Of a stretch of 64,000 nt of DNA, positions 1 to 64,000 are shown one piece after another. Made by a program: the position numbers and the translations under genes. The DNA is taken from assembly GCA_021780225.1 (NCBI GenBank), contig JAJXZF010000036.1, positions 34,267-98,266 of the forward strand, in the 5' to 3' direction. The stretch comes from Deltaproteobacteria bacterium (GTDB lineage Bacteria > Desulfobacterota > Binatia > Binatales > Binataceae). The notes beneath the pieces were generated by a model, which had not been told where the DNA came from, made no database searches, and saw nothing but the letters and a program-made list of their open reading frames with translations. Within the stretch, counting starts at the first letter, position 1, and each line of letters opens with the position of its first letter.

Positions 1-244
1 GCAAGACGCCGGCCAGACAGGCGACCGGCAGCAATTGCGAGACGATCATCGGCACTTTGAGCGCGAAATACTCAAGCCCGATCATTCCAAAGCCGCCGTA
101 ACGGACCAGGTCTTTGAAGCGATCGAAAACGTCGCCGAGCAGGTAGGCGATAGTGAAGGCGCCGAGGCAGACCAGAAACGGCCCGAAGAATTGGAGCGCG
201 AGAAAGCGGTCCATCGTCGGCGAAAGGCGCGGCCGGCTGTTCAT
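1..244 (-). CDS. lptG: LPS export permease LptG (partial, runs off window start)
   Basis: Reverse-strand reading from CAT at 242-244 gives MNSRPRLSPTMDRFLALQFFGPFLVCLGAFTIAYLLGDVFDRFKDLVRYGG..., LptF/LptG permease N-terminus; overlaps the lptF stop. Confidence 0.8.
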   Translation of the reverse strand, partial: MNSRPRLSPTMDRFLALQFFGPFLVCLGAFTIAYLLGDVFDRFKDLVRYGGFGMIGLEYFALKVPMIVSQLLPVACLAGVL

Positions 245-1419
245 GCCGCCTCCCGCGAATGCCCGATGCGCTCGAACCATTGCCAGAGCATGTCGGTGGG
301 TCCGCGACCCTGATCGCCACGGTCGGCCGCGCTGCGCAGAAACAGGACCAGCGCAAGCGCCGTAAACGCGAGATCCGGGATGCTCATGGCGGCGAACGCG
401 TTCAACCGGCCGCGTTCGGCCAGTCCTTCGCCGGCGCGCATCAACGAGTAGTAAACGAAGAAAAGCGCAATCGCCACGCCGAATCGTTCGCCTTGGCCTC
501 CACGGGCCGGTTTCAGCCCGAGCGGGATGCCGATCGCGGCGAATAGAATCGTCGTGACCGGCAGCGTGAACTTGCCCGCCATCTCGGTTTCGGCGAGAAA
601 GTCGGGTTTGCCGGCCGCGCGCGCCGCCGCGATTCGCGCTGTAAGCTCGCCGTAACTTAATTCGCCGGCATCGCGGACCTGCGTGTCCAAATCGGCGTCA
701 GGCCGGACGTTGAGGTCGTAGATCTTGAATCTCGTGAGATGGCTGGAAGAGCCTTGCGCTTCCAATCCGAACATCGAACCGTCGTAAAGCCTGACCATGA
801 TCGATTGGTCGGAGGGGTTGGAGACGATTTTGCCGGTGCGCGCTATGACCGTGTTCTGGGCCGGCGGGTTGCGCGCATCGGAAATCAACACGCCGTGCAA
901 GATGCCGTCATGCGGCGAAATATGGTCGACGTAGATTACCAGCCCGGGCAGGTTGCGGTTGAAGACCTTGTCCTTCAAGCCGGCGGTGGAGCGCGTCTGC
1001 GTCAGCTCGAACAGACGTTCGCGCAGATGTTCGTTCGCCCATGGCCGAACCGAAAAAGCGAGCCAGCTCGAAAGCGCCCAAACCACGACGGCGAAGCCAA
1101 AGACCGGCGCGGAGATGCGATAGAGGCTGATTCCGCACGCCCGCGCCGCGATAATTTCGCGATCGCCCGACATCCGCCCGAACCCCATCAAGACCCCGAT
1201 TAGAACGGCCATCGGAAAGGTCAGCTCCAAAAAGGCCGGCATGATAAATCCGAGCAGGCTCGCAACGTCCGCGAGCGTCACGCCGCGGTTAACCACCAAT
1301 TCGATCAGTTTGAGTAATTTTCCCGTGACCAGGGCGAAGGTCAGCAACAAGACGCCAAACAGAAACGGAGTGGCGACTTCCTTCACGACGTAACGGTCGA
1401 TTATTTTCGTTCGAATCAT
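241..1419 (-). CDS. lptF: LPS export permease LptF
   Basis: 392 aa; IIDRYVVKEVATPFLFG..., MSGDREIIAARACGIS motif, several TM segments; adjacent lptG. Confidence 0.9.
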   Translation of the reverse strand: MIRTKIIDRYVVKEVATPFLFGVLLLTFALVTGKLLKLIELVVNRGVTLADVASLLGFIMPAFLELTFPMAVLIGVLMGFGRMSGDREIIAARACGISLYRISAPVFGFAVVVWALSSWLAFSVRPWANEHLRERLFELTQTRSTAGLKDKVFNRNLPGLVIYVDHISPHDGILHGVLISDARNPPAQNTVIARTGKIVSNPSDQSIMVRLYDGSMFGLEAQGSSSHLTRFKIYDLNVRPDADLDTQVRDAGELSYGELTARIAAARAAGKPDFLAETEMAGKFTLPVTTILFAAIGIPLGLKPARGGQGERFGVAIALFFVYYSLMRAGEGLAERGRLNAFAAMSIPDLAFTALALVLFLRSAADRGDQGRGPTDMLWQWFERIGHSREAA

Positions 1420-1583
1420 CCGAATGGTTAGACGGACGCTCCTCCCAGCCGTTTCAGTTTAAGCGCTGATTTTCGTGAAGAAAATCCGGGAAGCTCAAAT
1501 TACATAGAGATTTTCTTCCGCCCAAGGCGCCGCCGCCGGGACATGATGCTCTCCCGTGCGCGGATCGCTACAATTCCCAAACG

Positions 1584-2552
1584 ATGCGCAAGCCTCCGAC
1601 GCGCGGCCCGCTCCGTGGAACGCCGCGCCACATTCATGATGATTCCGCGGGTTTGAGCAAGCGAAACGACTTTCGCCGCGCGCAGGATTCCCGCAGGTTT
1701 AACGCCAAGTCCCGGCAAACCGCCGGTGAAGGTTCCGCGCCGCCGCATCCAAACCCCGCTCAGACGCCGGATGGCCGGCGCGGCTCCCGTCCTTTCGAGC
1801 ATCGCGATCGGCCGCGGAATGATCTGATTTTTGGCGCCGAGCCGGTGCGCGAATTGATTGCGGTTGCGCCGGCCGCCGTTCGTACCCTATACGTTAAAAA
1901 GGGCGGCGAAGCGCGTTATGCCGCCGAAGTCGCCGCGGTGCGCATCGCCGGCGCCGCGATTGTCGCTGCCGACCCCGACGCGCTCGGGCGGATGGCGGGT
2001 TCGGAGGCGCGGCATCAGGGCATCGTCGCGCTGGTTCGGGAATACCAATACGCCGCGCTCGAAGATCTCATGGCCGCCGGACGCGATCCGTTGGTTATCG
2101 TGGACGGAGTCACCGATCCGCGAAACCTGGGCGCGATTATCCGTTCGGCGGAATGCGCCGGTGCGGGCGGCGTGATCGTAGCCCGTGACCGCACTGTGGG
2201 CGTTACGCCCGTGGCTATCAAAGCCTCGGCGGGCGCGTGGGCGCATCTGCCGATCGCACGTTGCGGGAACGTCGCTCAAGCCCTGGAATCGCTCAAACGC
2301 GCCGGGTACTGGATCGTCGCCCTGGCTCCGGACGGCGATACCGATATTTACGCGCTCGACGCGGCGCGGCGCCTTGCGTTCGTGGTCGGATCGGAGGGCG
2401 CCGGAGTGCGCGAGATCGTGCGCAAGCGGGCTGATTTCGTCGCTCGAATTCCGATGCGCGGCCGAATCGATTCGCTGAACGTATCGGTGGCCGCGGCCGT
2501 CGCGCTGTTCGAAATCGTGCGGCGGCGCGCGGCGTCGGCTCCGGCCGTTTGA
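1584..2552 (+). CDS. rlmB: TrmH/SpoU-family 23S rRNA 2'-O-methyltransferase (RlmB-like) with basic N-terminal extension
   Basis: DLIFGAEPVRELI, VDGVTDPRNLGAIIRSAECAG, VGSEGAGVREIVRKRADFVARIPMRGRIDSLNVSVAAAVALFE SPOUT motifs. True start uncertain. Confidence 0.85.
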   Translation: MRKPPTRGPLRGTPRHIHDDSAGLSKRNDFRRAQDSRRFNAKSRQTAGEGSAPPHPNPAQTPDGRRGSRPFEHRDRPRNDLIFGAEPVRELIAVAPAAVRTLYVKKGGEARYAAEVAAVRIAGAAIVAADPDALGRMAGSEARHQGIVALVREYQYAALEDLMAAGRDPLVIVDGVTDPRNLGAIIRSAECAGAGGVIVARDRTVGVTPVAIKASAGAWAHLPIARCGNVAQALESLKRAGYWIVALAPDGDTDIYALDAARRLAFVVGSEGAGVREIVRKRADFVARIPMRGRIDSLNVSVAAAVALFEIVRRRAASAPAV

Positions 2553-4021
2553 CCATGGCCGAAGCGCGCCCGTCCGCGCCCCGGCGACATGCGCGGATAG
2601 TGCTGGCGGCGGCGATCGCGATCGGAACCGCGTTGCGCTTTTGGCGGCTCGGCGTGGACGAGATGCTGCGGCCGGAAGCGGCCGCGTGGATCGCGGCGAC
2701 GGCGCCCGGCATTCGCGGGGTTTTCGCGCTGGGCCTGCGCTACGACGCCGGCAAACTGAGCCTTTACGATATCGTTTTGCATTACTGGATCGCCGCCTTC
2801 GGCCAGGGCGTCGCCGCGATGCGCACGCTCTCGGCGGCCTTTGGCGCCGGCGCGATCATCCTTTTGTTCCTTGCGGTTCGCGAAATATTCGGAACTTTGC
2901 GCGACCCGGGCACGACGGCGTCAGCACTGGAGCCGGTCGACGGCGCGCTTGCCGGAGCATACGCGGCGCTGCTGTTCGGCTGCAATTTTCAAATGGTCGC
3001 GATGGCGCGGATCGTGCGCATGTATCCCTTGATGCTCGCGCTGATTCTGACGCAGATATTTTTTTTCGTTCGCGCCTGGCGGCGCGCCGGTCGAATCAAC
3101 TGGCTTGCGGCGGCGCTGTGCACGGCGCTTGCCGTAGCCGCCAACGATACGGCGCTGTTCTTTTTCGCCGCCGAGGCGGTTTGGCTCGGTTATCTTTTCC
3201 GCTTCGACAAAAGTCGCGCGGGCGATCCGCCGCCCTCGCTGATGCGTCCGGCGCTCGCGCTGGCGCTCGCCGCTGCGCTTTTTTCGCCGCTGGCCGTGGT
3301 GGCGTGGCGCAGCGGGTATGGCGCGCTGGAACGGGGCGCGATGGCGTGGGTTGAGCCGCGTCCGCCGTGGTGGCCGATTGGCGCATTGCGCGGCATGACC
3401 GGCAACGCCGCGTTTGCGCCGCTGGCCGCGCTGGCGGTCTGGGGCGCGTGGGACGGCGGTCGGCGGGAGCGCCGGGCGGTCGCGTTGATGCTGTGCTGGT
3501 TCGCGATTCCCTTTCTTGCCGTGCTCGCGATTTCCTACACGGTCACGCCGCTGATGACGGAACGGTACGTGCTTGCGAGCCTGACGGCTTTCCTGGCGCT
3601 GGCGGGCGTGGGCCTGGCGTGCGTGCGCCGGCCGGCGTTGCGCGCCGCGCTCGCGGCGCTGGTCGTGATTCAGTCGCTTGCCCATCTCCATAGCCGTTGG
3701 CGCAAGCCGAACGATATCCAATGGCGCGAGGCGGCCGCCGCCGCCATTTCCGCCGTCCCATCCGGCGCGCAAATCGCGGTCATGCCGCCCGACGAACCAT
3801 TATGGGTCGTGCGGTACTATTTGCCGCCCGCGCAGTGGTCGCGGGCGGTGGGCGCCGACGCGCATTTCAGCGGATCGGACCGGCGATGGTCTTTTTCCTG
3901 CGGAACAGAGCCGATTGCGATCGTCGAATCCGACCTGCCGCCAGACGCTTTCGCCGCCGTTCGGCGATGCTATCCCGGCGCCGTCGCCGAGTTTCGCCGC
4001 GTCGTCGTGGTCAAGCGCTGA
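2549..4021 (+). CDS. GT39/ArnT-like membrane glycosyltransferase
   Basis: 490 aa multi-TM; FWRLGVDEMLRPEAAAWIAAT and MARIVRMYPLM resemble PMT/ArnT-type proteins; ATGA overlap with rlmB. Confidence 0.65.
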   Translation: MTMAEARPSAPRRHARIVLAAAIAIGTALRFWRLGVDEMLRPEAAAWIAATAPGIRGVFALGLRYDAGKLSLYDIVLHYWIAAFGQGVAAMRTLSAAFGAGAIILLFLAVREIFGTLRDPGTTASALEPVDGALAGAYAALLFGCNFQMVAMARIVRMYPLMLALILTQIFFFVRAWRRAGRINWLAAALCTALAVAANDTALFFFAAEAVWLGYLFRFDKSRAGDPPPSLMRPALALALAAALFSPLAVVAWRSGYGALERGAMAWVEPRPPWWPIGALRGMTGNAAFAPLAALAVWGAWDGGRRERRAVALMLCWFAIPFLAVLAISYTVTPLMTERYVLASLTAFLALAGVGLACVRRPALRAALAALVVIQSLAHLHSRWRKPNDIQWREAAAAAISAVPSGAQIAVMPPDEPLWVVRYYLPPAQWSRAVGADAHFSGSDRRWSFSCGTEPIAIVESDLPPDAFAAVRRCYPGAVAEFRRVVVVKR

Positions 4022-4039
4022 GCGGCCGCTTCGCCCGCC

Positions 4040-4078
4040 AGCGGGTCGAGCCGCCGGCGCGTTCGAACGCGACCCGCT
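4040..4078. terminator. Hairpin between convergent genes
   Basis: AGCGGGTCG (4040-4048) / CGACCCGCT (4070-4078), perfect 9-bp inverted repeat between convergent stops. Confidence 0.4.
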
Positions 4079-4094
4079 CCACGCGCGAGGCCGA

Positions 4095-4763
4095 TCAAAG
4101 ATTGGTCTTGTAATCCTGCTCGACCGCAGCGTCGATGCGGCGCGCATCGTCCTCGGACCCGCCCATCCTGGCGGCCAGATAGTTCCCGAAAGAAATTTTA
4201 TGCGGCGGCGGCCACTTCTCGTAATTCCACAATTCGGAACGGATAAAGGCCTTCGCGCAGTGGAAAAAACATTCGCGCACCCGCACGCGAATCGCGATTT
4301 GGGCCGGTTTGCCGCGCGCCGCCAACGACTCTAAAACCGACGGATCGCAAGTCAGCTCCGCCAGTCCGTTCACGCGCAAGGTTTCGTTCGTGGGCGGCGC
4401 GATGAACAGGATTCCGACCCGCGGATTCGCGAGGATATTCTCCAACCCGAACAGCAGCTTGTTGCCTTGCCGGTCCGGGATGAGCAGCGTCGAGCGATCG
4501 GCGACTTTGACGAATCCGGGCGCATCGCCCTTCGGCGACACATCCTGATTTCCATCGGCGTCGGCGGCGCCAAGCGCTATGAATGGCGCGCGGCGAATGA
4601 AATCGATCGCCGCGTCGTCAAGCTCTTTCAGCAATTTGAGCGGCGTCACGCGATTCGGATGCCCCATCCGTTCGCGCAATTGTTCGACGGTCGTGATTCG
4701 ATAGTCGTGCGAATTTGCCATCGTCCCGCGCCTCCGGTGCGGTTTCAGGCTAGCGATCCGCAC
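4095..4763 (-). CDS. Pyridoxamine 5'-phosphate oxidase-family flavin/deazaflavin-binding protein (MSMEG_1061/DR2398-like)
   Basis: FIALGAADADGNQDVSPKGDAPGFVKVADRSTLLIPDRQGNKLLFGLENILANPRVGILFIAP is typical of this PPOX subfamily. Confidence 0.8.
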   Translation of the reverse strand: MRIASLKPHRRRGTMANSHDYRITTVEQLRERMGHPNRVTPLKLLKELDDAAIDFIRRAPFIALGAADADGNQDVSPKGDAPGFVKVADRSTLLIPDRQGNKLLFGLENILANPRVGILFIAPPTNETLRVNGLAELTCDPSVLESLAARGKPAQIAIRVRVRECFFHCAKAFIRSELWNYEKWPPPHKISFGNYLAARMGGSEDDARRIDAAVEQDYKTNL

Positions 4764-4808
4764 GGAAAATCGAAAGCGCCGCTAAATCGGCGGAATATCC
4801 GCCGGCTA

Positions 4809-5010
4809 GAGTGGCGTCCCCTGAATAAGCATGCACTCCGCATCGGTCTTGCGCTCGGCGTGGATGCCCGGATCAAGTCCGGGCATGACCAGCTCTGTTC
4901 GTCATTGCCGGGCCAGGACCCGGCAATCCACCCCTTGCCGCCCAACAGTGGACGGCCTGCGTGCCGAGCTGACAAGGCATCAGGTGGAATTTGTTAATGG
5001 GACGCCACGT
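4809..5010. mobile_element. 202-bp MITE-like element, copy A1, flanked by TA
   Basis: Ends GAGTGGCGTCCC / (rc) ACGTGGCGTCCC; TA at 4807-4808 and 5011-5012; same 202-bp length as and closely similar to the inverted copy at 52002-52203. Confidence 0.8.
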
Positions 5011-6020
5011 TAGAAATCGCGATCGGCCTGCTCGTCGATCAACGCGGCGAGCGCGTCGCGATAAGCGGATGGCTTCAGACTCCGCAGCAGTTCGTGTGCC
5101 GCGTCGATTTGAGCCAGGGCGAGCGCGCGGCCGCGATCGATAAGCTTCGGCTCCCGCATCGTCGCGAGCGCGCGCTCGAACGCCGCTCCTTCAAGCGCGG
5201 CTCCCGGCCGGAAATCGTCCGGAGGATCGCCGCGTTCGCCGCACGCCAGCACGACCGGCAGCGAGAGTACGCCCGCGCGCAAATCCGATCCCACCGGCTT
5301 GCCGATTTTTTCTTCCGGGCCGATCACGTCGAGCAAATCGTCGACCATCTGGAAAGCGAGGCCGAAGGTTCGTCCGAGCTGGTCCATCGCGGCGATGGTC
5401 GCCGCGTCGGCGCCGGCCAGGTCCGCCGCAACCCGGCCGCCCGCGGCGAACAACGACGCCGTTTTCCGTTCGATAACCCCGAGGTAGTCGTCGAGCGCGG
5501 CGCTTGCGTTCTGGCGCATCCGCCCCTCCATCACCTCGCCTTCGGTCAACTGGATGCAGGCCTGAGCCGCGACCCTGACCAGCCGCTCTTCAAACCGCCC
5601 GCACAACTCGAAGGCGCGGCAAAAGAGGAAATCGCCCGCGACCAGCGACGGCGCGAAGCCGTAGCGGGCGAAGGCCGACGGCTTGCCGCGGCGCAGCACG
5701 CCGCCGTCGATAATGTCGTCATGCAGCAAGGTGGCCGAATGAATCAGCTCAAGCGCGATCGCCGCGTCGATCGCGTCCTCGACTTTTTCATCCGGGCCGC
5801 CGCAGCTCCGGTAAGTCAGCAGGATGAACAGCGGGCGCAGGCGCTTGCCGGAACCGTCGACCAGATAGTGGCAGATTTCGCCGATCAGCTTCTCGTTCGA
5901 GTCGAGCAGTCCGCTCAACTTCTGCTCCGCCGCGCGCAAATCCTCGCGCACCAAATCGGCGGGATTCGCGGGAGTGGCGGCGAGCGCGCGGGCGACGCCT
6001 GATGGTCTGGAAGGTTTCAC
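5010..6020 (-). CDS. ispB: Polyprenyl (octaprenyl-type) diphosphate synthase
   Basis: 336 aa; LLHDDIIDGGVLRRGKPSA (first Asp-rich) and FQMVDDLLDV (second Asp-rich) motifs. Confidence 0.9.
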   Translation of the reverse strand: MKPSRPSGVARALAATPANPADLVREDLRAAEQKLSGLLDSNEKLIGEICHYLVDGSGKRLRPLFILLTYRSCGGPDEKVEDAIDAAIALELIHSATLLHDDIIDGGVLRRGKPSAFARYGFAPSLVAGDFLFCRAFELCGRFEERLVRVAAQACIQLTEGEVMEGRMRQNASAALDDYLGVIERKTASLFAAGGRVAADLAGADAATIAAMDQLGRTFGLAFQMVDDLLDVIGPEEKIGKPVGSDLRAGVLSLPVVLACGERGDPPDDFRPGAALEGAAFERALATMREPKLIDRGRALALAQIDAAHELLRSLKPSAYRDALAALIDEQADRDF

Positions 6021-6029
6021 CAGCGCGGC

Positions 6030-6782
6030 CTACCGGAAGAGATCCGAAGCCGCAGGCCGAATCAGCGCCCGCGCACTGCCGGCGGCCGGCCGATAGCGAT
6101 AGCCGCGGATGAGTACGGCGGGGGTCGCGCCCGCCTTGGGCATCAGCAGGCCCGCGGCGGCGGCCAATTCGTCGGCGGCGGCGATCACGGTGTGATGCAG
6201 CTCGCGTCCGCCCAAATCGCGGCTGCCGCGCAGATCGAGCATCGGGTCCATTCCGGCGACTCCGATGCACACCTCGGTGAGACCGTCGCGCCAGGGCCGG
6301 CCAAACGTGTCCGTGATGAGCACGGCCAATTCCACGCCGCCGAGTTCCTTGATTGCGGCTCGAATTCGCGCGGCGGAAGCGTCGGCGTCTTCGGGCAGCA
6401 GGATCGCGCGGTCGTCCTCGAGGCTGTTGGATTCGTCGATGCCGGCGTTGGCGCAAACCCATCCGGGGCCGGTTTCAACGATCAACACGCCGTTGTCCAT
6501 TCTGACGATCCGGCTGGTTTGCCTGAGCACCAATTCGACGGCGCGCGGATCTTTCTCCCAGCGGGCCGCGAAACTCAACGCCAGCGGCGACGGCTCGATT
6601 TCCGCCAGGTCGGCCAGGCGGCCCTCCGCCTTGGAGACGATTTTCTGGCACACGACCAGGATATCGCCGCTGGCAAAGCGCAAATCCATCCGTTCCGCGG
6701 CGTGGAGAATCAACTCGGCGAGGTTGTCGCCGGGCATGATCATCGGGATGCCTTCGATCGCAGTCAGCGTAAGCGCGGCCAT
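6030..6782 (-). CDS. cofE: Coenzyme F420-0:L-glutamate ligase (CofE)
   Basis: GIPMIMPGDNLAELI, VVCQKIVSKAEGR, VLIVETGPGWVCANAGIDESN, ITDTFGRPWRDGLTEVCIG. Confidence 0.92.
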   Translation of the reverse strand: MAALTLTAIEGIPMIMPGDNLAELILHAAERMDLRFASGDILVVCQKIVSKAEGRLADLAEIEPSPLALSFAARWEKDPRAVELVLRQTSRIVRMDNGVLIVETGPGWVCANAGIDESNSLEDDRAILLPEDADASAARIRAAIKELGGVELAVLITDTFGRPWRDGLTEVCIGVAGMDPMLDLRGSRDLGGRELHHTVIAAADELAAAAGLLMPKAGATPAVLIRGYRYRPAAGSARALIRPAASDLFR

Positions 6783-6794
6783 GGGAAGACCAGA

Positions 6795-7760
6795 TTACAC
6801 GCTCAGTGCGCGGCTCACCACGGTCGCGAGCGCCGCGGCGCGGTCCGGATCGGACATTATCGTATCGGTCGCGATGGCCCGCATCCCGAGCGCGCGTACT
6901 GGTTCGATATAACGATGATCGACGACATCGAGCACAAACAGTCCCGCGATCTCGCGATAGAGGCGGGCGACGCCGAGCGGCGAAACCTCATGGCCCAGGC
7001 CCCGCATCATTTTGTCCGCGGGGCCCTTGATCGTTTTGCCGCCGACGATCGGGCTGATCGCGGCGACGCGGCTGCGGACCGCGGCCAAGGCCTCGCGCAC
7101 GCCGGCGAGCGCGAGAATCGGCCCGATCGAAACGAACGGATTGGAGGGCGCGATTACGATCGCGCGCGCCCGCTTGATCGCCGCCAGCACGGCCGCCGTG
7201 GGGCGCGCATCATGCGCGCCGCGCAATTCGATTTTCTCGACCACTCCGCGCGCTCGCCCGCGGACGAAATATTCCTGGAACGGCAGAGCGGATTTGCCTT
7301 TGAGCTTGACGAAGGTTCGCGCCGGCTCGTCGCTCATCGGCAGAATCTCCGCCTTCACGCGCAAGCGCCGCGCCAGTTCCACGGTGATTTGCGTGAGCGT
7401 GGCGCCCTGCGCCAGCCGCTCGGTGCGGTAAAGATGGGTCGCAAGATCGCGATCGCCGAGATTGAACCACGGTTTGCCGTAGAGCCGGCCGAGCGCCTCC
7501 AGCGCGTTGAAGGTCTCGCCCGACAGGCCCCATCCCGTTTCAGGATTCACAACCCCCGCCAGCGTGTAGATCACCGTGTCCACGTCCGGCGAGACATGCA
7601 GGCCGTAAAAGCGCTCGTCGTCGCCGGTGTTGACGACGACGGCGAGGTCGCTTTGATTGAACTTCCGCGCCAGTCCGCGCAGGAACTTAGCCGCACCCAC
7701 TCCCCCCGCCAGCGTGGTGATCAGCGGAGAGCGGGGTTGGTGCGATGGGCCGCGCGCCAT
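6795..7760 (-). CDS. cofD: 2-phospho-L-lactate transferase (CofD)
   Basis: ITTLAGGVGAAKFLRGL, VVNTGDDERFYGLHVSPDVDTVIYTLAGVVNPETGWG, IVIAPSNPFVSIGPIL. Confidence 0.92.
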   Translation of the reverse strand: MARGPSHQPRSPLITTLAGGVGAAKFLRGLARKFNQSDLAVVVNTGDDERFYGLHVSPDVDTVIYTLAGVVNPETGWGLSGETFNALEALGRLYGKPWFNLGDRDLATHLYRTERLAQGATLTQITVELARRLRVKAEILPMSDEPARTFVKLKGKSALPFQEYFVRGRARGVVEKIELRGAHDARPTAAVLAAIKRARAIVIAPSNPFVSIGPILALAGVREALAAVRSRVAAISPIVGGKTIKGPADKMMRGLGHEVSPLGVARLYREIAGLFVLDVVDHRYIEPVRALGMRAIATDTIMSDPDRAAALATVVSRALSV

Positions 7761-8940
7761 TGGGAGCCTTTCTGCCGTACAGTTTTTTATACAGGGTCGA
7801 ACGCTCGACCGCGACGCGGCCGGCCGCGCGCGCTTTTTCTTCGATCAGGTCGACCGGAACGAATTCGCCCGCCGTGCCTCCGGCCTGCGCCGTGATGCTT
7901 TCTTCCATCAGCGTGCCGGAAAAATCGTTGCATCCGACCTTGAGCGTGATCGCGGCGAAGTCCGCGCCGAGTTTCACCCACGAGGTCTGGATGTTATCGA
8001 TTAAGCCGCGCAGGTAGAGCCGGGAAAAAGCGTACATCCGAAAATCCGGAAAGCCGAGCTCGGCCGGATGAACCAGCCCCTTGCGGTAGAGCACGGTGTT
8101 CTCGTGGATGAAGCGCAGCGGCACGAATTCCGTGAAGCCGCCAGTGCGTTTCTGGATCGACCGGATCAAATCGAGATGATTGACGACCTGCCGCGGGCTT
8201 TCGAGATGTCCGTACATGATCGTCGAGGTGGTCGGCACGCCGAGACTGTGGGCGGTGGCGATGATATCGACCCACGCGGCGACGTCGACTTTCTTGTGGC
8301 TCAGGATTTCGCGCACGCTGTCGTCGAGGATTTCGGCCGCCGTTCCGGGAATCGAGCCCAGGCCGGCCGCGCGCAGCATCGCGATATATTCCCGGTATTC
8401 CATCCGCGTGCGCCGCGCGCCGTACATGATCTCCATCGGCGAGAAGGCGTGGACGTGGATCTCCGGGAAGCGCGTTTTAATCGCGACGAGCAGATCGCGA
8501 TATTTGAACGCCGGCATGTCGGGATTGATGCCGCCCTGCATGCAGACTTCGGTCGCCCCGCGGGCGATCGCGTCGCCGACCTTGGCGAGGATGGTTTCGT
8601 CCGCATGGTCGTACGCGTCGGACTCCCATTTCTGGCGTTTGAAGCCGCAAAACTGGCATCCGACAAAACAGATGTTGGTGAAGTTGATATTCCGATTGAC
8701 GACGTAGGTGACTTCCTCGCCAACGTCCTCGGCGCGGGCGAGGTCCGCGGCTTTGACCACCGCGCGCAAATCGTCGCCGCCGGCGGTGTAAACCATCAGG
8801 CCTTCGTCCGGAGTCAGCTCGCCGTAATCGAGCACTTTGAGCAGCGCCGCGCGCATCGGGGCCGACGCCCGGTTCATCAATACGTTCAGCGGCGTCGCCT
8901 CGATTTCGTCGGCGAACGCGCGCATCTGGTCGAGGTTCAC
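7687..8940 (-). CDS. cofH: FO synthase subunit 2 (CofH, radical SAM)
   Basis: VVNRNINFTNICFVGCQFCGFKR radical-SAM cluster motif, MQGGINPDMPAFKYRDL; likely GTG start at 8940 just after the cofG stop. Confidence 0.92.
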   Translation of the reverse strand: MNLDQMRAFADEIEATPLNVLMNRASAPMRAALLKVLDYGELTPDEGLMVYTAGGDDLRAVVKAADLARAEDVGEEVTYVVNRNINFTNICFVGCQFCGFKRQKWESDAYDHADETILAKVGDAIARGATEVCMQGGINPDMPAFKYRDLLVAIKTRFPEIHVHAFSPMEIMYGARRTRMEYREYIAMLRAAGLGSIPGTAAEILDDSVREILSHKKVDVAAWVDIIATAHSLGVPTTSTIMYGHLESPRQVVNHLDLIRSIQKRTGGFTEFVPLRFIHENTVLYRKGLVHPAELGFPDFRMYAFSRLYLRGLIDNIQTSWVKLGADFAAITLKVGCNDFSGTLMEESITAQAGGTAGEFVPVDLIEEKARAAGRVAVERSTLYKKLYGRKAPNGARPIAPTPLSADHHAGGGSGCG

Positions 8941-8942
8941 GC

Positions 8943-10127
8943 TTAGACCTCCGCGGAAATCCGATCGCTGAGCCGGCCGATCGCCGGACGAATCGCCGGA
9001 TCGACCCACTCGTCATGGATGAATTCGGGGTAAATCGCAAGCCGCCGTTTTAGGTGAAAGCCGGCCCGCGCGCATCGTTCCTTAAGCCGCTCGAGATGCG
9101 GCCATGGAGCTTCGGGATTCACGTAATCGCGGCTGAGCGGCGAGATGCCGCCCCAATCGTTGATTCCGGCCGCGAGGAACAATTCGATTTCATGCGGCGA
9201 AAGATTCGGCGGCGCCTGCACATTCATCGCGCCGCCCAGAACCAGCCGCGCCGTCGCAAGCGCCCGCGCCATCTCCATCGCGCCCGGCTCGGGCGCGTCT
9301 TCGAGCGGCAGGCCAGGCTTGGCGCGAAAATTCTGAATGATCACTTCCTGAATATGACCGTGGCGCTCGTGGCTCGCGCGAATCGCGAGCAGGCTTTGCG
9401 CGCGCTCCGCGGGCGTATCGCCGATTCCGATCAAGATTCCCGTGGTGAAAGGAATTTTCAATTCGCCCGCCTCGTCGATCATCCTGAGCCGCACCGCAGG
9501 ATCCTTGTCCGGCGCCCATTGATGCACTCCGCCGCGCGCGCGCAGGCGGGGCGAGACGCTTTCCAGCATCAAACCCATGCTGACGTTGAGCGGGCGCAGC
9601 ATCGCCATCTCGCCGGGCGTCAGGATTCCGGCGTTGGTATGAGGCAGCAGGCCTTCCTCAAGCGCGGTCGCGCAGGCGCGCGCGACATGTTCGGCGGTCG
9701 TCCGAACGCCCAGCGCGGCCAGCGTTTGGCTATATTCGCGGAACGCCAGCTCGGGTTTGTCGCCGAGGCACATCAGCGCCTCGATACATCCCTGCTCGCG
9801 GCCGCGCCGCGACCATTCCGCGACTTCGGCGAGCGTCATCGTCCAGGCGCCCGGATCGCCCGGATCCTTGCGGAACGTGCAATAGCTGCAACGGTCGCGG
9901 CAAAGATTCGTAATCGGAAGAAAAACTTTCGGCGAATAGGAAACGTCGCGGCCCTTGGAGCGATCGCGCAATTCCGCCGCAGCCGCCATCACGCGCGGCA
10001 CGTCGGAATCGCCGCATTCGATCAGCGCGATCGCGTCCGCTTCGTCCAATCGATCGCCCGCGAGCGCCCGCGTCAGAATCGCATCGATCCGGTTTTCGCG
10101 AGCTGCGAATGATTCCAAGTGCGCCAT
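8943..10127 (-). CDS. cofG: FO synthase subunit 1 (CofG, radical SAM)
   Basis: VFLPITNLCRDRCSYCTFRKDPG cluster motif, LPHTNAGILTPGEMAMLRPLNVSMGLMLESVSPRL; likely Met start at 10127. Confidence 0.92.
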   Translation of the reverse strand: MAHLESFAARENRIDAILTRALAGDRLDEADAIALIECGDSDVPRVMAAAAELRDRSKGRDVSYSPKVFLPITNLCRDRCSYCTFRKDPGDPGAWTMTLAEVAEWSRRGREQGCIEALMCLGDKPELAFREYSQTLAALGVRTTAEHVARACATALEEGLLPHTNAGILTPGEMAMLRPLNVSMGLMLESVSPRLRARGGVHQWAPDKDPAVRLRMIDEAGELKIPFTTGILIGIGDTPAERAQSLLAIRASHERHGHIQEVIIQNFRAKPGLPLEDAPEPGAMEMARALATARLVLGGAMNVQAPPNLSPHEIELFLAAGINDWGGISPLSRDYVNPEAPWPHLERLKERCARAGFHLKRRLAIYPEFIHDEWVDPAIRPAIGRLSDRISAEV

Positions 10128-10379
10128 CCTGATCCAGCGCCCCTTATAAGCCATCGAAATGGCAGAGGCAACCTGACCCCTCGGACAGAGGAGCCTCATC
10201 CGTCGGGGATTGGCGGCGATTCCCGCGATTTGGCGAAAATCCGGCAAATCAGTCGCCTCGGTGACGAAAACCTTGGTTTGTAGTTGCCAATTCGCGCGCG
10301 TTGGCTTGGGCGTTCGCCCCTTTCCAATGTTAGGATCGAACCATACCAACCATTCCTCTTCCCGCGGAGAGTCGCTGCG

Positions 10380-11411
10380 ATGGCACACGCCGAAACTGTG
10401 GCCGCCTCATCCGAGACCGGCCAGCGCGTCGAATACGAACTCCAGCTCTACTACTGGATGAAGCTGATTCGAGCGTTCGAGGAACGGGTGTCACGGCTCC
10501 ATCGGCAGAACAAAATCCTTGGCGGAGTCTATTCCGGCGCGGGCCAGGAGGCGGTCGTGACCGGCGTTTGCGCGCCGCTGCGGCCGGGCGACTTCGTCGC
10601 GCCGCTCCATCGCGACCTCGGCGTTTTTCTGGTGCGCGGCGTCGATCCGGGACGGTTGATGGCGCAACTGATGGGCAAGGAGACTGGGCTGTCGCGCGGC
10701 AAGGATTCATTCCTGCACGGCGGCGACCTTGAACATCACGTCTTCGGCTCGACCTCGATGCTGGGGTCGTCGCTGCCGGTCGCCGCGGGCGCCGCGCTGA
10801 AATTCCAGATCAAAAAAGAGGCGCAGGTCGCCGTCGGCTTCTTTGGGGAGGGCGCCTCGTCACGCGGCGACGTTCACGAAGCCATGAACTTCGCCGGCGT
10901 GCGCAAGTTGCCGGTGGTCTTCGTCTGCGAGAACAACCGCTACGCCTATTCGACGCCGCTCGACAAGCAGATGGCGATCGAGAATGTCGCCGAGCGCGCG
11001 GCCGCATACGGCTTCAAGGGCCACGTGGTCTCCGGCAACGATCTGCTCGCGGTCGTCCAGCTCGCCGAAAAAGTCATTCGCCGCGTGCGCGAGGGCGGCG
11101 GTCCTGAATTGATCGAATGCAAAACCTATCGTTATCGGGGCCACAGCGAACACGACGCCGCGCTCTATCGCGACAAGGAAGAGCTGCTGGAGTGGCAAAG
11201 CCGCGATCCGATTCCGCGCTACGAATTTTATCTCGAGAAGAAAGGGCACGACGTGAAGCGCATCCGCGAGGAAATCGACGAGCGCACGCGCGCCGTGCTG
11301 CAGCAGGCCGTCGAGTTCGCGGAACAAAGCCCGATGCCGGCGCCCGAAGAGGCGCTGGAAGATTTGTACGCGCCCGCGCCGATGAATTCCGCCCGCGACG
11401 GGCGCGCCTGA
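10380..11411 (+). CDS. pdhA: Pyruvate/2-oxoacid dehydrogenase E1 component alpha subunit
   Basis: GQEAVVTGVCAPLRPGD, FGEGASSRGDVHEAMNFAGV...VFVCENNRYAYSTP TPP-binding motif, YRYRGHSEHD. Confidence 0.9.
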   Translation: MAHAETVAASSETGQRVEYELQLYYWMKLIRAFEERVSRLHRQNKILGGVYSGAGQEAVVTGVCAPLRPGDFVAPLHRDLGVFLVRGVDPGRLMAQLMGKETGLSRGKDSFLHGGDLEHHVFGSTSMLGSSLPVAAGAALKFQIKKEAQVAVGFFGEGASSRGDVHEAMNFAGVRKLPVVFVCENNRYAYSTPLDKQMAIENVAERAAAYGFKGHVVSGNDLLAVVQLAEKVIRRVREGGGPELIECKTYRYRGHSEHDAALYRDKEELLEWQSRDPIPRYEFYLEKKGHDVKRIREEIDERTRAVLQQAVEFAEQSPMPAPEEALEDLYAPAPMNSARDGRA

Positions 11412-11428
11412 AACGCGAGGGGAGTTGG

Positions 11429-12409
11429 ATGGAAGCCACTTATCTCGCCGCGATCAACCAGGCTCTGCACGAAGAGATGCGCCGCGACGAAAACGTCATC
11501 GTGATGGGCGAAGACGTGGCCGAACTCGGCGGAGCCTTCAAAGTCACCGACGGACTGCTGGCCGCGTTCGGCGAGGACCGCGTGATCGATACCCCGATCT
11601 CCGAAGCGCTGATCGTCGGCGCCGGCGCCGGCGCGGCGATTCTCGGGATGCGCCCGGTGGTCGAGATGCAATTCGGCGATTTTATCTCGTGCGCTTTCGA
11701 TCAAATCGTCAACACCGCCGCGACGCTGCGCTACCGGCACGGCGGCCGCGCCGCCTGTCCGCTGGTGATTCGCGCGCCCTCGGGCGCCGGCATACACGGC
11801 GCGCTGTTCCATTCGCAAAATCCCGAAGCCTGGTTCACGCGCGTTCCGGGCTTGAAGGTGGTGGCGCCCGCTACCGCCTACGACGCGAAAGGTCTTCTCA
11901 AAAGCGCGATTCGCGACGGTAATCCGGTCGTCTACTTCGAGCACAAGCGGCTCTATCGCAGCATCAAGGAAAACCTCCCCGATGCGGAATTCACGGTTCC
12001 GATCGGCCCTGCCGAGGTGCGCCGGCCGGGACGCGACCTGTCGCTGATTACCTACGGCGGCACGCTCCATCAGTGTCTCGACGCCGCTGGCATCGTCGCC
12101 CGCGAAGACGGCTTGTCGATCGAAGTGCTCGATCTGCGGACGCTGTTGCCGCTCGATCGCGAGGCGATTCTCGGGACCGCGCGCAAAACCGGAAAGATAC
12201 TGATCGTCCACGAAGATCGGCTGACCGGCGGCATCGGCGGCGAAGTCGCCGCGATTATCGCCGAGCATGCGTTCGATTCGCTCGACGGGCCAATCCGGCG
12301 CGTCGCCGCGCTGGATACGCATACCGCTTACAGTCCGCCGCTCGAGGAATTCATTCTTCCCAACGCCAACAAGATCGTCGCAGCGATCCGCGGCCTGGCC
12401 GCATATTGA
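11429..12409 (+). CDS. pdhB: Pyruvate/2-oxoacid dehydrogenase E1 component beta subunit
   Basis: MEATYLAAINQALHEEMRRDENVIVMGEDVAELGGAFKVTDGL...DTPISEALIVGAGAGAAILGMRPVVEMQFGDF. Confidence 0.9.
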   Translation: MEATYLAAINQALHEEMRRDENVIVMGEDVAELGGAFKVTDGLLAAFGEDRVIDTPISEALIVGAGAGAAILGMRPVVEMQFGDFISCAFDQIVNTAATLRYRHGGRAACPLVIRAPSGAGIHGALFHSQNPEAWFTRVPGLKVVAPATAYDAKGLLKSAIRDGNPVVYFEHKRLYRSIKENLPDAEFTVPIGPAEVRRPGRDLSLITYGGTLHQCLDAAGIVAREDGLSIEVLDLRTLLPLDREAILGTARKTGKILIVHEDRLTGGIGGEVAAIIAEHAFDSLDGPIRRVAALDTHTAYSPPLEEFILPNANKIVAAIRGLAAY

Positions 12410-12411
12410 TT

Positions 12412-13782
12412 ATGCCAATAGATGTGATCATGCCGCAGATGGGTGAAAGCGTCGTCGAAGGCGTTATCACCAAATGGCTGGTGCGCGAGGGCGACGCCGT
12501 TACCGAAGATCAGTCGCTTTGCGAGATTTCGACCGACAAGGTCGATACCGAAATTCCTTCGCCCGCCGCCGGGATCGTCTCGCGCATCGTCGCGCCCGAG
12601 GGCCAGACGCTGCCGATCGGCGCGCTGCTCGCGGTGATCGAAGAGCCCGGCGCGGCGGCCCGCCCGGCGGTTTCGACGCGGCCCGCGCCAACGCCCGTCG
12701 AGGCTCCGGTGCGAGCCGCGGAAGAGCCGCCGCCGGCCGCCCAACCCGCCGCGCCACAGCCGCTCGCCGTTCCAGCGTCCGCGGCGGTCGCGGCCGAAGC
12801 TGAAACCCCGGCCGGGCCGCGCCGCTATTCGCCGGTGGTGATGCGGATGGCCGCGGAGCATCGCCTCGATCTCGCCGGAGTGTCTGGAACTGGAATCGGC
12901 GGACGTGTCACCAAGCGCGACGTGGAACGCTACCTCGAATCGCTCAGACCCGCGAATCAGCGCGCCGCCGTCTCCGCCGGCAACGGCGCCGCGGCCGCGG
13001 CTCCTGCCCGGCCAAGCGCGCCGCCGTCGATTGCGCCAACGATCGGTTCGGTTTTCAAGCCGCCTGTTTATCAGCCGCGCGACGGCGATATCGTCGAGCC
13101 GTTCACCCGCCGCCGCAAATTGATCGCGGAGCACATGGTTTTCTCGAAAACCCATTCGCCCCATGTGCCGACCGTCGCCGAAGTCGATCTCACCCGCGTC
13201 GCCGCGCTGCGCGACGCGCGCAAAGCGGAATTCGCCGCGCGTGAAGGTTTCGCGCTCACGCTCCTGCCGTTTGCCGCGATGGCGACGGTCCGCGCGCTGA
13301 AAGAATTTCCGAAGATGAATGCGTCGGTCGTGGGCGATTCGCTGGTGATCCGCAAAGAGATCAATCTGGGCGTCGCGATGGACGCTGAGGAGGGCCTGCT
13401 GGTTCCGGTAATCCGGCGCGCCGAAGAGATGTCGGTGACCGGACTGGCCCGCGAAATCGAGCGGCTGCGGCGCAAGGTGCAGGAAAAATCGATCGCCGCC
13501 GACGATCTCGCCGGCGGCAGCTTCACGCTTTCCAATCCGGGGCGCGAGGGCAACCTTTACGGCTTCGCCATCATCAACCAGCCGCAAGTCGGAATTCTCC
13601 GGATGGGCGAGGTGAAGAAGCGGCCGGTCGTGATCGAAGTCGAGGGCGCCGACGCGATCGCGATTCGCGCGATGATGTATCTCGCGCTCTCGTATGACCA
13701 TCGCGTGATCGACGGCGTGCTCGGCAACCGCTTTCTCTATCGCACCGCCCGCATCCTTGAAGCCGCCGATTTCGAATTATGA
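12412..13782 (+). CDS. pdhC: Dihydrolipoamide acyltransferase (E2)
   Basis: Lipoyl domain MPQMGESVVEGVITKW...ISTDKVDTEIPSPAAG, E3-binding VMRMAAEHRLDLAGVSGTGIGGRVTKRDVE, catalytic SYDHRVIDG. Confidence 0.92.
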   Translation: MPIDVIMPQMGESVVEGVITKWLVREGDAVTEDQSLCEISTDKVDTEIPSPAAGIVSRIVAPEGQTLPIGALLAVIEEPGAAARPAVSTRPAPTPVEAPVRAAEEPPPAAQPAAPQPLAVPASAAVAAEAETPAGPRRYSPVVMRMAAEHRLDLAGVSGTGIGGRVTKRDVERYLESLRPANQRAAVSAGNGAAAAAPARPSAPPSIAPTIGSVFKPPVYQPRDGDIVEPFTRRRKLIAEHMVFSKTHSPHVPTVAEVDLTRVAALRDARKAEFAAREGFALTLLPFAAMATVRALKEFPKMNASVVGDSLVIRKEINLGVAMDAEEGLLVPVIRRAEEMSVTGLAREIERLRRKVQEKSIAADDLAGGSFTLSNPGREGNLYGFAIINQPQVGILRMGEVKKRPVVIEVEGADAIAIRAMMYLALSYDHRVIDGVLGNRFLYRTARILEAADFEL

Positions 13783-13834
13783 GCGCCGCTGATCCGGTTT
13801 CATTCCGGGCCGCGCACGATCGAAAATAGCCGTC

Positions 13835-14842
13835 ATGCGCGCGATGGCCGTCAGAACGCCGGCCGCGATCGAAACTGGTCCGCTCGAAGCCGCCGATCTG
13901 GAAATTCCCGCTCCCGGAGCCGGCGAGATTCTGGTCCGGGTCCGGCGCTGCGGCGTATGCCGTACCGATCTGCACGTCGCGGAGGGCGATCTGGCGCCGA
14001 AGCGTCCGCGGATCGTTCCCGGCCATGAAATCGTTGGCGTGGTGGAAAAATCGGGCCCCGGATGCCGCCGGTTCAAGCCCGGCGCGCGCGTTGGAATCGC
14101 GTGGCTGCGGGAGACTTGCGGCGTCTGCGCCTATTGCCGGCGCGAGCGCGAGAATCTCTGCCCGAACGCCCGCTTCACCGGATGGGACGCCGACGGCGGC
14201 TACGCCGAATTTGCTGTCGTGCGTGAGGATTTCGCCTACGCGCTGCCGGCCGCGCTCGCCGACGACGCGGCCGCGCCGCTGCTGTGCGCCGGAATTATCG
14301 GTTATCGCGCGATCAAGCGGGCGGCGATCGCGCCCGGCGCGACCGTCGGCCTTTACGGCTTCGGCGGCTCGGCGCATCTCGCGCTGCAGGTGCTCAAACA
14401 TTGGCGCTGCCGCGTTTTCGTGATGAGCCGCGGCGGAGTGCATCGCGATTTGGCGCGCGACCTTGGCGCCGATTGGATCGGCGCGGCGGAAGAACCGCCG
14501 CCGGCGCCGCTCGCCGCCGCGATTTTGTTCGCGCCCGCCGGCGGCCTGGTTCCGTCCGCGCTCGCGGCGCTCGATCGCGGCGGCGTGCTGGCCGTCGCCG
14601 GCATCCACCTAACGCCGATTCCGCCGCTCGATTACGAGCGTCATCTGTTTTACGAAAAGGAGCTGCGCAGCGTCACCGCCAACACCCGCGCCGACGGTCA
14701 GGAGTTCCTCGATCTGGCGGCGCGAATCCCGATCGTGAGCCATACGATTCCGCTCGCGCTCGCCGACGCGAATCGCGCGCTCGCGATGCTCAAGCACGAT
14801 GAATTGAAGGGCGCGGCGGTCTTGCGCGTCTCGGCCGAATAA
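13835..14842 (+). CDS. Zinc-dependent alcohol dehydrogenase (MDR family)
   Basis: CGVCRTDLHVAEGDL, PGHEIVGVV, Zn site CGVCAYCRRERENLCPNARFTGWDADGGYAE, GLYGFGGSAHLALQ. Confidence 0.88.
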   Translation: MRAMAVRTPAAIETGPLEAADLEIPAPGAGEILVRVRRCGVCRTDLHVAEGDLAPKRPRIVPGHEIVGVVEKSGPGCRRFKPGARVGIAWLRETCGVCAYCRRERENLCPNARFTGWDADGGYAEFAVVREDFAYALPAALADDAAAPLLCAGIIGYRAIKRAAIAPGATVGLYGFGGSAHLALQVLKHWRCRVFVMSRGGVHRDLARDLGADWIGAAEEPPPAPLAAAILFAPAGGLVPSALAALDRGGVLAVAGIHLTPIPPLDYERHLFYEKELRSVTANTRADGQEFLDLAARIPIVSHTIPLALADANRALAMLKHDELKGAAVLRVSAE

Positions 14843-14883
14843 ATTCGCCGCGCCGGTGTGTCATCCGGCGCGTATGCGCCAGG

Positions 14884-14960
14884 AATGACAGCCAAAACGC
14901 CCCACTATGTCATTCTGATCTGGTCCTGAGCGTAGCGCAGGACGCAGCGAAGAATCCTGA
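14884..14960. repeat. REP-like intergenic repeat, family B copy 1
   Basis: AATGACAGCCAAAACGCCCCACTATGTCATTCTGA...GCGAAGAATCCTGA, similar to AATGACAGCAAAGACGCTCCATTATGTAACTCTGA at about 62508. Confidence 0.65.
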
Positions 14961-15006
14961 GAATTCCGCTTGCGCGGAAGTTTGCCGGCCACGGCGGCGA
15001 GACTGA

Positions 15007-15036
15007 AACGCCGGCGCGATGGTCCGCGCCGGCGTT
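15007..15036. terminator. Hairpin between convergent genes
   Basis: AACGCCGGCGCG-ATGGTC-CGCGCCGGCGTT, perfect 12-bp stem with 6-nt loop. Confidence 0.6.
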
Positions 15037-15049
15037 CGTTCCGGCCGAA

Positions 15050-16690
15050 TTATCGGCCGTTGTTGTTGCTTGATTTTATATGGTCGCGGCAAACCCAGTT
15101 CGCGGCGTCGTCAACGCTGCCCGAACCGGTGTACACCGCGATTTGCGGATAGGCGCAAAGCGGAAACGTCCGCCCGGTCCCGGGATTTTCGCCGATAATC
15201 GAGTTTGGCGCCATGTCCGCTTCGACCCATTTGATCAAAGGCGTCAGCGGATCGAATTCATACGGCCCAGGACCTCCGGTGCAATGATGCATCCCCGGCA
15301 CCATGAACAGCCGCGCGTGTCGCCGCAGCTTGTTGAAATCGCCGTGGAGGGCTTTGCGCGCCCCTTCGTAGTAATCGACGCTGACGAACGGCGTCAGCGC
15401 CGGATCCGCCCATCCGTGGTACATCAGCAGTTTGCCGCCGGCATGGAAGAATGGCTTCAGATTTGGATCTTCTCCATCCGAGCCATATTCCGTCACGATT
15501 TTGTCCAATGTCCGGATGTCGCCAAGCTTGTGAAAATCGAAGCTGAGCGAGTCGTAGCTCGGATCCTGGAAGGCGAAATACTTCATGAACTGGTCTTGAA
15601 ACGAGAACTGGTAAGGCGCCGCGCCGAATGACGCCGGCACGGTTCCCCACGGATTCGCGCTGTCGAAGGCCGGCGTGGTCGTGCCGGTAATCCATGCCGT
15701 CCAGCCGTCGGCGCCGCCGGGGTTGCTCGGCGTGTAGCCCGGATAGAGCCGACCGCCGACGCCTTGCGCGCCGTGCAGAATCGCCTTGACGGTTTTGACC
15801 TGCGCCGCGCTCAGGCAATTGGTCGTCACACCCTGTTTGCACTCGATGCTCTTCGGGTTGAAATGGCACAACCGCGGATCTTCGATCATCCCATCGACCA
15901 GCCCGTCCGAAGCGTCGCATTGCTGCGTCACCGCCGCGTCCAAAGTGGCGATTGCGGCCGGATCGAGATAACCGTCGGGACTCTGCAACAACGCTTGATC
16001 GTTCCAGTTGAAGCCCGCGATCGGATCGCCGATCGCCGGATCGCCGGCGATGATGCCGTTGAAATCGGTCGGGAATTTTTGCGCCTCAACCAGCGCCTGC
16101 CGTCCGCCCGTCGAGCAGCCGTCGAAATAGGAAAACATCGCCGAGCCGTAATACGCGTTCGTCAGAGTCTCGGCCGCGAGCGCGCTCAGATGCACCGCGC
16201 GGTAGGCGAAATCTTCGATCGCCGCGAGATTCGGATCGCCCGCCTGACCGCCGATCAGGGCGAAACTGCCGTCCAAATCGCCCGCGCCGATCCCATTGTA
16301 GGGCGACTCATGGCCGGTGTCGGTCACAGCGGCCGCGAAACCGAAGCCGATCGCCGCCGCGTATTCGCCGCCGAGCACGCCCTGCAGGCTCCCGGCGTAG
16401 CCGCCGTTGCCGATGAAGATGAACATCTTGTTCCAGACGGTCGGCAGGCCCAGCGCGAACAAGACCGAGCCGTTTTGATTGTCGGTCGTGGTCGCGATCG
16501 TGCCTCTGATGTCGCAGAAGGTGGTAAGAGTGGCCGAAGTGATCGTTACGTTCGCCGGCGCGACGCTCTGCAAATCCGTAACCGTGCATCCCGGCGTTGT
16601 TGCCCATCCGTATGTGGCGCGCGCCAATAGCGCGAAAACTATCGCGGCAAGAGCGATCGAGCCTTTAACGGCAAATCGATTGGTTTTCAC
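15050..16690 (-). CDS. Tannase/feruloyl esterase-family secreted hydrolase
   Basis: Signal peptide; FDGCSTGGRQALVEAQKFPTDFNGIIAGDPA nucleophile region; LLMYHGWADPALTPFVSVDYYE and MVPGMHHCTGGPGPYEFD. Confidence 0.88.
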   Translation of the reverse strand: MKTNRFAVKGSIALAAIVFALLARATYGWATTPGCTVTDLQSVAPANVTITSATLTTFCDIRGTIATTTDNQNGSVLFALGLPTVWNKMFIFIGNGGYAGSLQGVLGGEYAAAIGFGFAAAVTDTGHESPYNGIGAGDLDGSFALIGGQAGDPNLAAIEDFAYRAVHLSALAAETLTNAYYGSAMFSYFDGCSTGGRQALVEAQKFPTDFNGIIAGDPAIGDPIAGFNWNDQALLQSPDGYLDPAAIATLDAAVTQQCDASDGLVDGMIEDPRLCHFNPKSIECKQGVTTNCLSAAQVKTVKAILHGAQGVGGRLYPGYTPSNPGGADGWTAWITGTTTPAFDSANPWGTVPASFGAAPYQFSFQDQFMKYFAFQDPSYDSLSFDFHKLGDIRTLDKIVTEYGSDGEDPNLKPFFHAGGKLLMYHGWADPALTPFVSVDYYEGARKALHGDFNKLRRHARLFMVPGMHHCTGGPGPYEFDPLTPLIKWVEADMAPNSIIGENPGTGRTFPLCAYPQIAVYTGSGSVDDAANWVCRDHIKSSNNNGR

Positions 16691-16978
16691 GGTCTCTCCC
16701 CCGGAAGGTTGGTCGCCGCGCCACCCCCTTGATTCGCTTCCGCAACCCCAGCGTCCGCGACGCTCGTTACGCAGTGAATTACAAGCGTTGAAGATTCGAT
16801 ACCAGCGATATTGCTACTCGTCAATCGCGATTGTGTAAATCAAGGGGCAGGTGGGCGAGTGATCATTTTATATCGTCACGCGGAATCGAATTGCGTCAAT
16901 TAGCGACGGCTTTACGCACGCTCGTCGAATCCATAACTTTTAGCGGGAACTACTTGATTCAGTATCGGCCACGCGGAG

Positions 16979-17683
16979 ATGGAGCGCGGATCGAAAATGC
17001 CGGATGAGCGGAAATCCAAAAATCCGCGGCGGACGCCGGAAAACGGCTCAAACGCGGAAGACCGCCACACGCTCGATATGGACTTCGCGGACGGCCCCGG
17101 ACTTACCCGCGGCGAGCGGACGCTGGTGAGTCGTCTCGCCAACGTTCTGCGCTTCAATGATTTTATGACCCTGCTTATGGTCATGGCGACCGCGTTCAGC
17201 GCCTTCTCGACGTGGCGAACCGCCAAGGTGACCGGTTTGCTGTATAGCGTCGCAGAGCGTCCTTACCTCGGCGTGCTGGACGTTCGCTTCGAAAATTCGG
17301 CCGCCGCCCCGATTCAGGACCACGATATGCATCTGGTGGTCGATTGCCGGAATTTTGGCCACGTGCAGGCCACCGACGGCGTCGCGCGCGTCCGGGTTAT
17401 GATCGACGGGCGCGTGCTGCCGCATCAGCCGGGATCGCTCGCGGTCAACAATATCGGGATGGTCTCGCCGAACGCTCCCCATCTGCTTTTTCGGTTTATT
17501 CCATTGAATGTTTACCAGGCGGTGCGTGCGGGCAAGTCGCGGATGGTCGTGCAGACAATCGTCAACTATCGCGGTCCCGGCGGCCGGGCCTTCTGTTACA
17601 ACGAACTGACGACCTACGAACCTCATTCGGATCGATTTATCGCGAGCGGCGGCAACGATCGCTGCGACGGCGAAATTTATTGA
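16979..17683 (+). CDS. Hypothetical single-TM protein
   Basis: 234 aa; one TM segment (FNDFMTLLMVMATAFSAFSTW) and a soluble C-terminus; divergent from the tannase gene. Confidence 0.6.
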   Translation: MERGSKMPDERKSKNPRRTPENGSNAEDRHTLDMDFADGPGLTRGERTLVSRLANVLRFNDFMTLLMVMATAFSAFSTWRTAKVTGLLYSVAERPYLGVLDVRFENSAAAPIQDHDMHLVVDCRNFGHVQATDGVARVRVMIDGRVLPHQPGSLAVNNIGMVSPNAPHLLFRFIPLNVYQAVRAGKSRMVVQTIVNYRGPGGRAFCYNELTTYEPHSDRFIASGGNDRCDGEIY

Positions 17684-17784
17684 CGCCGATTCGGGCGTCA
17701 GCCCGGCTGCTTAAGCGATTCCGCCGTTTCTTAGGCCATTGCGCCGGCCCCCGGCTTTTGCCAATCCTGATCATAGGTTCCGCG

Positions 17785-17976
17785 ATGCGCTGTCCGATCT
17801 GCCGAAAAAAGAGCGACGCTTCTCCAGCCAACCGCTTCCGGCCGTTTTGCTCGGAGCGATGCCGCACCGTCGATCTGGGCGCATGGGCGGGCGAGGGCTA
17901 TCGCGTCGCCGGACGTGAAAGCGACGACGTTGAGCATCCTGATGATCGTCCGGCGCCAAAAAAAATTCTTCATTGA
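17785..17976 (+). CDS. yacG: DNA gyrase inhibitor YacG (zinc-binding)
   Basis: MRCPICRKKS...NRFRPFCSERCRTVDLGAWAGEGYRVAG. Confidence 0.88.
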   Translation: MRCPICRKKSDASPANRFRPFCSERCRTVDLGAWAGEGYRVAGRESDDVEHPDDRPAPKKILH

Positions 17977-18006
17977 TAGTTCTTCAGCCGGCTTCGAGAG
18001 CGTGCG

Positions 18007-18834
18007 ATGAGCGGTGACGCGCCAGCGCCGAAAGTCCATCCGAGCGCGGTCGTCGGCCATCATGTGGAGCTTGCGCCCGGCGTCGAAATAGGACCTTTTT
18101 GCCTGCTCGAGGGCCGTATCAGGATTGGGCCGCAAACGCGATTGATCGGCCACGTGACGGTGCTGGGCGACACTGAAATCGGCGCCGGGAACGTGTTGCA
18201 TCCCAACGTGGTGATCGGCGACGAGCCGCAAGACCTTGGCTACCAAGGCGGTCCGCGGGGCGTCCGGATCGGCGATCGCAATGTTTTTCGCGAAGGCGTG
18301 ACGATTCATCGCGGCAGCGAACGCGGCGAGGTCACGATCGTCGGCGACGACAATTTCTTCATGCAGAATTCCCATGCCGCGCACGATTGCCGAATCGGCA
18401 ATTCCACGATAATCGCCGGCGGCGCGCTGCTTGCCGGATGGGTCGAAGTTGGCGACCGTGCGCTGGTCTCAGGCAATTGCGTCGTCCATCAGTACGTGCG
18501 GATCGGCCGGCTCGCGATGATGCGCGGCTTGAGCCGCACCAGCCGCGATATCCCCCCATTTTGCCTGATGGACCTGACCCACACGCTGCGCGGAATCAAT
18601 GCGGTCGGATTGCGGCGCGCGGGCGTCGGCGTCAGCGCGATTCAGGCCCTGCGGCGCGCCTTCGCGGCGCTGTTTGGCCAGCGTCGCAACCTCAAGGCGA
18701 TGCTCGAAGAGCTGGATGCGGCCGGTCCGCCCAAATTTCCGGAAGTCGCCGAGATGGTCGCGTTTATCCGTGCGAGCAAGCGCGGCGTCGCATTCGGCCC
18801 GCGCGATGGCGCGGCCGCATCCGACGCGGAATAG
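18007..18834 (+). CDS. lpxA: Acyl-[ACP]-UDP-N-acetylglucosamine O-acyltransferase
   Basis: Left-handed beta-helix hexapeptide repeats, VIGDEPQDLGYQG, FMQNSHAAHDCRIGN (catalytic His region). Confidence 0.9.
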   Translation: MSGDAPAPKVHPSAVVGHHVELAPGVEIGPFCLLEGRIRIGPQTRLIGHVTVLGDTEIGAGNVLHPNVVIGDEPQDLGYQGGPRGVRIGDRNVFREGVTIHRGSERGEVTIVGDDNFFMQNSHAAHDCRIGNSTIIAGGALLAGWVEVGDRALVSGNCVVHQYVRIGRLAMMRGLSRTSRDIPPFCLMDLTHTLRGINAVGLRRAGVGVSAIQALRRAFAALFGQRRNLKAMLEELDAAGPPKFPEVAEMVAFIRASKRGVAFGPRDGAAASDAE

Positions 18835-18930
18835 CTTCATATATTTTCCCGAATCTTGAATTTCCCCGCGCCCGACGATTTCGGCGCGTATCGAAGATAA
18901 TCCGCAAACGTATCTTGCACGGTAGGACGG

Positions 18931-20637
18931 GTGGGGGCGGAGAGGGCGGATATCCGATTGGTTAGTGGAAGTAAGCTCAAAACGATTGCGGCGGCCGGTC
19001 TGACGATCGTCATTTTCTCTCTGGTGTCGTGCGCGACGATCAAGGAAATATGGGTGACGAAAGGCGTTGAACGCCTGCGCAGGCCCGATATCGCGCCGCC
19101 GCCCACCCGCATGATCATCTTCGCGCTCGACGGCGCCGGCTACGATCGGTTCATGGCGGCGGTCCGTTCCGGCGATGCGCCGAATATCGCCGGAGTGCTC
19201 GGACGGGAAGGCGGCGATGGCGTGTTTGCGCATGCCTATTCGGCTCCGAACGCGCTCAGCATGCTGCCGTCGAGCACGGTCGCCGATTGGTCGGCGATTT
19301 TCACCGGCGATCCGCCCGCCTGGGACGGCGTTACGGGCAACGAATGGTTCGAGCGGCGGCGGATGGTTTTCCACGCCCCCGTGCCGATTTCGACTCGCGA
19401 CCTCACCGATCTCAACCGCGCCATCTCGGATGATTTGGTGGGCCGGCAATTGCGGGTGCCGACGCTCTACGAGCTGCTCGGCGTCGACAGCTACGTCTCG
19501 CTGTTGTTCGTTTACCGCGGCGCCACGATTTATACGACCGTCGGCCCGCTGGCGATTTTCGATGTTTTCAGCGATTTCCTGAAGGCTAAGGTCGAAAACG
19601 AACAGCCCGAACGAACCGTCGCCGCGTCGGTGGACCTCAATTCCATTCCGAAGTTAATCGATGCAATCGAGCGCCATGGCGTACCCAATTTGCAGGTGGT
19701 CTATTTCCCCGGCGTCGACGCCTACACGCACGGCTCGCCGCATCCGCTGGAGGCGCAAACCCGCTATATCGAACGCGTCACCGATCCCCTGGTCGGGCAG
19801 GTGCTCGATGAATATCGGAAGAAAAATGCGCTTGACGGTACTTATATCGTCTTTGTTGCGGATCACGGTCATATTCCCACCATCCCCGATCATCGTCATG
19901 CGCTCGGCGTCGGACCTGATTCGCCGTTCGGACTCGTGAATGACACGGGTTTCCGGGTCCGGCCGGCGCAGGTCGATGTCGCCGCGAGCGAGGAGGATTT
20001 TCAGGCGGTCCTCGGCTATCAGGGCTTTATGGCCTACATCTACCTTGCCGATCGTTCGACCTGTCCGCAGCGCGGCGAGCGATGCGACTGGAGCCGGCCG
20101 CCCCGGATGAAAGAAGACGTGATGCCGTTATTGCGCGCGCTTTACCGGGCCAATCGCCCCGGCGGCCGCTATCCCCGTCTCGTCGGGACCATCGATCTCA
20201 TTTTTTCGCGGCCGCCCGCCATTCCGGGACACGTCGCGCCGCCATTCGAGATCTTCGACGGCCAGCGCCTGGTGCGGATTCCCGAATACCTGCGGCGGCA
20301 TCCGCGGCCCGACCTGATCGAACTGGATCGCCGCATGAGGTGGCTGGGTTTCGGCCAATACGGCGACCGCGCGGGCGATATCGTGCTGCTGGCGCGGACC
20401 GGCGGCGATGTGCCCATCCGGGATCGCTATTATTTCGCGGTCGTGCCGCATTACTCGTGGCATGGCAGCGCGAGCGCCCTGGACAGCCATATCACCTATG
20501 TACTCGCGCGTGAGGGCGGGGACGGAGACAAGTTGCGTCAAATCGTGCAGCAGACCGCCGCTCAGGACGGCGACCAAGACGGTCATATTTACGAAAAGGA
20601 CCTGACGCCGATGGTCCGCGCGATCTTCCAGCACTGA
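18931..20637 (+). CDS. Alkaline phosphatase/phosphodiesterase-superfamily lipoprotein
   Basis: Lipobox-like SLVSC, IFALDGAGYDRFM, PSSTVADWSAIFTGDPPAWDGVTGNEWF, FVADHGHIP. Confidence 0.75.
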   Translation: MGAERADIRLVSGSKLKTIAAAGLTIVIFSLVSCATIKEIWVTKGVERLRRPDIAPPPTRMIIFALDGAGYDRFMAAVRSGDAPNIAGVLGREGGDGVFAHAYSAPNALSMLPSSTVADWSAIFTGDPPAWDGVTGNEWFERRRMVFHAPVPISTRDLTDLNRAISDDLVGRQLRVPTLYELLGVDSYVSLLFVYRGATIYTTVGPLAIFDVFSDFLKAKVENEQPERTVAASVDLNSIPKLIDAIERHGVPNLQVVYFPGVDAYTHGSPHPLEAQTRYIERVTDPLVGQVLDEYRKKNALDGTYIVFVADHGHIPTIPDHRHALGVGPDSPFGLVNDTGFRVRPAQVDVAASEEDFQAVLGYQGFMAYIYLADRSTCPQRGERCDWSRPPRMKEDVMPLLRALYRANRPGGRYPRLVGTIDLIFSRPPAIPGHVAPPFEIFDGQRLVRIPEYLRRHPRPDLIELDRRMRWLGFGQYGDRAGDIVLLARTGGDVPIRDRYYFAVVPHYSWHGSASALDSHITYVLAREGGDGDKLRQIVQQTAAQDGDQDGHIYEKDLTPMVRAIFQH

Positions 20638-20735
20638 CATTTCCGCGCCCGCGCTCGGGAATCGTCCATGGCGTCGCTTGCCGAGTTGTGCTCAGGCTGG
20701 CAAGAATGGATTGATCCGCCGCCGCCCGTTTCGGG

Positions 20736-21224
20736 ATGCGCCGGATGCCCGGTAAAGCAGCTATGCCGAAAAAGCTCCGTTTTGCGATTGGCGCCGGCTT
20801 GATGGTCGCCGCTATCGCATACCTAATCGTGACCGCGGTGCGGAACACGGCCGAATATTACATGACCGTCGGCGAGGTAAAGGCGCAACAGGCCGCGCTT
20901 GACGGCCAGATGTTGCGCGTCGCCGGACGCGTCGTGCCCGGCACGATCGCGTGGAATCCCGCGACGCTTACGCTCGCTTTCGGAATCGCGCAGCCGCCCG
21001 CGCAGGACGCCGCCGCCTCCGGCTTGCGCCCCGTCGCAATCACCACCGCCGCCGCCGTCTTTCATGTGATTTGCCGGGGCCAGCCCAAGCCCGACATGTT
21101 CGCTCCCGGCCGCGACGTAATCGTCGAAGGCCGCCTCGACCGCGACGGCACGATCGAGGCGCGTCAGGTGCTGACCAGCTGCCCGTCCAAGTACGCGCCC
21201 AAGCAGCCCGGCGCGGCTCAATAG
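20736..21224 (+). CDS. ccmE: Cytochrome c maturation haem chaperone CcmE, CxxxY variant
   Basis: N-terminal TM, EYYMTVGEV, OB-fold LRVAGRVVPGTI, FHVICRGQPKPDMFAPGRDVIVEGRL, C-terminal VLTSCPSKY. Start may be 20763. Confidence 0.88.
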   Translation: MRRMPGKAAMPKKLRFAIGAGLMVAAIAYLIVTAVRNTAEYYMTVGEVKAQQAALDGQMLRVAGRVVPGTIAWNPATLTLAFGIAQPPAQDAAASGLRPVAITTAAAVFHVICRGQPKPDMFAPGRDVIVEGRLDRDGTIEARQVLTSCPSKYAPKQPGAAQ

Positions 21225-21239
21225 TCAGGGTGATTCGCG

Positions 21240-23255
<2,016 letters not shown>

Positions 23256-23257
23256 TC

Positions 23258-23761
23258 GTGGCGCGGCCGAATTCCGGCGGGCGGCTCGCGCACGCGGCGA
23301 TGCTCGTCGCTATCGCGCTTGCGCTGATCGTTCCGATCGCCGTCCGCGCCGCCGCCACGGTCAGCGCGCAGCAGATCGAGGAAAGTTTGACCTGCCAGTG
23401 CGGATGCGGGCTGACGGTCGCGAACTGCAATCATCCGAATTGCGAATTCTCCGTGCCGGCGCGCGAGCAAATCGAAGCGATGCTCCATCGCGGCATGACC
23501 GGCCCGCAAGTAATCGCGTTTTTCCGCCACAAGTACGGCGAAAAAATTCTTTCCGCTCCAACCACCACCGGCTTCAACCTGCTCGCGTGGGTGATGCCGT
23601 TCGCGGCGCTCCTCGGCGGCGGAATTTTCGTCGCTCTCGCGATCGGCCGCTGGCGCGCCCATCCGGAGAACCCCGCGCCCGCGCTCGATTCCGCCGCGCG
23701 CGGCGGCGCCGATGACGAGATGCGGCGGCGGCTCGAACGCGACCTGCGCGAGGGTTTTTGA
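23258..23761 (+). CDS. ccmH: CcmH-family cytochrome c biogenesis protein (Cys-rich variant)
   Basis: SLTCQCGCGLTVANCNHPNCEF, MTGPQVIAFFRHKYGEKIL, C-terminal TM. Confidence 0.85.
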   Translation: MARPNSGGRLAHAAMLVAIALALIVPIAVRAAATVSAQQIEESLTCQCGCGLTVANCNHPNCEFSVPAREQIEAMLHRGMTGPQVIAFFRHKYGEKILSAPTTTGFNLLAWVMPFAALLGGGIFVALAIGRWRAHPENPAPALDSAARGGADDEMRRRLERDLREGF

Positions 23762-23764
23762 CCG

Positions 23765-24256
23765 GTGGCGCTCGACACCGCGATCTATCTCGCCGCGATT
23801 TTGATCGTCGCCGCGGTCGCCCTCTTCGTCGCCGCGCCGCTGGTTGAGGGCGTGCGCCCCCGCCGCCGCGCCGGCGCTCCCGAACGCGAGCGGCTGGAGC
23901 ATCAGCGCGCCCTCGCCGTGCAGGGACTGCGCGAACTCGAATTCGACCATGAGATGGGCAAGCTCGATGAGGGCGACTACGCCGCCTTGAAACGCGCGCT
24001 CGAAGAACGCGCGCTGGCCGCGATGGCCGCGCTCGATCGGCTGCGCGCATCGCCGGCCGGCGACGGCGTCGCCCAAAGCGCGCCCGCGCTCGATCCCGGC
24101 GTCGCCCGCCACGGCGCGGTGGGCGTGGCCGATGCGCCGCCAACCTATCCGCATTTCTGTCCGCAATGCGGCGGCCATCTCGACATCGCCGCCGGCCGCT
24201 GTCCCGCGTGCGGCGCCGCGGCGAATGCCGCCGCCAGGCGCGCGGCGGAATCCTGA
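23765..24256 (+). CDS. CcmI-N-terminus-like membrane protein with C-terminal zinc ribbon
   Basis: N-terminal TM, LRELEFDHEMGKLDEGDYAALKR, FCPQCGGHLDIAAGRCPACGA. Confidence 0.75.
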   Translation: MALDTAIYLAAILIVAAVALFVAAPLVEGVRPRRRAGAPERERLEHQRALAVQGLRELEFDHEMGKLDEGDYAALKRALEERALAAMAALDRLRASPAGDGVAQSAPALDPGVARHGAVGVADAPPTYPHFCPQCGGHLDIAAGRCPACGAAANAAARRAAES

Positions 24257-24969
24257 TGGATGCGCCGGCGATCGAGGCGCGCGGGCTGTCGAAGAGCTTC
24301 GGCGCGGCTCCCGTCCTGCGCGGTATCGATCTGGCGATCGCGCCCGGCCGCGCGCTGATGATTATCGGGCGCAACGGCGCCGGCAAATCCACCCTGCTGC
24401 GCCTGCTCGCCGGACTCGGCGCTCCGGATGACGGCGAAGCCCGGCTCTTCGGCGCGCCCAGCCGCAAGCTCGAGGCCGCCGATCGCCGCCGGTTCGGGAT
24501 GCTGACGCATCAGAGTTACCTCTATCCGAACCTGACCGCGCGCGAGAATCTCGAATTCTATTGCGCGCTCTACCGCGTCGCCGATCCGGCCGCCGAAAGC
24601 GGACGCTGGCTCGAACGCGTCGGCCTCGCCCGGTTCGCCGCCGAGCGGGTGCGCGCCTTTTCGCGCGGGATGGAACAGCGGCTGGCGCTCGCCCGCGCGT
24701 TGATCCATCGCCCGGACGCGCTGCTGATGGACGAGCCGTTCGCCGCGCTCGATCCCGACGGCGCCGAACTCGCCGCAACCCTGATTCGCGAGGCGCTCGC
24801 GCGCGGCTGCGCCGTCGCGCTCACCGCCCATCGCGCGTTCGCGCTCGATTCGGCCCGCTGCACAGCGCGCGAGCTCGTGCGCGGCCGGCTGCTCGGCGCG
24901 CCGATCGATACCAGCGTGGCCGATCGCGCCGAATCTTCCCCAACGCATCCCGGCGCCGGAGCGCGCTGA
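24256..24969 (+). CDS. ccmA: Haem exporter ATPase CcmA
   Basis: GRNGAGKSTLLRLLAGL Walker A, FSRGMEQRLALARALIHRPDALLMDEPFAALD. Confidence 0.9.
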   Translation: MDAPAIEARGLSKSFGAAPVLRGIDLAIAPGRALMIIGRNGAGKSTLLRLLAGLGAPDDGEARLFGAPSRKLEAADRRRFGMLTHQSYLYPNLTARENLEFYCALYRVADPAAESGRWLERVGLARFAAERVRAFSRGMEQRLALARALIHRPDALLMDEPFAALDPDGAELAATLIREALARGCAVALTAHRAFALDSARCTARELVRGRLLGAPIDTSVADRAESSPTHPGAGAR

Positions 24970-24976
24970 TCCGCCG

Positions 24977-25651
24977 ATGGCCGGTTTCGTCGCCGTATTG
25001 CGCAAAGACCTCACGCTCGAACTGCGCGGCGGCGAGAGCACGCTCGCGCTGGTCGCGCTTTCGATCCTGATCCTGGTCGTGATGGTCTTCGCGCTGGATC
25101 CGGCCGGCGGCGCCGCCGACGCGCCGATTGCCGCGGGCGCGCTGTGGGTCGCGATGATCTTCGCCGGGATGGCGGGCGCGGCGCGCACCGTGCTCGCGGA
25201 GCGCGACAACGGCTGTCTCCGCGCGCTCTACCTGAGTCCGCTCGATCGCGGCGCGCTGTTTCTCGCCAAACTCGCCGCCGCGTCGATCTTCATGATCGTC
25301 GCCGAGGCGGCGGTGGTCCTGATGCTGGTGCTGTTTTTCAACCTGGATTTCGATTTGCGGCTCGCCCGGATGCTGCCGGCGCTCGCGCTGGGCCTGGTCG
25401 GTTTCGCCGCGCTGGCGACGCTGCTCGCGGCGATCTCCGGCCGCGTCCATGCGGGAGACCTGCTGATGCCGCTGCTCGCCGTGCCGATGTACGTGCCGGC
25501 GTTGATCGCCGGGGTCAAAGCCAGCGCGGCCGCGCTTGGCGGCGCGCAGTGGAGCGCGATGGGCCAGTGGCTGCGTATAATGATCGCGTTCGACGTGCTC
25601 TTCGTCGCCGCCGGCTTTATCCTGTTCGAACATCTGCTGGGTGAGGATTAA
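24977..25651 (+). CDS. ccmB: Haem exporter permease CcmB
   Basis: LRKDLTLELRGGESTLALVALSILILVVMVFAL, MAGAARTVLAERDNGCLRALYLSPLDRGALFLAKL. Confidence 0.9.
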   Translation: MAGFVAVLRKDLTLELRGGESTLALVALSILILVVMVFALDPAGGAADAPIAAGALWVAMIFAGMAGAARTVLAERDNGCLRALYLSPLDRGALFLAKLAAASIFMIVAEAAVVLMLVLFFNLDFDLRLARMLPALALGLVGFAALATLLAAISGRVHAGDLLMPLLAVPMYVPALIAGVKASAAALGGAQWSAMGQWLRIMIAFDVLFVAAGFILFEHLLGED

Positions 25652-25660
25652 TCGCCGCCG

Positions 25661-26368
25661 ATGGCTAACACGTTCATGCGCACGCTCGCCGCGCTCACCG
25701 GCCTGCTGATGTTCGCCGCGATCTACATGACCTTCGCCTTCGTGCCGACCGAAGCGGAGCAGGGAATCGTGCAGCGCATCTTCTATTTTCACGTGCCCTG
25801 CGCGTGGGTCGCCTTCGCCGCGTTCGGCATCGTCGCGATCTCTGGAATCTTCTACCTTTGGCTGGGCGGTCAGATTTGGGACGACCTCGGCTATGCGTGC
25901 GCCGAAATCGGGATGGTCTTCTGCACGCTGGTGCTGATCACCGGCTCGATCTGGGCGCGGCCGATCTGGGGCGTCTGGTGGACCTGGGATTCGCGCCTGA
26001 CCACGACGCTGATCCTGTGGCTGCTGTACGGCGGCTACATAATGCTGCGCGCGATGGCCGGCGATTCGCCGCAGGTCGCGCGGTTCGCCGCCGTGATCGG
26101 AATCGTCGCGGCGGCCGACGTGCCGGTAATCGTCGTCTCGGTCCGGCTCTGGCGGACGATTCATCCCGCGGTGCTGATCACCAAACAGGGCGAGCACGGC
26201 CTGACCGATCCGCGGATGGTCGCGACGCTGCTGGTCGCGCTCGCCGCCTTCACTGCGCTCTTCGCGTGGCTGTTGCTGATTCGTTTCGCGAGCCTGCGCA
26301 CGCGCTCGCGGCTCGCCGCGCTCGAGCGCGAACTCAATCTGGCCGAGGCGGCGGCGGGAGATCTCTGA
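25661..26368 (+). CDS. ccmC: Haem exporter protein CcmC
   Basis: IFYFHVPCAWVAF, WARPIWGVWWTWDSRLTTTLILWLLYGGY. Confidence 0.92.
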   Translation: MANTFMRTLAALTGLLMFAAIYMTFAFVPTEAEQGIVQRIFYFHVPCAWVAFAAFGIVAISGIFYLWLGGQIWDDLGYACAEIGMVFCTLVLITGSIWARPIWGVWWTWDSRLTTTLILWLLYGGYIMLRAMAGDSPQVARFAAVIGIVAAADVPVIVVSVRLWRTIHPAVLITKQGEHGLTDPRMVATLLVALAAFTALFAWLLLIRFASLRTRSRLAALERELNLAEAAAGDL

Positions 26369-26538
26369 TGGAAAATCTTGGCTATCTCGGCGCGGCCTAC
26401 GCGATTATTTTCGGCGTCATTTTTCTTTATGTGATTTTCATCCAGCGCCGGCAGGCGCAACTCGACGAGCGGATGCGCGCGCTGGAGGCGCGGCTGGCCG
26501 AAGTCCGCGACGGTTTGAAGCATCGCTCCGCCGGCTGA
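26368..26538 (+). CDS. ccmD: CcmD-like small membrane protein
   Basis: MENLGYLGAAYAIIFGVIFLYVIFIQRRQAQLDERMRALEARLAEV; single TM, overlaps ccmC stop. Confidence 0.8.
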   Translation: MENLGYLGAAYAIIFGVIFLYVIFIQRRQAQLDERMRALEARLAEVRDGLKHRSAG

Positions 26539-26554
26539 CATTCGCGCGGCGTCA

Positions 26555-26582
26555 CGGCGCTTGCAATAAAGCGCAAGCGCCG
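26555..26582 (+). terminator. Hairpin after the ccm operon
   Basis: CGGCGCTTGC-AATAAAGC-GCAAGCGCCG, perfect 10-bp stem, 17 nt after the ccmD stop. Confidence 0.5.
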
Positions 26583-26629
26583 CACCGCCGGCTGATATTT
26601 CCGCTTCGCTTGTATGAGGTCGGTTCGCA

Positions 26630-26800
26630 TCACGATTGGTGAGCAGGCAATGAATGAAGCTCCGGAAGAGCGTCGTCGCCGCGCCGCGACTGAGGCTTTG
26701 TCCTCGTCAATGAGATTGGCGCCCTCGACCGGCATTCGTGGGCTCGTACGGTATCCCGAGGCACCCGATGTCCTCATATGCACAAGCTTGAGCGGGAAGG
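26630..26800 (+). ncRNA. Candidate IS110 bridge RNA
   Basis: Stem-loop 26659-26671; target loop stem GTCG..GCGCC (26675-26685) / GGCGC..CGAC (26718-26729) holding CAATGAGAT (26708-26716); donor loop closed by GCTC (26742-26745) / GAGC (26790-26793) holding ACGGTAT (26748-26754) and CCTCATA (26772-26778). Exact ends unknown. Confidence 0.65.
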
Positions 26801-26847
26801 TCGGCTCCGAGGTCCGGAAAGATTCGATCACGAGAGGAGGATGAAGC

Positions 26848-28068
26848 GTGAGACGGTTTGCGGGAATTGACGTGGGCGCCGAAGCCCACATGGTTGCGGT
26901 CGTGGACGAAAGCGGCGCATTGCTGCGCAAATCCACGGCCTTCGGCGAAGACGCCGCCGGTTATCGTCGGCTTCGGGAATTGCTGGGAGACCCGGGCGAT
27001 GTTCTGGTCGCGATGGAGGCGACCGGGGTGTACTGGCGGAATCTGTTCGCCTTCCTGGTGGCCGAGGGTTTCAGCGTTGCCCTGGTCAACCCGCTGCGCA
27101 CCAACCGCTTTGCGGAAGAAGAACTTGCGCGTACCAAGACCGATGCGATCGATGCCTTGGGTATTGCCAGATTTGCGGCACAGAAGCGGCCGGCACGCAC
27201 CGAGCTGCCCGACGACGCGACTCAAGATCTGCGCGAGATGGTTCGCCTGCGTATGCGAATTCTCCTTCATCGCGGCGACTGCGTCAGGCGCTTGCATCGC
27301 GCCTTGCGACTGACGTTCCCGGAATTCACGAACCATGTGCGCACTCTGGAGAGCGAACTGGCCACGGTGCTTTTGTCTCGCTATCCAACCGCCCGCGCTT
27401 TTGGAGCCGCCCGCACCAAAGCTGTCGCACGCGTGTGTTTCGACGGCCATCGCCATGTCGGCGAGCGGCTGGCCGCGGCTTTGATTAGCGCCGCTAAAGA
27501 TTCAGTCGGCCGCCATTACTCCGGCCCATACCGACGGGAGATCAAGTACCTGTGCGAGGACATTGCGCTGGCGCGTGAGCGCCTGAGAAACCTCGAGCGC
27601 GATATCGAGAGCATGCTCGACCAGCATGAGGTCGCAAAGTTGCTGACCACCATCGCTGGGATCGGGCGTCAGACGGCGGCGCGCCTGGTGGCCGAGCTCG
27701 GCGATCCGGCTCGTTTCCGCAGCTCTGCAGCCTTGGCCAGCTACGTTGGCGTGATCCCGAGGGTGCGCCAGTCCGGAAAGCGAAAATTCTCCGGCGGACC
27801 GAGAGTTCCGTTGGGCCATGTCCTGCTCCGCCGCGCGCTCTGGATGCCGACCCTGACTGCGGTTCGGATAAACCCTTGGCTGCGTGCTCACTATCAACGT
27901 CTGCTGAGCGCCGGCAAGGCGCCAAAGCGCGCGTTAGTCGCCGCCATGCGTAAGCTGCTCACCGCCATATACAGCGTCGCGAAAAATCGGCGACCTTTCG
28001 TTCTCCAGCTGCCTGGTCCGACTATTTCTCCGCCGCTCGGCGGCGCTGCGGTAAACGATCTGAGTTAA
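26848..28068 (+). CDS. IS110-family transposase (RuvC-like DEDD N-domain, Transposase_20 C-domain)
   Basis: FAGIDVGAEAHMVAVVDE, VAMEATGVYWRNL, ARTKTDAIDALGIARFA, LLTTIAGIGRQTAARLVAELGDPARFRSSAALASYVGVIPRVRQSGKRKFSGG. Confidence 0.95.
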   Translation: MRRFAGIDVGAEAHMVAVVDESGALLRKSTAFGEDAAGYRRLRELLGDPGDVLVAMEATGVYWRNLFAFLVAEGFSVALVNPLRTNRFAEEELARTKTDAIDALGIARFAAQKRPARTELPDDATQDLREMVRLRMRILLHRGDCVRRLHRALRLTFPEFTNHVRTLESELATVLLSRYPTARAFGAARTKAVARVCFDGHRHVGERLAAALISAAKDSVGRHYSGPYRREIKYLCEDIALARERLRNLERDIESMLDQHEVAKLLTTIAGIGRQTAARLVAELGDPARFRSSAALASYVGVIPRVRQSGKRKFSGGPRVPLGHVLLRRALWMPTLTAVRINPWLRAHYQRLLSAGKAPKRALVAAMRKLLTAIYSVAKNRRPFVLQLPGPTISPPLGGAAVNDLS

Positions 28069-28118
28069 CAGAAGAGATGGCTCCGAGAGTTGACCAGGCG
28101 TCACGGTATCTCATTGCT

Positions 28119-28150
28119 GTCATTCTGAGGCGCAGCCGAAGAATCCCGAT
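28119..28150. repeat. REP-like intergenic repeat, family B copy 2
   Basis: TGTCATTCTGAGGCGCAGCCGAAGAATCCCGAT, about 10 bp outside the right IS110 core. Confidence 0.6.
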
Positions 28151-28244
28151 TCTTTCGCGGCGCGGGCGCGTTCCCGATTCGCCGCCATGCAGGAAACTTG
28201 TTGACGAGACCCGACCGCGGCCGGAACCATATGGGCGCGGACGT

Positions 28245-28982
28245 ATGAAACGTTATCGAAGCTCGGGAGCGTTCGGCGCGATCGTCTTTTTGTTCATCGT
28301 CGCCGCGCTGTGGGGAGTCGGCGAACCGGCGCTCGCGCTTGCGCTTTTCGCGCTCGGCGCGATCGTCTTCCTGCAACGCCAGGCGCGCCTGCGCCGCGCG
28401 CGCGACGCCGGCCGCGCCGACGCGATGATCGCCGCGGCGCGCGCGTTTGTCGCCAAAATCGACGCCGACCGCTGTCTGCCGTCGCTGCCGCCGCTCAATC
28501 TTAATCTCGGCGCGGACGAATTTGTCGTGATGCGCGAGGCGCGCTGTCGTGTCTTCGGCTTGCGCGAACCGTGCGGCGCGCCGCCCGACTCGCCCTATCT
28601 GCGATTCGCGGGATTTTCGATTTACGACGACCTCCGGCGATCGTCGCGCGGCGTTCCGCGCCACGTTTCCGCGGCCGGTTCGCTCTGTCTCACCAACCGC
28701 CGTCTGGTCTTCGTCGGCGAACGAGCCAATCTGGAGATCGCGCTGGCCGAAATGCTGGCGATCGAACCCGCGCTCGACTCGTTTCGCGTCGCCGTGGCGG
28801 GAGCGGATAATTCGCGCCGCTTCACGGCGGAAAATCCCTTGCTGTGGGGCCTGATGATCCGCTGGCTGAGCGCGACGCCCGTCGCTGAGCCGGGGCTTCC
28901 CGCCGGCGCCGCGTTGCGGCTGGTCGCGGACGCCGCCGGAATCCGCCGCAACGTCGCGATTTCGCTGACGCTCCCCGAATAG
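28245..28982 (+). CDS. Hypothetical membrane-anchored protein, possible GRAM/PH-like fold
   Basis: Two N-terminal TM segments; AAGSLCLTNRRLVFVGERANLEIALAEMLAIEP resembles a PH/GRAM core. Confidence 0.55.
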   Translation: MKRYRSSGAFGAIVFLFIVAALWGVGEPALALALFALGAIVFLQRQARLRRARDAGRADAMIAAARAFVAKIDADRCLPSLPPLNLNLGADEFVVMREARCRVFGLREPCGAPPDSPYLRFAGFSIYDDLRRSSRGVPRHVSAAGSLCLTNRRLVFVGERANLEIALAEMLAIEPALDSFRVAVAGADNSRRFTAENPLLWGLMIRWLSATPVAEPGLPAGAALRLVADAAGIRRNVAISLTLPE

Positions 28983-29051
28983 TTCGCCGGCGGCGGTTGC
29001 GATACGCGCGCGCGATGCGCATCTTTGAATGCGGAGACTTTTCGCTTATCG

Positions 29052-30158
29052 ATGGAATTCCGCGACTACTACAAGCTGCTCGGCGTCGAACGCGCCGCCT
29101 CCGCCAGCGAAATCAAAAGCGCCTATCGCAAACTCGCCCGCAAGTTCCATCCGGACGTAAATCCCAACAATAAAGAGGCCGAGCGCCGCTTCAAGGAGAT
29201 CAACGAGGCCTATCAGGTCCTCAGCGACGCCGGGAAGCGCAAGAAGTACGACGAGCTCGGAGCGGATTGGGAGCGCGGCGCGTCCGAGGAGGAAGTTTTC
29301 CGGCGTTACGCGCGCGCGGGCGGCGCCGAACACGCGCATCAGGGCGGCGACGAAGCGGGGGGCGGCTTCAGCGACTTCTTCGAGCGCTTCTTCGGCGGGC
29401 TTGGCGCTGGCGGCGGACGTGCACGCGGCTACTCCTTCGGCTTTGGCGACGAGGACGCCATCCATGGACGCCACGGCGGCCGCGCGCCCGATCTTCAGGC
29501 CGAAGTCGAAATTCCGCTCCGCGAGGCGGTGCACGGCAGCGAACGCCGGATCAATCTGGCCGCGACCGACGAATGCGAGAATTGCGGCGGCTCGGGCGTG
29601 ATCGCGCGGCAGGAAAAGCGCGGCAACGCGCGCATCATCCGCTCCGCCGACCAATGTCCGCAATGCGGCGGCGCCGGCGTGGTTCGCGCCTATCGCCAGC
29701 TCGAAGTGAAGATTCCGCCCGGGATGACCGACGGCTCGCGAATCCGGCTCAAAGGGCAGGGCGGCAAGGGCGCCAAACCCGAGCTCAACGGCGACCTGTT
29801 CCTGACGATTCGGCTGAAACCGTCGAACGTCTTCAGCGTCTCAGGCCGCGATCTCCGCTGCCAGCTTCCGGTGTGGGATTATGAGGCCGCGCTGGGCGCC
29901 GAAGTCACCGCGCCGGTCCTCGACGGCAAAATCGCATTGAAGATTCCGGCCGGCAGCCAGAGCGGCCGGGTGATGCGGCTGAAGGGTCGCGGGATTCCCG
30001 GACGCGGCAAGGAAGCCGCCGGCGATCTGCTCTACGAACTCAAAGTGCTTGCTCCCACCGACATGAATTCGGAGGAGCGCCGCTTGATGGAGCAGTTCGC
30101 CGAGCGCCGCCGCTCGCGTGAGGTGCCCGATCCGCGGGCCGACCTGATGCGGGAGTGA
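29052..30158 (+). CDS. dnaJ: DnaJ/CbpA-type co-chaperone with a two-motif zinc-binding region
   Basis: J-domain [67 protein letters not shown] and CPQCGGAG; DnaJ C-terminal [22 protein letters not shown]. Confidence 0.9.
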
Positions 30159-30457
30159 GAGCGATGGCCCGACGACGCACGAATCGCTCAGACCGGTCCG
30201 CCGGCCCGCGCGAAGTTCTCTTGATCAGCCGCACGGCGCTGCTGGTAATGTCGGGCGCGAGCGAGCGCGAACTGGCGGTGTGGGAGCGCGAGGATTTAAT
30301 CGCGCCGGTCGAGTATGTCGACCGCGGCGGCGAGCCGCTTTACGATCGCGAGACGCTGCGCCGCATCCGCGTAATCCGCACCCTGGCCGACGAGCTGGAA
30401 GTCAATCTGCCCGGAATCGGCGTGATTCTGAACCTGCTCGACCAGCTCGGCGGTTGA
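30155..30457 (+). CDS. MerR-type regulator, HspR/CbpM-like
   Basis: [60 protein letters not shown] overlap with dnaJ. Confidence 0.75.
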
Positions 30458-30576
30458 TGCGGGAACCGGTGGTCATGCGGATTGTGCGGAGCGTCGCGGC
30501 CGGCCGGCCGGCGCCGTCCTCCGGCGCCGACAAATCAGCCAACCGCCCGCGCGGCGATCGGCTATACTGAATATCG

Positions 30577-31995
30577 ATGGACACCCGGCTGACCACCGCC
30601 GTTGAGAATGCGGTCCTGTCCGCGCTGGAGCGGGCGGGCGTCGCGCCCGCAGCGCCGGTGATGGTCGCGCTGTCGGGCGGTCCCGATTCGGTCGCCCTCC
30701 TGTACGCGATGTGGCGGCTGAAAGGCGCCGCCGTACGTTCCGGGCCGCTCTTCGCCGCGCATTTGAACCATCGGATGCGCCCCGGCGAAGCCGATCGCGA
30801 CGAAGCCCATGTCCGCGGTTTGTGCGGCAAGCTCGGGGTCGAACTGGCGGTCGAACGGGCGTCCGGGCTGGCTTTGGGCGGGAATGTTGAAGAACGCGCG
30901 CGGCACGCCCGGCGCGATTTCCTGATTCGCGCGGCGGCGCGCTTTGGCGCGGAATATATCGCCTTGGCGCATAATCGCGACGACCAGGCCGAGACGGTCC
31001 TGATGCGGCTGATGCGCGGCAGCGGCGTCGCCGGCCTCGCCGCGATCGCGCCGGCCGGACCGGGAAATATGGTCCGGCCGCTGCTGGACGTTGCGCGCGA
31101 CCGGATTCTGAAATACCTCGACGCGCTCGGCGCGGCCTACGTCACGGACGGCACAAATTTCGACCGCCGCTTCCTGCGCAACCGGGTCCGGCATGAACTT
31201 CTGCCTGATCTGGAACGCGGCTATGCTCGTGGCGTCGGGCGGCGGCTGGCCGCGATTGCGTCGGAAATGCGCGAGCTTGATCGCTACCTGAGCGCCGCCG
31301 CCGATACGGAATTGAAGCGGCGGCTGGATCGATCGGGGCGACTCGCGCTTGCCGGCTTTGACGCCCTGCCGCAAGCGCTCGCAAGCGCGTTGATTCGGCG
31401 CTGGCTGCGGAGCGCGCTCGGCGATCTGCGGCGGGTAAATCGTTATCAGATCGAACGAATCGTGAAGCTTTGCGTGGACGGGCGCGCCGGATCGTCGATT
31501 ACTTTGCCCGGCGGACGGCAGATGCGGATCGATTACGGATTTGCGGCTGTCGCGGCGGCGCTCGACTTTGGCGCGCCCGCTTACACGCATCCGCTGGCTA
31601 TTCCGGGTGCGACCGAGGCGTCGTCGGCGGGCTTTCGCTTTATCGTTCGATTGATGTCGAACGATGTTTTAATCAAGGCGCTTGACGAACAGGGCCACGC
31701 TCGCTCGAAAAATCGAGCGTGGTTTGACGCCGAGGCGATCGATCGCGGCCTGATCGTGCGTAATTTTAATCAAGGAGATCGCATTGCGCCGCTGGGCATG
31801 AGCGGGACGCGCAAAGTGCAAGACGTTTTCGTCGATCGCAAAACCCCGCGCGCGCGTCGGGCGTCGTGGCCGATGGTAGTGGCCGAGGGGCAAATCGTAT
31901 GGATTCCCGGGCTGATCCGCAGCCGCTTCGGACTGGTCGATCCGGCCAGCCGGGAAGTTCTGGAGGTCGAGGCTCAGCCCATGCCGGGCGCGTGA
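30577..31995 (+). CDS. tilS: tRNA(Ile)-lysidine synthase TilS
   Basis: VALSGGPDSVALLYAM PP-loop, LNHRMRPGEADRDEAHVRGLC, ALAHNRDDQAETVLMRLMRGSGVAGL. Confidence 0.92.
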   Translation: MDTRLTTAVENAVLSALERAGVAPAAPVMVALSGGPDSVALLYAMWRLKGAAVRSGPLFAAHLNHRMRPGEADRDEAHVRGLCGKLGVELAVERASGLALGGNVEERARHARRDFLIRAAARFGAEYIALAHNRDDQAETVLMRLMRGSGVAGLAAIAPAGPGNMVRPLLDVARDRILKYLDALGAAYVTDGTNFDRRFLRNRVRHELLPDLERGYARGVGRRLAAIASEMRELDRYLSAAADTELKRRLDRSGRLALAGFDALPQALASALIRRWLRSALGDLRRVNRYQIERIVKLCVDGRAGSSITLPGGRQMRIDYGFAAVAAALDFGAPAYTHPLAIPGATEASSAGFRFIVRLMSNDVLIKALDEQGHARSKNRAWFDAEAIDRGLIVRNFNQGDRIAPLGMSGTRKVQDVFVDRKTPRARRASWPMVVAEGQIVWIPGLIRSRFGLVDPASREVLEVEAQPMPGA

Positions 31996-32043
31996 ATCCC
32001 GCGTTGCTTACAAATTAAACCGCGTGCTACCGTTTTAGTTAAA

Positions 32044-33978
32044 ATGAACCAAGTTTCCCGCAATATCGCGCTGTGGCTGGTGCTAGTCCTGATGGTGCTG
32101 CTGCTGGTCAATTTTTTCAGCCGCCAGCAACAGCGTTCTCCAGAGATAATCTTTTCGGATTTTCTCAATCAGGTCGAAAAAGGCCAGGTCGCCGAGGTTA
32201 CGATCCAAGGCAACACGATCTCCGGCGCAGCCACCAATGGCGACCATTTCAAGACCTACGCGCCGCAGGATCCGGAGCTGATTAAGACGCTCCGCGACAA
32301 AGGCGTGAAGATAGCGGCCAAGCCGGCCGACAGCGACCCTTGGTGGATGGTCATCCTGCTGCAATGGTTCCCGATGCTGCTGCTGGTCGCGGTCTGGATT
32401 TTCTTCATGCGCCAGATGCAGATCGGCGGCGGCAAGGCGATGTCGTTCGGGAAGAGCCGCGCGAAATTACTGACCGAAAACACCCATAAGATTACTTTTG
32501 CCGATGTCGCCGGAATCGACGAGGCCAAGGACGAACTCGAGGAAATAATTCTTTTCCTCAAGGATCCCAAGCGTTTTACCCGGCTCGGCGGCCGGATTCC
32601 GAAAGGCGTCCTGCTGGTCGGACCACCCGGCACCGGCAAGACGCTGCTGGCGCGCGCGATCGCGGGCGAGGCCGGCGTGCCGTTCTTTTCGATTTCGGGA
32701 TCGGATTTCGTCGAGATGTTCGTGGGCGTCGGCGCTTCGCGCGTGCGCGACCTGTTCGTGCAGGGCAAAAAACATGCGCCTTGCATCATCTTCATCGACG
32801 AAATCGACGCCGTCGGACGCCATCGCGGGGCCGGGCTGGGTGGCGGCCACGATGAGCGCGAACAGACGCTCAACCAGTTGCTGGTTGAGATGGACGGCTT
32901 CGAGGCCAACGAAGGCGTAATCCTCGTCGCGGCGACCAACCGCCCCGATGTGCTTGATCCCGCGCTGTTGCGTCCCGGCCGGTTCGACCGCCGGGTGGTG
33001 GTGCCGCGTCCGGACGTGAGAGGCCGTGAAGGCATTCTGAAGGTCCATACCCGCAAAGTGCCGCTGAGCGACGACGTCGATGTGGCGCGGCTGGCGCGCT
33101 CGACCTCGGGCTTCGCGGGCGCGGACTTGGAAAATCTGGTCAACGAGGCCGCCCTGCTGGCCGCCCGGCGCGCCAAGGAAAAGGTCGAAATGACCGATTT
33201 CGAGTTGGCCAAAGACAAGGTCCTGATGGGCGCCGAGCGGCGTTCCATGGTGATGTCGCAGGAGGAGCGGCGCAAGGTCGCCTACCATGAATCCGGCCAT
33301 GCGCTGGTGGCCGTGCTGCAATCCGGGGGCGATCCGCTTCATAAAGTGACGATCATTCCGCGCGGGATGGCGCTCGGCGTGACTCAACAGTTGCCGATCG
33401 ACGATCGCTATACCCATTCGCGCGGCTACCTGATGACCTCGCTGGCCGTGTTGTTCGGCGGTCGTGTGGCCGAACAGATGGTTTTCAATGAAATGTGGAC
33501 GGGCGCCGGCAATGATATCGAGCGGGCGACCGAGCTGGCGCGCAAGATGGTCTGCGAATGGGGCATGAGCGAAGAGCTTGGCCCGATGACCTTCGGCAAG
33601 CACGAGGAGCAGGTCTTTCTCGGCCGCGATTTGGGCCATTCCAAGGACTACTCCGAGCACACTGCGGTCGAAATCGATCGCGAAGTGCGCAGGCTGGTCG
33701 ATCAGGCCTACACCACCGCCCGCAAGTTGCTCAGCGATCATGTCACGCTGCTCCACGCGCTCGCCGACCGGCTGCTGGAGAAAGAAGTGGTGGACGGCTC
33801 CGAGGTCACGGCGATGGCGCAGGCGTATCGCGAAGGGCGTCCGTTGCCCGCCAGTGAGCCGGTCGCGGCGGCAGCGCCGTCGGGCGGATCGCCGGCGGCG
33901 CCGCGCGAAAAGCCGCAGGTCGCCGAAGGCGAAGCGCCTGCGCCGGGTCTTGTGGCGCCCAAGCCCTCGCTCGCATAA
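32044..33978 (+). CDS. ftsH: ATP-dependent zinc metalloprotease FtsH
   Basis: [62 protein letters not shown] (HExxH). Confidence 0.97.
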
Positions 33979-34049
33979 TCGGGCGGCGTGAGCTTAATAC
34001 CTGACGCCGGATACGGCGCGGCTCCGGTCGCGCCGTTTTTCTTTTGACC

Positions 34050-34958
34050 ATGGCGCGACACAATTCAGACACGATCCGCGCGTCTGCCGCGCGATGCCGA
34101 TCCAAAACCCGCGCCCCCCGCGCGATGCGGCTCGCGGACGGCCGGATCATCAAATTCCCGGCGGTGATGGGAATCCTGAACGTCACGCCGGATTCGTTTT
34201 CGGACGGCGGTCTCTATATCGATCCCGGCCGGGCCGTTGAGCACGCGCTTGAAATGGAGGCGGCCGGCGCCGCGATTATCGATGTCGGCGGCGAATCGAC
34301 CCGTCCGCTCGGCGCCGCCGCGGTGTCGGTCGAAACCGAGCTTGCGCGGGTGATGCCGGTAATCGAGCGGCTGGCGGGCCGGTTGCGAGCGCCGCTTTCG
34401 GTCGATACCCGGCGCAACGCGGTCGCGCGGGCCGCGCTCGATGCGGGAGCGGCGATCATCAACGATATCAGTGCGCTCGAACACGATCCGAAAATGGCGC
34501 CGGTGGTCGCGCAGGCGCGCGCCGCGATCATTCTGATGCACATGCGGGGCGGGCCTACCGATCATGCGCGCCATGCCCGCTATCGTGACGTGCTTGGCGA
34601 GGTCGTTGCCTATCTCGACCGGCGCAGCCGCGTCGCCGTGGAAGCGGGAATTCCGCGGTCGCGGATAATGCTCGATCCCGGACTCGGTTTTGCCAAAAAC
34701 CGGCGGCATAACCTGATCATGATGGGTGGCCTATGGCGGCTTCGCGCGCTAGGCTTTCCGGTAGTGGTGGGGGCCTCGCGCAAGCGCTTCGTAAGGGCGC
34801 TCGCGGGGGAAGGGGCGGAGATGGTGGAGATCGGCAATTCCGTCGTGCATGCGCTGGCGGTTTCATCTGGCGCGGCGGTCCTCAGAGCGCATCGGGTGGA
34901 CGCCGCGATAGTGGCATTGAGGATGGCGGCGGCAATTGCGGCCGAGAGCCGAAACTGA
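34050..34958 (+). CDS. folP: Dihydropteroate synthase
   Basis: VMGILNVTPDSFSDGG, IDVGGESTRPL, IINDISALEHDPKMA, MHMRGGP, LDPGLGFAKN. Confidence 0.95.
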   Translation: MARHNSDTIRASAARCRSKTRAPRAMRLADGRIIKFPAVMGILNVTPDSFSDGGLYIDPGRAVEHALEMEAAGAAIIDVGGESTRPLGAAAVSVETELARVMPVIERLAGRLRAPLSVDTRRNAVARAALDAGAAIINDISALEHDPKMAPVVAQARAAIILMHMRGGPTDHARHARYRDVLGEVVAYLDRRSRVAVEAGIPRSRIMLDPGLGFAKNRRHNLIMMGGLWRLRALGFPVVVGASRKRFVRALAGEGAEMVEIGNSVVHALAVSSGAAVLRAHRVDAAIVALRMAAAIAAESRN

Positions 34959-34966
34959 CGCGGGCG

Positions 34967-35719
34967 ATGCACGGTTTCATTTCAGTCATACCCGAACCAC
35001 GCTGGCAGGATATTCTCGATATCCTGATTGTCGCCTATGTGATCTATCGGATTGCGCTGCTGATCCGCGCGACGCGGACCGCGCAGATGGTGATCGGACT
35101 GGGCATCGTGGCGGGCGCTTTCGTCGGCTCGCAGATGCTCGGTTTGTTCACCCTCAACTGGCTTTTGAACAATTTTTTCGGCTCGTTGATCGTGATTCTG
35201 GTCGTGATCTTTCAATCCGATATCCGCCGCGCGCTGACCGGACTGGGGGCCCGGTCCTTCTTCACCACGCGCACCAATGTCGCCAGCGTCGCGCAGGAAT
35301 TGGCGGCGGCGGCGGCGTGGCTTTCGGCGCGGCGAATAGGCGCCTTGATCGTGCTCGAGCAGGAGGTCGGACTGCAGGAATTCGTCGAAACCGGCCGGAT
35401 GATCGACGGGCGGGTTTCGCCCGAACTGCTGGAGACGATTTTCATGCGCGGCTCGCCGCTGCACGACGGCGCCGCGATTATCAAGGGCGACCGCCTGGTG
35501 GCGGCGGCCTGCCTGCTGCCGCTTTCGGCGAATCCCAATGTGAGCCTCGCGCTCGGCACGCGCCATCGCGCGGCTATCGGCCTGACCGAAGACAATGACG
35601 CGGTGGTGCTGGTGGTGTCCGAAGAGGACGGCACCGTTTCGATCGCACGCAACGGACAGTTGCAGCGCGGCCTGGACGCCAACGCCGTGGTTGAAACATT
35701 GCAGGAGTTGCCCGCGTAG
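34967..35719 (+). CDS. cdaA: Diadenylate cyclase CdaA
   Basis: Three TM helices then DAC domain: GALIVLEQEVGLQEFVETG, GSPLHDGAAII (DGA), LGTRHRAAIGLTEDNDAVVLVVSEEDGTVSIARNG (RHR). Confidence 0.95.
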   Translation: MHGFISVIPEPRWQDILDILIVAYVIYRIALLIRATRTAQMVIGLGIVAGAFVGSQMLGLFTLNWLLNNFFGSLIVILVVIFQSDIRRALTGLGARSFFTTRTNVASVAQELAAAAAWLSARRIGALIVLEQEVGLQEFVETGRMIDGRVSPELLETIFMRGSPLHDGAAIIKGDRLVAAACLLPLSANPNVSLALGTRHRAAIGLTEDNDAVVLVVSEEDGTVSIARNGQLQRGLDANAVVETLQELPA

Positions 35720-35756
35720 AAATAATTGCGCGGGAATCGAACAGCGGCGCGAGCGA

Positions 35757-36791
35757 ATGGCGAGAACGATGGCCACCCCGATGATCACTCCTCCGCTTAA
35801 GGCCGCCCCGCCCGGCCGGCGGACGCAGCCGGCGGCCGGCGGGAGCCGCTTCGCTTGGGCCGGACTCATGCGCGGCGTCAAGAGCAACATCGGGCTCAAG
35901 CTGCTCTCGCTCGTGTTGGCGATCGGGCTCTGGATGTTCGTCAACGCGGGACAGCATGGCGCGCTCGAGTCGTTTCAGGTGCCGATCAGCTATCGCGATT
36001 TGCCGGCCGGCTTTCTGATCACCAACCCGCATCCGGAATTCGTGCGCATCCAGGTCGCCGGTCCGCGCACGCTGCTTTCGCTGATTGATCCCGCCCGCCT
36101 GACGTTGCATCTCGATCTGACCGGAGTGGGCGTCGGGCAGGCGTCGTTCAAGATCGGTTCCGATTCGTTCGCCGTGCCGCGCCAGACCGATGTCACCAGC
36201 GTATTGCCGTCGCAAATCGTGCTCGATGTCGATCGGATCGTGACGCGCTCCCTTCCGGTGCGGCTGATTGCGGAAGGAGCGCCGGCCGAGGGCTACAAAA
36301 TCGCTTCGACCGAGGTGATTCCGCCCAGGATCGACGTGCGCGGCCCCAGCCGCGAGTTGGCCCGGCTTGACGAAGTGCAGACCGAACCGCTCGCGATCGA
36401 AGGGATCAGCGCCGATCTCGATCGCACCATCGATTTGACCGCGCCGGGCGGCTCGGCGCGGCTGCAGACCGGCGAAGTCGAAGCCAAAGTGGCGCTGCAG
36501 CCGGTAATCGCCAGCCGGGAGTTCCGCGACGTTCGAGTGCAGGTCCGCGACTCCGCGTACCGCTTTCGCGTCGCGCCGAAACGGGTGACGATGGTGCTGC
36601 GCGGTCCGCTGTTGACGCTGGCCAAACTTGATTTGAGCAACGCCGTTTATGTGGAAGCGGGCGGATTGCCGCCGGGGTCCTACAGTATGCCTGTGCAGGT
36701 GAATCTGCCGGACGACGTCGCGCTCGCGCGGCAATCGCCGGCCCGGGTTAAAGTCAGGATGTATCGCGAAATGCAGGGGCGCGGCAGATGA
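35757..36791 (+). CDS. cdaR: CdaR/YbbR-domain protein
   Basis: NIGLKLLSLVLAIGLWMFVNAG then YbbR-like repeats; sits between cdaA and glmM. Confidence 0.88.
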   Translation: MARTMATPMITPPLKAAPPGRRTQPAAGGSRFAWAGLMRGVKSNIGLKLLSLVLAIGLWMFVNAGQHGALESFQVPISYRDLPAGFLITNPHPEFVRIQVAGPRTLLSLIDPARLTLHLDLTGVGVGQASFKIGSDSFAVPRQTDVTSVLPSQIVLDVDRIVTRSLPVRLIAEGAPAEGYKIASTEVIPPRIDVRGPSRELARLDEVQTEPLAIEGISADLDRTIDLTAPGGSARLQTGEVEAKVALQPVIASREFRDVRVQVRDSAYRFRVAPKRVTMVLRGPLLTLAKLDLSNAVYVEAGGLPPGSYSMPVQVNLPDDVALARQSPARVKVRMYREMQGRGR

Positions 36792-38158
36792 GCGGCGGGC
36801 GGCGCTTGTTCGGAACCGACGGCGTGCGCGGCGTCGCCAATTTCGAGCCGATCACTTCGGAAACGGCGCTCAAGCTGGGCCGTGCGCTGGCGTTTGTTTT
36901 CCGCTCCGGCGCGGCGCGCCATCGGCGGATTCTGATCGGCAAGGACACGCGGCTTTCGGGCTATATGCTGGAAACCGCGATGGCCTCGGGAATCTGCTCG
37001 ATGGGCGCGGACGTATGGCTGGTCGGGCCGCTGCCGACGCCGGGGATCGCGTTTCTGGCCCGCAGCATGCGGGCGGACGCCGGAGTAGTGATTTCGGCGT
37101 CGCATAATCCGTTCGCCGACAACGGAATCAAGTTTTTCTCGCGCGAGGGCTTCAAACTCGACGACGCGACCGAGCGCCGGATCGAGGAATTGACGCTGGA
37201 GGCGGGCGCGCTCGAACGCGAGCGGGCGCGCGGCGCCGATATCGGCAAGGCCGCGCGCATCGACGACGCGATCGGCCGCTATCTGGTGTTCCTGAAAAAC
37301 TGCCTGCCGCGCGATCTGACGTTCGACGGCTTGCGGGTCGCGATCGATTGCGCCAACGGCGCCGCCTACAAGGTCGGCCCCGACGCGCTCGAAGAGCTTG
37401 GCGCCTCGGTCAAAACGATCGGCTGCGAACCGGACGGAATCAATATCAACGACGGTTGCGGCGCGGTCGCGCCGGAGCGGTTGCGCGAGACCGTGCTGGA
37501 AGCGCGCGCGGACGTCGGAATCGCGCTCGACGGCGACGGCGATCGCGCGATTTTGGTTGACGAGCGCGGCGAAATTTTCGACGGCGACGACGTGCTGGCG
37601 CTGATGGGCGCGCGGCTGGCGGAGCGCGGCCGGCTCAACGCCAAAACCGTGGTTGCGACAGTGATGAGCAATTTCGGCCTGGAACGGGCGCTGGCCGAAG
37701 CCGGCGTGCGGCTGGTGCGTACGGAGGTCGGCGATCCGGCGGTGGTGCGCGAGATGCGCGCGCATGGCTACAACCTGGGCGGAGAGCAATCCGGCCACGT
37801 GGTCTTTATGGATTGCTCGACCACCGGCGACGGCTTGATCACCGCGCTGCTGGCGCTGGCGGCGATGGTGGAAAGCGGCCGGCCGCTCAGCGAATTGCGC
37901 AAACTGCGCCGCGCGCCGCAGGTGTTGCGCAATGTGCGGGTGCGCGAACGCACGCCGCTGGATTCGATTCCGGAGATCGCGCGCGCGATCGCCGCCGCCG
38001 AAGAGCGGCTGTCCGGAGCCGGCCGCCTGCTGGTGCGCTATTCAGGCACCGAGATGCTGGCGCGGGTGATGGTCGAGGGCGAGGACGCGCGCGCAATCGC
38101 TGAGCTTGCTGACGCGATTGCGTGGGCGATCGAACGGCGGCTCGGAGCGTCGGAATGA
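36788..38158 (+). CDS. glmM: Phosphoglucosamine mutase
   Basis: LFGTDGVRGVAN, GVVISASHNPFADNGIKFF, DGDGDRAILVDE, GGEQSGHVVF. Confidence 0.96.
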   Translation: MSGGRRLFGTDGVRGVANFEPITSETALKLGRALAFVFRSGAARHRRILIGKDTRLSGYMLETAMASGICSMGADVWLVGPLPTPGIAFLARSMRADAGVVISASHNPFADNGIKFFSREGFKLDDATERRIEELTLEAGALERERARGADIGKAARIDDAIGRYLVFLKNCLPRDLTFDGLRVAIDCANGAAYKVGPDALEELGASVKTIGCEPDGININDGCGAVAPERLRETVLEARADVGIALDGDGDRAILVDERGEIFDGDDVLALMGARLAERGRLNAKTVVATVMSNFGLERALAEAGVRLVRTEVGDPAVVREMRAHGYNLGGEQSGHVVFMDCSTTGDGLITALLALAAMVESGRPLSELRKLRRAPQVLRNVRVRERTPLDSIPEIARAIAAAEERLSGAGRLLVRYSGTEMLARVMVEGEDARAIAELADAIAWAIERRLGASE

Positions 38159-39000
38159 GACGGCTCAAGCTTGGCGTCAACGTCGATCACGTCGCCACGC
38201 TGCGCCAGGCGCGGCGCGCCGAATATCCCGATCCGGTCGCAGCGGCGCTGCTCGCCGAGCGCGCTGGCGCCGCCGCGATCACGGTGCATCTGCGCGAAGA
38301 CCGCCGGCATATTCAGGACGCCGACCTGTTCCGGCTGCGCGAAGCGATTCGAATCGATTTGAATCAGGAGATGGCGCCGGTCGCCGAGATGGTCGAAATC
38401 GCGATGGAGCTGCGCCCCGACGAGGTCTGTCTGGTGCCCGAACGGCGCGAGGAGCTGACCACCGAGGGCGGACTCGATGCGGCCGGAATGGCCGAGCGGC
38501 TGCTGCCGATGATCGATCGGATGCGGATGGTTGGGATTGGCGTGAGCCTTTTTATCGACCCGGAACCGCATCAGGTGGAAGCCGCGGCCCGGCTCGGCGC
38601 CAACTTTATCGAGCTGCATACGGGCGGCTTCGCCGCCGCGGCGGATGCCGAATTGGCGGCGGGCGCGGCGGGGCGCGATGGACGAAATGGCGCGGCGGCG
38701 CGCTTGAAACCCGGCGGCGTGGCGCGCGCCGAACTGGACCGGATCCGTGCAGCGGTCAAGCTCGGCCGCACGCGCGGACTCAAGGTCAACGCCGGTCATG
38801 GACTCAATTATCGCAACGCCGGGCTGATCGCGTCGATTGGCGGGCTGGAATGGCTGCATATCGGCCACGCGATCGTCGCCCGCGCCGTCAATGTCGGCAT
38901 CGGGCGCGCGGTGCGCGAGATGCTCGCGCTGATCGGCGGCGCGCCGGCCGCGGCGCGTTCGCCCAAAGCGCCGGCGGCGCGGCGCCGTCCGCCGGCATGA
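38155..39000 (+). CDS. pdxJ: Pyridoxine 5'-phosphate synthase
   Basis: RLKLGVNVDHVATLRQARRAEYPDPVAAALLAERAGAAAITVHLREDRRHIQDADL. Confidence 0.96.
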   Translation: MRRLKLGVNVDHVATLRQARRAEYPDPVAAALLAERAGAAAITVHLREDRRHIQDADLFRLREAIRIDLNQEMAPVAEMVEIAMELRPDEVCLVPERREELTTEGGLDAAGMAERLLPMIDRMRMVGIGVSLFIDPEPHQVEAAARLGANFIELHTGGFAAAADAELAAGAAGRDGRNGAAARLKPGGVARAELDRIRAAVKLGRTRGLKVNAGHGLNYRNAGLIASIGGLEWLHIGHAIVARAVNVGIGRAVREMLALIGGAPAAARSPKAPAARRRPPA

Positions 39001-40571
39001 TACTGCTCAGCGCGGCGGAAAGCCGCGAGCTCGATCGGCTCAGCCAATCGAAATACGGAATTGATTCTTATGCGCTGATGCGCCGTGCGGGCGAAACCGT
39101 CGCGGATCTGACGCTGCGGCGCTGGCCGGACGCCGCGCGCGGCGCGGTCGCGATCGTCGCCGGCAAGGGCAACAACGGCGGCGACGGGTTGGTCGCGGCG
39201 CGCAAGCTGACGCAGGCGGGAATCGCGACGCGCGTCCTGATGCTCGCGCCGCCGGAGGCGCTCAAGGGCGACGCCGCCCGCGCCTGGCGCGATTTCGCCG
39301 CGGCCGGCGGGGCGGCGTCGGTCGCGGAAACCGGCGCCGAAATCGACAAATTTTTCGCTGCCGCCGAAAAACCCGCGGCGGTAATCGACGCGATCTTCGG
39401 AACCGGACTGAACGCCGGCGTGCATGGCGCCGCGCGCCGCGCGATCGAACAAATCAATCAGTCGGGAGCGCCGGTGGTCGCGGTGGATATCGCCTCGGGG
39501 GTCAACGCGGACAGCGGCGCGATCATGGGCGCCGCCGTGCGCGCCGCCCTCACCGTGACATTTGGCTGCGCCAAATATGGCCACGTTTCCTATCCCGGCG
39601 CGCAATATTGCGGCGAACTCGAAATCGCCGAAATCGGATTCGCGCCCGCCGCGATCGGCGAGATCGCGCCGCGCGGCCGCTTGATTGATGCGGGTGAAGC
39701 GGCGCTGATGGTCGCGCCGCGCGCGTCGAATACTCATAAGGGCAGCTATGGCCATCTGCTGATCGTCGCCGGAAGCTACGGCAAGTCGGGCGCGGCGGTG
39801 CTCGCCGGCCGCGGCGCGCTGCGCGCCGGCGCTGGTCTGGTTACGCTCGCGATTCCGGAACCAGCCCTGCCGATGGCCGCGGCGGGACAGGCGGAATTGA
39901 TGACCGAACCGATGCCCGCGGTGGCGGGCGGTTTCGCCGCGGCGGGGACGATCGCGCGGCTGAGCGGACTGATCGGTGCGATGAACGCGGTCGCGGCGGG
40001 CCCCGGTATCGGGGTTAGCGCCGAGAGCCTGGCTCTGGTCGATTGGCTGATTCGCGAAGCGTCAGCGCCGAAGCGGCCACTGCTGCTTGACGCTGACGCG
40101 CTGAACGCGATCGCCGAAGCCGGAGCGGAGATGGTTCGCGCCGCGCGCGGCCCGATCGTAATCACGCCGCATCCGGGCGAAGCGGCGCGCCTTTTGCGCA
40201 TCACGCCGGCGGAGATCAACGCCGACCGGATCGGCGCGGCGCGCAAACTCGCGGAGCTGACCGGAGCGGGGGTGCTGCTCAAGGGCGCGCGCACAGTGGT
40301 CGCGGCGGACGACGTGATCGCGATTAACTCCAGCGGGAATCCGGGCATGGCGACCGCCGGGATGGGCGACGTATTGTCAGGCTTGATCGGGGCCCTGCTC
40401 GCCGGCGGGATGGCGCCGGGGACGGCTCTGCGTCTGGGCGCCTGGATGCACGGCGACGCGGGCGATCGTGCGGCGCGGAAGCTTGGTCCGGCGGGCTTTC
40501 TCGCGGGCGAGTTGGCGTCGGAACTGCCGGCCGTGCGCGCCGCGCTGATTGGCCGCCGCGGCGATAGTTGA
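38997..40571 (+). CDS. nnr: Bifunctional NAD(P)HX epimerase/dehydratase
   Basis: YjeF N-domain VAGKGNNGGDGLVAARKL and kinase-like C-domain NTHKGSYGHLLIVAGSYGKSGAAVLAG...NPGMATAGMGDVLSGLIGALLA. Confidence 0.93.
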   Translation: MILLSAAESRELDRLSQSKYGIDSYALMRRAGETVADLTLRRWPDAARGAVAIVAGKGNNGGDGLVAARKLTQAGIATRVLMLAPPEALKGDAARAWRDFAAAGGAASVAETGAEIDKFFAAAEKPAAVIDAIFGTGLNAGVHGAARRAIEQINQSGAPVVAVDIASGVNADSGAIMGAAVRAALTVTFGCAKYGHVSYPGAQYCGELEIAEIGFAPAAIGEIAPRGRLIDAGEAALMVAPRASNTHKGSYGHLLIVAGSYGKSGAAVLAGRGALRAGAGLVTLAIPEPALPMAAAGQAELMTEPMPAVAGGFAAAGTIARLSGLIGAMNAVAAGPGIGVSAESLALVDWLIREASAPKRPLLLDADALNAIAEAGAEMVRAARGPIVITPHPGEAARLLRITPAEINADRIGAARKLAELTGAGVLLKGARTVVAADDVIAINSSGNPGMATAGMGDVLSGLIGALLAGGMAPGTALRLGAWMHGDAGDRAARKLGPAGFLAGELASELPAVRAALIGRRGDS

Positions 40572-40651
40572 GCGGATTCGACAACTCTCTGATAGAATTC
40601 CAGACCTCCGGCGGAGGCGCGGAATCGATCCGCACCTCGACGAGTACGGCA

Positions 40652-41128
40652 ATGGAGTTTGAGCTTTTCACGGTTGACAGCAAGTCCTCGCGCGACACCA
40701 AGACGTGGGGCCGCAGGCTCGCGTCGATGCTCGAAGGCGGGGAGTTGCTGGGATTGGAAGGCGACCTCGGCGCCGGAAAAACCTGCTTTATCAAGGGCTT
40801 GGCGCACGGGCTGAACCTGCCGGAAGATCAGATTCTCAGCCCGACTTTCACCATGATCCAGGAGCATCGCGGACGCCTGCCGCTCTATCACATCGATCTT
40901 TATCGCCTCGAGCGGGTCGAACTCGATGATCTCGGATTGCGCGAATATCTCTTTTCCGATGCGGTAGCGGCGGTGGAGTGGTTCGAGCGGTTGCGTGAAG
41001 GAGCGGAAATGGAGCGGCTGGCGATACGGATTGAATATGCCGGAGCCAGCGCTCGCAGAATCGAATTTCGCGGCGTCGGCAGGCGCTACGGTGTGCTTAT
41101 CTCACGCCTGGCCGCGCGATTCGCATAG
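40652..41128 (+). CDS. tsaE: tRNA t6A biosynthesis ATPase TsaE
   Basis: LGLEGDLGAGKTCFIKGLAHGLNLPEDQILSPTFTMIQEHRGRLPLYHIDLYRLE. Confidence 0.93.
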   Translation: MEFELFTVDSKSSRDTKTWGRRLASMLEGGELLGLEGDLGAGKTCFIKGLAHGLNLPEDQILSPTFTMIQEHRGRLPLYHIDLYRLERVELDDLGLREYLFSDAVAAVEWFERLREGAEMERLAIRIEYAGASARRIEFRGVGRRYGVLISRLAARFA

Positions 41129-41208
41129 CATGACGCTTTTTGCGCTCCTCTAGAGCGCGCCAACACGCTATACTCGGAGTTGATCGGCAGGCAAAGGAGA
41201 GGATCGCG

Positions 41209-41445
41209 GTGCCGCAATTCGTGTCGGACACAGTTGATGCGTTCGTGTCTGCGTACAATCAAGCGTGGGCCGAATGGGTGGCGTTGCCGATCTATACGCG
41301 GCTTGGAATCGGTTTGTTGATTGCGGGTATCGCGGTTTACGTCGGCTCGAAATCAGAACGCTCCGGAGTCAGCGCGCTGTGGTTCTTCGCCGCTTTCGGT
41401 TGCTTTGCCTACGTGATGATGGTGGCGCTGGAAGTGATGCACTAA
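41209..41445 (+). CDS. Small hypothetical membrane protein
   Basis: GTG start with good SD (AAAGGAGAGG); VSDTVDAFVSAYNQAWAEWVALPIYTRLGIGLLIAGIAVYVGSK..., two TM segments. Confidence 0.6.
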   Translation: MPQFVSDTVDAFVSAYNQAWAEWVALPIYTRLGIGLLIAGIAVYVGSKSERSGVSALWFFAAFGCFAYVMMVALEVMH

Positions 41446-41539
41446 ATCAGGCGCGCCGGGAATCCACGCTGGCGTCCACCCTCCGCGCAGCGCATAATAA
41501 TGGTTTACGTTTGCGCTGGACGGCGGAATTCGGCAATCA

Positions 41540-42775
41540 GTGGCGTTAATCGTTCAGAAATACGGCGGCACGTCGGTTGGTTCGATCGATCGAATCAAAG
41601 CGGTGGCGGAACGGGTCGCACGCGCCTATCGAAGCGGCGGCCAATTGGTCGTGGTGGTGTCGGCGATGGCGGGCGAAACGAATCGCCTGCTGCAGCTCGG
41701 CGCTCAGCTCAGCGACGCGCCCTACCCGCGCGAATCGGACGCGCTGGTCGCGACCGGCGAGCAGGTCGCGGCGGCGCTGCTGGCGATACGCTTGCATGCG
41801 CTTGGCTGTCCCGCCGTGTCGTTGCTCGGCCATCAGCTTCGTATCATGACCGATTCGCGTCATGGCGCGGCCAAGATAAAATCAGTCAATTGCGATCGAA
41901 TCGAGCGAGTGCTCGGGACTGGACACGTCGTGGTGGTGGCGGGTTTTCAGGGCGTCACGCCGGAGGGCGATATTACGACCTTGGGCCGCGGCGCCTCGGA
42001 CCTGACGGCGGTGGCGCTCGCCGCCGTGCTTCACGCGGCCGCGTGCGAGATTTACACCGACGTTGACGGGGTCTATACGGCCGATCCGAACATCTGTCCG
42101 AAGGCGCGCCGGCTCGACCGAATCTCGTACGACGAAATGCTCGAGATGGCGGGGCTTGGGGCCAAGGTGCTGCAGTTGCGCTCGGTCGAATTGGCCCGGC
42201 GCTACAACGTGCCGCTGGTGGTGAAATCGAGTTTCAGCGAGGATACCCATGGCACCTGGGTCGGCCGGGAGGATCAGGCGATGGAAAACGTGCTGGTTTC
42301 GGGCGTCACGCTCGATCAAAACCAGAGCAAGATTACGCTGACCGGAGTCGAAGATCGTCCCGGCCTGGCGGCGCGGATTTTTGGGCCGATCGCGGAAGCC
42401 GGCATCGTCGTCGACATGATAATCCAGAACGCCGGGGCCGACGGCCGCGCCGACCTGACTTTCACCGCGCCGCGCGCCGATCTCAAGCGCGCGCTCGAGC
42501 TGGTGCGGGCGGTGGCCGGCGAAATTGGCGCGGCGGGCGTGCGCCATGAGGACCAGGTGGCGAAGGTGTCGATCGTGGGCGTCGGGATGCGCACCCACGC
42601 CGGCGTCGCCGCGACGATGTTCAAGGTGCTGGCCGCCGAGGGCGTCAATATCGAGATGATAGCGACCTCCGAAATAAAAGTTTCCGTGGTCGTGAACGCG
42701 AAATACGGCGAGCTTGCGATGCGCGTGCTGCATGACGCGTTCCTTGGAGAGAATCCGGCGCTGGCCGGGAATTGA
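41540..42775 (+). CDS. lysC: Aspartate kinase
   Basis: VQKYGGTSVGSIDRIKAVAERV, ITTLGRGASDLTAVALAA, ACT domains. Confidence 0.96.
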   Translation: MALIVQKYGGTSVGSIDRIKAVAERVARAYRSGGQLVVVVSAMAGETNRLLQLGAQLSDAPYPRESDALVATGEQVAAALLAIRLHALGCPAVSLLGHQLRIMTDSRHGAAKIKSVNCDRIERVLGTGHVVVVAGFQGVTPEGDITTLGRGASDLTAVALAAVLHAAACEIYTDVDGVYTADPNICPKARRLDRISYDEMLEMAGLGAKVLQLRSVELARRYNVPLVVKSSFSEDTHGTWVGREDQAMENVLVSGVTLDQNQSKITLTGVEDRPGLAARIFGPIAEAGIVVDMIIQNAGADGRADLTFTAPRADLKRALELVRAVAGEIGAAGVRHEDQVAKVSIVGVGMRTHAGVAATMFKVLAAEGVNIEMIATSEIKVSVVVNAKYGELAMRVLHDAFLGENPALAGN

Positions 42776-42789
42776 CGGGAATAATCGCG

Positions 42790-44466
<1,677 letters not shown>

Positions 44467-44506
44467 CCGCTGGCGGCGCGCGAATACGCGCCACGGGAGG
44501 CGCATC

Positions 44507-45220
44507 ATGGGCCTGATCAGCACGATTCGCGAAGATATCCAGGCGGTTTTCGATCGCGATCCGGCGGCGCGCACGACGGTCGAGGTGGTGCTTGCCTACC
44601 CCGGACTCCACGCGATTTGGTGGCATCGCGCGGCCCACTGGCTGTGGATGCGCGAGCTGAAGCTGCTCGGTCGTATGGTCAGCGAACTCTCCCGATTTCT
44701 GACCGGAATCGAAATCCATCCGGGGGCGAAAATCGGACGGCGCTTCTTTATCGACCATGGCATGGGCGTGGTGATCGGCGAAACCGCGGAAATCGGCGAC
44801 GACGTCCTGCTGTATCAGGGCGTGACGCTCGGCGGCACCAGCCTGCGCAAGGAGAAGCGCCATCCGACGATCGAGGATCATGTGATGATCAGCGCGGGCG
44901 CCGCAGTGATTGGCCCGGTCACGATCGGGCACGGCAGCCGGATTGGCGCCGGCGCGGTGGTGGTCTCGTCCGCGCCGCCTTACTCGACGATCGTGGGCAT
45001 TCCCGGCAAAATCGTCGAAGGCGATCGGCCGCAGAGCGATTTTGCCGATCTTGACCATGCGCGGCTGCCCGATCCGGTCGCGCGCGCGATGCAAAATTTG
45101 GTGGATAAACTCAACCAGTTGAATATTCGCATGGAGGAGATGGAAGACCGGCAGAATTGCCTTGAGGACAAGGTCGCGCCCGCCGCTCACTTGCCCAATG
45201 GCGCCTCCCGCGAAAGCTAG
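44507..45220 (+). CDS. cysE: Serine O-acetyltransferase
   Basis: [44 protein letters not shown] hexapeptide repeats. Confidence 0.95.
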
Positions 45221-45368
45221 GCGTGTCCGGGGCGGGGTTGCCGCGGCCGCGCTTGCGACCAGCTCCGAGCGCCCGCCGTCGATATTTGGGTCGCTTATCC
45301 GCCCGTCTTTTGAATCTTCGATTCATAAGATAATCTAAGGCTCTTCAATTGCTTCCCCACATGTCGTG

Positions 45369-46553
45369 ATGCGCGTTTATCTTGACCATAACGCCGGCTC
45401 GCCGGTCCGGCCGTCCGCGCGCCGCGCAATTTCCCGATGCCTCGACGGCGAACGCGGCAATCCCGCCTCCGCGCATCGTTCGGGCCAGAGCGCCCGCCGG
45501 ATGCTGGAGCGGGCGCGCGAGCAGGTCGCGGAGTTGGTTGGCGCGCGTCCCGAGACGATCGTTTTCACCAGCGGCGGCTCCGAATCGAACAATTTGGCGA
45601 TCTTCGGCGCCGCGCGCGCGTCCGGGTCGCGGCGGCGAATCGTGAGTTCGGCGCTCGAGCATTCGTCGATTCTTGCTCCGCTGGCCGCTCTTGAAGCGCG
45701 CGGTTTCGAGGTGGTTTTGCTTGCGCCCGATCGCGACGGCCGTATCGATGCGGCAACGGCGGCCGCGGCGATCGATGACAGCGTCGCGCTGGTTACGCTC
45801 GGTCTTGTCAACGCCGAGGTCGGCGTGATCCAAAGCGTGGCGCCGATCGCGGACGCCGCGCGCCGCGCCCGCGCGTTGTTCCATCTCGATGCGGCCCAGG
45901 CCGTGGGACGTATTCCCGTCAACGTCCAGTCGCTCGGATGCGATCTTTTGACGATGAGCGCGCACAAAATCGGCGGACCGTCCGGAATCGGCGCGCTCTA
46001 CGCCGCGGCGGAGGCGCGAATCGCTCCGTTGATTTTGGGCGGGCCGCAGGAGCGCGGGATGCGCGCTGGCACGCCGAATCTGCCGGGTGCGGCCGGATTT
46101 GGCGTAGCGGCCGAAGAAGTCGCCCGCACGCTTCATACGGAAAGTTCGCGCGCCGCATCGCTGGCGGACGCGCTGCTTGAGTCCTTGTTCGCCGCGATTC
46201 CCGGACTGGAATTGAACGGCCCGCGCCGCGACCGGGTTCCGCATACGCTCAACCTGACCTTTCCCGGCGTGCTTGGCGAAAGCCTGATGATGGCGCTCGA
46301 TTTGGAGGGGGTGGAGGTTTCGATGGGGTCGGCGTGCGCGGCCGGAGCGGTCGAACCTTCGCACGTGCTGATTGCGATGGGCCGCGGCCGGGCCGCGGCG
46401 CGGAGTTCCTTGCGCATCAGCCTCGGCTGGCCGACGACGGACGAGGAAATCTCGTTTGCCGCCGCCACGATCGCGCAGGTCTGGCGGCGCGTCGCGGCGG
46501 CGGAGCCGGACGCGGAGCGGCGCGATGCGGGCGTCGCGGAGGCGCCGCGATGA
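45369..46553 (+). CDS. Cysteine desulfurase (NifS/IscS family)
   Basis: VYLDHNAGSPV, FTSGGSESNNLAI, DAAQAVGRIPV, SAHKIGGPSGIGAL, SMGSACAAGAVEPSHVL catalytic loop. Confidence 0.92.
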   Translation: MRVYLDHNAGSPVRPSARRAISRCLDGERGNPASAHRSGQSARRMLERAREQVAELVGARPETIVFTSGGSESNNLAIFGAARASGSRRRIVSSALEHSSILAPLAALEARGFEVVLLAPDRDGRIDAATAAAAIDDSVALVTLGLVNAEVGVIQSVAPIADAARRARALFHLDAAQAVGRIPVNVQSLGCDLLTMSAHKIGGPSGIGALYAAAEARIAPLILGGPQERGMRAGTPNLPGAAGFGVAAEEVARTLHTESSRAASLADALLESLFAAIPGLELNGPRRDRVPHTLNLTFPGVLGESLMMALDLEGVEVSMGSACAAGAVEPSHVLIAMGRGRAAARSSLRISLGWPTTDEEISFAAATIAQVWRRVAAAEPDAERRDAGVAEAPR

Positions 46554-47653
46554 GCGCGCGCGTGCTGGTCGCAATGTCGGGCGGCGTGGACAGCAGCGTC
46601 GCCGCGGCGATCTTGCGCGAGCGGGGCTACGACGTGGTCGGAGTGGCGATGCGGCTGGCGCCGGAACCGCCGGCCGGGACGGGTCGGGGCAAGGCGACCT
46701 GCTGCTCGCACGACGATTTCGAGGACGCGCGCCGGGTCGCCGAGCGGATGGATTTTCCTTTTTATGTCGTCGATTTGCGCGAGGATTTCGCGGCGCGCGT
46801 GATCGGCAATTTCGTCGGCGAATATCTGGCGGGCCGCACGCCGAATCCGTGCGTGATGTGCAATCGCGAGATCAAGTTTGATCGGCTGCGGAGCCGCGCC
46901 CGCGCGCTCGGCGCCGATTTTATCGCCACCGGCCATTACGCCCGAATCGAGCAGGGCGTCGACGGCCGGCCGCGCCTGATGCGCGCGCGCGACGCCGCCA
47001 AAGACCAGTCCTATTTCTTGTTCGCGACGGGCCGCGACGAGCTTTCGCGCACGCTGTTCCCGCTTGGCGCGATGACCAAAGACGAAGTTCGCGCGCGCGC
47101 CCGGAGGCTCGGTTTGCGCAACGCCGACAAACCCGAAAGCCAGGAAATCTGCTTCGTTCCCGACAACGATTACGCCGCATTCGTGCGCCGGAGCGCGCTG
47201 TCGCGCACGCCCGCGCCGGGGCGGATCGTCAATTCCGACGGACGCGAGCTGGGCCGCCATCCGGGCGTGCATCATTTTACCGTCGGCCAGCGCCGCGGAC
47301 TCGGAATCGCGTCGGGCGAACCGCTCTATGTCCGCGAAATCCGCGCGGCGCGCGGCGAGGTCGTGGTCGGCCGGAAGTCCGAATTGAATGCGCGCGGCCT
47401 GGTCGCCGGGCAGGTCAATCTGCTCGATCCCGAGCTTGCGGGCGGGCGCGAAACCCCGGTCGAAGTGAAGATCCGCTATCGCCATCCGGGACTGCCCGCG
47501 ACGCTGCGCATGATTGACGGCGCGCGCGCCGAAGTGCGCTTCGCATCGGAAGGCCCCGCCGTCACGCCCGGACAGGCGTGCGTGTTCTATCGCGGCGACG
47601 AAGTGCTGGGCGGCGGATTTATCGCGCAAGCGATCGCGGAGGCGGCTCCATGA
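46550..47653 (+). CDS. mnmA: tRNA-specific 2-thiouridylase
   Basis: [58 protein letters not shown]. Confidence 0.95.
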   Translation: MSARVLVAMSGGVDSSVAAAILRERGYDVVGVAMRLAPEPPAGTGRGKATCCSHDDFEDARRVAERMDFPFYVVDLREDFAARVIGNFVGEYLAGRTPNPCVMCNREIKFDRLRSRARALGADFIATGHYARIEQGVDGRPRLMRARDAAKDQSYFLFATGRDELSRTLFPLGAMTKDEVRARARRLGLRNADKPESQEICFVPDNDYAAFVRRSALSRTPAPGRIVNSDGRELGRHPGVHHFTVGQRRGLGIASGEPLYVREIRAARGEVVVGRKSELNARGLVAGQVNLLDPELAGGRETPVEVKIRYRHPGLPATLRMIDGARAEVRFASEGPAVTPGQACVFYRGDEVLGGGFIAQAIAEAAP

Positions 47654-48960
47654 CCCGCTTCGCGATCGCCACGCTCGGATGCAAGGTCAATCAGTACGAT
47701 TCCGCGATGATCGAGGCGCGGCTGGGCGCGCTCGGGATGGAACGCGCGGAATTCGATCAGCCCGCCGACGTCTATATCGTCAACACCTGCACGGTCACGG
47801 ACCGCGCCGATTCCGAAAGCCTGCGGCTCGCGCGGCGCGCCCGGCGGCTGAATCCGAATGCGCGCGTGATTATGACCGGATGCCTGGCGCAGGCGAGTCC
47901 GGAGCGGCTGGCCGAGGCGCGCGAAGTTGACGCGGTCGTGGGGCTGGGCCGTCCCGGCGATCTGGAGCGCGCCGCGCAAAACCGCGCGCCCGAGCGCGTG
48001 ATGGTGTCCAACTTGCGCAAGCATCGGGCGGAGATCGATCTCGGCGCCGTCGCTCTCGAAGGCCATACCCGGGCCTTTCTGAAAGTTCAGGAAGGATGCG
48101 ATCAGTTCTGCACGTTCTGCATCGTGCCGTTCTCCCGTGGACAATCCCGCAGCGTTGCGCCGCGCCGGATAATCGAGGCGATCGACGGACTGCATGAGCG
48201 CGGATTCCGCGAAGTGATTCTCACCGGAGTGCATCTGGGCGGCTACGGCCGCGATTTGGATCCGCCGGTCGCGCTGGAAAATCTGCTTGAAATGATCGGG
48301 GAGCGTTCGCCGATCGGCCGAATCCGCCTGAGTTCGATCGATCCCGAAGAGTTGAGCGATCGCGCGATTGCGATCGTCGCCGGCAACGGCAAATTCTGTC
48401 CGCATTTCCATCTGCCGCTGCAGGCGGGAGCCGACGCGGTGCTGGCGCGGATGCGCCGCCGCTACGACGTCGGCGGTTATCGCGAGCGGGTAGAAAGGAT
48501 TATCGGCGCGATGCCGGAGGCGGCGATCGGCGCCGACGTAATCGTCGGGTTTCCCGGCGAGACCAATACGAACTTCAACGATTGCATGAAGTTCATCGAA
48601 AGCCTGCCGCTGGCCTATCTGCACGTCTTTCCCTACTCGGTGCGCGCGGGCACGACGGCGGCCAAATTCACGGACCGCGTCCAATTCGGCGAGATTCGCC
48701 GTCGGGCCGCCGCGATGCGCGAATTGGGCGAAAGGAAACGCCGGGATTTCGCCGCGCGCGCGGCCCGATCGCAACTTAAAGTATTGCTTGAAGAACTGGT
48801 GGACGGCAGGCTGCGCGGCTACAGCCGCAATTATGTTCGGGTCGCGGCCGAAGGTTCTCCGGCGCTGATCAATTCCGAAGTCGAGGTGGAGGGCACGTCT
48901 GTTGCGGGCGCTGAAGTGGTTGGCCGGATTATTCCGGAGCCTCAAGCCGCGAGGGTCTGA
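47650..48960 (+). CDS. mtaB: tRNA t6A37 methylthiotransferase MtaB
   Basis: FAIATLGCKVNQYDSAMIEARL, VNTCTVTDRADSES, FLKVQEGCDQFCTFCIVPFSRG radical SAM motif. Confidence 0.93.
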   Translation: MTRFAIATLGCKVNQYDSAMIEARLGALGMERAEFDQPADVYIVNTCTVTDRADSESLRLARRARRLNPNARVIMTGCLAQASPERLAEAREVDAVVGLGRPGDLERAAQNRAPERVMVSNLRKHRAEIDLGAVALEGHTRAFLKVQEGCDQFCTFCIVPFSRGQSRSVAPRRIIEAIDGLHERGFREVILTGVHLGGYGRDLDPPVALENLLEMIGERSPIGRIRLSSIDPEELSDRAIAIVAGNGKFCPHFHLPLQAGADAVLARMRRRYDVGGYRERVERIIGAMPEAAIGADVIVGFPGETNTNFNDCMKFIESLPLAYLHVFPYSVRAGTTAAKFTDRVQFGEIRRRAAAMRELGERKRRDFAARAARSQLKVLLEELVDGRLRGYSRNYVRVAAEGSPALINSEVEVEGTSVAGAEVVGRIIPEPQAARV

Positions 48961-49663
48961 GCGGCCGCGCGCGCGCGATGGCGCCGCCGGCGACCTTGAA
49001 CGGATCCTCGGCTACGTGTTTCGGGAGTCCGCGCTGCTGACGACCGCGCTGACCCATCCGAGCGCCGTGCCGCCCGCCGAACCCAATTACGAGCGGCTGG
49101 AATTTCTCGGCGACGCCGTGCTCGATCTGGCGATCGCGGACCTGCTGATGCGGCGGTTTCCGGGGGCGAAGGAGGGCGCGCTGTCGAAGGAGCGCGCGTC
49201 GATCGTCAACGGCCGCACGCTGGCGATCAAGGCGATGGAAATTGGTCTGGGCGCGCGGCTGCGCTTGGGCAAGGGCGAAGAGAAGAGCGGCGGGCGCGAC
49301 AAAACGTCGATTCTGGCCGCTTCATTCGAGGCGGTGATCGGCGCCATTTTCACCGACGGCGGGCTGGCGCCGGCGCAACGCGTGGTCGAGCGGTTGTTCG
49401 CAAGCGATATCGGCGGTCCCGCCGCAGAACGGGACTACAAGACCGAACTTCAGGAGATCGCCTACCGCCAGTTCCGTTCGCAGCCGGTTTACGAGCTGGT
49501 CGGAACCCAGGGGCCCGATCACGCCAAGCGTTTTACGACGCGGATCAGGATTGCTGGACGCGATTTGGGCCTGGGCGAGGGCGGCAGCAAAAAACAGAGC
49601 GAGCAGGCCGCGGCGCGCGCCGCGTTGGATCTGCTGACGCAGGAGCGGGTTGGAAACGGCTGA
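48902..49663 (+). CDS. rnc: Ribonuclease III
   Basis: NYERLEFLGDAVLDLAIADLL signature; C-terminal dsRBD GSKKQSEQAAARAALDLL. Confidence 0.95.
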   Translation: MRALKWLAGLFRSLKPRGSERPRARDGAAGDLERILGYVFRESALLTTALTHPSAVPPAEPNYERLEFLGDAVLDLAIADLLMRRFPGAKEGALSKERASIVNGRTLAIKAMEIGLGARLRLGKGEEKSGGRDKTSILAASFEAVIGAIFTDGGLAPAQRVVERLFASDIGGPAAERDYKTELQEIAYRQFRSQPVYELVGTQGPDHAKRFTTRIRIAGRDLGLGEGGSKKQSEQAAARAALDLLTQERVGNG

Positions 49664-50546
49664 AAATTATCGCGCTGGTTTCGTGACGCTGGCGGGCCGG
49701 ACCAACGTCGGCAAATCGACGCTGCTCAACCGCCTCGTCGGGCACAAAGTCGCCGCGGTCACGCCGCGGCCGCAAACGACGCGGCGGCGGGTCGTGGGAA
49801 TCCGCACCGATGAGCGCGCGCAGATGATTCTGATCGACACGCCCGGATTGCATCAACCGCGCGCCGCGATGAATCGCAGGATGATCGACACGGCGCGGCG
49901 CTGTCTGGCCGAAGGCGAAGTGATCGTCGCCGTGGTCGCCGCGAACGCGCCGCTCGGCGATGAAGATCGGGCGTTGCTCGAAAACGTCGCGGCGCTGGCG
50001 CGTCCGTCGGTCATCGCCGTGAACAAAATTGATTTGGCCGCGCGGGAACGCCTGATGCCGCTGGTCGCGAGCGTCCATGAATTGCTGCCCACGGCGGAAA
50101 TCGTTCCGGTAAGCGCACTCAAGGGCGAAAATCTTGACGAACTGGCGCGCGTGATTTCCTCGCTCTTGCCGCAAAGCCCGCCCCTGATGCCCGGTGACGA
50201 ATACACCGATCAGACCGAACGGATGCTGGCGGAGGAGATTATTCGCGAGAAGATTTTCCTCGCGATGCGCGAAGAGATTCCGTTTTCCACGGCCGTTCAG
50301 GTCGAAGATTTCGTCGAGGAAAGCGAACGCAACCTCGCGAAAATCCGCGCGCTGATTATCGTCGAGCGCGAATCGCATAAGGGGATGGCGATCGGCGCGG
50401 GTGGACGGCAACTGAAAGCGATCGGGACCGCCGCGCGTCTGGAGCTCGAAGAAATGCTCGGCCGCCGGATTTTCCTTGAACTTCATGTAAAGGTTGAAAA
50501 AGGATGGACGGGCGATCCACGCAAGCTCAAGGAGCTGGGACTCTGA
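49650..50546 (+). CDS. era: GTPase Era
   Basis: GRTNVGKSTLLNRLVGHKVAAVTPRPQTTRRRVVGI, DTPGLHQPR, NKIDL, KH domain. Confidence 0.95.
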   Translation: METAENYRAGFVTLAGRTNVGKSTLLNRLVGHKVAAVTPRPQTTRRRVVGIRTDERAQMILIDTPGLHQPRAAMNRRMIDTARRCLAEGEVIVAVVAANAPLGDEDRALLENVAALARPSVIAVNKIDLAARERLMPLVASVHELLPTAEIVPVSALKGENLDELARVISSLLPQSPPLMPGDEYTDQTERMLAEEIIREKIFLAMREEIPFSTAVQVEDFVEESERNLAKIRALIIVERESHKGMAIGAGGRQLKAIGTAARLELEEMLGRRIFLELHVKVEKGWTGDPRKLKELGL

Positions 50547-50547
50547 G

Positions 50548-52002
50548 ATGACGCGCCCGATCAAATCGACCGAGCGCGCCTCGGAAATCGTCGCGCAGGC
50601 CGCCGCAGGCTTGCCTGTGGTGGTTTTGGTCGGCCGCGCCAACGTCGGCAAATCGACGCTGTTCAACCGGATCGTCGGCCGCCGCCGCGCAATCGTGAGT
50701 CCCGTCGCAGGCACCACGCGCGATCTCAATATCGGACGGACGACGCACGGCGAGCGCGAATTTTTGGTGGTCGATAGCGGCGGACTCGAACTCTACGCCG
50801 CGCCGGCGGCCACCGAGCGCGCCGTCGAAGAGGCGCTGCGCGCCGTCGCCGCGGCGGACGTGGTGGTGTTTGTCGTTGATGGTCGCGAGGGCGTTATCAG
50901 CGCGGACGCCGAAGCGCTCGCACTGGTGCGCGAAACCGGCCGGCCGACCCTGGTCGCGGTCAACAAGCTCGACCACCCCGGTCAAGCCGCCGCGGTTGCC
51001 GAGGCATACGCGCTGGGCGCCGCCGGCGTCGTGTCCGTTTCAGCCGCGCACGGCCTTGGCGTGGAAGATCTGCTCGAGGCGATCGTGGCCCGGCTGCCGC
51101 ATCGCGAGACCGCTCCGCAAGCGCGGCCGGATTTGCGAGTAGCTTTGATCGGACGGCCAAACGTCGGCAAGTCGTCGTTGCTGAACCGGCTCGCCGGATT
51201 TCAGCGCGCGATCGTGGACGACCGGCCGGGAACCACGCGCGATCCGGTTGACGTCCGGCTGAGCGCGGGCGGCCGCAACGTCCTGCTGATCGATACGGCG
51301 GGAATCCGCCGGCCAACCCGGATCGAAGAGAATCTGGAGCAATTTTCCGTCGGCCGCGCGATCGAGACGATCCGCCGCGCCGAAGTGCTGATGCTGGTGA
51401 TCGATGCGTCCGAAGGGGTGACGGACCAGGACGCCCGGCTGGCGCGGCTGGTCGAAAACAACGACCGCGCGATGGTGATCGTGTGCAACAAGTGGGACGC
51501 CGCCGCCCGCGCCGGCCAGCGCGTGCCGGTTTTCGTGCGCGACGCCTATGATCGCCATCCGTTTCTGGAGTTCGCGCCGATCCTGTTCACGAGCGCGATT
51601 ACCGGCGACGGCGTCGATCGAATCATTCCGGCGGCCGCGCGCGCCGGCGACGCCTGGCATGCGGCGTTTCAAACCGCGCATCTCAACCGCGTATTGGCGG
51701 AGGTGACGGCGGCCACCGACCCGCCGCTGATCGGACGGCGGCGGTTGCGGCTGATGTACGTGACGCAAACCGGCGCCGCGCCGCCGCGCTTCACCTTCTT
51801 CGCCAACCTCGAACGCGATATTCCGGTGCATTACGTCAGGTTTCTGGAAAATCGGTTCCGCGAGGCGCTTGGTCTGGAAAATGTGGGCACGCCGATGCGC
51901 CTCGAATTCCGGCGGACCGGCCGATCCTGGGCCGAATCGCGCGAGCGCGGCGAGAAAACGCCGAGCGTGGCGCGTCCGCGTCCTTCGCGAAAGCGCCAAT
52001 AG
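50548..52002 (+). CDS. der: GTPase Der (tandem G domains)
   Basis: GRANVGKSTLFNRIVG and GRPNVGKSSLLNRLAGFQRAIVDDRPGTTRDPVD; C-terminal KH-like domain. Confidence 0.96.
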   Translation: MTRPIKSTERASEIVAQAAAGLPVVVLVGRANVGKSTLFNRIVGRRRAIVSPVAGTTRDLNIGRTTHGEREFLVVDSGGLELYAAPAATERAVEEALRAVAAADVVVFVVDGREGVISADAEALALVRETGRPTLVAVNKLDHPGQAAAVAEAYALGAAGVVSVSAAHGLGVEDLLEAIVARLPHRETAPQARPDLRVALIGRPNVGKSSLLNRLAGFQRAIVDDRPGTTRDPVDVRLSAGGRNVLLIDTAGIRRPTRIEENLEQFSVGRAIETIRRAEVLMLVIDASEGVTDQDARLARLVENNDRAMVIVCNKWDAAARAGQRVPVFVRDAYDRHPFLEFAPILFTSAITGDGVDRIIPAAARAGDAWHAAFQTAHLNRVLAEVTAATDPPLIGRRRLRLMYVTQTGAAPPRFTFFANLERDIPVHYVRFLENRFREALGLENVGTPMRLEFRRTGRSWAESRERGEKTPSVARPRPSRKRQ

Positions 52003-52203
52003 TGTGCTGTCCCGCAAATAACTTCCACCTGATGCCTTGTCAGCTTGGCGCGCAGGCCGCCCGCCGCGGGGCGACAAGAGATGGATTGCCGGGTCTGCGC
52101 CCGGCGATGACGCACAGCGTTGGTCATGCCCGGACTTGATCCGGGCATCCGCGCGGAGCGCAAGATAGACGTAGAGCGCAAACTTATTCAGGGGACGCCA
52201 CAA
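52002..52203. mobile_element. 202-bp MITE-like element, copy A2 (inverted relative to A1), flanked by TA
   Basis: Ends GTGTGCTGTCCC / (rc) TTGTGGCGTCCC; TA at 52000-52001 and 52204-52205; reverse complement is closely similar to 4809-5010 along its length. Confidence 0.8.
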
Positions 52204-52297
52204 TAAGATTCACTGCCGTATCTGTTGAAACCGCCGCGGAGCGCCGCTTCGCCGGCCGGCGCCGGTCGGCTATATTTTTAGATCAAGGCGAAGCCGC

Positions 52298-53830
52298 GTG
52301 ATTCTGATTCTCGATTTTGGCAGCCAGTACACCCAGTTAATCGCACGCCGCGTGCGGGAAGCGCGGGTTTACTGCGAAATCCATCCGTACAATCTTCCGC
52401 TCGAAAAAATCCGGGCGCTCAAGCCCAAGGGCATTATTTTTTCAGGCGGCCCGGCGAGCCTCTATGAATCGGGCGCGCCGGATATAGCGGACGAGGTGCT
52501 GGACGCGGGATGTCCGGTGCTGGGGATTTGCTACGGAATGTACGTCATCGCGCAACATCTGGGCGCCCACAGCGCGGGCGCGCAGGCGCGCGAATACGGA
52601 CCGGCGCTTCTGAAAATCGACGAAGACGATCCTTTGTTCGCCGGTCTCGATGCCCGCGAGCAGCGGGTCTGGATGTCGCACGGCGATCGGGTCGAGCGGA
52701 TTCCGGCGGAGCTGGAGCCGATCGCGCATACCGACAATTCTCCCTACGCCGCCGTGCGATCGCGGGACGGCCGCCTGCGCGGAATTCAATTTCATCCCGA
52801 GGTGGTCCATACCCCCAACGGCGCCAGGATGATTCGCAATTTCGTGCTCGGCGTATGCGGCGAGCGCGGCGATTGGACGATGGCCGGGTTCGTGGAAACC
52901 AAGCTCGCGGAAATCCGCGCGCGCGTGGGCGAGCATGATCGGGTGCTGATGGCGCTTTCGGGCGGAGTGGATTCTTCCGTCGCCGCCGCGCTGATCCATC
53001 GCGCGATCGGCGACCGCTTGCGATGCGTGTTCGTCGATACCGGACTGCTGCGCGCCGGCGAACGGGAGCGGATGGAGCGCACGTTCGCCGGCCAGCTTGG
53101 CATACCGCTGAGAATTTCCGACGCGTCGGAACTGTTTATCGAACGGCTGGCGGGAGTGCTCGATCCCGAACAAAAGCGCCGGATCATCGGCCATACTTTT
53201 ATCGACGTGTTCGAGCGCGAAGCCGCCGCGATCGGAGGAGCGCGTTTCCTCGGCCAGGGCACGCTCTATCCCGACGTGATCGAGTCGGTCTCGTTCAAAG
53301 GACCGTCGGTCACGATCAAAAGCCATCACAACGTCGGCGGCTTGCCCGAACGGATGCGGATGGAGTTGATCGAACCGCTGCGCGAACTGTTCAAGGATGA
53401 AGTGCGCGAGGCCGGGCGCGCGCTTGGCCTCGGTTCCGACGTGGTCGATCGCGAACCTTTCCCCGGTCCCGGTCTCGCCGTGCGAATCGTCGGCGAGGTC
53501 ACGAAGGAGCGGCTCGATTTGCTGCGCCGCGCCGACGCGATCGTGATCGAAGAGATCGCCGCGGCCGGCCTGGGACGCCGCCTCTGGCAGGCGTTCGGCG
53601 TCTTGTTGCCGTTGAAGACGGTCGGCGTGATGGGCGACGGGCGCAGTTACGAGAGCGTAATCGCAATCCGCGCGGTCGAGTCGCAGGACGGCATGACGGC
53701 GGATTGGGCGCGGATCGATCCCGATTTCCTGGCGCGCCTTTCCAGCCGGATCACCAACGAAACGCGCGGCGTCAACCGGGTGGTGTACGACATCACGTCG
53801 AAGCCGCCCGCGACCATAGAATGGGAATGA
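52298..53830 (+). CDS. guaA: GMP synthase (glutamine-hydrolysing)
   Basis: GTG start; [54 protein letters not shown]. Confidence 0.97.
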
Positions 53831-53834
53831 CATT

Positions 53835-55298
53835 GTGACCGTTCGTACGCGTTACGCGCCGAGTCCGACCGGCGCGCTGCATATTGGCAACGTCCGCTCG
53901 GGACTGTTCGCCTATCTCTTCGCGCGTCATAACCGCGGCGCTTTCGTCCTGCGGATCGACGACACCGATCGCGAGCGTTCGACCGGGGAATCGCTCGCGG
54001 AGATTCTGGAGAGCCTCCGCTGGCTCGGCGTCGATTGGGACGAAGGGCCGCCCGATCGGCGCTATTTCCAATCCAACCGCTTCGACCGCTATCGCGAAGG
54101 CGCGCTCCAGTTGCTGCGGGAGGGAAAAGCGTATCCATGCTACTGCACGGCCGCCGATCTCGACGCGATGCGCAAGCAGGCCGAGCGGGAGCATCGCAAG
54201 CCCGGCTACGACGGCCGCTGCCGCGAGCGCACGCCGGCGGCGGAGTTGGCGAAAATCGACCTGCCCGACAAGCGCGCCGGCCGCGATTACACGATTCGCT
54301 TCCGTTCCCCGCGCGAGGGCGCGACGGTGGTTGACGATCTGATCAAAGGGCGCGCGGTTTTTGAAAACCGCGAACTCGACGATCTGATTATTTTCCGTTC
54401 CGACGGCGTGCCGACTTACAATTTCGCCACCGTGCTCGACGACGCCGACTTCGGCATGACGCATATCGTGCGCGGCGACGACCATCTGCCGAATACGCCC
54501 CGCCAGATGCAGATTTTTTACGCGCTGGGATTGCAGCCGCCCGCGTATGCGCATCTGCCGATGGTGATGGGGCCGGACGGGCAGAAGCTGTCCAAGCGCC
54601 ATGGGGCCACTTCGGTGTTCGCCTATCGCGACCTGGGTTATTTCCCCGAGGCGCTGCTCAATTATCTGGTGCGGCTGGGATGGTCGCACGGCGACCAGGA
54701 GATTTTTTCGCGTGCGGAGATGATCGAGTTTTTCGAGTTCGCCGAATGCGGAAAATCCGCCGGCATCTTCAACGCCGAAAAGCTGCTCTGGCTCAATTTC
54801 CATTACATGAAGACCCTGCCGCTCGAGCGTCTGGTCAACGATGCGAAACCGTTTATCGCGCGGCGCGGATGGACGGTTCCGGGCGACGACGCGTGGCTCG
54901 AAAAAATGATCGCGACGCTGCGCGAGCGCGCCAAGACGCTGGTCGAGCTGGTCGATTTCGCGGGCTTCTATCTCAACGACGAAATCGCGATCGATCCGAA
55001 AGCGGCGGCGAAGTTTTTCAAGCCGGAGATTGGTCCGGCGCTCGTGTCGCTGGCTGATGAACTCGGCGCGATCGCGGATTCGGAATTCGCGGAAACTTCG
55101 ATTCAGGCCGCATTCGCCACAACGCTCGACCGCTTCGGAATCAAGCTTGGACAGCTCGCTCAGCCGGTGCGGGTCGCGCTGACGGGCGGCACGGTCAGCC
55201 CCGGAATTTACGAAGTTATCGTCGTGCTCGGCCGCGACCGTACCGTCCGCCGCTTACGCGCCGCCGCGGGCGCCTGCACTGTCGCCGCCGCGCCGTGA
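53835..55298 (+). CDS. gltX: Glutamyl-tRNA synthetase
   Basis: RYAPSPTGALHIGNVRSGLFAYLFARHNRGAFVLRIDDTDRERS; KLSKRHG (KMSKS-like). Confidence 0.96.
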   Translation: MTVRTRYAPSPTGALHIGNVRSGLFAYLFARHNRGAFVLRIDDTDRERSTGESLAEILESLRWLGVDWDEGPPDRRYFQSNRFDRYREGALQLLREGKAYPCYCTAADLDAMRKQAEREHRKPGYDGRCRERTPAAELAKIDLPDKRAGRDYTIRFRSPREGATVVDDLIKGRAVFENRELDDLIIFRSDGVPTYNFATVLDDADFGMTHIVRGDDHLPNTPRQMQIFYALGLQPPAYAHLPMVMGPDGQKLSKRHGATSVFAYRDLGYFPEALLNYLVRLGWSHGDQEIFSRAEMIEFFEFAECGKSAGIFNAEKLLWLNFHYMKTLPLERLVNDAKPFIARRGWTVPGDDAWLEKMIATLRERAKTLVELVDFAGFYLNDEIAIDPKAAAKFFKPEIGPALVSLADELGAIADSEFAETSIQAAFATTLDRFGIKLGQLAQPVRVALTGGTVSPGIYEVIVVLGRDRTVRRLRAAAGACTVAAAP

Positions 55299-55325
55299 TT
55301 CGCGCGTTCCGATTAGGCGGCCGGA

Positions 55326-56924
55326 TCAGTGGCCGCCGCCTCCGCCGCCTGACGCGCGCTTGAGCATCAGGAACGACGGAATGAAGATTGCTGCCAGGAT
55401 CGCGAGCCACCGGTAGATATCATTGTAGGCCAGCAGCGACGCTTGCGCCTGAATCGACTGATAGATCAGCCCGAGGCCCTGTTTCTGATTCGTCGCGAGT
55501 TCATGCGCGAAATTGAACACCGGCGCCCCCGGCATCCGCGGCGCCTGCTGGCTCATCCGCCATGCGTCGAAGACCGAGAAATGCTGCACCAGGTACGCCT
55601 GATGGGTCTGCTCGCGGCTGTTGAGCAGATTGGTGACGAGCGAGATGCCAATCGCCGAACCGGTGTTGCGCATCATGTTGTAGAGGCTGGCCGCGAAGCC
55701 CATCCGCTCTTTCTCGACGCATGAGAGCGTGGTCGCGGACAGCGTCGGGAAAATCAGTCCGCTGCCGGCGCCGGACAGGATGATCGGCCAGGCCAGCGAC
55801 CACATGTTCACCTGCAAGTCCCAGTGACCCATCATCCAGGTTGCGTAGGCGACCAGCGCGAAGCCGACGCCCACGAGGGGGCGCATATCGAGGCCGCGGC
55901 GCGATAGCTGCCCGACCATCAGCATCGTGATCAGCGTGCCAAGGCCGCGCGGCGCCACGGCCACGCCCGCCTTCCACGCGTTGTAGCCGAGCAGATTTTG
56001 CAGAAATAGCGGATTCAACAGATTGGTGCCGTAAAGAATCATGACCATCGCCATGATCGTGAGCACTGAGACATTGAAGACCGGAATCTTCATGATCGTC
56101 AGATCGAGCACCGGATCGGGAAAGCGCAGTTCGTGCCAGAACATCAGGCCGATCGCGGCGATCGAACCTGCGGTGAAGTAGCACACCCACGCGGAATGGA
56201 ACCAATCGGCGCGCTGGCCGCGATCGAGGACGATCTGCAGCAGTCCCAGCCCAAGCGTCAGATAGAGCATCCCCAGCCAATCGATTCGCCGATTGGCGTG
56301 ATTGCGTCCGCCGATGTACGCCGGGTCGTGGACGAACCAATAGACCATCATCGCCGCGAGCGAACCGATCGGCAGGTTGATGTAGAAATTCCAGCGCCAG
56401 TTCCAGTTATCGGTGATCCATCCGCCCAAGGTTGGTCCGAGCACCGGCGCGGCCATCAGGCCGACTCCCCACATCGCCATCGCGAGACCCTGCTCGGCGG
56501 GCGGGAAGGTCTCCATCAGGATCGCCTGCGACGACGGGATCATCGCGGCGCCGGCCGCTCCCTGCAGCAGCCGGAACACGACCATCTGATTCAAAGTCTG
56601 CGCGGCCCCGCATAATCCCGAGGCAAAGACGAAGACGATGACCGACGCCATGAAGTAGCGCTTGCGCCCGAAGCGGGCCGAGATCCATCCGGTGAGCGGA
56701 ATCATGATTCCGTTCGAAACCAGATAGCTGGTCAGGACCCAGGTGATTTCGTCGACGCTGGCGGAAAAACTGCCTTGCATGTGCGGCAGGGCGACGTTGA
56801 CGATCGAGGTGTCGAGCACTTCGAGCGTCGCGCCCAGCATCACGGCCAGCGCCACCAGCCATTTGTGCGTTTCGACGCGATGTTGCTCCGCTGGCGTACT
56901 GGTCAGTTTGGGAGCAGTCGCCAT
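55326..56924 (-). CDS. DHA2/EmrB-QacA-family MFS efflux transporter
   Basis: 14-TM-type; LAVMLGATLEVLDTSIVNVALPHMQGSFSASVDEITWVLTSYLVSNGIMIPLTGWISARFGRKRYF. Confidence 0.93.
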   Translation of the reverse strand: MATAPKLTSTPAEQHRVETHKWLVALAVMLGATLEVLDTSIVNVALPHMQGSFSASVDEITWVLTSYLVSNGIMIPLTGWISARFGRKRYFMASVIVFVFASGLCGAAQTLNQMVVFRLLQGAAGAAMIPSSQAILMETFPPAEQGLAMAMWGVGLMAAPVLGPTLGGWITDNWNWRWNFYINLPIGSLAAMMVYWFVHDPAYIGGRNHANRRIDWLGMLYLTLGLGLLQIVLDRGQRADWFHSAWVCYFTAGSIAAIGLMFWHELRFPDPVLDLTIMKIPVFNVSVLTIMAMVMILYGTNLLNPLFLQNLLGYNAWKAGVAVAPRGLGTLITMLMVGQLSRRGLDMRPLVGVGFALVAYATWMMGHWDLQVNMWSLAWPIILSGAGSGLIFPTLSATTLSCVEKERMGFAASLYNMMRNTGSAIGISLVTNLLNSREQTHQAYLVQHFSVFDAWRMSQQAPRMPGAPVFNFAHELATNQKQGLGLIYQSIQAQASLLAYNDIYRWLAILAAIFIPSFLMLKRASGGGGGGH

Positions 56925-57462
56925 GTCAAATCCGCGCCGCCGTCGCTTTCACGAGAGTGTTCCTTGCGGTTTGCGCATAACCGGCGCTCCCGGTCACACC
57001 CAGACCGCAAACCTGTCCTTTCTAAAAAATCCCCGTTAAGGAGGTCTCCGATTCCAATTCCGGCTGGATATCGGGATTCTGATTTTAACCTAAGCCAAAT
57101 CCATGCCATTTATTTTCGGAATTATTAGACAAATTGGCATAACATATCCTAATTTGGCTCATCATGCGGCTGGATTCAGAAAGCCATGTTTCGCAAATCG
57201 CGAAAATCGAATGCGCTGAATGCTTCGAATCCTTCATGCAGCGGCCGAATCGAAGCTTATACTTTTTCGACGACGTTTCCGAATGATCGAAGCTGGAGCT
57301 TGGCCTCAGACCGACCGCCTGGATCGGCGGGATGGTCACAAATGAGCGAATTTATCGAATGGTCGAGAACGGAAGCGCCTGATACGCCGAAGCGTCTCAA
57401 GCATTCAGCAAAATGTCGGAAGAGTCGGGCGCGGCGCGCGAAAAACGAAAGTGAGTTTAACC

Positions 57463-57684
57463 TCAGGCCGCGTGCATCCCGCGCGGAAGCTGACGCCAGC
57501 AGGGGCCGCAAAGCGCCCAGATCTCGTCGCCTTCCAGCATCACGAGCACGCCGGCAATCGCTTCCCCGACATTAAGACATCTCCGGCACACCAATTCAGC
57601 GCCCCGGGAGCGGGCGGCGGCCGAAAGCGCGGCGAGACTGGAGGCGTCCTCGATAGTTTCGATCTGGATCAGTTCGCTTTCCAT
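57463..57684 (-). CDS. Small Cys-rich hypothetical protein (CRRC...CGPC)
   Basis: 73 aa MESELIQIETIEDASSLAALSAAARSRGAELVCRRCLNVGEAIAGVLVMLEGDEIWALCGPCWRQLPRGMHAA; preceded by promoter-like and palindromic sequences. Confidence 0.5.
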   Translation of the reverse strand: MESELIQIETIEDASSLAALSAAARSRGAELVCRRCLNVGEAIAGVLVMLEGDEIWALCGPCWRQLPRGMHAA

Positions 57685-57704
57685 GCGCAGCCACCATGTC
57701 CGCT

Positions 57705-57718
57705 TGAACGGCCGTTCA
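57705..57718. promoter_or_regulatory. Perfect 14-bp palindrome, candidate repressor operator
   Basis: TGAACGGCCGTTCA between the candidate -10 and the start codon of the 57463-57684 gene. Confidence 0.5.
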
Positions 57719-57734
57719 CCGTTGTTGCTTTCAT

Positions 57735-57763
57735 CATGTATCTTTGAGCTTTAAGATTGTCAA
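57735..57763 (-). promoter_or_regulatory. Candidate sigma70-type promoter for the 57463-57684 gene
   Basis: Minus strand TTGACA (57763-57758), 17-bp spacer, TACATG (57740-57735). The -10 is weak (3/6). Confidence 0.4.
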
Positions 57764-57781
57764 GCGATGCAATTTCGTCTC

Positions 57782-57827
57782 CAAGTTATTTATTATGCTA
57801 ACTTGTGGTCAATCTTCTGCTAACTTG
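57782..57827. promoter_or_regulatory. Candidate regulator-binding array
   Basis: CAAGTTA-N10-TAACTTG (57782-57805) plus a further TAACTTG (57821-57827), 22 bp from the previous half-site. Confidence 0.45.
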
Positions 57828-58020
57828 AGGTGGACAATAGTCGCCGCCCGCCGCTGATCGGGATGTTCGGAAGGTTGACCAGCAGTTAGCAGGCGAAGCC
57901 GTTCAATCGCGGCTCGAAAAACGGGTGCGGTTGGCGATCGCAGAAACGGAAACGCGGCGGCTCACGCTCCCGTTTCAAGCGGACAAATCAGCCGGCGAAA
58001 ATTTTCCGCGGCGCTACGAA

Positions 58021-59247
58021 TCAGATCAACTTGAAGGCCCGCGCGACGTTTTCGCCCGGCACGCCCCGCCGCGCCGTCGTGGTCATTCCCGCGACCATCC
58101 CGCGCAACTCCTCGAGATAGTTTCCCGGATGGTCGGGATGGGGATAGTCGGACGCCCAGAAGAAACGGTCTTCGCCGATGAGTCCGGTCAGCGCGGCGAT
58201 CGATCGTTCGTCAGTGTCGGCCGAGATGTAGCACTGGCGCTTGAAGTAGAATGACGGCCGTTCCTTGAGCGGCACCGTGCCGCCGAGCGCGGTGCGCCGG
58301 AAGATCGCGTCGCCGCGATCGAGCCAATAACCGATCCATCCCGCGCCCGATTCGAGCACCACCGTGCGCAAGCGCGGGAACTTGTCGAAGACGCCGAACT
58401 GGAACATCGTGCCGAACGCCTGCGGCACGCCCGCCGCGGCGAACAGATCGAGGAACCAGTCGGCCCACGCGATGTCCTCGAAGCGCTGATGCACGCTGAA
58501 CTGCGGCGGTTCGAGCGTCGGATGGATCGCGAGCGGCACGTCGAGGTCCTGCGCCGCCGCGAACAACACGTCGTGATCGGGATGGCTGTGGGGTTTGCGC
58601 GTGATCGTGAAGGGACAGACGAAAGCGCCCCCGCAGCCGTCTTTCACCGCGCGTTCCAGCTCGCGCGCGGCGGCCGCCGGATCGCCCAGCGACAGATGCG
58701 CGATCGGCACGAGCCGTCCGCCCGAGTCGCGGCAGAAATCCGCTATCCAGCGGTTGTAGGCGCGGCAATAGGCGCCGCTCAGCGCCGCGTCGAAAAGCTC
58801 GGCTTCCCACAACAGCCCGATCGTCGGATAGAGCACGCTTTTGGCCATGCCCTCGCGCTCGAGCAGTTGCAGCCGTTCCTTCATATCCATCGCGCCAAAC
58901 GCCGCGCCGCCGACGTAAGACTCCTTCGGCGCCACGCTCTCGAGACTGTCGAAAAAGCCGTGCTTCCGGCCCGACCGTGCGGCCATTTTGCCGCGCTGCT
59001 CGGCGTTGATGGTTTCGATTTTGTCGCCCAACTCCTGCAGCGCCTTCATCCCGCCCAGCGACGCGAGCAGCGTGGGCGAGGTGAGCGCCGCGCGCTTGCC
59101 GTCGATTTCGAGATATTCGCGCCCGTCGTCGCCCACCCGGATGCGAATCGCACGGTCGCGATATTTGGCTTCCAGATAACGCTCCCACAGATCCGGCGGC
59201 TCGAGAATGTGGCCGTCGGCGTCGATCAGCAGTTCCTCGCCAGGCAT
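58021..59247 (-). CDS. Amidohydrolase-2 family metal-dependent hydrolase
   Basis: LLIDADGHILEPPDLWERYL, PLAIHPTLE, VVLESGAGWIGYWLDR, FWASDYPHPD. Confidence 0.9.
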   Translation of the reverse strand: MPGEELLIDADGHILEPPDLWERYLEAKYRDRAIRIRVGDDGREYLEIDGKRAALTSPTLLASLGGMKALQELGDKIETINAEQRGKMAARSGRKHGFFDSLESVAPKESYVGGAAFGAMDMKERLQLLEREGMAKSVLYPTIGLLWEAELFDAALSGAYCRAYNRWIADFCRDSGGRLVPIAHLSLGDPAAAARELERAVKDGCGGAFVCPFTITRKPHSHPDHDVLFAAAQDLDVPLAIHPTLEPPQFSVHQRFEDIAWADWFLDLFAAAGVPQAFGTMFQFGVFDKFPRLRTVVLESGAGWIGYWLDRGDAIFRRTALGGTVPLKERPSFYFKRQCYISADTDERSIAALTGLIGEDRFFWASDYPHPDHPGNYLEELRGMVAGMTTTARRGVPGENVARAFKLI

Positions 59248-59421
59248 TTGTCCCTCTGTGAATTGACGGCGAACAAGATGTCGCCGCCGGCGCGCCTTGA
59301 TGCCGCGACTATAGGGCGGATCGGCGGGCGCGGGCAAACCAGCCGAACGTTTGTTTGGGAAGGCCGTCGTGCGAGGCGTCCGGTTCGCGAGGCGCCGGTT
59401 GACAGGCCGCGTCTCCGTTAT

Positions 59422-59461
59422 TAATTTGAATTTAAATCATTTATATTTCAATAATTTGAAT
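59422..59461. promoter_or_regulatory. AT-rich repeat block upstream of marR, candidate autoregulatory operator
   Basis: TAATTTGAAT at 59422-59431 and 59452-59461 (30-bp period); TTCAA-TAAT-TTGAA inverted repeat at 59447-59460. Confidence 0.45.
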
Positions 59462-59483
59462 CAAAAGGATTTGCGCAATTGTA

Positions 59484-59942
59484 ATGGCCACCCGGTTCAA
59501 AGGCTCCGATCGCGAAGTTCGCGCGCTCGACGCTTACATCAAGCTGACCCGCGCGTCCGAAACGCTGGCGGCGATGCTCGCGCGTCCGCTCGCGCGGGCC
59601 GGGTTGACCACCGCCCAACTCGGCGTGCTCGAGGCGCTGCTGCATCTCGGCGCGATGAACGAGCGGGAGTTGGGCCGCAAACTTTTGCGCAGCGGCGGCC
59701 ACATAACCACCGTGCTCGACAATTTGGAACGGCGGGAGTTGATTCGCCGCGCGCGCAGCACCGAAGACCGGCGCTGCGTCTCCGTCAGTCTTACGCCAAA
59801 AGGCAAAAATCTGATCGGCCGGGTGTTTCCGGCCCACGCCGGACGAATCGCGGATGCGATGGGCGCGCTGGGCGCCGCCGAACAGAATGAACTGGGCCGG
59901 TTGTGCCGCAAGCTTGGGCGCGCGGCGCACGAATCGGCCTGA
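59484..59942 (+). CDS. MarR-family transcriptional regulator
   Basis: LARAGLTTAQLGVLEALLHLGAMNERELGRKLLRSGGHITTVLDNLERRELIRRARSTEDRRCVSVSLTPKG wHTH. Confidence 0.93.
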   Translation: MATRFKGSDREVRALDAYIKLTRASETLAAMLARPLARAGLTTAQLGVLEALLHLGAMNERELGRKLLRSGGHITTVLDNLERRELIRRARSTEDRRCVSVSLTPKGKNLIGRVFPAHAGRIADAMGALGAAEQNELGRLCRKLGRAAHESA

Positions 59943-59954
59943 AGGAGAACAACC

Positions 59955-60653
59955 ATGATCGCAATTCGCCAAGCTGAAGAACGCGGCCGCACCGGCGCCG
60001 GCTGGCTCGACAGCCGCCATTCGTTTTCGTTCGCCGAATATTACGATCCGCGCGAGATGGGTTTTTCGCGGCTGCGCGTGATCAACGACGACCGGATCGC
60101 GCCCGGCGGCGGTTTTCCGCCCCATTCGCATCGCGACATGGAGATCGTCACCTACGTGCTCGACGGCGCCGTGCGCCATCGCGACAGCCTCGGCAACGGT
60201 TCCGTAATCGAAGCCGGCGAGGTGCAGCGGATGAGCGCGGGAACGGGCGTAACGCACAGCGAATTCAATGCGTCCGCGTCGGCGCCGCTTCATCTGCTGC
60301 AAGTCTGGATCGAGCCGGATCGCCGCGGCCATCAGCCGGGCTACGAGCAGCGCCGCTTCGCGCAGGATCGCAAGCGCGGCCGGATGCTCTTAATCGCGTC
60401 GCCCGACGGCCGCGACAATTCGCTGCGGCTCAATCAGGACGCGCGGATTTATGCGGGCGTGGTTGAATCCGGCGGTTCGCTCGAGATCGCGCTCGCGCCC
60501 TCGCGCCACGGCTATCTGCATCTGATTCGCGGCGCGGCGACGTTGAACGGAATCGCGATGCGCGCCGGCGCCGGCGCCAAAATCGTTGACGAGAGCGCGC
60601 TGACGCTCGCGGCGGTTGAAGAATCCGAGGCGCTCTGGTTTGATCTGCCCTGA
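59955..60653 (+). CDS. Pirin-family bicupin protein (YhhW-like)
   Basis: ADDRHSFSFAEYYDP-type region (WLDSRHSFSFAEYYDPREMGFSRLRVINDDRIAPGGGFPPHSHRDMEIVTYVLDGAVRHRDSLG). Confidence 0.92.
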   Translation: MIAIRQAEERGRTGAGWLDSRHSFSFAEYYDPREMGFSRLRVINDDRIAPGGGFPPHSHRDMEIVTYVLDGAVRHRDSLGNGSVIEAGEVQRMSAGTGVTHSEFNASASAPLHLLQVWIEPDRRGHQPGYEQRRFAQDRKRGRMLLIASPDGRDNSLRLNQDARIYAGVVESGGSLEIALAPSRHGYLHLIRGAATLNGIAMRAGAGAKIVDESALTLAAVEESEALWFDLP

Positions 60654-60682
60654 ACGCGCGGCGCCGCTGGCCACGCCCGCCT

Positions 60683-62329
60683 GTGAGAACAAGCAAGATT
60701 GTCGCTGTGACGGCCGGCGCCGTTTTCGTGATTGGCGCGGCGCTGGCCGGATCTGTAGTGTGGCGCGCTTTCCGCTCCGCCGATGGGCCGCCGCGATGGG
60801 AAAACGCGCTCGCGCGGACCGTCCGTCATCTCGCGATTCCCGCCGCGCAGCGGCGTCGGCTGAATCCGCTCGAAACAACCGCCGCGAACCTCGCGGCCGG
60901 CCGCGAGGAGTTTCTCGCGCGTTGCGCGCGCTGCCACGGCGTGGACGGCGGCGGCCGCACGCCGATGGGCCAGCGGCTTTACCCGCGCGTGCCCGATCTG
61001 CGGCTCGCATCGACGCGGAATCTGAGCGACGGCGAACTTCATTACATCATCGCGCACGGCGTGCCGTGGACCGGGATGCCGGGATGGCGGCGGCCGACGC
61101 CGGAATCCGCAATCGATCTCTGGCGCCTCGTGCTCTACGTTCGCAGCCTGCGCCGGCTGAGCGCGCCGGAACAGAACGAACAGGCGCGGACGCTCGCGGC
61201 GGCGCATTATGTCGGCTCGCAGGCGTGCGCGAAATGCCACGCCGCCATTTATCAGCGTTGGCGGAAAACCCCGATGGCCAACGTGGTGCGCGACCCGCGC
61301 GCCGATCCGGGAGCGATCGCGCCCGGCTTCGCCGCCAATCGCGTGTCCCCGTTCACGCGCGCGCAAGTCGCGTTCGTTTACGGCGGCATTTGGAAGCAGC
61401 GTTATTTCACGAAAATCGGCGGCGACTATTTTCCGCTGCCTGTGCAATGGGATTTCGCGCGGCCGCAATGGCTGCCCTATTTCGTGACCATCGGCGAAGA
61501 TTGGTGGGCGGGCCTGTATCCGCCCGACAATATGCGCCGCCCGACCGGGCCGCTATGCGACGGATGCCATTCCGTGGGCTACGATATCCGCGCCAAACAG
61601 CCGGCCGAATGGAACGTCGGATGCGAACGCTGCCACGGACCCGGCAGCGCGCACGCGGCGCGTCCCGCGCCGGACAATATCCTCAATCCCGCCCGGATGG
61701 ACTACGTGGCGGCCAACGACGTATGTATCCAATGCCATTCGCAGGGCCGTCCTCTGACTAATCCAATCGAAGGAAAATACTATGATTGGCCGGTGGGCTT
61801 TCGCGTCGGACTGAGATTGCGCGATTTCTGGAAGCTCGAGGGCCATACGCTCGGTCAGACTAATTTTTACTATTTTGCCGACGGCACCGCGCACAAAAAC
61901 CGGATGCAGGGCAACGATTTCGTGCAAAGCATGATGTATCGGCGGGGAATCTCCTGCATGGATTGCCACGACGCGCACGGCACGGCCAATTATGCGGAGC
62001 TGCGCGCGCCGGCCGAATCGCTATGTCTCGAATGCCACGGGCCGGGTTCGCCCAATGGTCCGCGCGCGGCGACGCTCGAACTCCATATGCATCACCGGCC
62101 GGGCGCGCCGGGCGGGCGCTGCGTCGATTGTCATATGCCGGGAATCGAAACCGAAGGCGTTCCCGGAGCCTACGTCCACGCCCATACTTTCCGATTTATC
62201 GCGCCCGCGATGACCGGCAAATACGGCATTCCGAATCCGTGCACGTCATGCCATACGCGCAAGACCACGGCGTGGGCGACGGCGGCAATCCGCGCCTGGC
62301 GCGGCCGTTCTCCCTGGCGTCTAGAGTAG
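60683..62329 (+). CDS. Membrane-anchored multihaem cytochrome c, nine CxxCH motifs
   Basis: CARCH, CAKCH, CDGCH, CERCH, CIQCH, CMDCH, CLECH, CVDCH, CTSCH; N-terminal TM/signal anchor. Confidence 0.92.
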   Translation: MRTSKIVAVTAGAVFVIGAALAGSVVWRAFRSADGPPRWENALARTVRHLAIPAAQRRRLNPLETTAANLAAGREEFLARCARCHGVDGGGRTPMGQRLYPRVPDLRLASTRNLSDGELHYIIAHGVPWTGMPGWRRPTPESAIDLWRLVLYVRSLRRLSAPEQNEQARTLAAAHYVGSQACAKCHAAIYQRWRKTPMANVVRDPRADPGAIAPGFAANRVSPFTRAQVAFVYGGIWKQRYFTKIGGDYFPLPVQWDFARPQWLPYFVTIGEDWWAGLYPPDNMRRPTGPLCDGCHSVGYDIRAKQPAEWNVGCERCHGPGSAHAARPAPDNILNPARMDYVAANDVCIQCHSQGRPLTNPIEGKYYDWPVGFRVGLRLRDFWKLEGHTLGQTNFYYFADGTAHKNRMQGNDFVQSMMYRRGISCMDCHDAHGTANYAELRAPAESLCLECHGPGSPNGPRAATLELHMHHRPGAPGGRCVDCHMPGIETEGVPGAYVHAHTFRFIAPAMTGKYGIPNPCTSCHTRKTTAWATAAIRAWRGRSPWRLE

Positions 62330-62444
62330 CCGCCGGCGTAACGGATTCACGACCGCCGCGTTTGAACGAAAAACGCCGCGGCCGGTTATCCCGCCCGGCC
62401 GTGATTAAAGGATATGGATTCTAAATCCAATAACAAAAAGGCTA

Positions 62445-62635
62445 AAATCGTGTCCCGCAGGTGAGTTTGCTCGGTGATGACGGATCGGGATTCTTCGCTT
62501 CGCTCAGAATGACAGCAAAGACGCTCCATTATGTAACTCTGAGCATCCCATCATGTCATTCTGAGCGCAGGCTGCCGGAGCGAAGAATCCCGAATCTGTA
62601 AGCCTGTTGATGAATAAAATCGAGAGACAGCACAC
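62445..62635. mobile_element. 191-bp MITE-like element C, TA-flanked, with large internal palindrome
   Basis: TA at 62443-62444 and 62636-62637; right end (rc) GTGTGCTGTCTC vs copy A2 GTGTGCTGTCCC; left end TGTCCCGCAGGTGAGTTT vs A2 TGTCCCGCAAATAACTTC. Confidence 0.6.
62486..62592. repeat. REP-like inverted pair, family B copy 3
   Basis: CGGGATTCTTCG (62486-62497) / CGAAGAATCCCG (62581-62592); GCTCAGAATGACA (62502-62514) / TGTCATTCTGAGC (62554-62566); all arms perfect. Confidence 0.75.
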
Positions 62636-62660
62636 TAAGAAAGCTCTGCACAAGCCAGCT

Positions 62661-62745
62661 TGTTATTCTGAACGGAGCGGAGCGAAAGAACCCCGAGATT
62701 CCCTTCGCAAGACTCAGGGCAGGCTTTCGCCGCGCTCAGAATGAC
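62661..62745. repeat. REP-like inverted pair, family B copy 4 (diverged)
   Basis: TTATTCTGAACGGAGCGGAGCGAAAGAACCCCGAG ... GGCTTTCGCCGCGCTCAGAATGACAA. Confidence 0.55.
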
Positions 62746-62785
62746 AAAAATGCCGATGATGGTTGATAATTTTGAATTGCGCGAA

Positions 62786-63841
62786 TTACGGGACGGGGGC
62801 GGCGGCGAGCAGGCCGGCGGCTTCGTCGTAGCCGAGCATCAGATTGAGATTCTGCACCGCCTGGCCGGCGGCGCCTTTGCCGAGATTGTCGATCGCCGTG
62901 AGCACGCAGAGCGTCTGCGAGCGCCGTTCGAGCACGAAGGCGATTTCGCAGAAATTGGTCGCGCGCACGTTCTTCAATTCCGGCAGTTCGCCGGGCTTGA
63001 GCAGACGGATGAAGCGCGACTTGGCGAAGCTCGCCTCGAAGGCGTCGCGCACGTCCTGTTCGGTCGTTCCCGCGCGCGGGCGCATGAAGATCGAGCTCAG
63101 GATGCCGCGGGTGACGGGCAGCAGATGCGGCACGAACATCACCGCGACCTCACGGCCGAGCGTCGCGCCGATCTCCTGTTCCATCTCGGGCGTATGGCGG
63201 TGGTTGCCAATTTTGTAAGCGCGGAAATTCTCGTTGACTTCGGCGAAAAGCTGCTCGATCGCGGCTTGGCGGCGCGCGCCGGTGGTGCCCGATTTGGCGT
63301 CGATCACGATCGACGCGGGATCGATCAGGTCGCGCTTGATTAGCGGCAGTAGGCCCAGCAGCGCGCCCGTCGGATAGCATCCGGGATTCGCGACGATGCG
63401 CGCCTCGCGCAGTTCGCGGCGATGGAATTCGCTGAGGCCGTAAACCGCCTCCTTGAGCATCGCGGGCGCGGGATGGTCGGCGCCGTAGGTCTGGCGATAA
63501 GCCGCGGGATCTTTGAGGCGGAAGTCGGCTGACACGTCGATCGCCTTGATTCCCGCCTGCACGAGGTCGGCCAGAATCGGCGCGCCGACCCGTTCCGGCA
63601 GGCAGGAGATGACGATCTCGGCGCGGCCGCGAATCAGGTCCGCGCGCAGTTCCTCGAACGGCGGCAGATCGATTCCGGCCATGTGCCGGTAAACCTCGGC
63701 GACTTCGCGGCCGGCATAATGCTCGGATGTGAGCGCGGCCAATTCGACGAACGGATGGCCGGCGAGGATCCGCACCGCTTCAATTCCGGAATAGCCGGAC
63801 GCACCCAACACCGCTACTCTAACCCTGTCGTGCGAAGCCAT
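62786..63841 (-). CDS. argC: N-acetyl-gamma-glutamyl-phosphate reductase
   Basis: VAVLGASGYSGIEAVRILAGHPFVEL, VANPGCYPTGALLGLLPLI, KSGTTGARR. Confidence 0.95.
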   Translation of the reverse strand: MASHDRVRVAVLGASGYSGIEAVRILAGHPFVELAALTSEHYAGREVAEVYRHMAGIDLPPFEELRADLIRGRAEIVISCLPERVGAPILADLVQAGIKAIDVSADFRLKDPAAYRQTYGADHPAPAMLKEAVYGLSEFHRRELREARIVANPGCYPTGALLGLLPLIKRDLIDPASIVIDAKSGTTGARRQAAIEQLFAEVNENFRAYKIGNHRHTPEMEQEIGATLGREVAVMFVPHLLPVTRGILSSIFMRPRAGTTEQDVRDAFEASFAKSRFIRLLKPGELPELKNVRATNFCEIAFVLERRSQTLCVLTAIDNLGKGAAGQAVQNLNLMLGYDEAAGLLAAAPVP

Positions 63842-64000
63842 CAGGGGTCCCGAGGCGCCTCCTAAAAAATTAATGTCGGTTTAATCGAAATATCACTAAA
63901 GCCGATATGTGGCCAGCCACGGCGCCGGATTAATCAACAGGCGCTTTGGGCGCATCCGCGCGCGTCCAGCCGCAAGCGGCGACGGCGTCCTTCCGAAACC

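What the first reader, a model, noticed from the sequence alone, without database searches (positions are those of the whole stretch)
26614..28116. IS110 element whose bridge RNA guides can be read from the sequence and define its exact ends
Seen directly: the non-coding DNA upstream of the transposase contains (i) ACGGTAT (26748-26754), identical to the element's right end plus core (28103-28109); (ii) CCTCATA (26772-26778), the reverse complement of TATGAGG at the left end (26613-26619); (iii) CAATGAGAT (26708-26716), the reverse complement of ATCTCATTG just right of the element (28108-28116). These sit in two predicted loops, target loop first and donor loop second, after a 5' stem-loop. 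Established: IS110-group elements carry a bridge RNA in the end upstream of the transposase, with LDG, RDG and RTG of these polarities. Inference: core is AT, element is 26614-28107 plus one core, circle junction is ACGGT-AT-GAGG, and the pre-insertion target was CGCTTGT-AT-CTCATTG. Weak point: the left target guide matches only partly (GCTTTGT vs GCTTGT).
Basis: partly seen in the sequence, partly recalled or inferred. Interest (0 to 1): 0.75.

Follow-up and report, generated by a model that had tools for sequence, protein, structure and literature searches.

The report
IS110 element with IS621-type bridge RNA
This is a jumping gene of a known kind (IS110 group, like E. coli IS621) that carries a guide RNA choosing where it inserts; the guides can be read from the sequence, but its exact ends and core are CT, not AT as first proposed, so it is a well-documented but ordinary new member of a known family.

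Summary
The element is real: an intact IS110 recombinase (26848-28068; DEDD_Tnp_IS110 plus Transposase_20) with a bridge RNA in the left end (26662-26819). Eleven relatives give a covarying two-loop RNA, target loop first and donor loop second. The core is CT (26609-26610 and 28110-28111), as in IS621. The element is 26611-28109 plus one CT (1501 bp), with donor junction CACGGTAT-CT-TGTAT (IS621: AACAGTAT-CT-TGTAT). Empty sites of a 90%-identical relative in three congeneric genomes keep CT and lack TGTAT, which rules out an AT core for that near-identical element. Right target guides match their own targets at 33/36 positions (permutation p 4e-5), left target guides at 31/40 (p 1e-5). The 'AT' read as core appears to be the handshake guide beside the RTG. 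Left unexplained: this copy's own LTG (GCCGCGA-CT) does not match its left flank (1/7). New member of a known kind.

The parts
26609..26610 (+). left core dinucleotide CT (end of left target, start of right donor)
   Evidence: Empty sites of the 90% relative L011 keep CT and lack TGTAT; same CT-TGTAT in IS621 L160 and in relatives with a visible left end
26611..28109 (+). whole IS element, LE to RE without cores (1499 bp; 1501 with one CT)
26609..26615 (+). right donor CT-TGTAT, bound by the RDG
   Evidence: Identical in IS621 and relatives; pairing scheme as in PMC11208158
26613..26618 (+). -10-like TATGAG, completed only in the circular RE-LE junction
   Evidence: 18 nt from TTGACC in the window junction, 17 nt in most relatives
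26662..26819 (+). bridge RNA body (target loop plus donor loop)
   Evidence: Covariance model R1: 152 bits, E 1.2e-31 (window is in the training set); held-out relative L092 129.5 bits; covariation of 35 pairs
26683..26691 (+). left target guide GCCGCGA-CT (7 nt plus core), by homology
   Evidence: Position defined by relatives whose LTG matches their left flank; in this copy it matches its own flank at only 1 of 7
   Evidence: Helix 2, with changes on both sides
26708..26714 (+). right target guide CAATG-AG, pairs with CT-CATTG at 28110-28116
   Evidence: Perfect; covaries across 9 elements, 33/36, p 4e-5
26715..26716 (+). handshake guide AT next to the RTG, complementary to donor AT at 28108-28109
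   Evidence: By homology with IS621 positions 81-82; AGAT conserved in all aligned relatives
26748..26755 (+). left donor guide ACGGTAT-C, same sequence as RE end plus first core base
   Evidence: IS621 has ACAGTAT-C in both places
26778..26786 (+). right donor guide AT(GC)ACAAG; AT plus ACAAG pair with CT-TGT-AT, GC flipped out
   Evidence: Conserved AT-NN-ACAAG with few exceptions; 9-to-7 discontiguous pairing as in IS621
26787..26788 (+). handshake guide next to the RDG (CT); first base pairs with target base G26608
   Evidence: Position-7 pairing in 10 of 11 elements incl. IS621, permutation p 0.024
26848..28068 (+). IS110 recombinase, 406 aa, GTG start; D8, E57, D99, D102 and S309 present
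   Evidence: PF01548 E 3.8e-36 and PF02371 E 1.3e-25; alignment with IS621
28069..28109 (+). right end (RE), ending CACGGTAT = left donor
28090..28095 (+). -35-like TTGACC of the junction promoter
   Evidence: TTGAC[ACG] or similar at this spacing in most relatives; mechanism established for IS621
28110..28116 (+). right core CT plus right target CATTG

Best explanation
An IS621-type member of the IS110 group. After excision the circle joins RE to LE as CACGGTAT-CT-TGTAT, which completes a promoter and drives a bridge RNA from the left end (inferred from IS621). The donor loop binds the junction (LDG ACGGTAT-C to the bottom strand, RDG AT..ACAAG to the top strand). The target loop binds a chromosomal site (LTG to the bottom strand left of CT, RTG CAATG-AG to the top strand right of CT). 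The DEDD/serine recombinase then exchanges strands at the CT core. Shown here by computation: family, intact catalytic residues, RNA structure by covariation, guide positions by covariation with flanks, and the CT core by empty sites of a 90% relative. Inferred from IS621 biochemistry: expression, RNA binding, activity.
For: PF01548 and PF02371; DEDD and serine residues aligned with IS621; PDB relatives are the IS621 and ISCro4 transposases only. Relatives share GCTTGTAT at the left and CACGGTATCT at the right, with variable DNA outside. IS621 has GC-CT-TGTAT and ACAGTAT-CT. Empty sites L166, L167, L168 read CACCG-CT-CATCTG, CGCCC-CT-CATTTG, CGCCG-CT-CAATTT against filled CGCCG-CT-TGTATGAGG. 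RTG 33/36 (expected 14.6, p 4e-5) and LTG 31/40 (expected 18.1, p 1e-5) over 9 and 10 elements. RNA covariation 0.319 vs 0.160 shuffled, 0/500; 94.5% of cells paired vs 37-48% when slid. Held-out relative L092 129.5 bits. Junction -35/-10 spacing 17-18 nt across the CT junction. Durrant 2024 and Hiraizumi 2024.
Against: In this copy the LTG matches its own left flank at only 1 of 7 positions. Single copy in its genome, so the ends cannot be checked between copies. The window's own empty site was not recovered cleanly. The single-sequence fold is no more stable than shuffles (z 0.7 to 1.3), so the structure rests on covariation. No expression or activity data. No conserved stem-loop 5' of the target loop was recovered.
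Confidence: 0.94

Rival explanations
1. One reading: IS110 element with AT core, ends 26614-28107, RDG CCTCATA, left target CGCTTGT read by GCTTTGT.
For: AT is shared by both ends; the three words match exactly in this copy and in part in L011.
Against: Empty sites of the near-identical L011 element lack TTGTAT; GCTTGTAT at the left end is nearly invariant although targets differ; CCTCATA/TATGAGG falls to 1-3 of 7 in eight relatives; GCTTTGT is a hairpin loop; IS621 core is CT.
Confidence: 0.03
2. An IS110 element whose left-end RNA is a decayed or no longer matching guide: the copy is a passive relic at this site.
For: LTG matches the left flank at 1 of 7; single copy in the genome.
Against: The recombinase ORF is intact with all five catalytic residues; RNA stems, LDG, RDG and RTG are intact; the RTG still matches perfectly.
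Confidence: 0.15
3. Ordinary IS with a structured leader (attenuator) upstream of the transposase; guide matches coincidental.
For: The structure lies directly upstream of the CDS.
Against: Guide-flank matching is pair-specific across elements (p 4e-5 and 1e-5).
Confidence: 0.01

Closest known systems
IS621 (IS110 group, E. coli; bridge RNA, Durrant 2024 / Hiraizumi 2024)
   Same: DEDD plus serine recombinase, LE-encoded two-loop RNA, CT core, donor AACAGTAT-CT-TGTAT against CACGGTAT-CT-TGTAT, RDG with AU-NN-xCAAG pairing 9 nt to 7, junction promoter
   Different: 33% protein identity; about 80 aa longer, mostly in the region of the coiled coil; RTG match of 7 nt including core rather than 4; apical stems differ; the model built here does not report IS621 at E<=1
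ISCro4 transposase (PDB 9t56)
   Same: Best PDB sequence match, E 6.9e-35
   Different: 341 aa; the best-matching stretch is the C-terminal domain; RNA not compared here
IS1111 group (seekRNA; RNA in the right end, long subterminal inverted repeats)
   Same: Same recombinase superfamily and RNA-guided principle (PMC11187229)
   Different: Here the long non-coding end and the RNA are on the left, the RE is 41 bp; long subterminal inverted repeats were not specifically searched for

Membership tests
IS110 group (IS621-like) | DEDD RuvC-like domain PF01548 plus PF02371 with conserved serine | tested here: met
IS110 group (IS621-like) | Long LE, short RE, bridge RNA in LE upstream of the CDS | tested here: met
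   LE 237 bp, RE 41 bp; model hit 26662-26819
IS110 group (IS621-like) | Two internal loops, target loop then donor loop, supported by covariation | tested here: met
IS110 group (IS621-like) | Stem-loop 5' of the target loop | tested here: inconclusive
   Upstream part of LE not alignable across relatives; no conserved helix found
IS110 group (IS621-like) | Target guides match target, covarying across elements | tested here: met
   RTG and LTG in the subfamily; the window's own LTG is the exception
IS110 group (IS621-like) | Donor guides match RE-core-LE junction | tested here: met
   LDG ACGGTAT-C, RDG AT-NN-ACAAG
IS110 group (IS621-like) | Core dinucleotide CT shared by target and donor, scarless empty site | tested here: met
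   Empty sites for the L011 element; inconclusive for the window's own site
IS110 group (IS621-like) | Circle junction reconstitutes a sigma-70-like promoter | tested here: met
   Sequence only: TTGACC-18-TATGAG here, TTGAC[AGC]-17-TAT in most relatives; not shown to be active
IS110 group (IS621-like) | RNA expressed, bound by recombinase, directs recombination | not testable with these tools
   needs experiment
IS1111 group | Bridge/seekRNA in the right end | tested here: not met
   RE is 41 bp; RNA is in LE

The most novel reading that the evidence does not exclude
The target loop of this copy was changed after or during insertion: its RTG and handshake base fit the present site but its LTG (GCCGCGA) does not. 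The element may therefore be caught between targets, or this subfamily may tolerate loss of left-target pairing when right-target pairing is extended to 7 nt.
Probability: 0.15. Interest if true: 0.5.

Novelty: new member of a known kind. Interest (0 to 1): 0.33.

Why it matters
It adds a coherent subfamily of about a dozen elements in several phyla (33% identical to IS621 at the protein level) in which all guides, the CT core and the ends can be read and checked from sequence alone, including a 7-nt RTG. This is useful as orthologue material for bridge recombinases. It also shows how guides read from one sequence can be mis-registered by a few bases, and how relatives and empty sites correct that. 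It does not change the understanding of the mechanism.

Tried and rejected
Rfam gathering search of the window: no hit. Other copies in the same genome: none. Empty site of the window's own insertion via CcmC neighbours: the congener G004 aligns on the left to about 18 bp from the element and has CTCATCCGTCATACCGAGGCGC, resembling the right flank CTCATTGCTGTCATTCTGAGGCGC, but the alignment does not separate the CT and AT readings (55.5 vs 54.0). Right end of the L011 element in G003: the matching right-hand sequence lies on another contig, its first 46 nt do not match, and another IS110-like hit lies nearby, so the end was not seen. Second empty sites for L120 and L121: homology stops before the insertion. 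Single-sequence folding gives no signal above shuffles. An 8-nt genome pattern search was uninformative. Viral contigs hold only distant relatives.

Full report
What is there. The ORF 26848-28068 (406 aa, GTG start) matches DEDD_Tnp_IS110 (E 3.8e-36) and Transposase_20 (E 1.3e-25). Aligned with IS621 it keeps the four acidic residues (D8, E57, D99, D102) and the serine (S309). Its only solved relatives by sequence are the ISCro4 and IS621 transposases. It is a single copy in its genome. Relatives of 50-90% identity were found in the same family of bacteria, in Burkholderiales, and on plasmids of Sandaracinus and Azospirillum.

The quoted words are real. All three matches sit at the stated coordinates, and two of them are far above chance. 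The question is what they are, and relatives answer it.

Ends and core. Relatives with a visible left end read (G/T)CTTGTAT with unrelated DNA further left, and nearly all right ends read CACGGTATCT with unrelated DNA further right. The E. coli IS621 element reads GC-CT-TGTATTA on the left and AACAGTAT-CT-ACG on the right, and its core is CT. The 90% relative L011 in the same genus has orthologous unoccupied sites in three genomes, one of them the window's own. These read GCACCG-CT-CATCTG, GCGCCC-CT-CATTTG and GCGCCG-CT-CAATTT, where the filled site reads GCGCCG-CT-TGTATGAGG. TGTAT is therefore element DNA and CT is the core of that element. The window element, with identical terminal sequence, is then 26611-28109 plus one CT, 1501 bp. 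The window's own empty site was not recovered cleanly, so for this copy the CT core rests on homology.

Bridge RNA. Eleven left ends align over 182 columns. The consensus has a target loop (stem CGCCG/UGGCG, apical hairpin GAGG/CCUC) followed by a donor loop (stem CCCUCG-CCGG.../...CCGGCUCCGAGG, inner stem GAGGC/GUCCUC). On the named structure 94.5% of cells pair, against 37-48% when partners are slid by 1-3 columns. Thirteen pairs change on both sides, and the covariation score is 0.319 against 0.160 in shuffles, reached by 0 of 500. The structure was derived from the same alignment, so part of this contrast is built in. A covariance model built from these finds the held-out L092 at 129.5 bits, and finds the donor-loop motif in the left ends of much more distant elements (L063, L069). 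In the family genomes it finds no convincing copies away from these recombinases; one weak hit (L211, 36.6 bits) was not followed. A single-sequence fold alone shows nothing above shuffles.

Target guides. Taking the nucleotides before AGAT as RTG and the nucleotides before the apical hairpin as LTG, and CT as core, RTGs complement their own right flanks at 33 of 36 positions (permuted mean 14.6, p 4e-5; 9 elements). LTGs match their own left flanks at 31 of 40 (permuted mean 18.1, p 1e-5; 10 elements). The guide positions were chosen by eye from the alignment before the test, and the elements are related, so the p values are approximate. Examples: L153 RTG ...CCAT-AG with target CT-ATGG and LTG GCCCGTT with left target GCCCGTT; L152 GACTG-AG with CT-CAGTC; L009 LTG GGCGGG with GGCGGG. 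For the window, RTG CAATG-AG matches CT-CATTG perfectly.

Donor guides. LDG ACGGTAT-C (26748-26755) equals the RE end; IS621 has ACAGTAT-C in both places. RDG is AT-GC-ACAAG (26778-26786). AT and ACAAG pair with CT-TGT-AT while GC is left out, the 9-to-7 discontiguous pairing reported for IS621. That is the likely reason why a 9-nt complementarity spans the right junction and why AT looked like the core. The handshake base next to the RDG pairs with the target base before CT in 10 of 11 elements (p 0.024).

Promoter. Joining RE to LE through CT places TTGAC[AGC] 17 nt (window 18 nt) from TAT(G/C) in most relatives, the layout described for IS621. In the linear window no promoter-like site is found there, as expected if only the circle is transcribed. 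Activity is inferred.

What does not fit. The window's LTG (GCCGCGA) matches its left flank (CGCTTCG) at 1 of 7, the only zero in the four core-proximal positions among ten elements. Either the insertion used a poor left match, or the guide or the flank changed later. The congener G004 does not decide this.

Verdict. New member of a known kind.

Noticed in passing
window 28117-28149: Right flank begins a dispersed ~32-bp repeat (CTGTCATTCTGAGGCGCAGCCGAAGAATCCCGA) with about a dozen partial or full copies in the genome, one at about 62484-62521 of this window.
   Followed up: partly
window 26547-26590: Imperfect 18-bp inverted repeat just left of the element, downstream of ccmC; part of it recurs at 98% on contig C109.
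   Followed up: no
L119, L120, L121, L092 (genomes G030, G034): Related, partly decayed elements have a longer left end with a perfect 19-bp inverted repeat in L121 (ACATTTTTTCCTCGGCCTC / GAGGCCGAGGAAAAAATGT), and similar ones in the others, between the terminus and the bridge RNA, which puts the RNA more than 200 nt from the junction promoter.
   Followed up: partly
L010 recombinase: Third acidic residue of DEDD is replaced (TKTG instead of TKTD), so that copy is probably inactive.
   Followed up: no
L185 (G003 contig C25): The right-hand continuation of the L011 insertion locus is preceded by unrelated sequence with another IS110-like hit nearby.
   Followed up: no
window 24166-30454: The element sits between a cytochrome c maturation cluster (ABC transporter ATPase, CcmB, CcmC-like) and an unassigned gene followed by DnaJ-type and MerR-type genes; in one relative (L126) the DnaJ-type gene follows the ccm genes directly.
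   Followed up: partly
G025 C117:17469-17625 (L211): Weak bridge-RNA model hit (36.6 bits) on a contig other than that of the G025 element found with the recombinase; could be a solo or decayed RNA.
   Followed up: no
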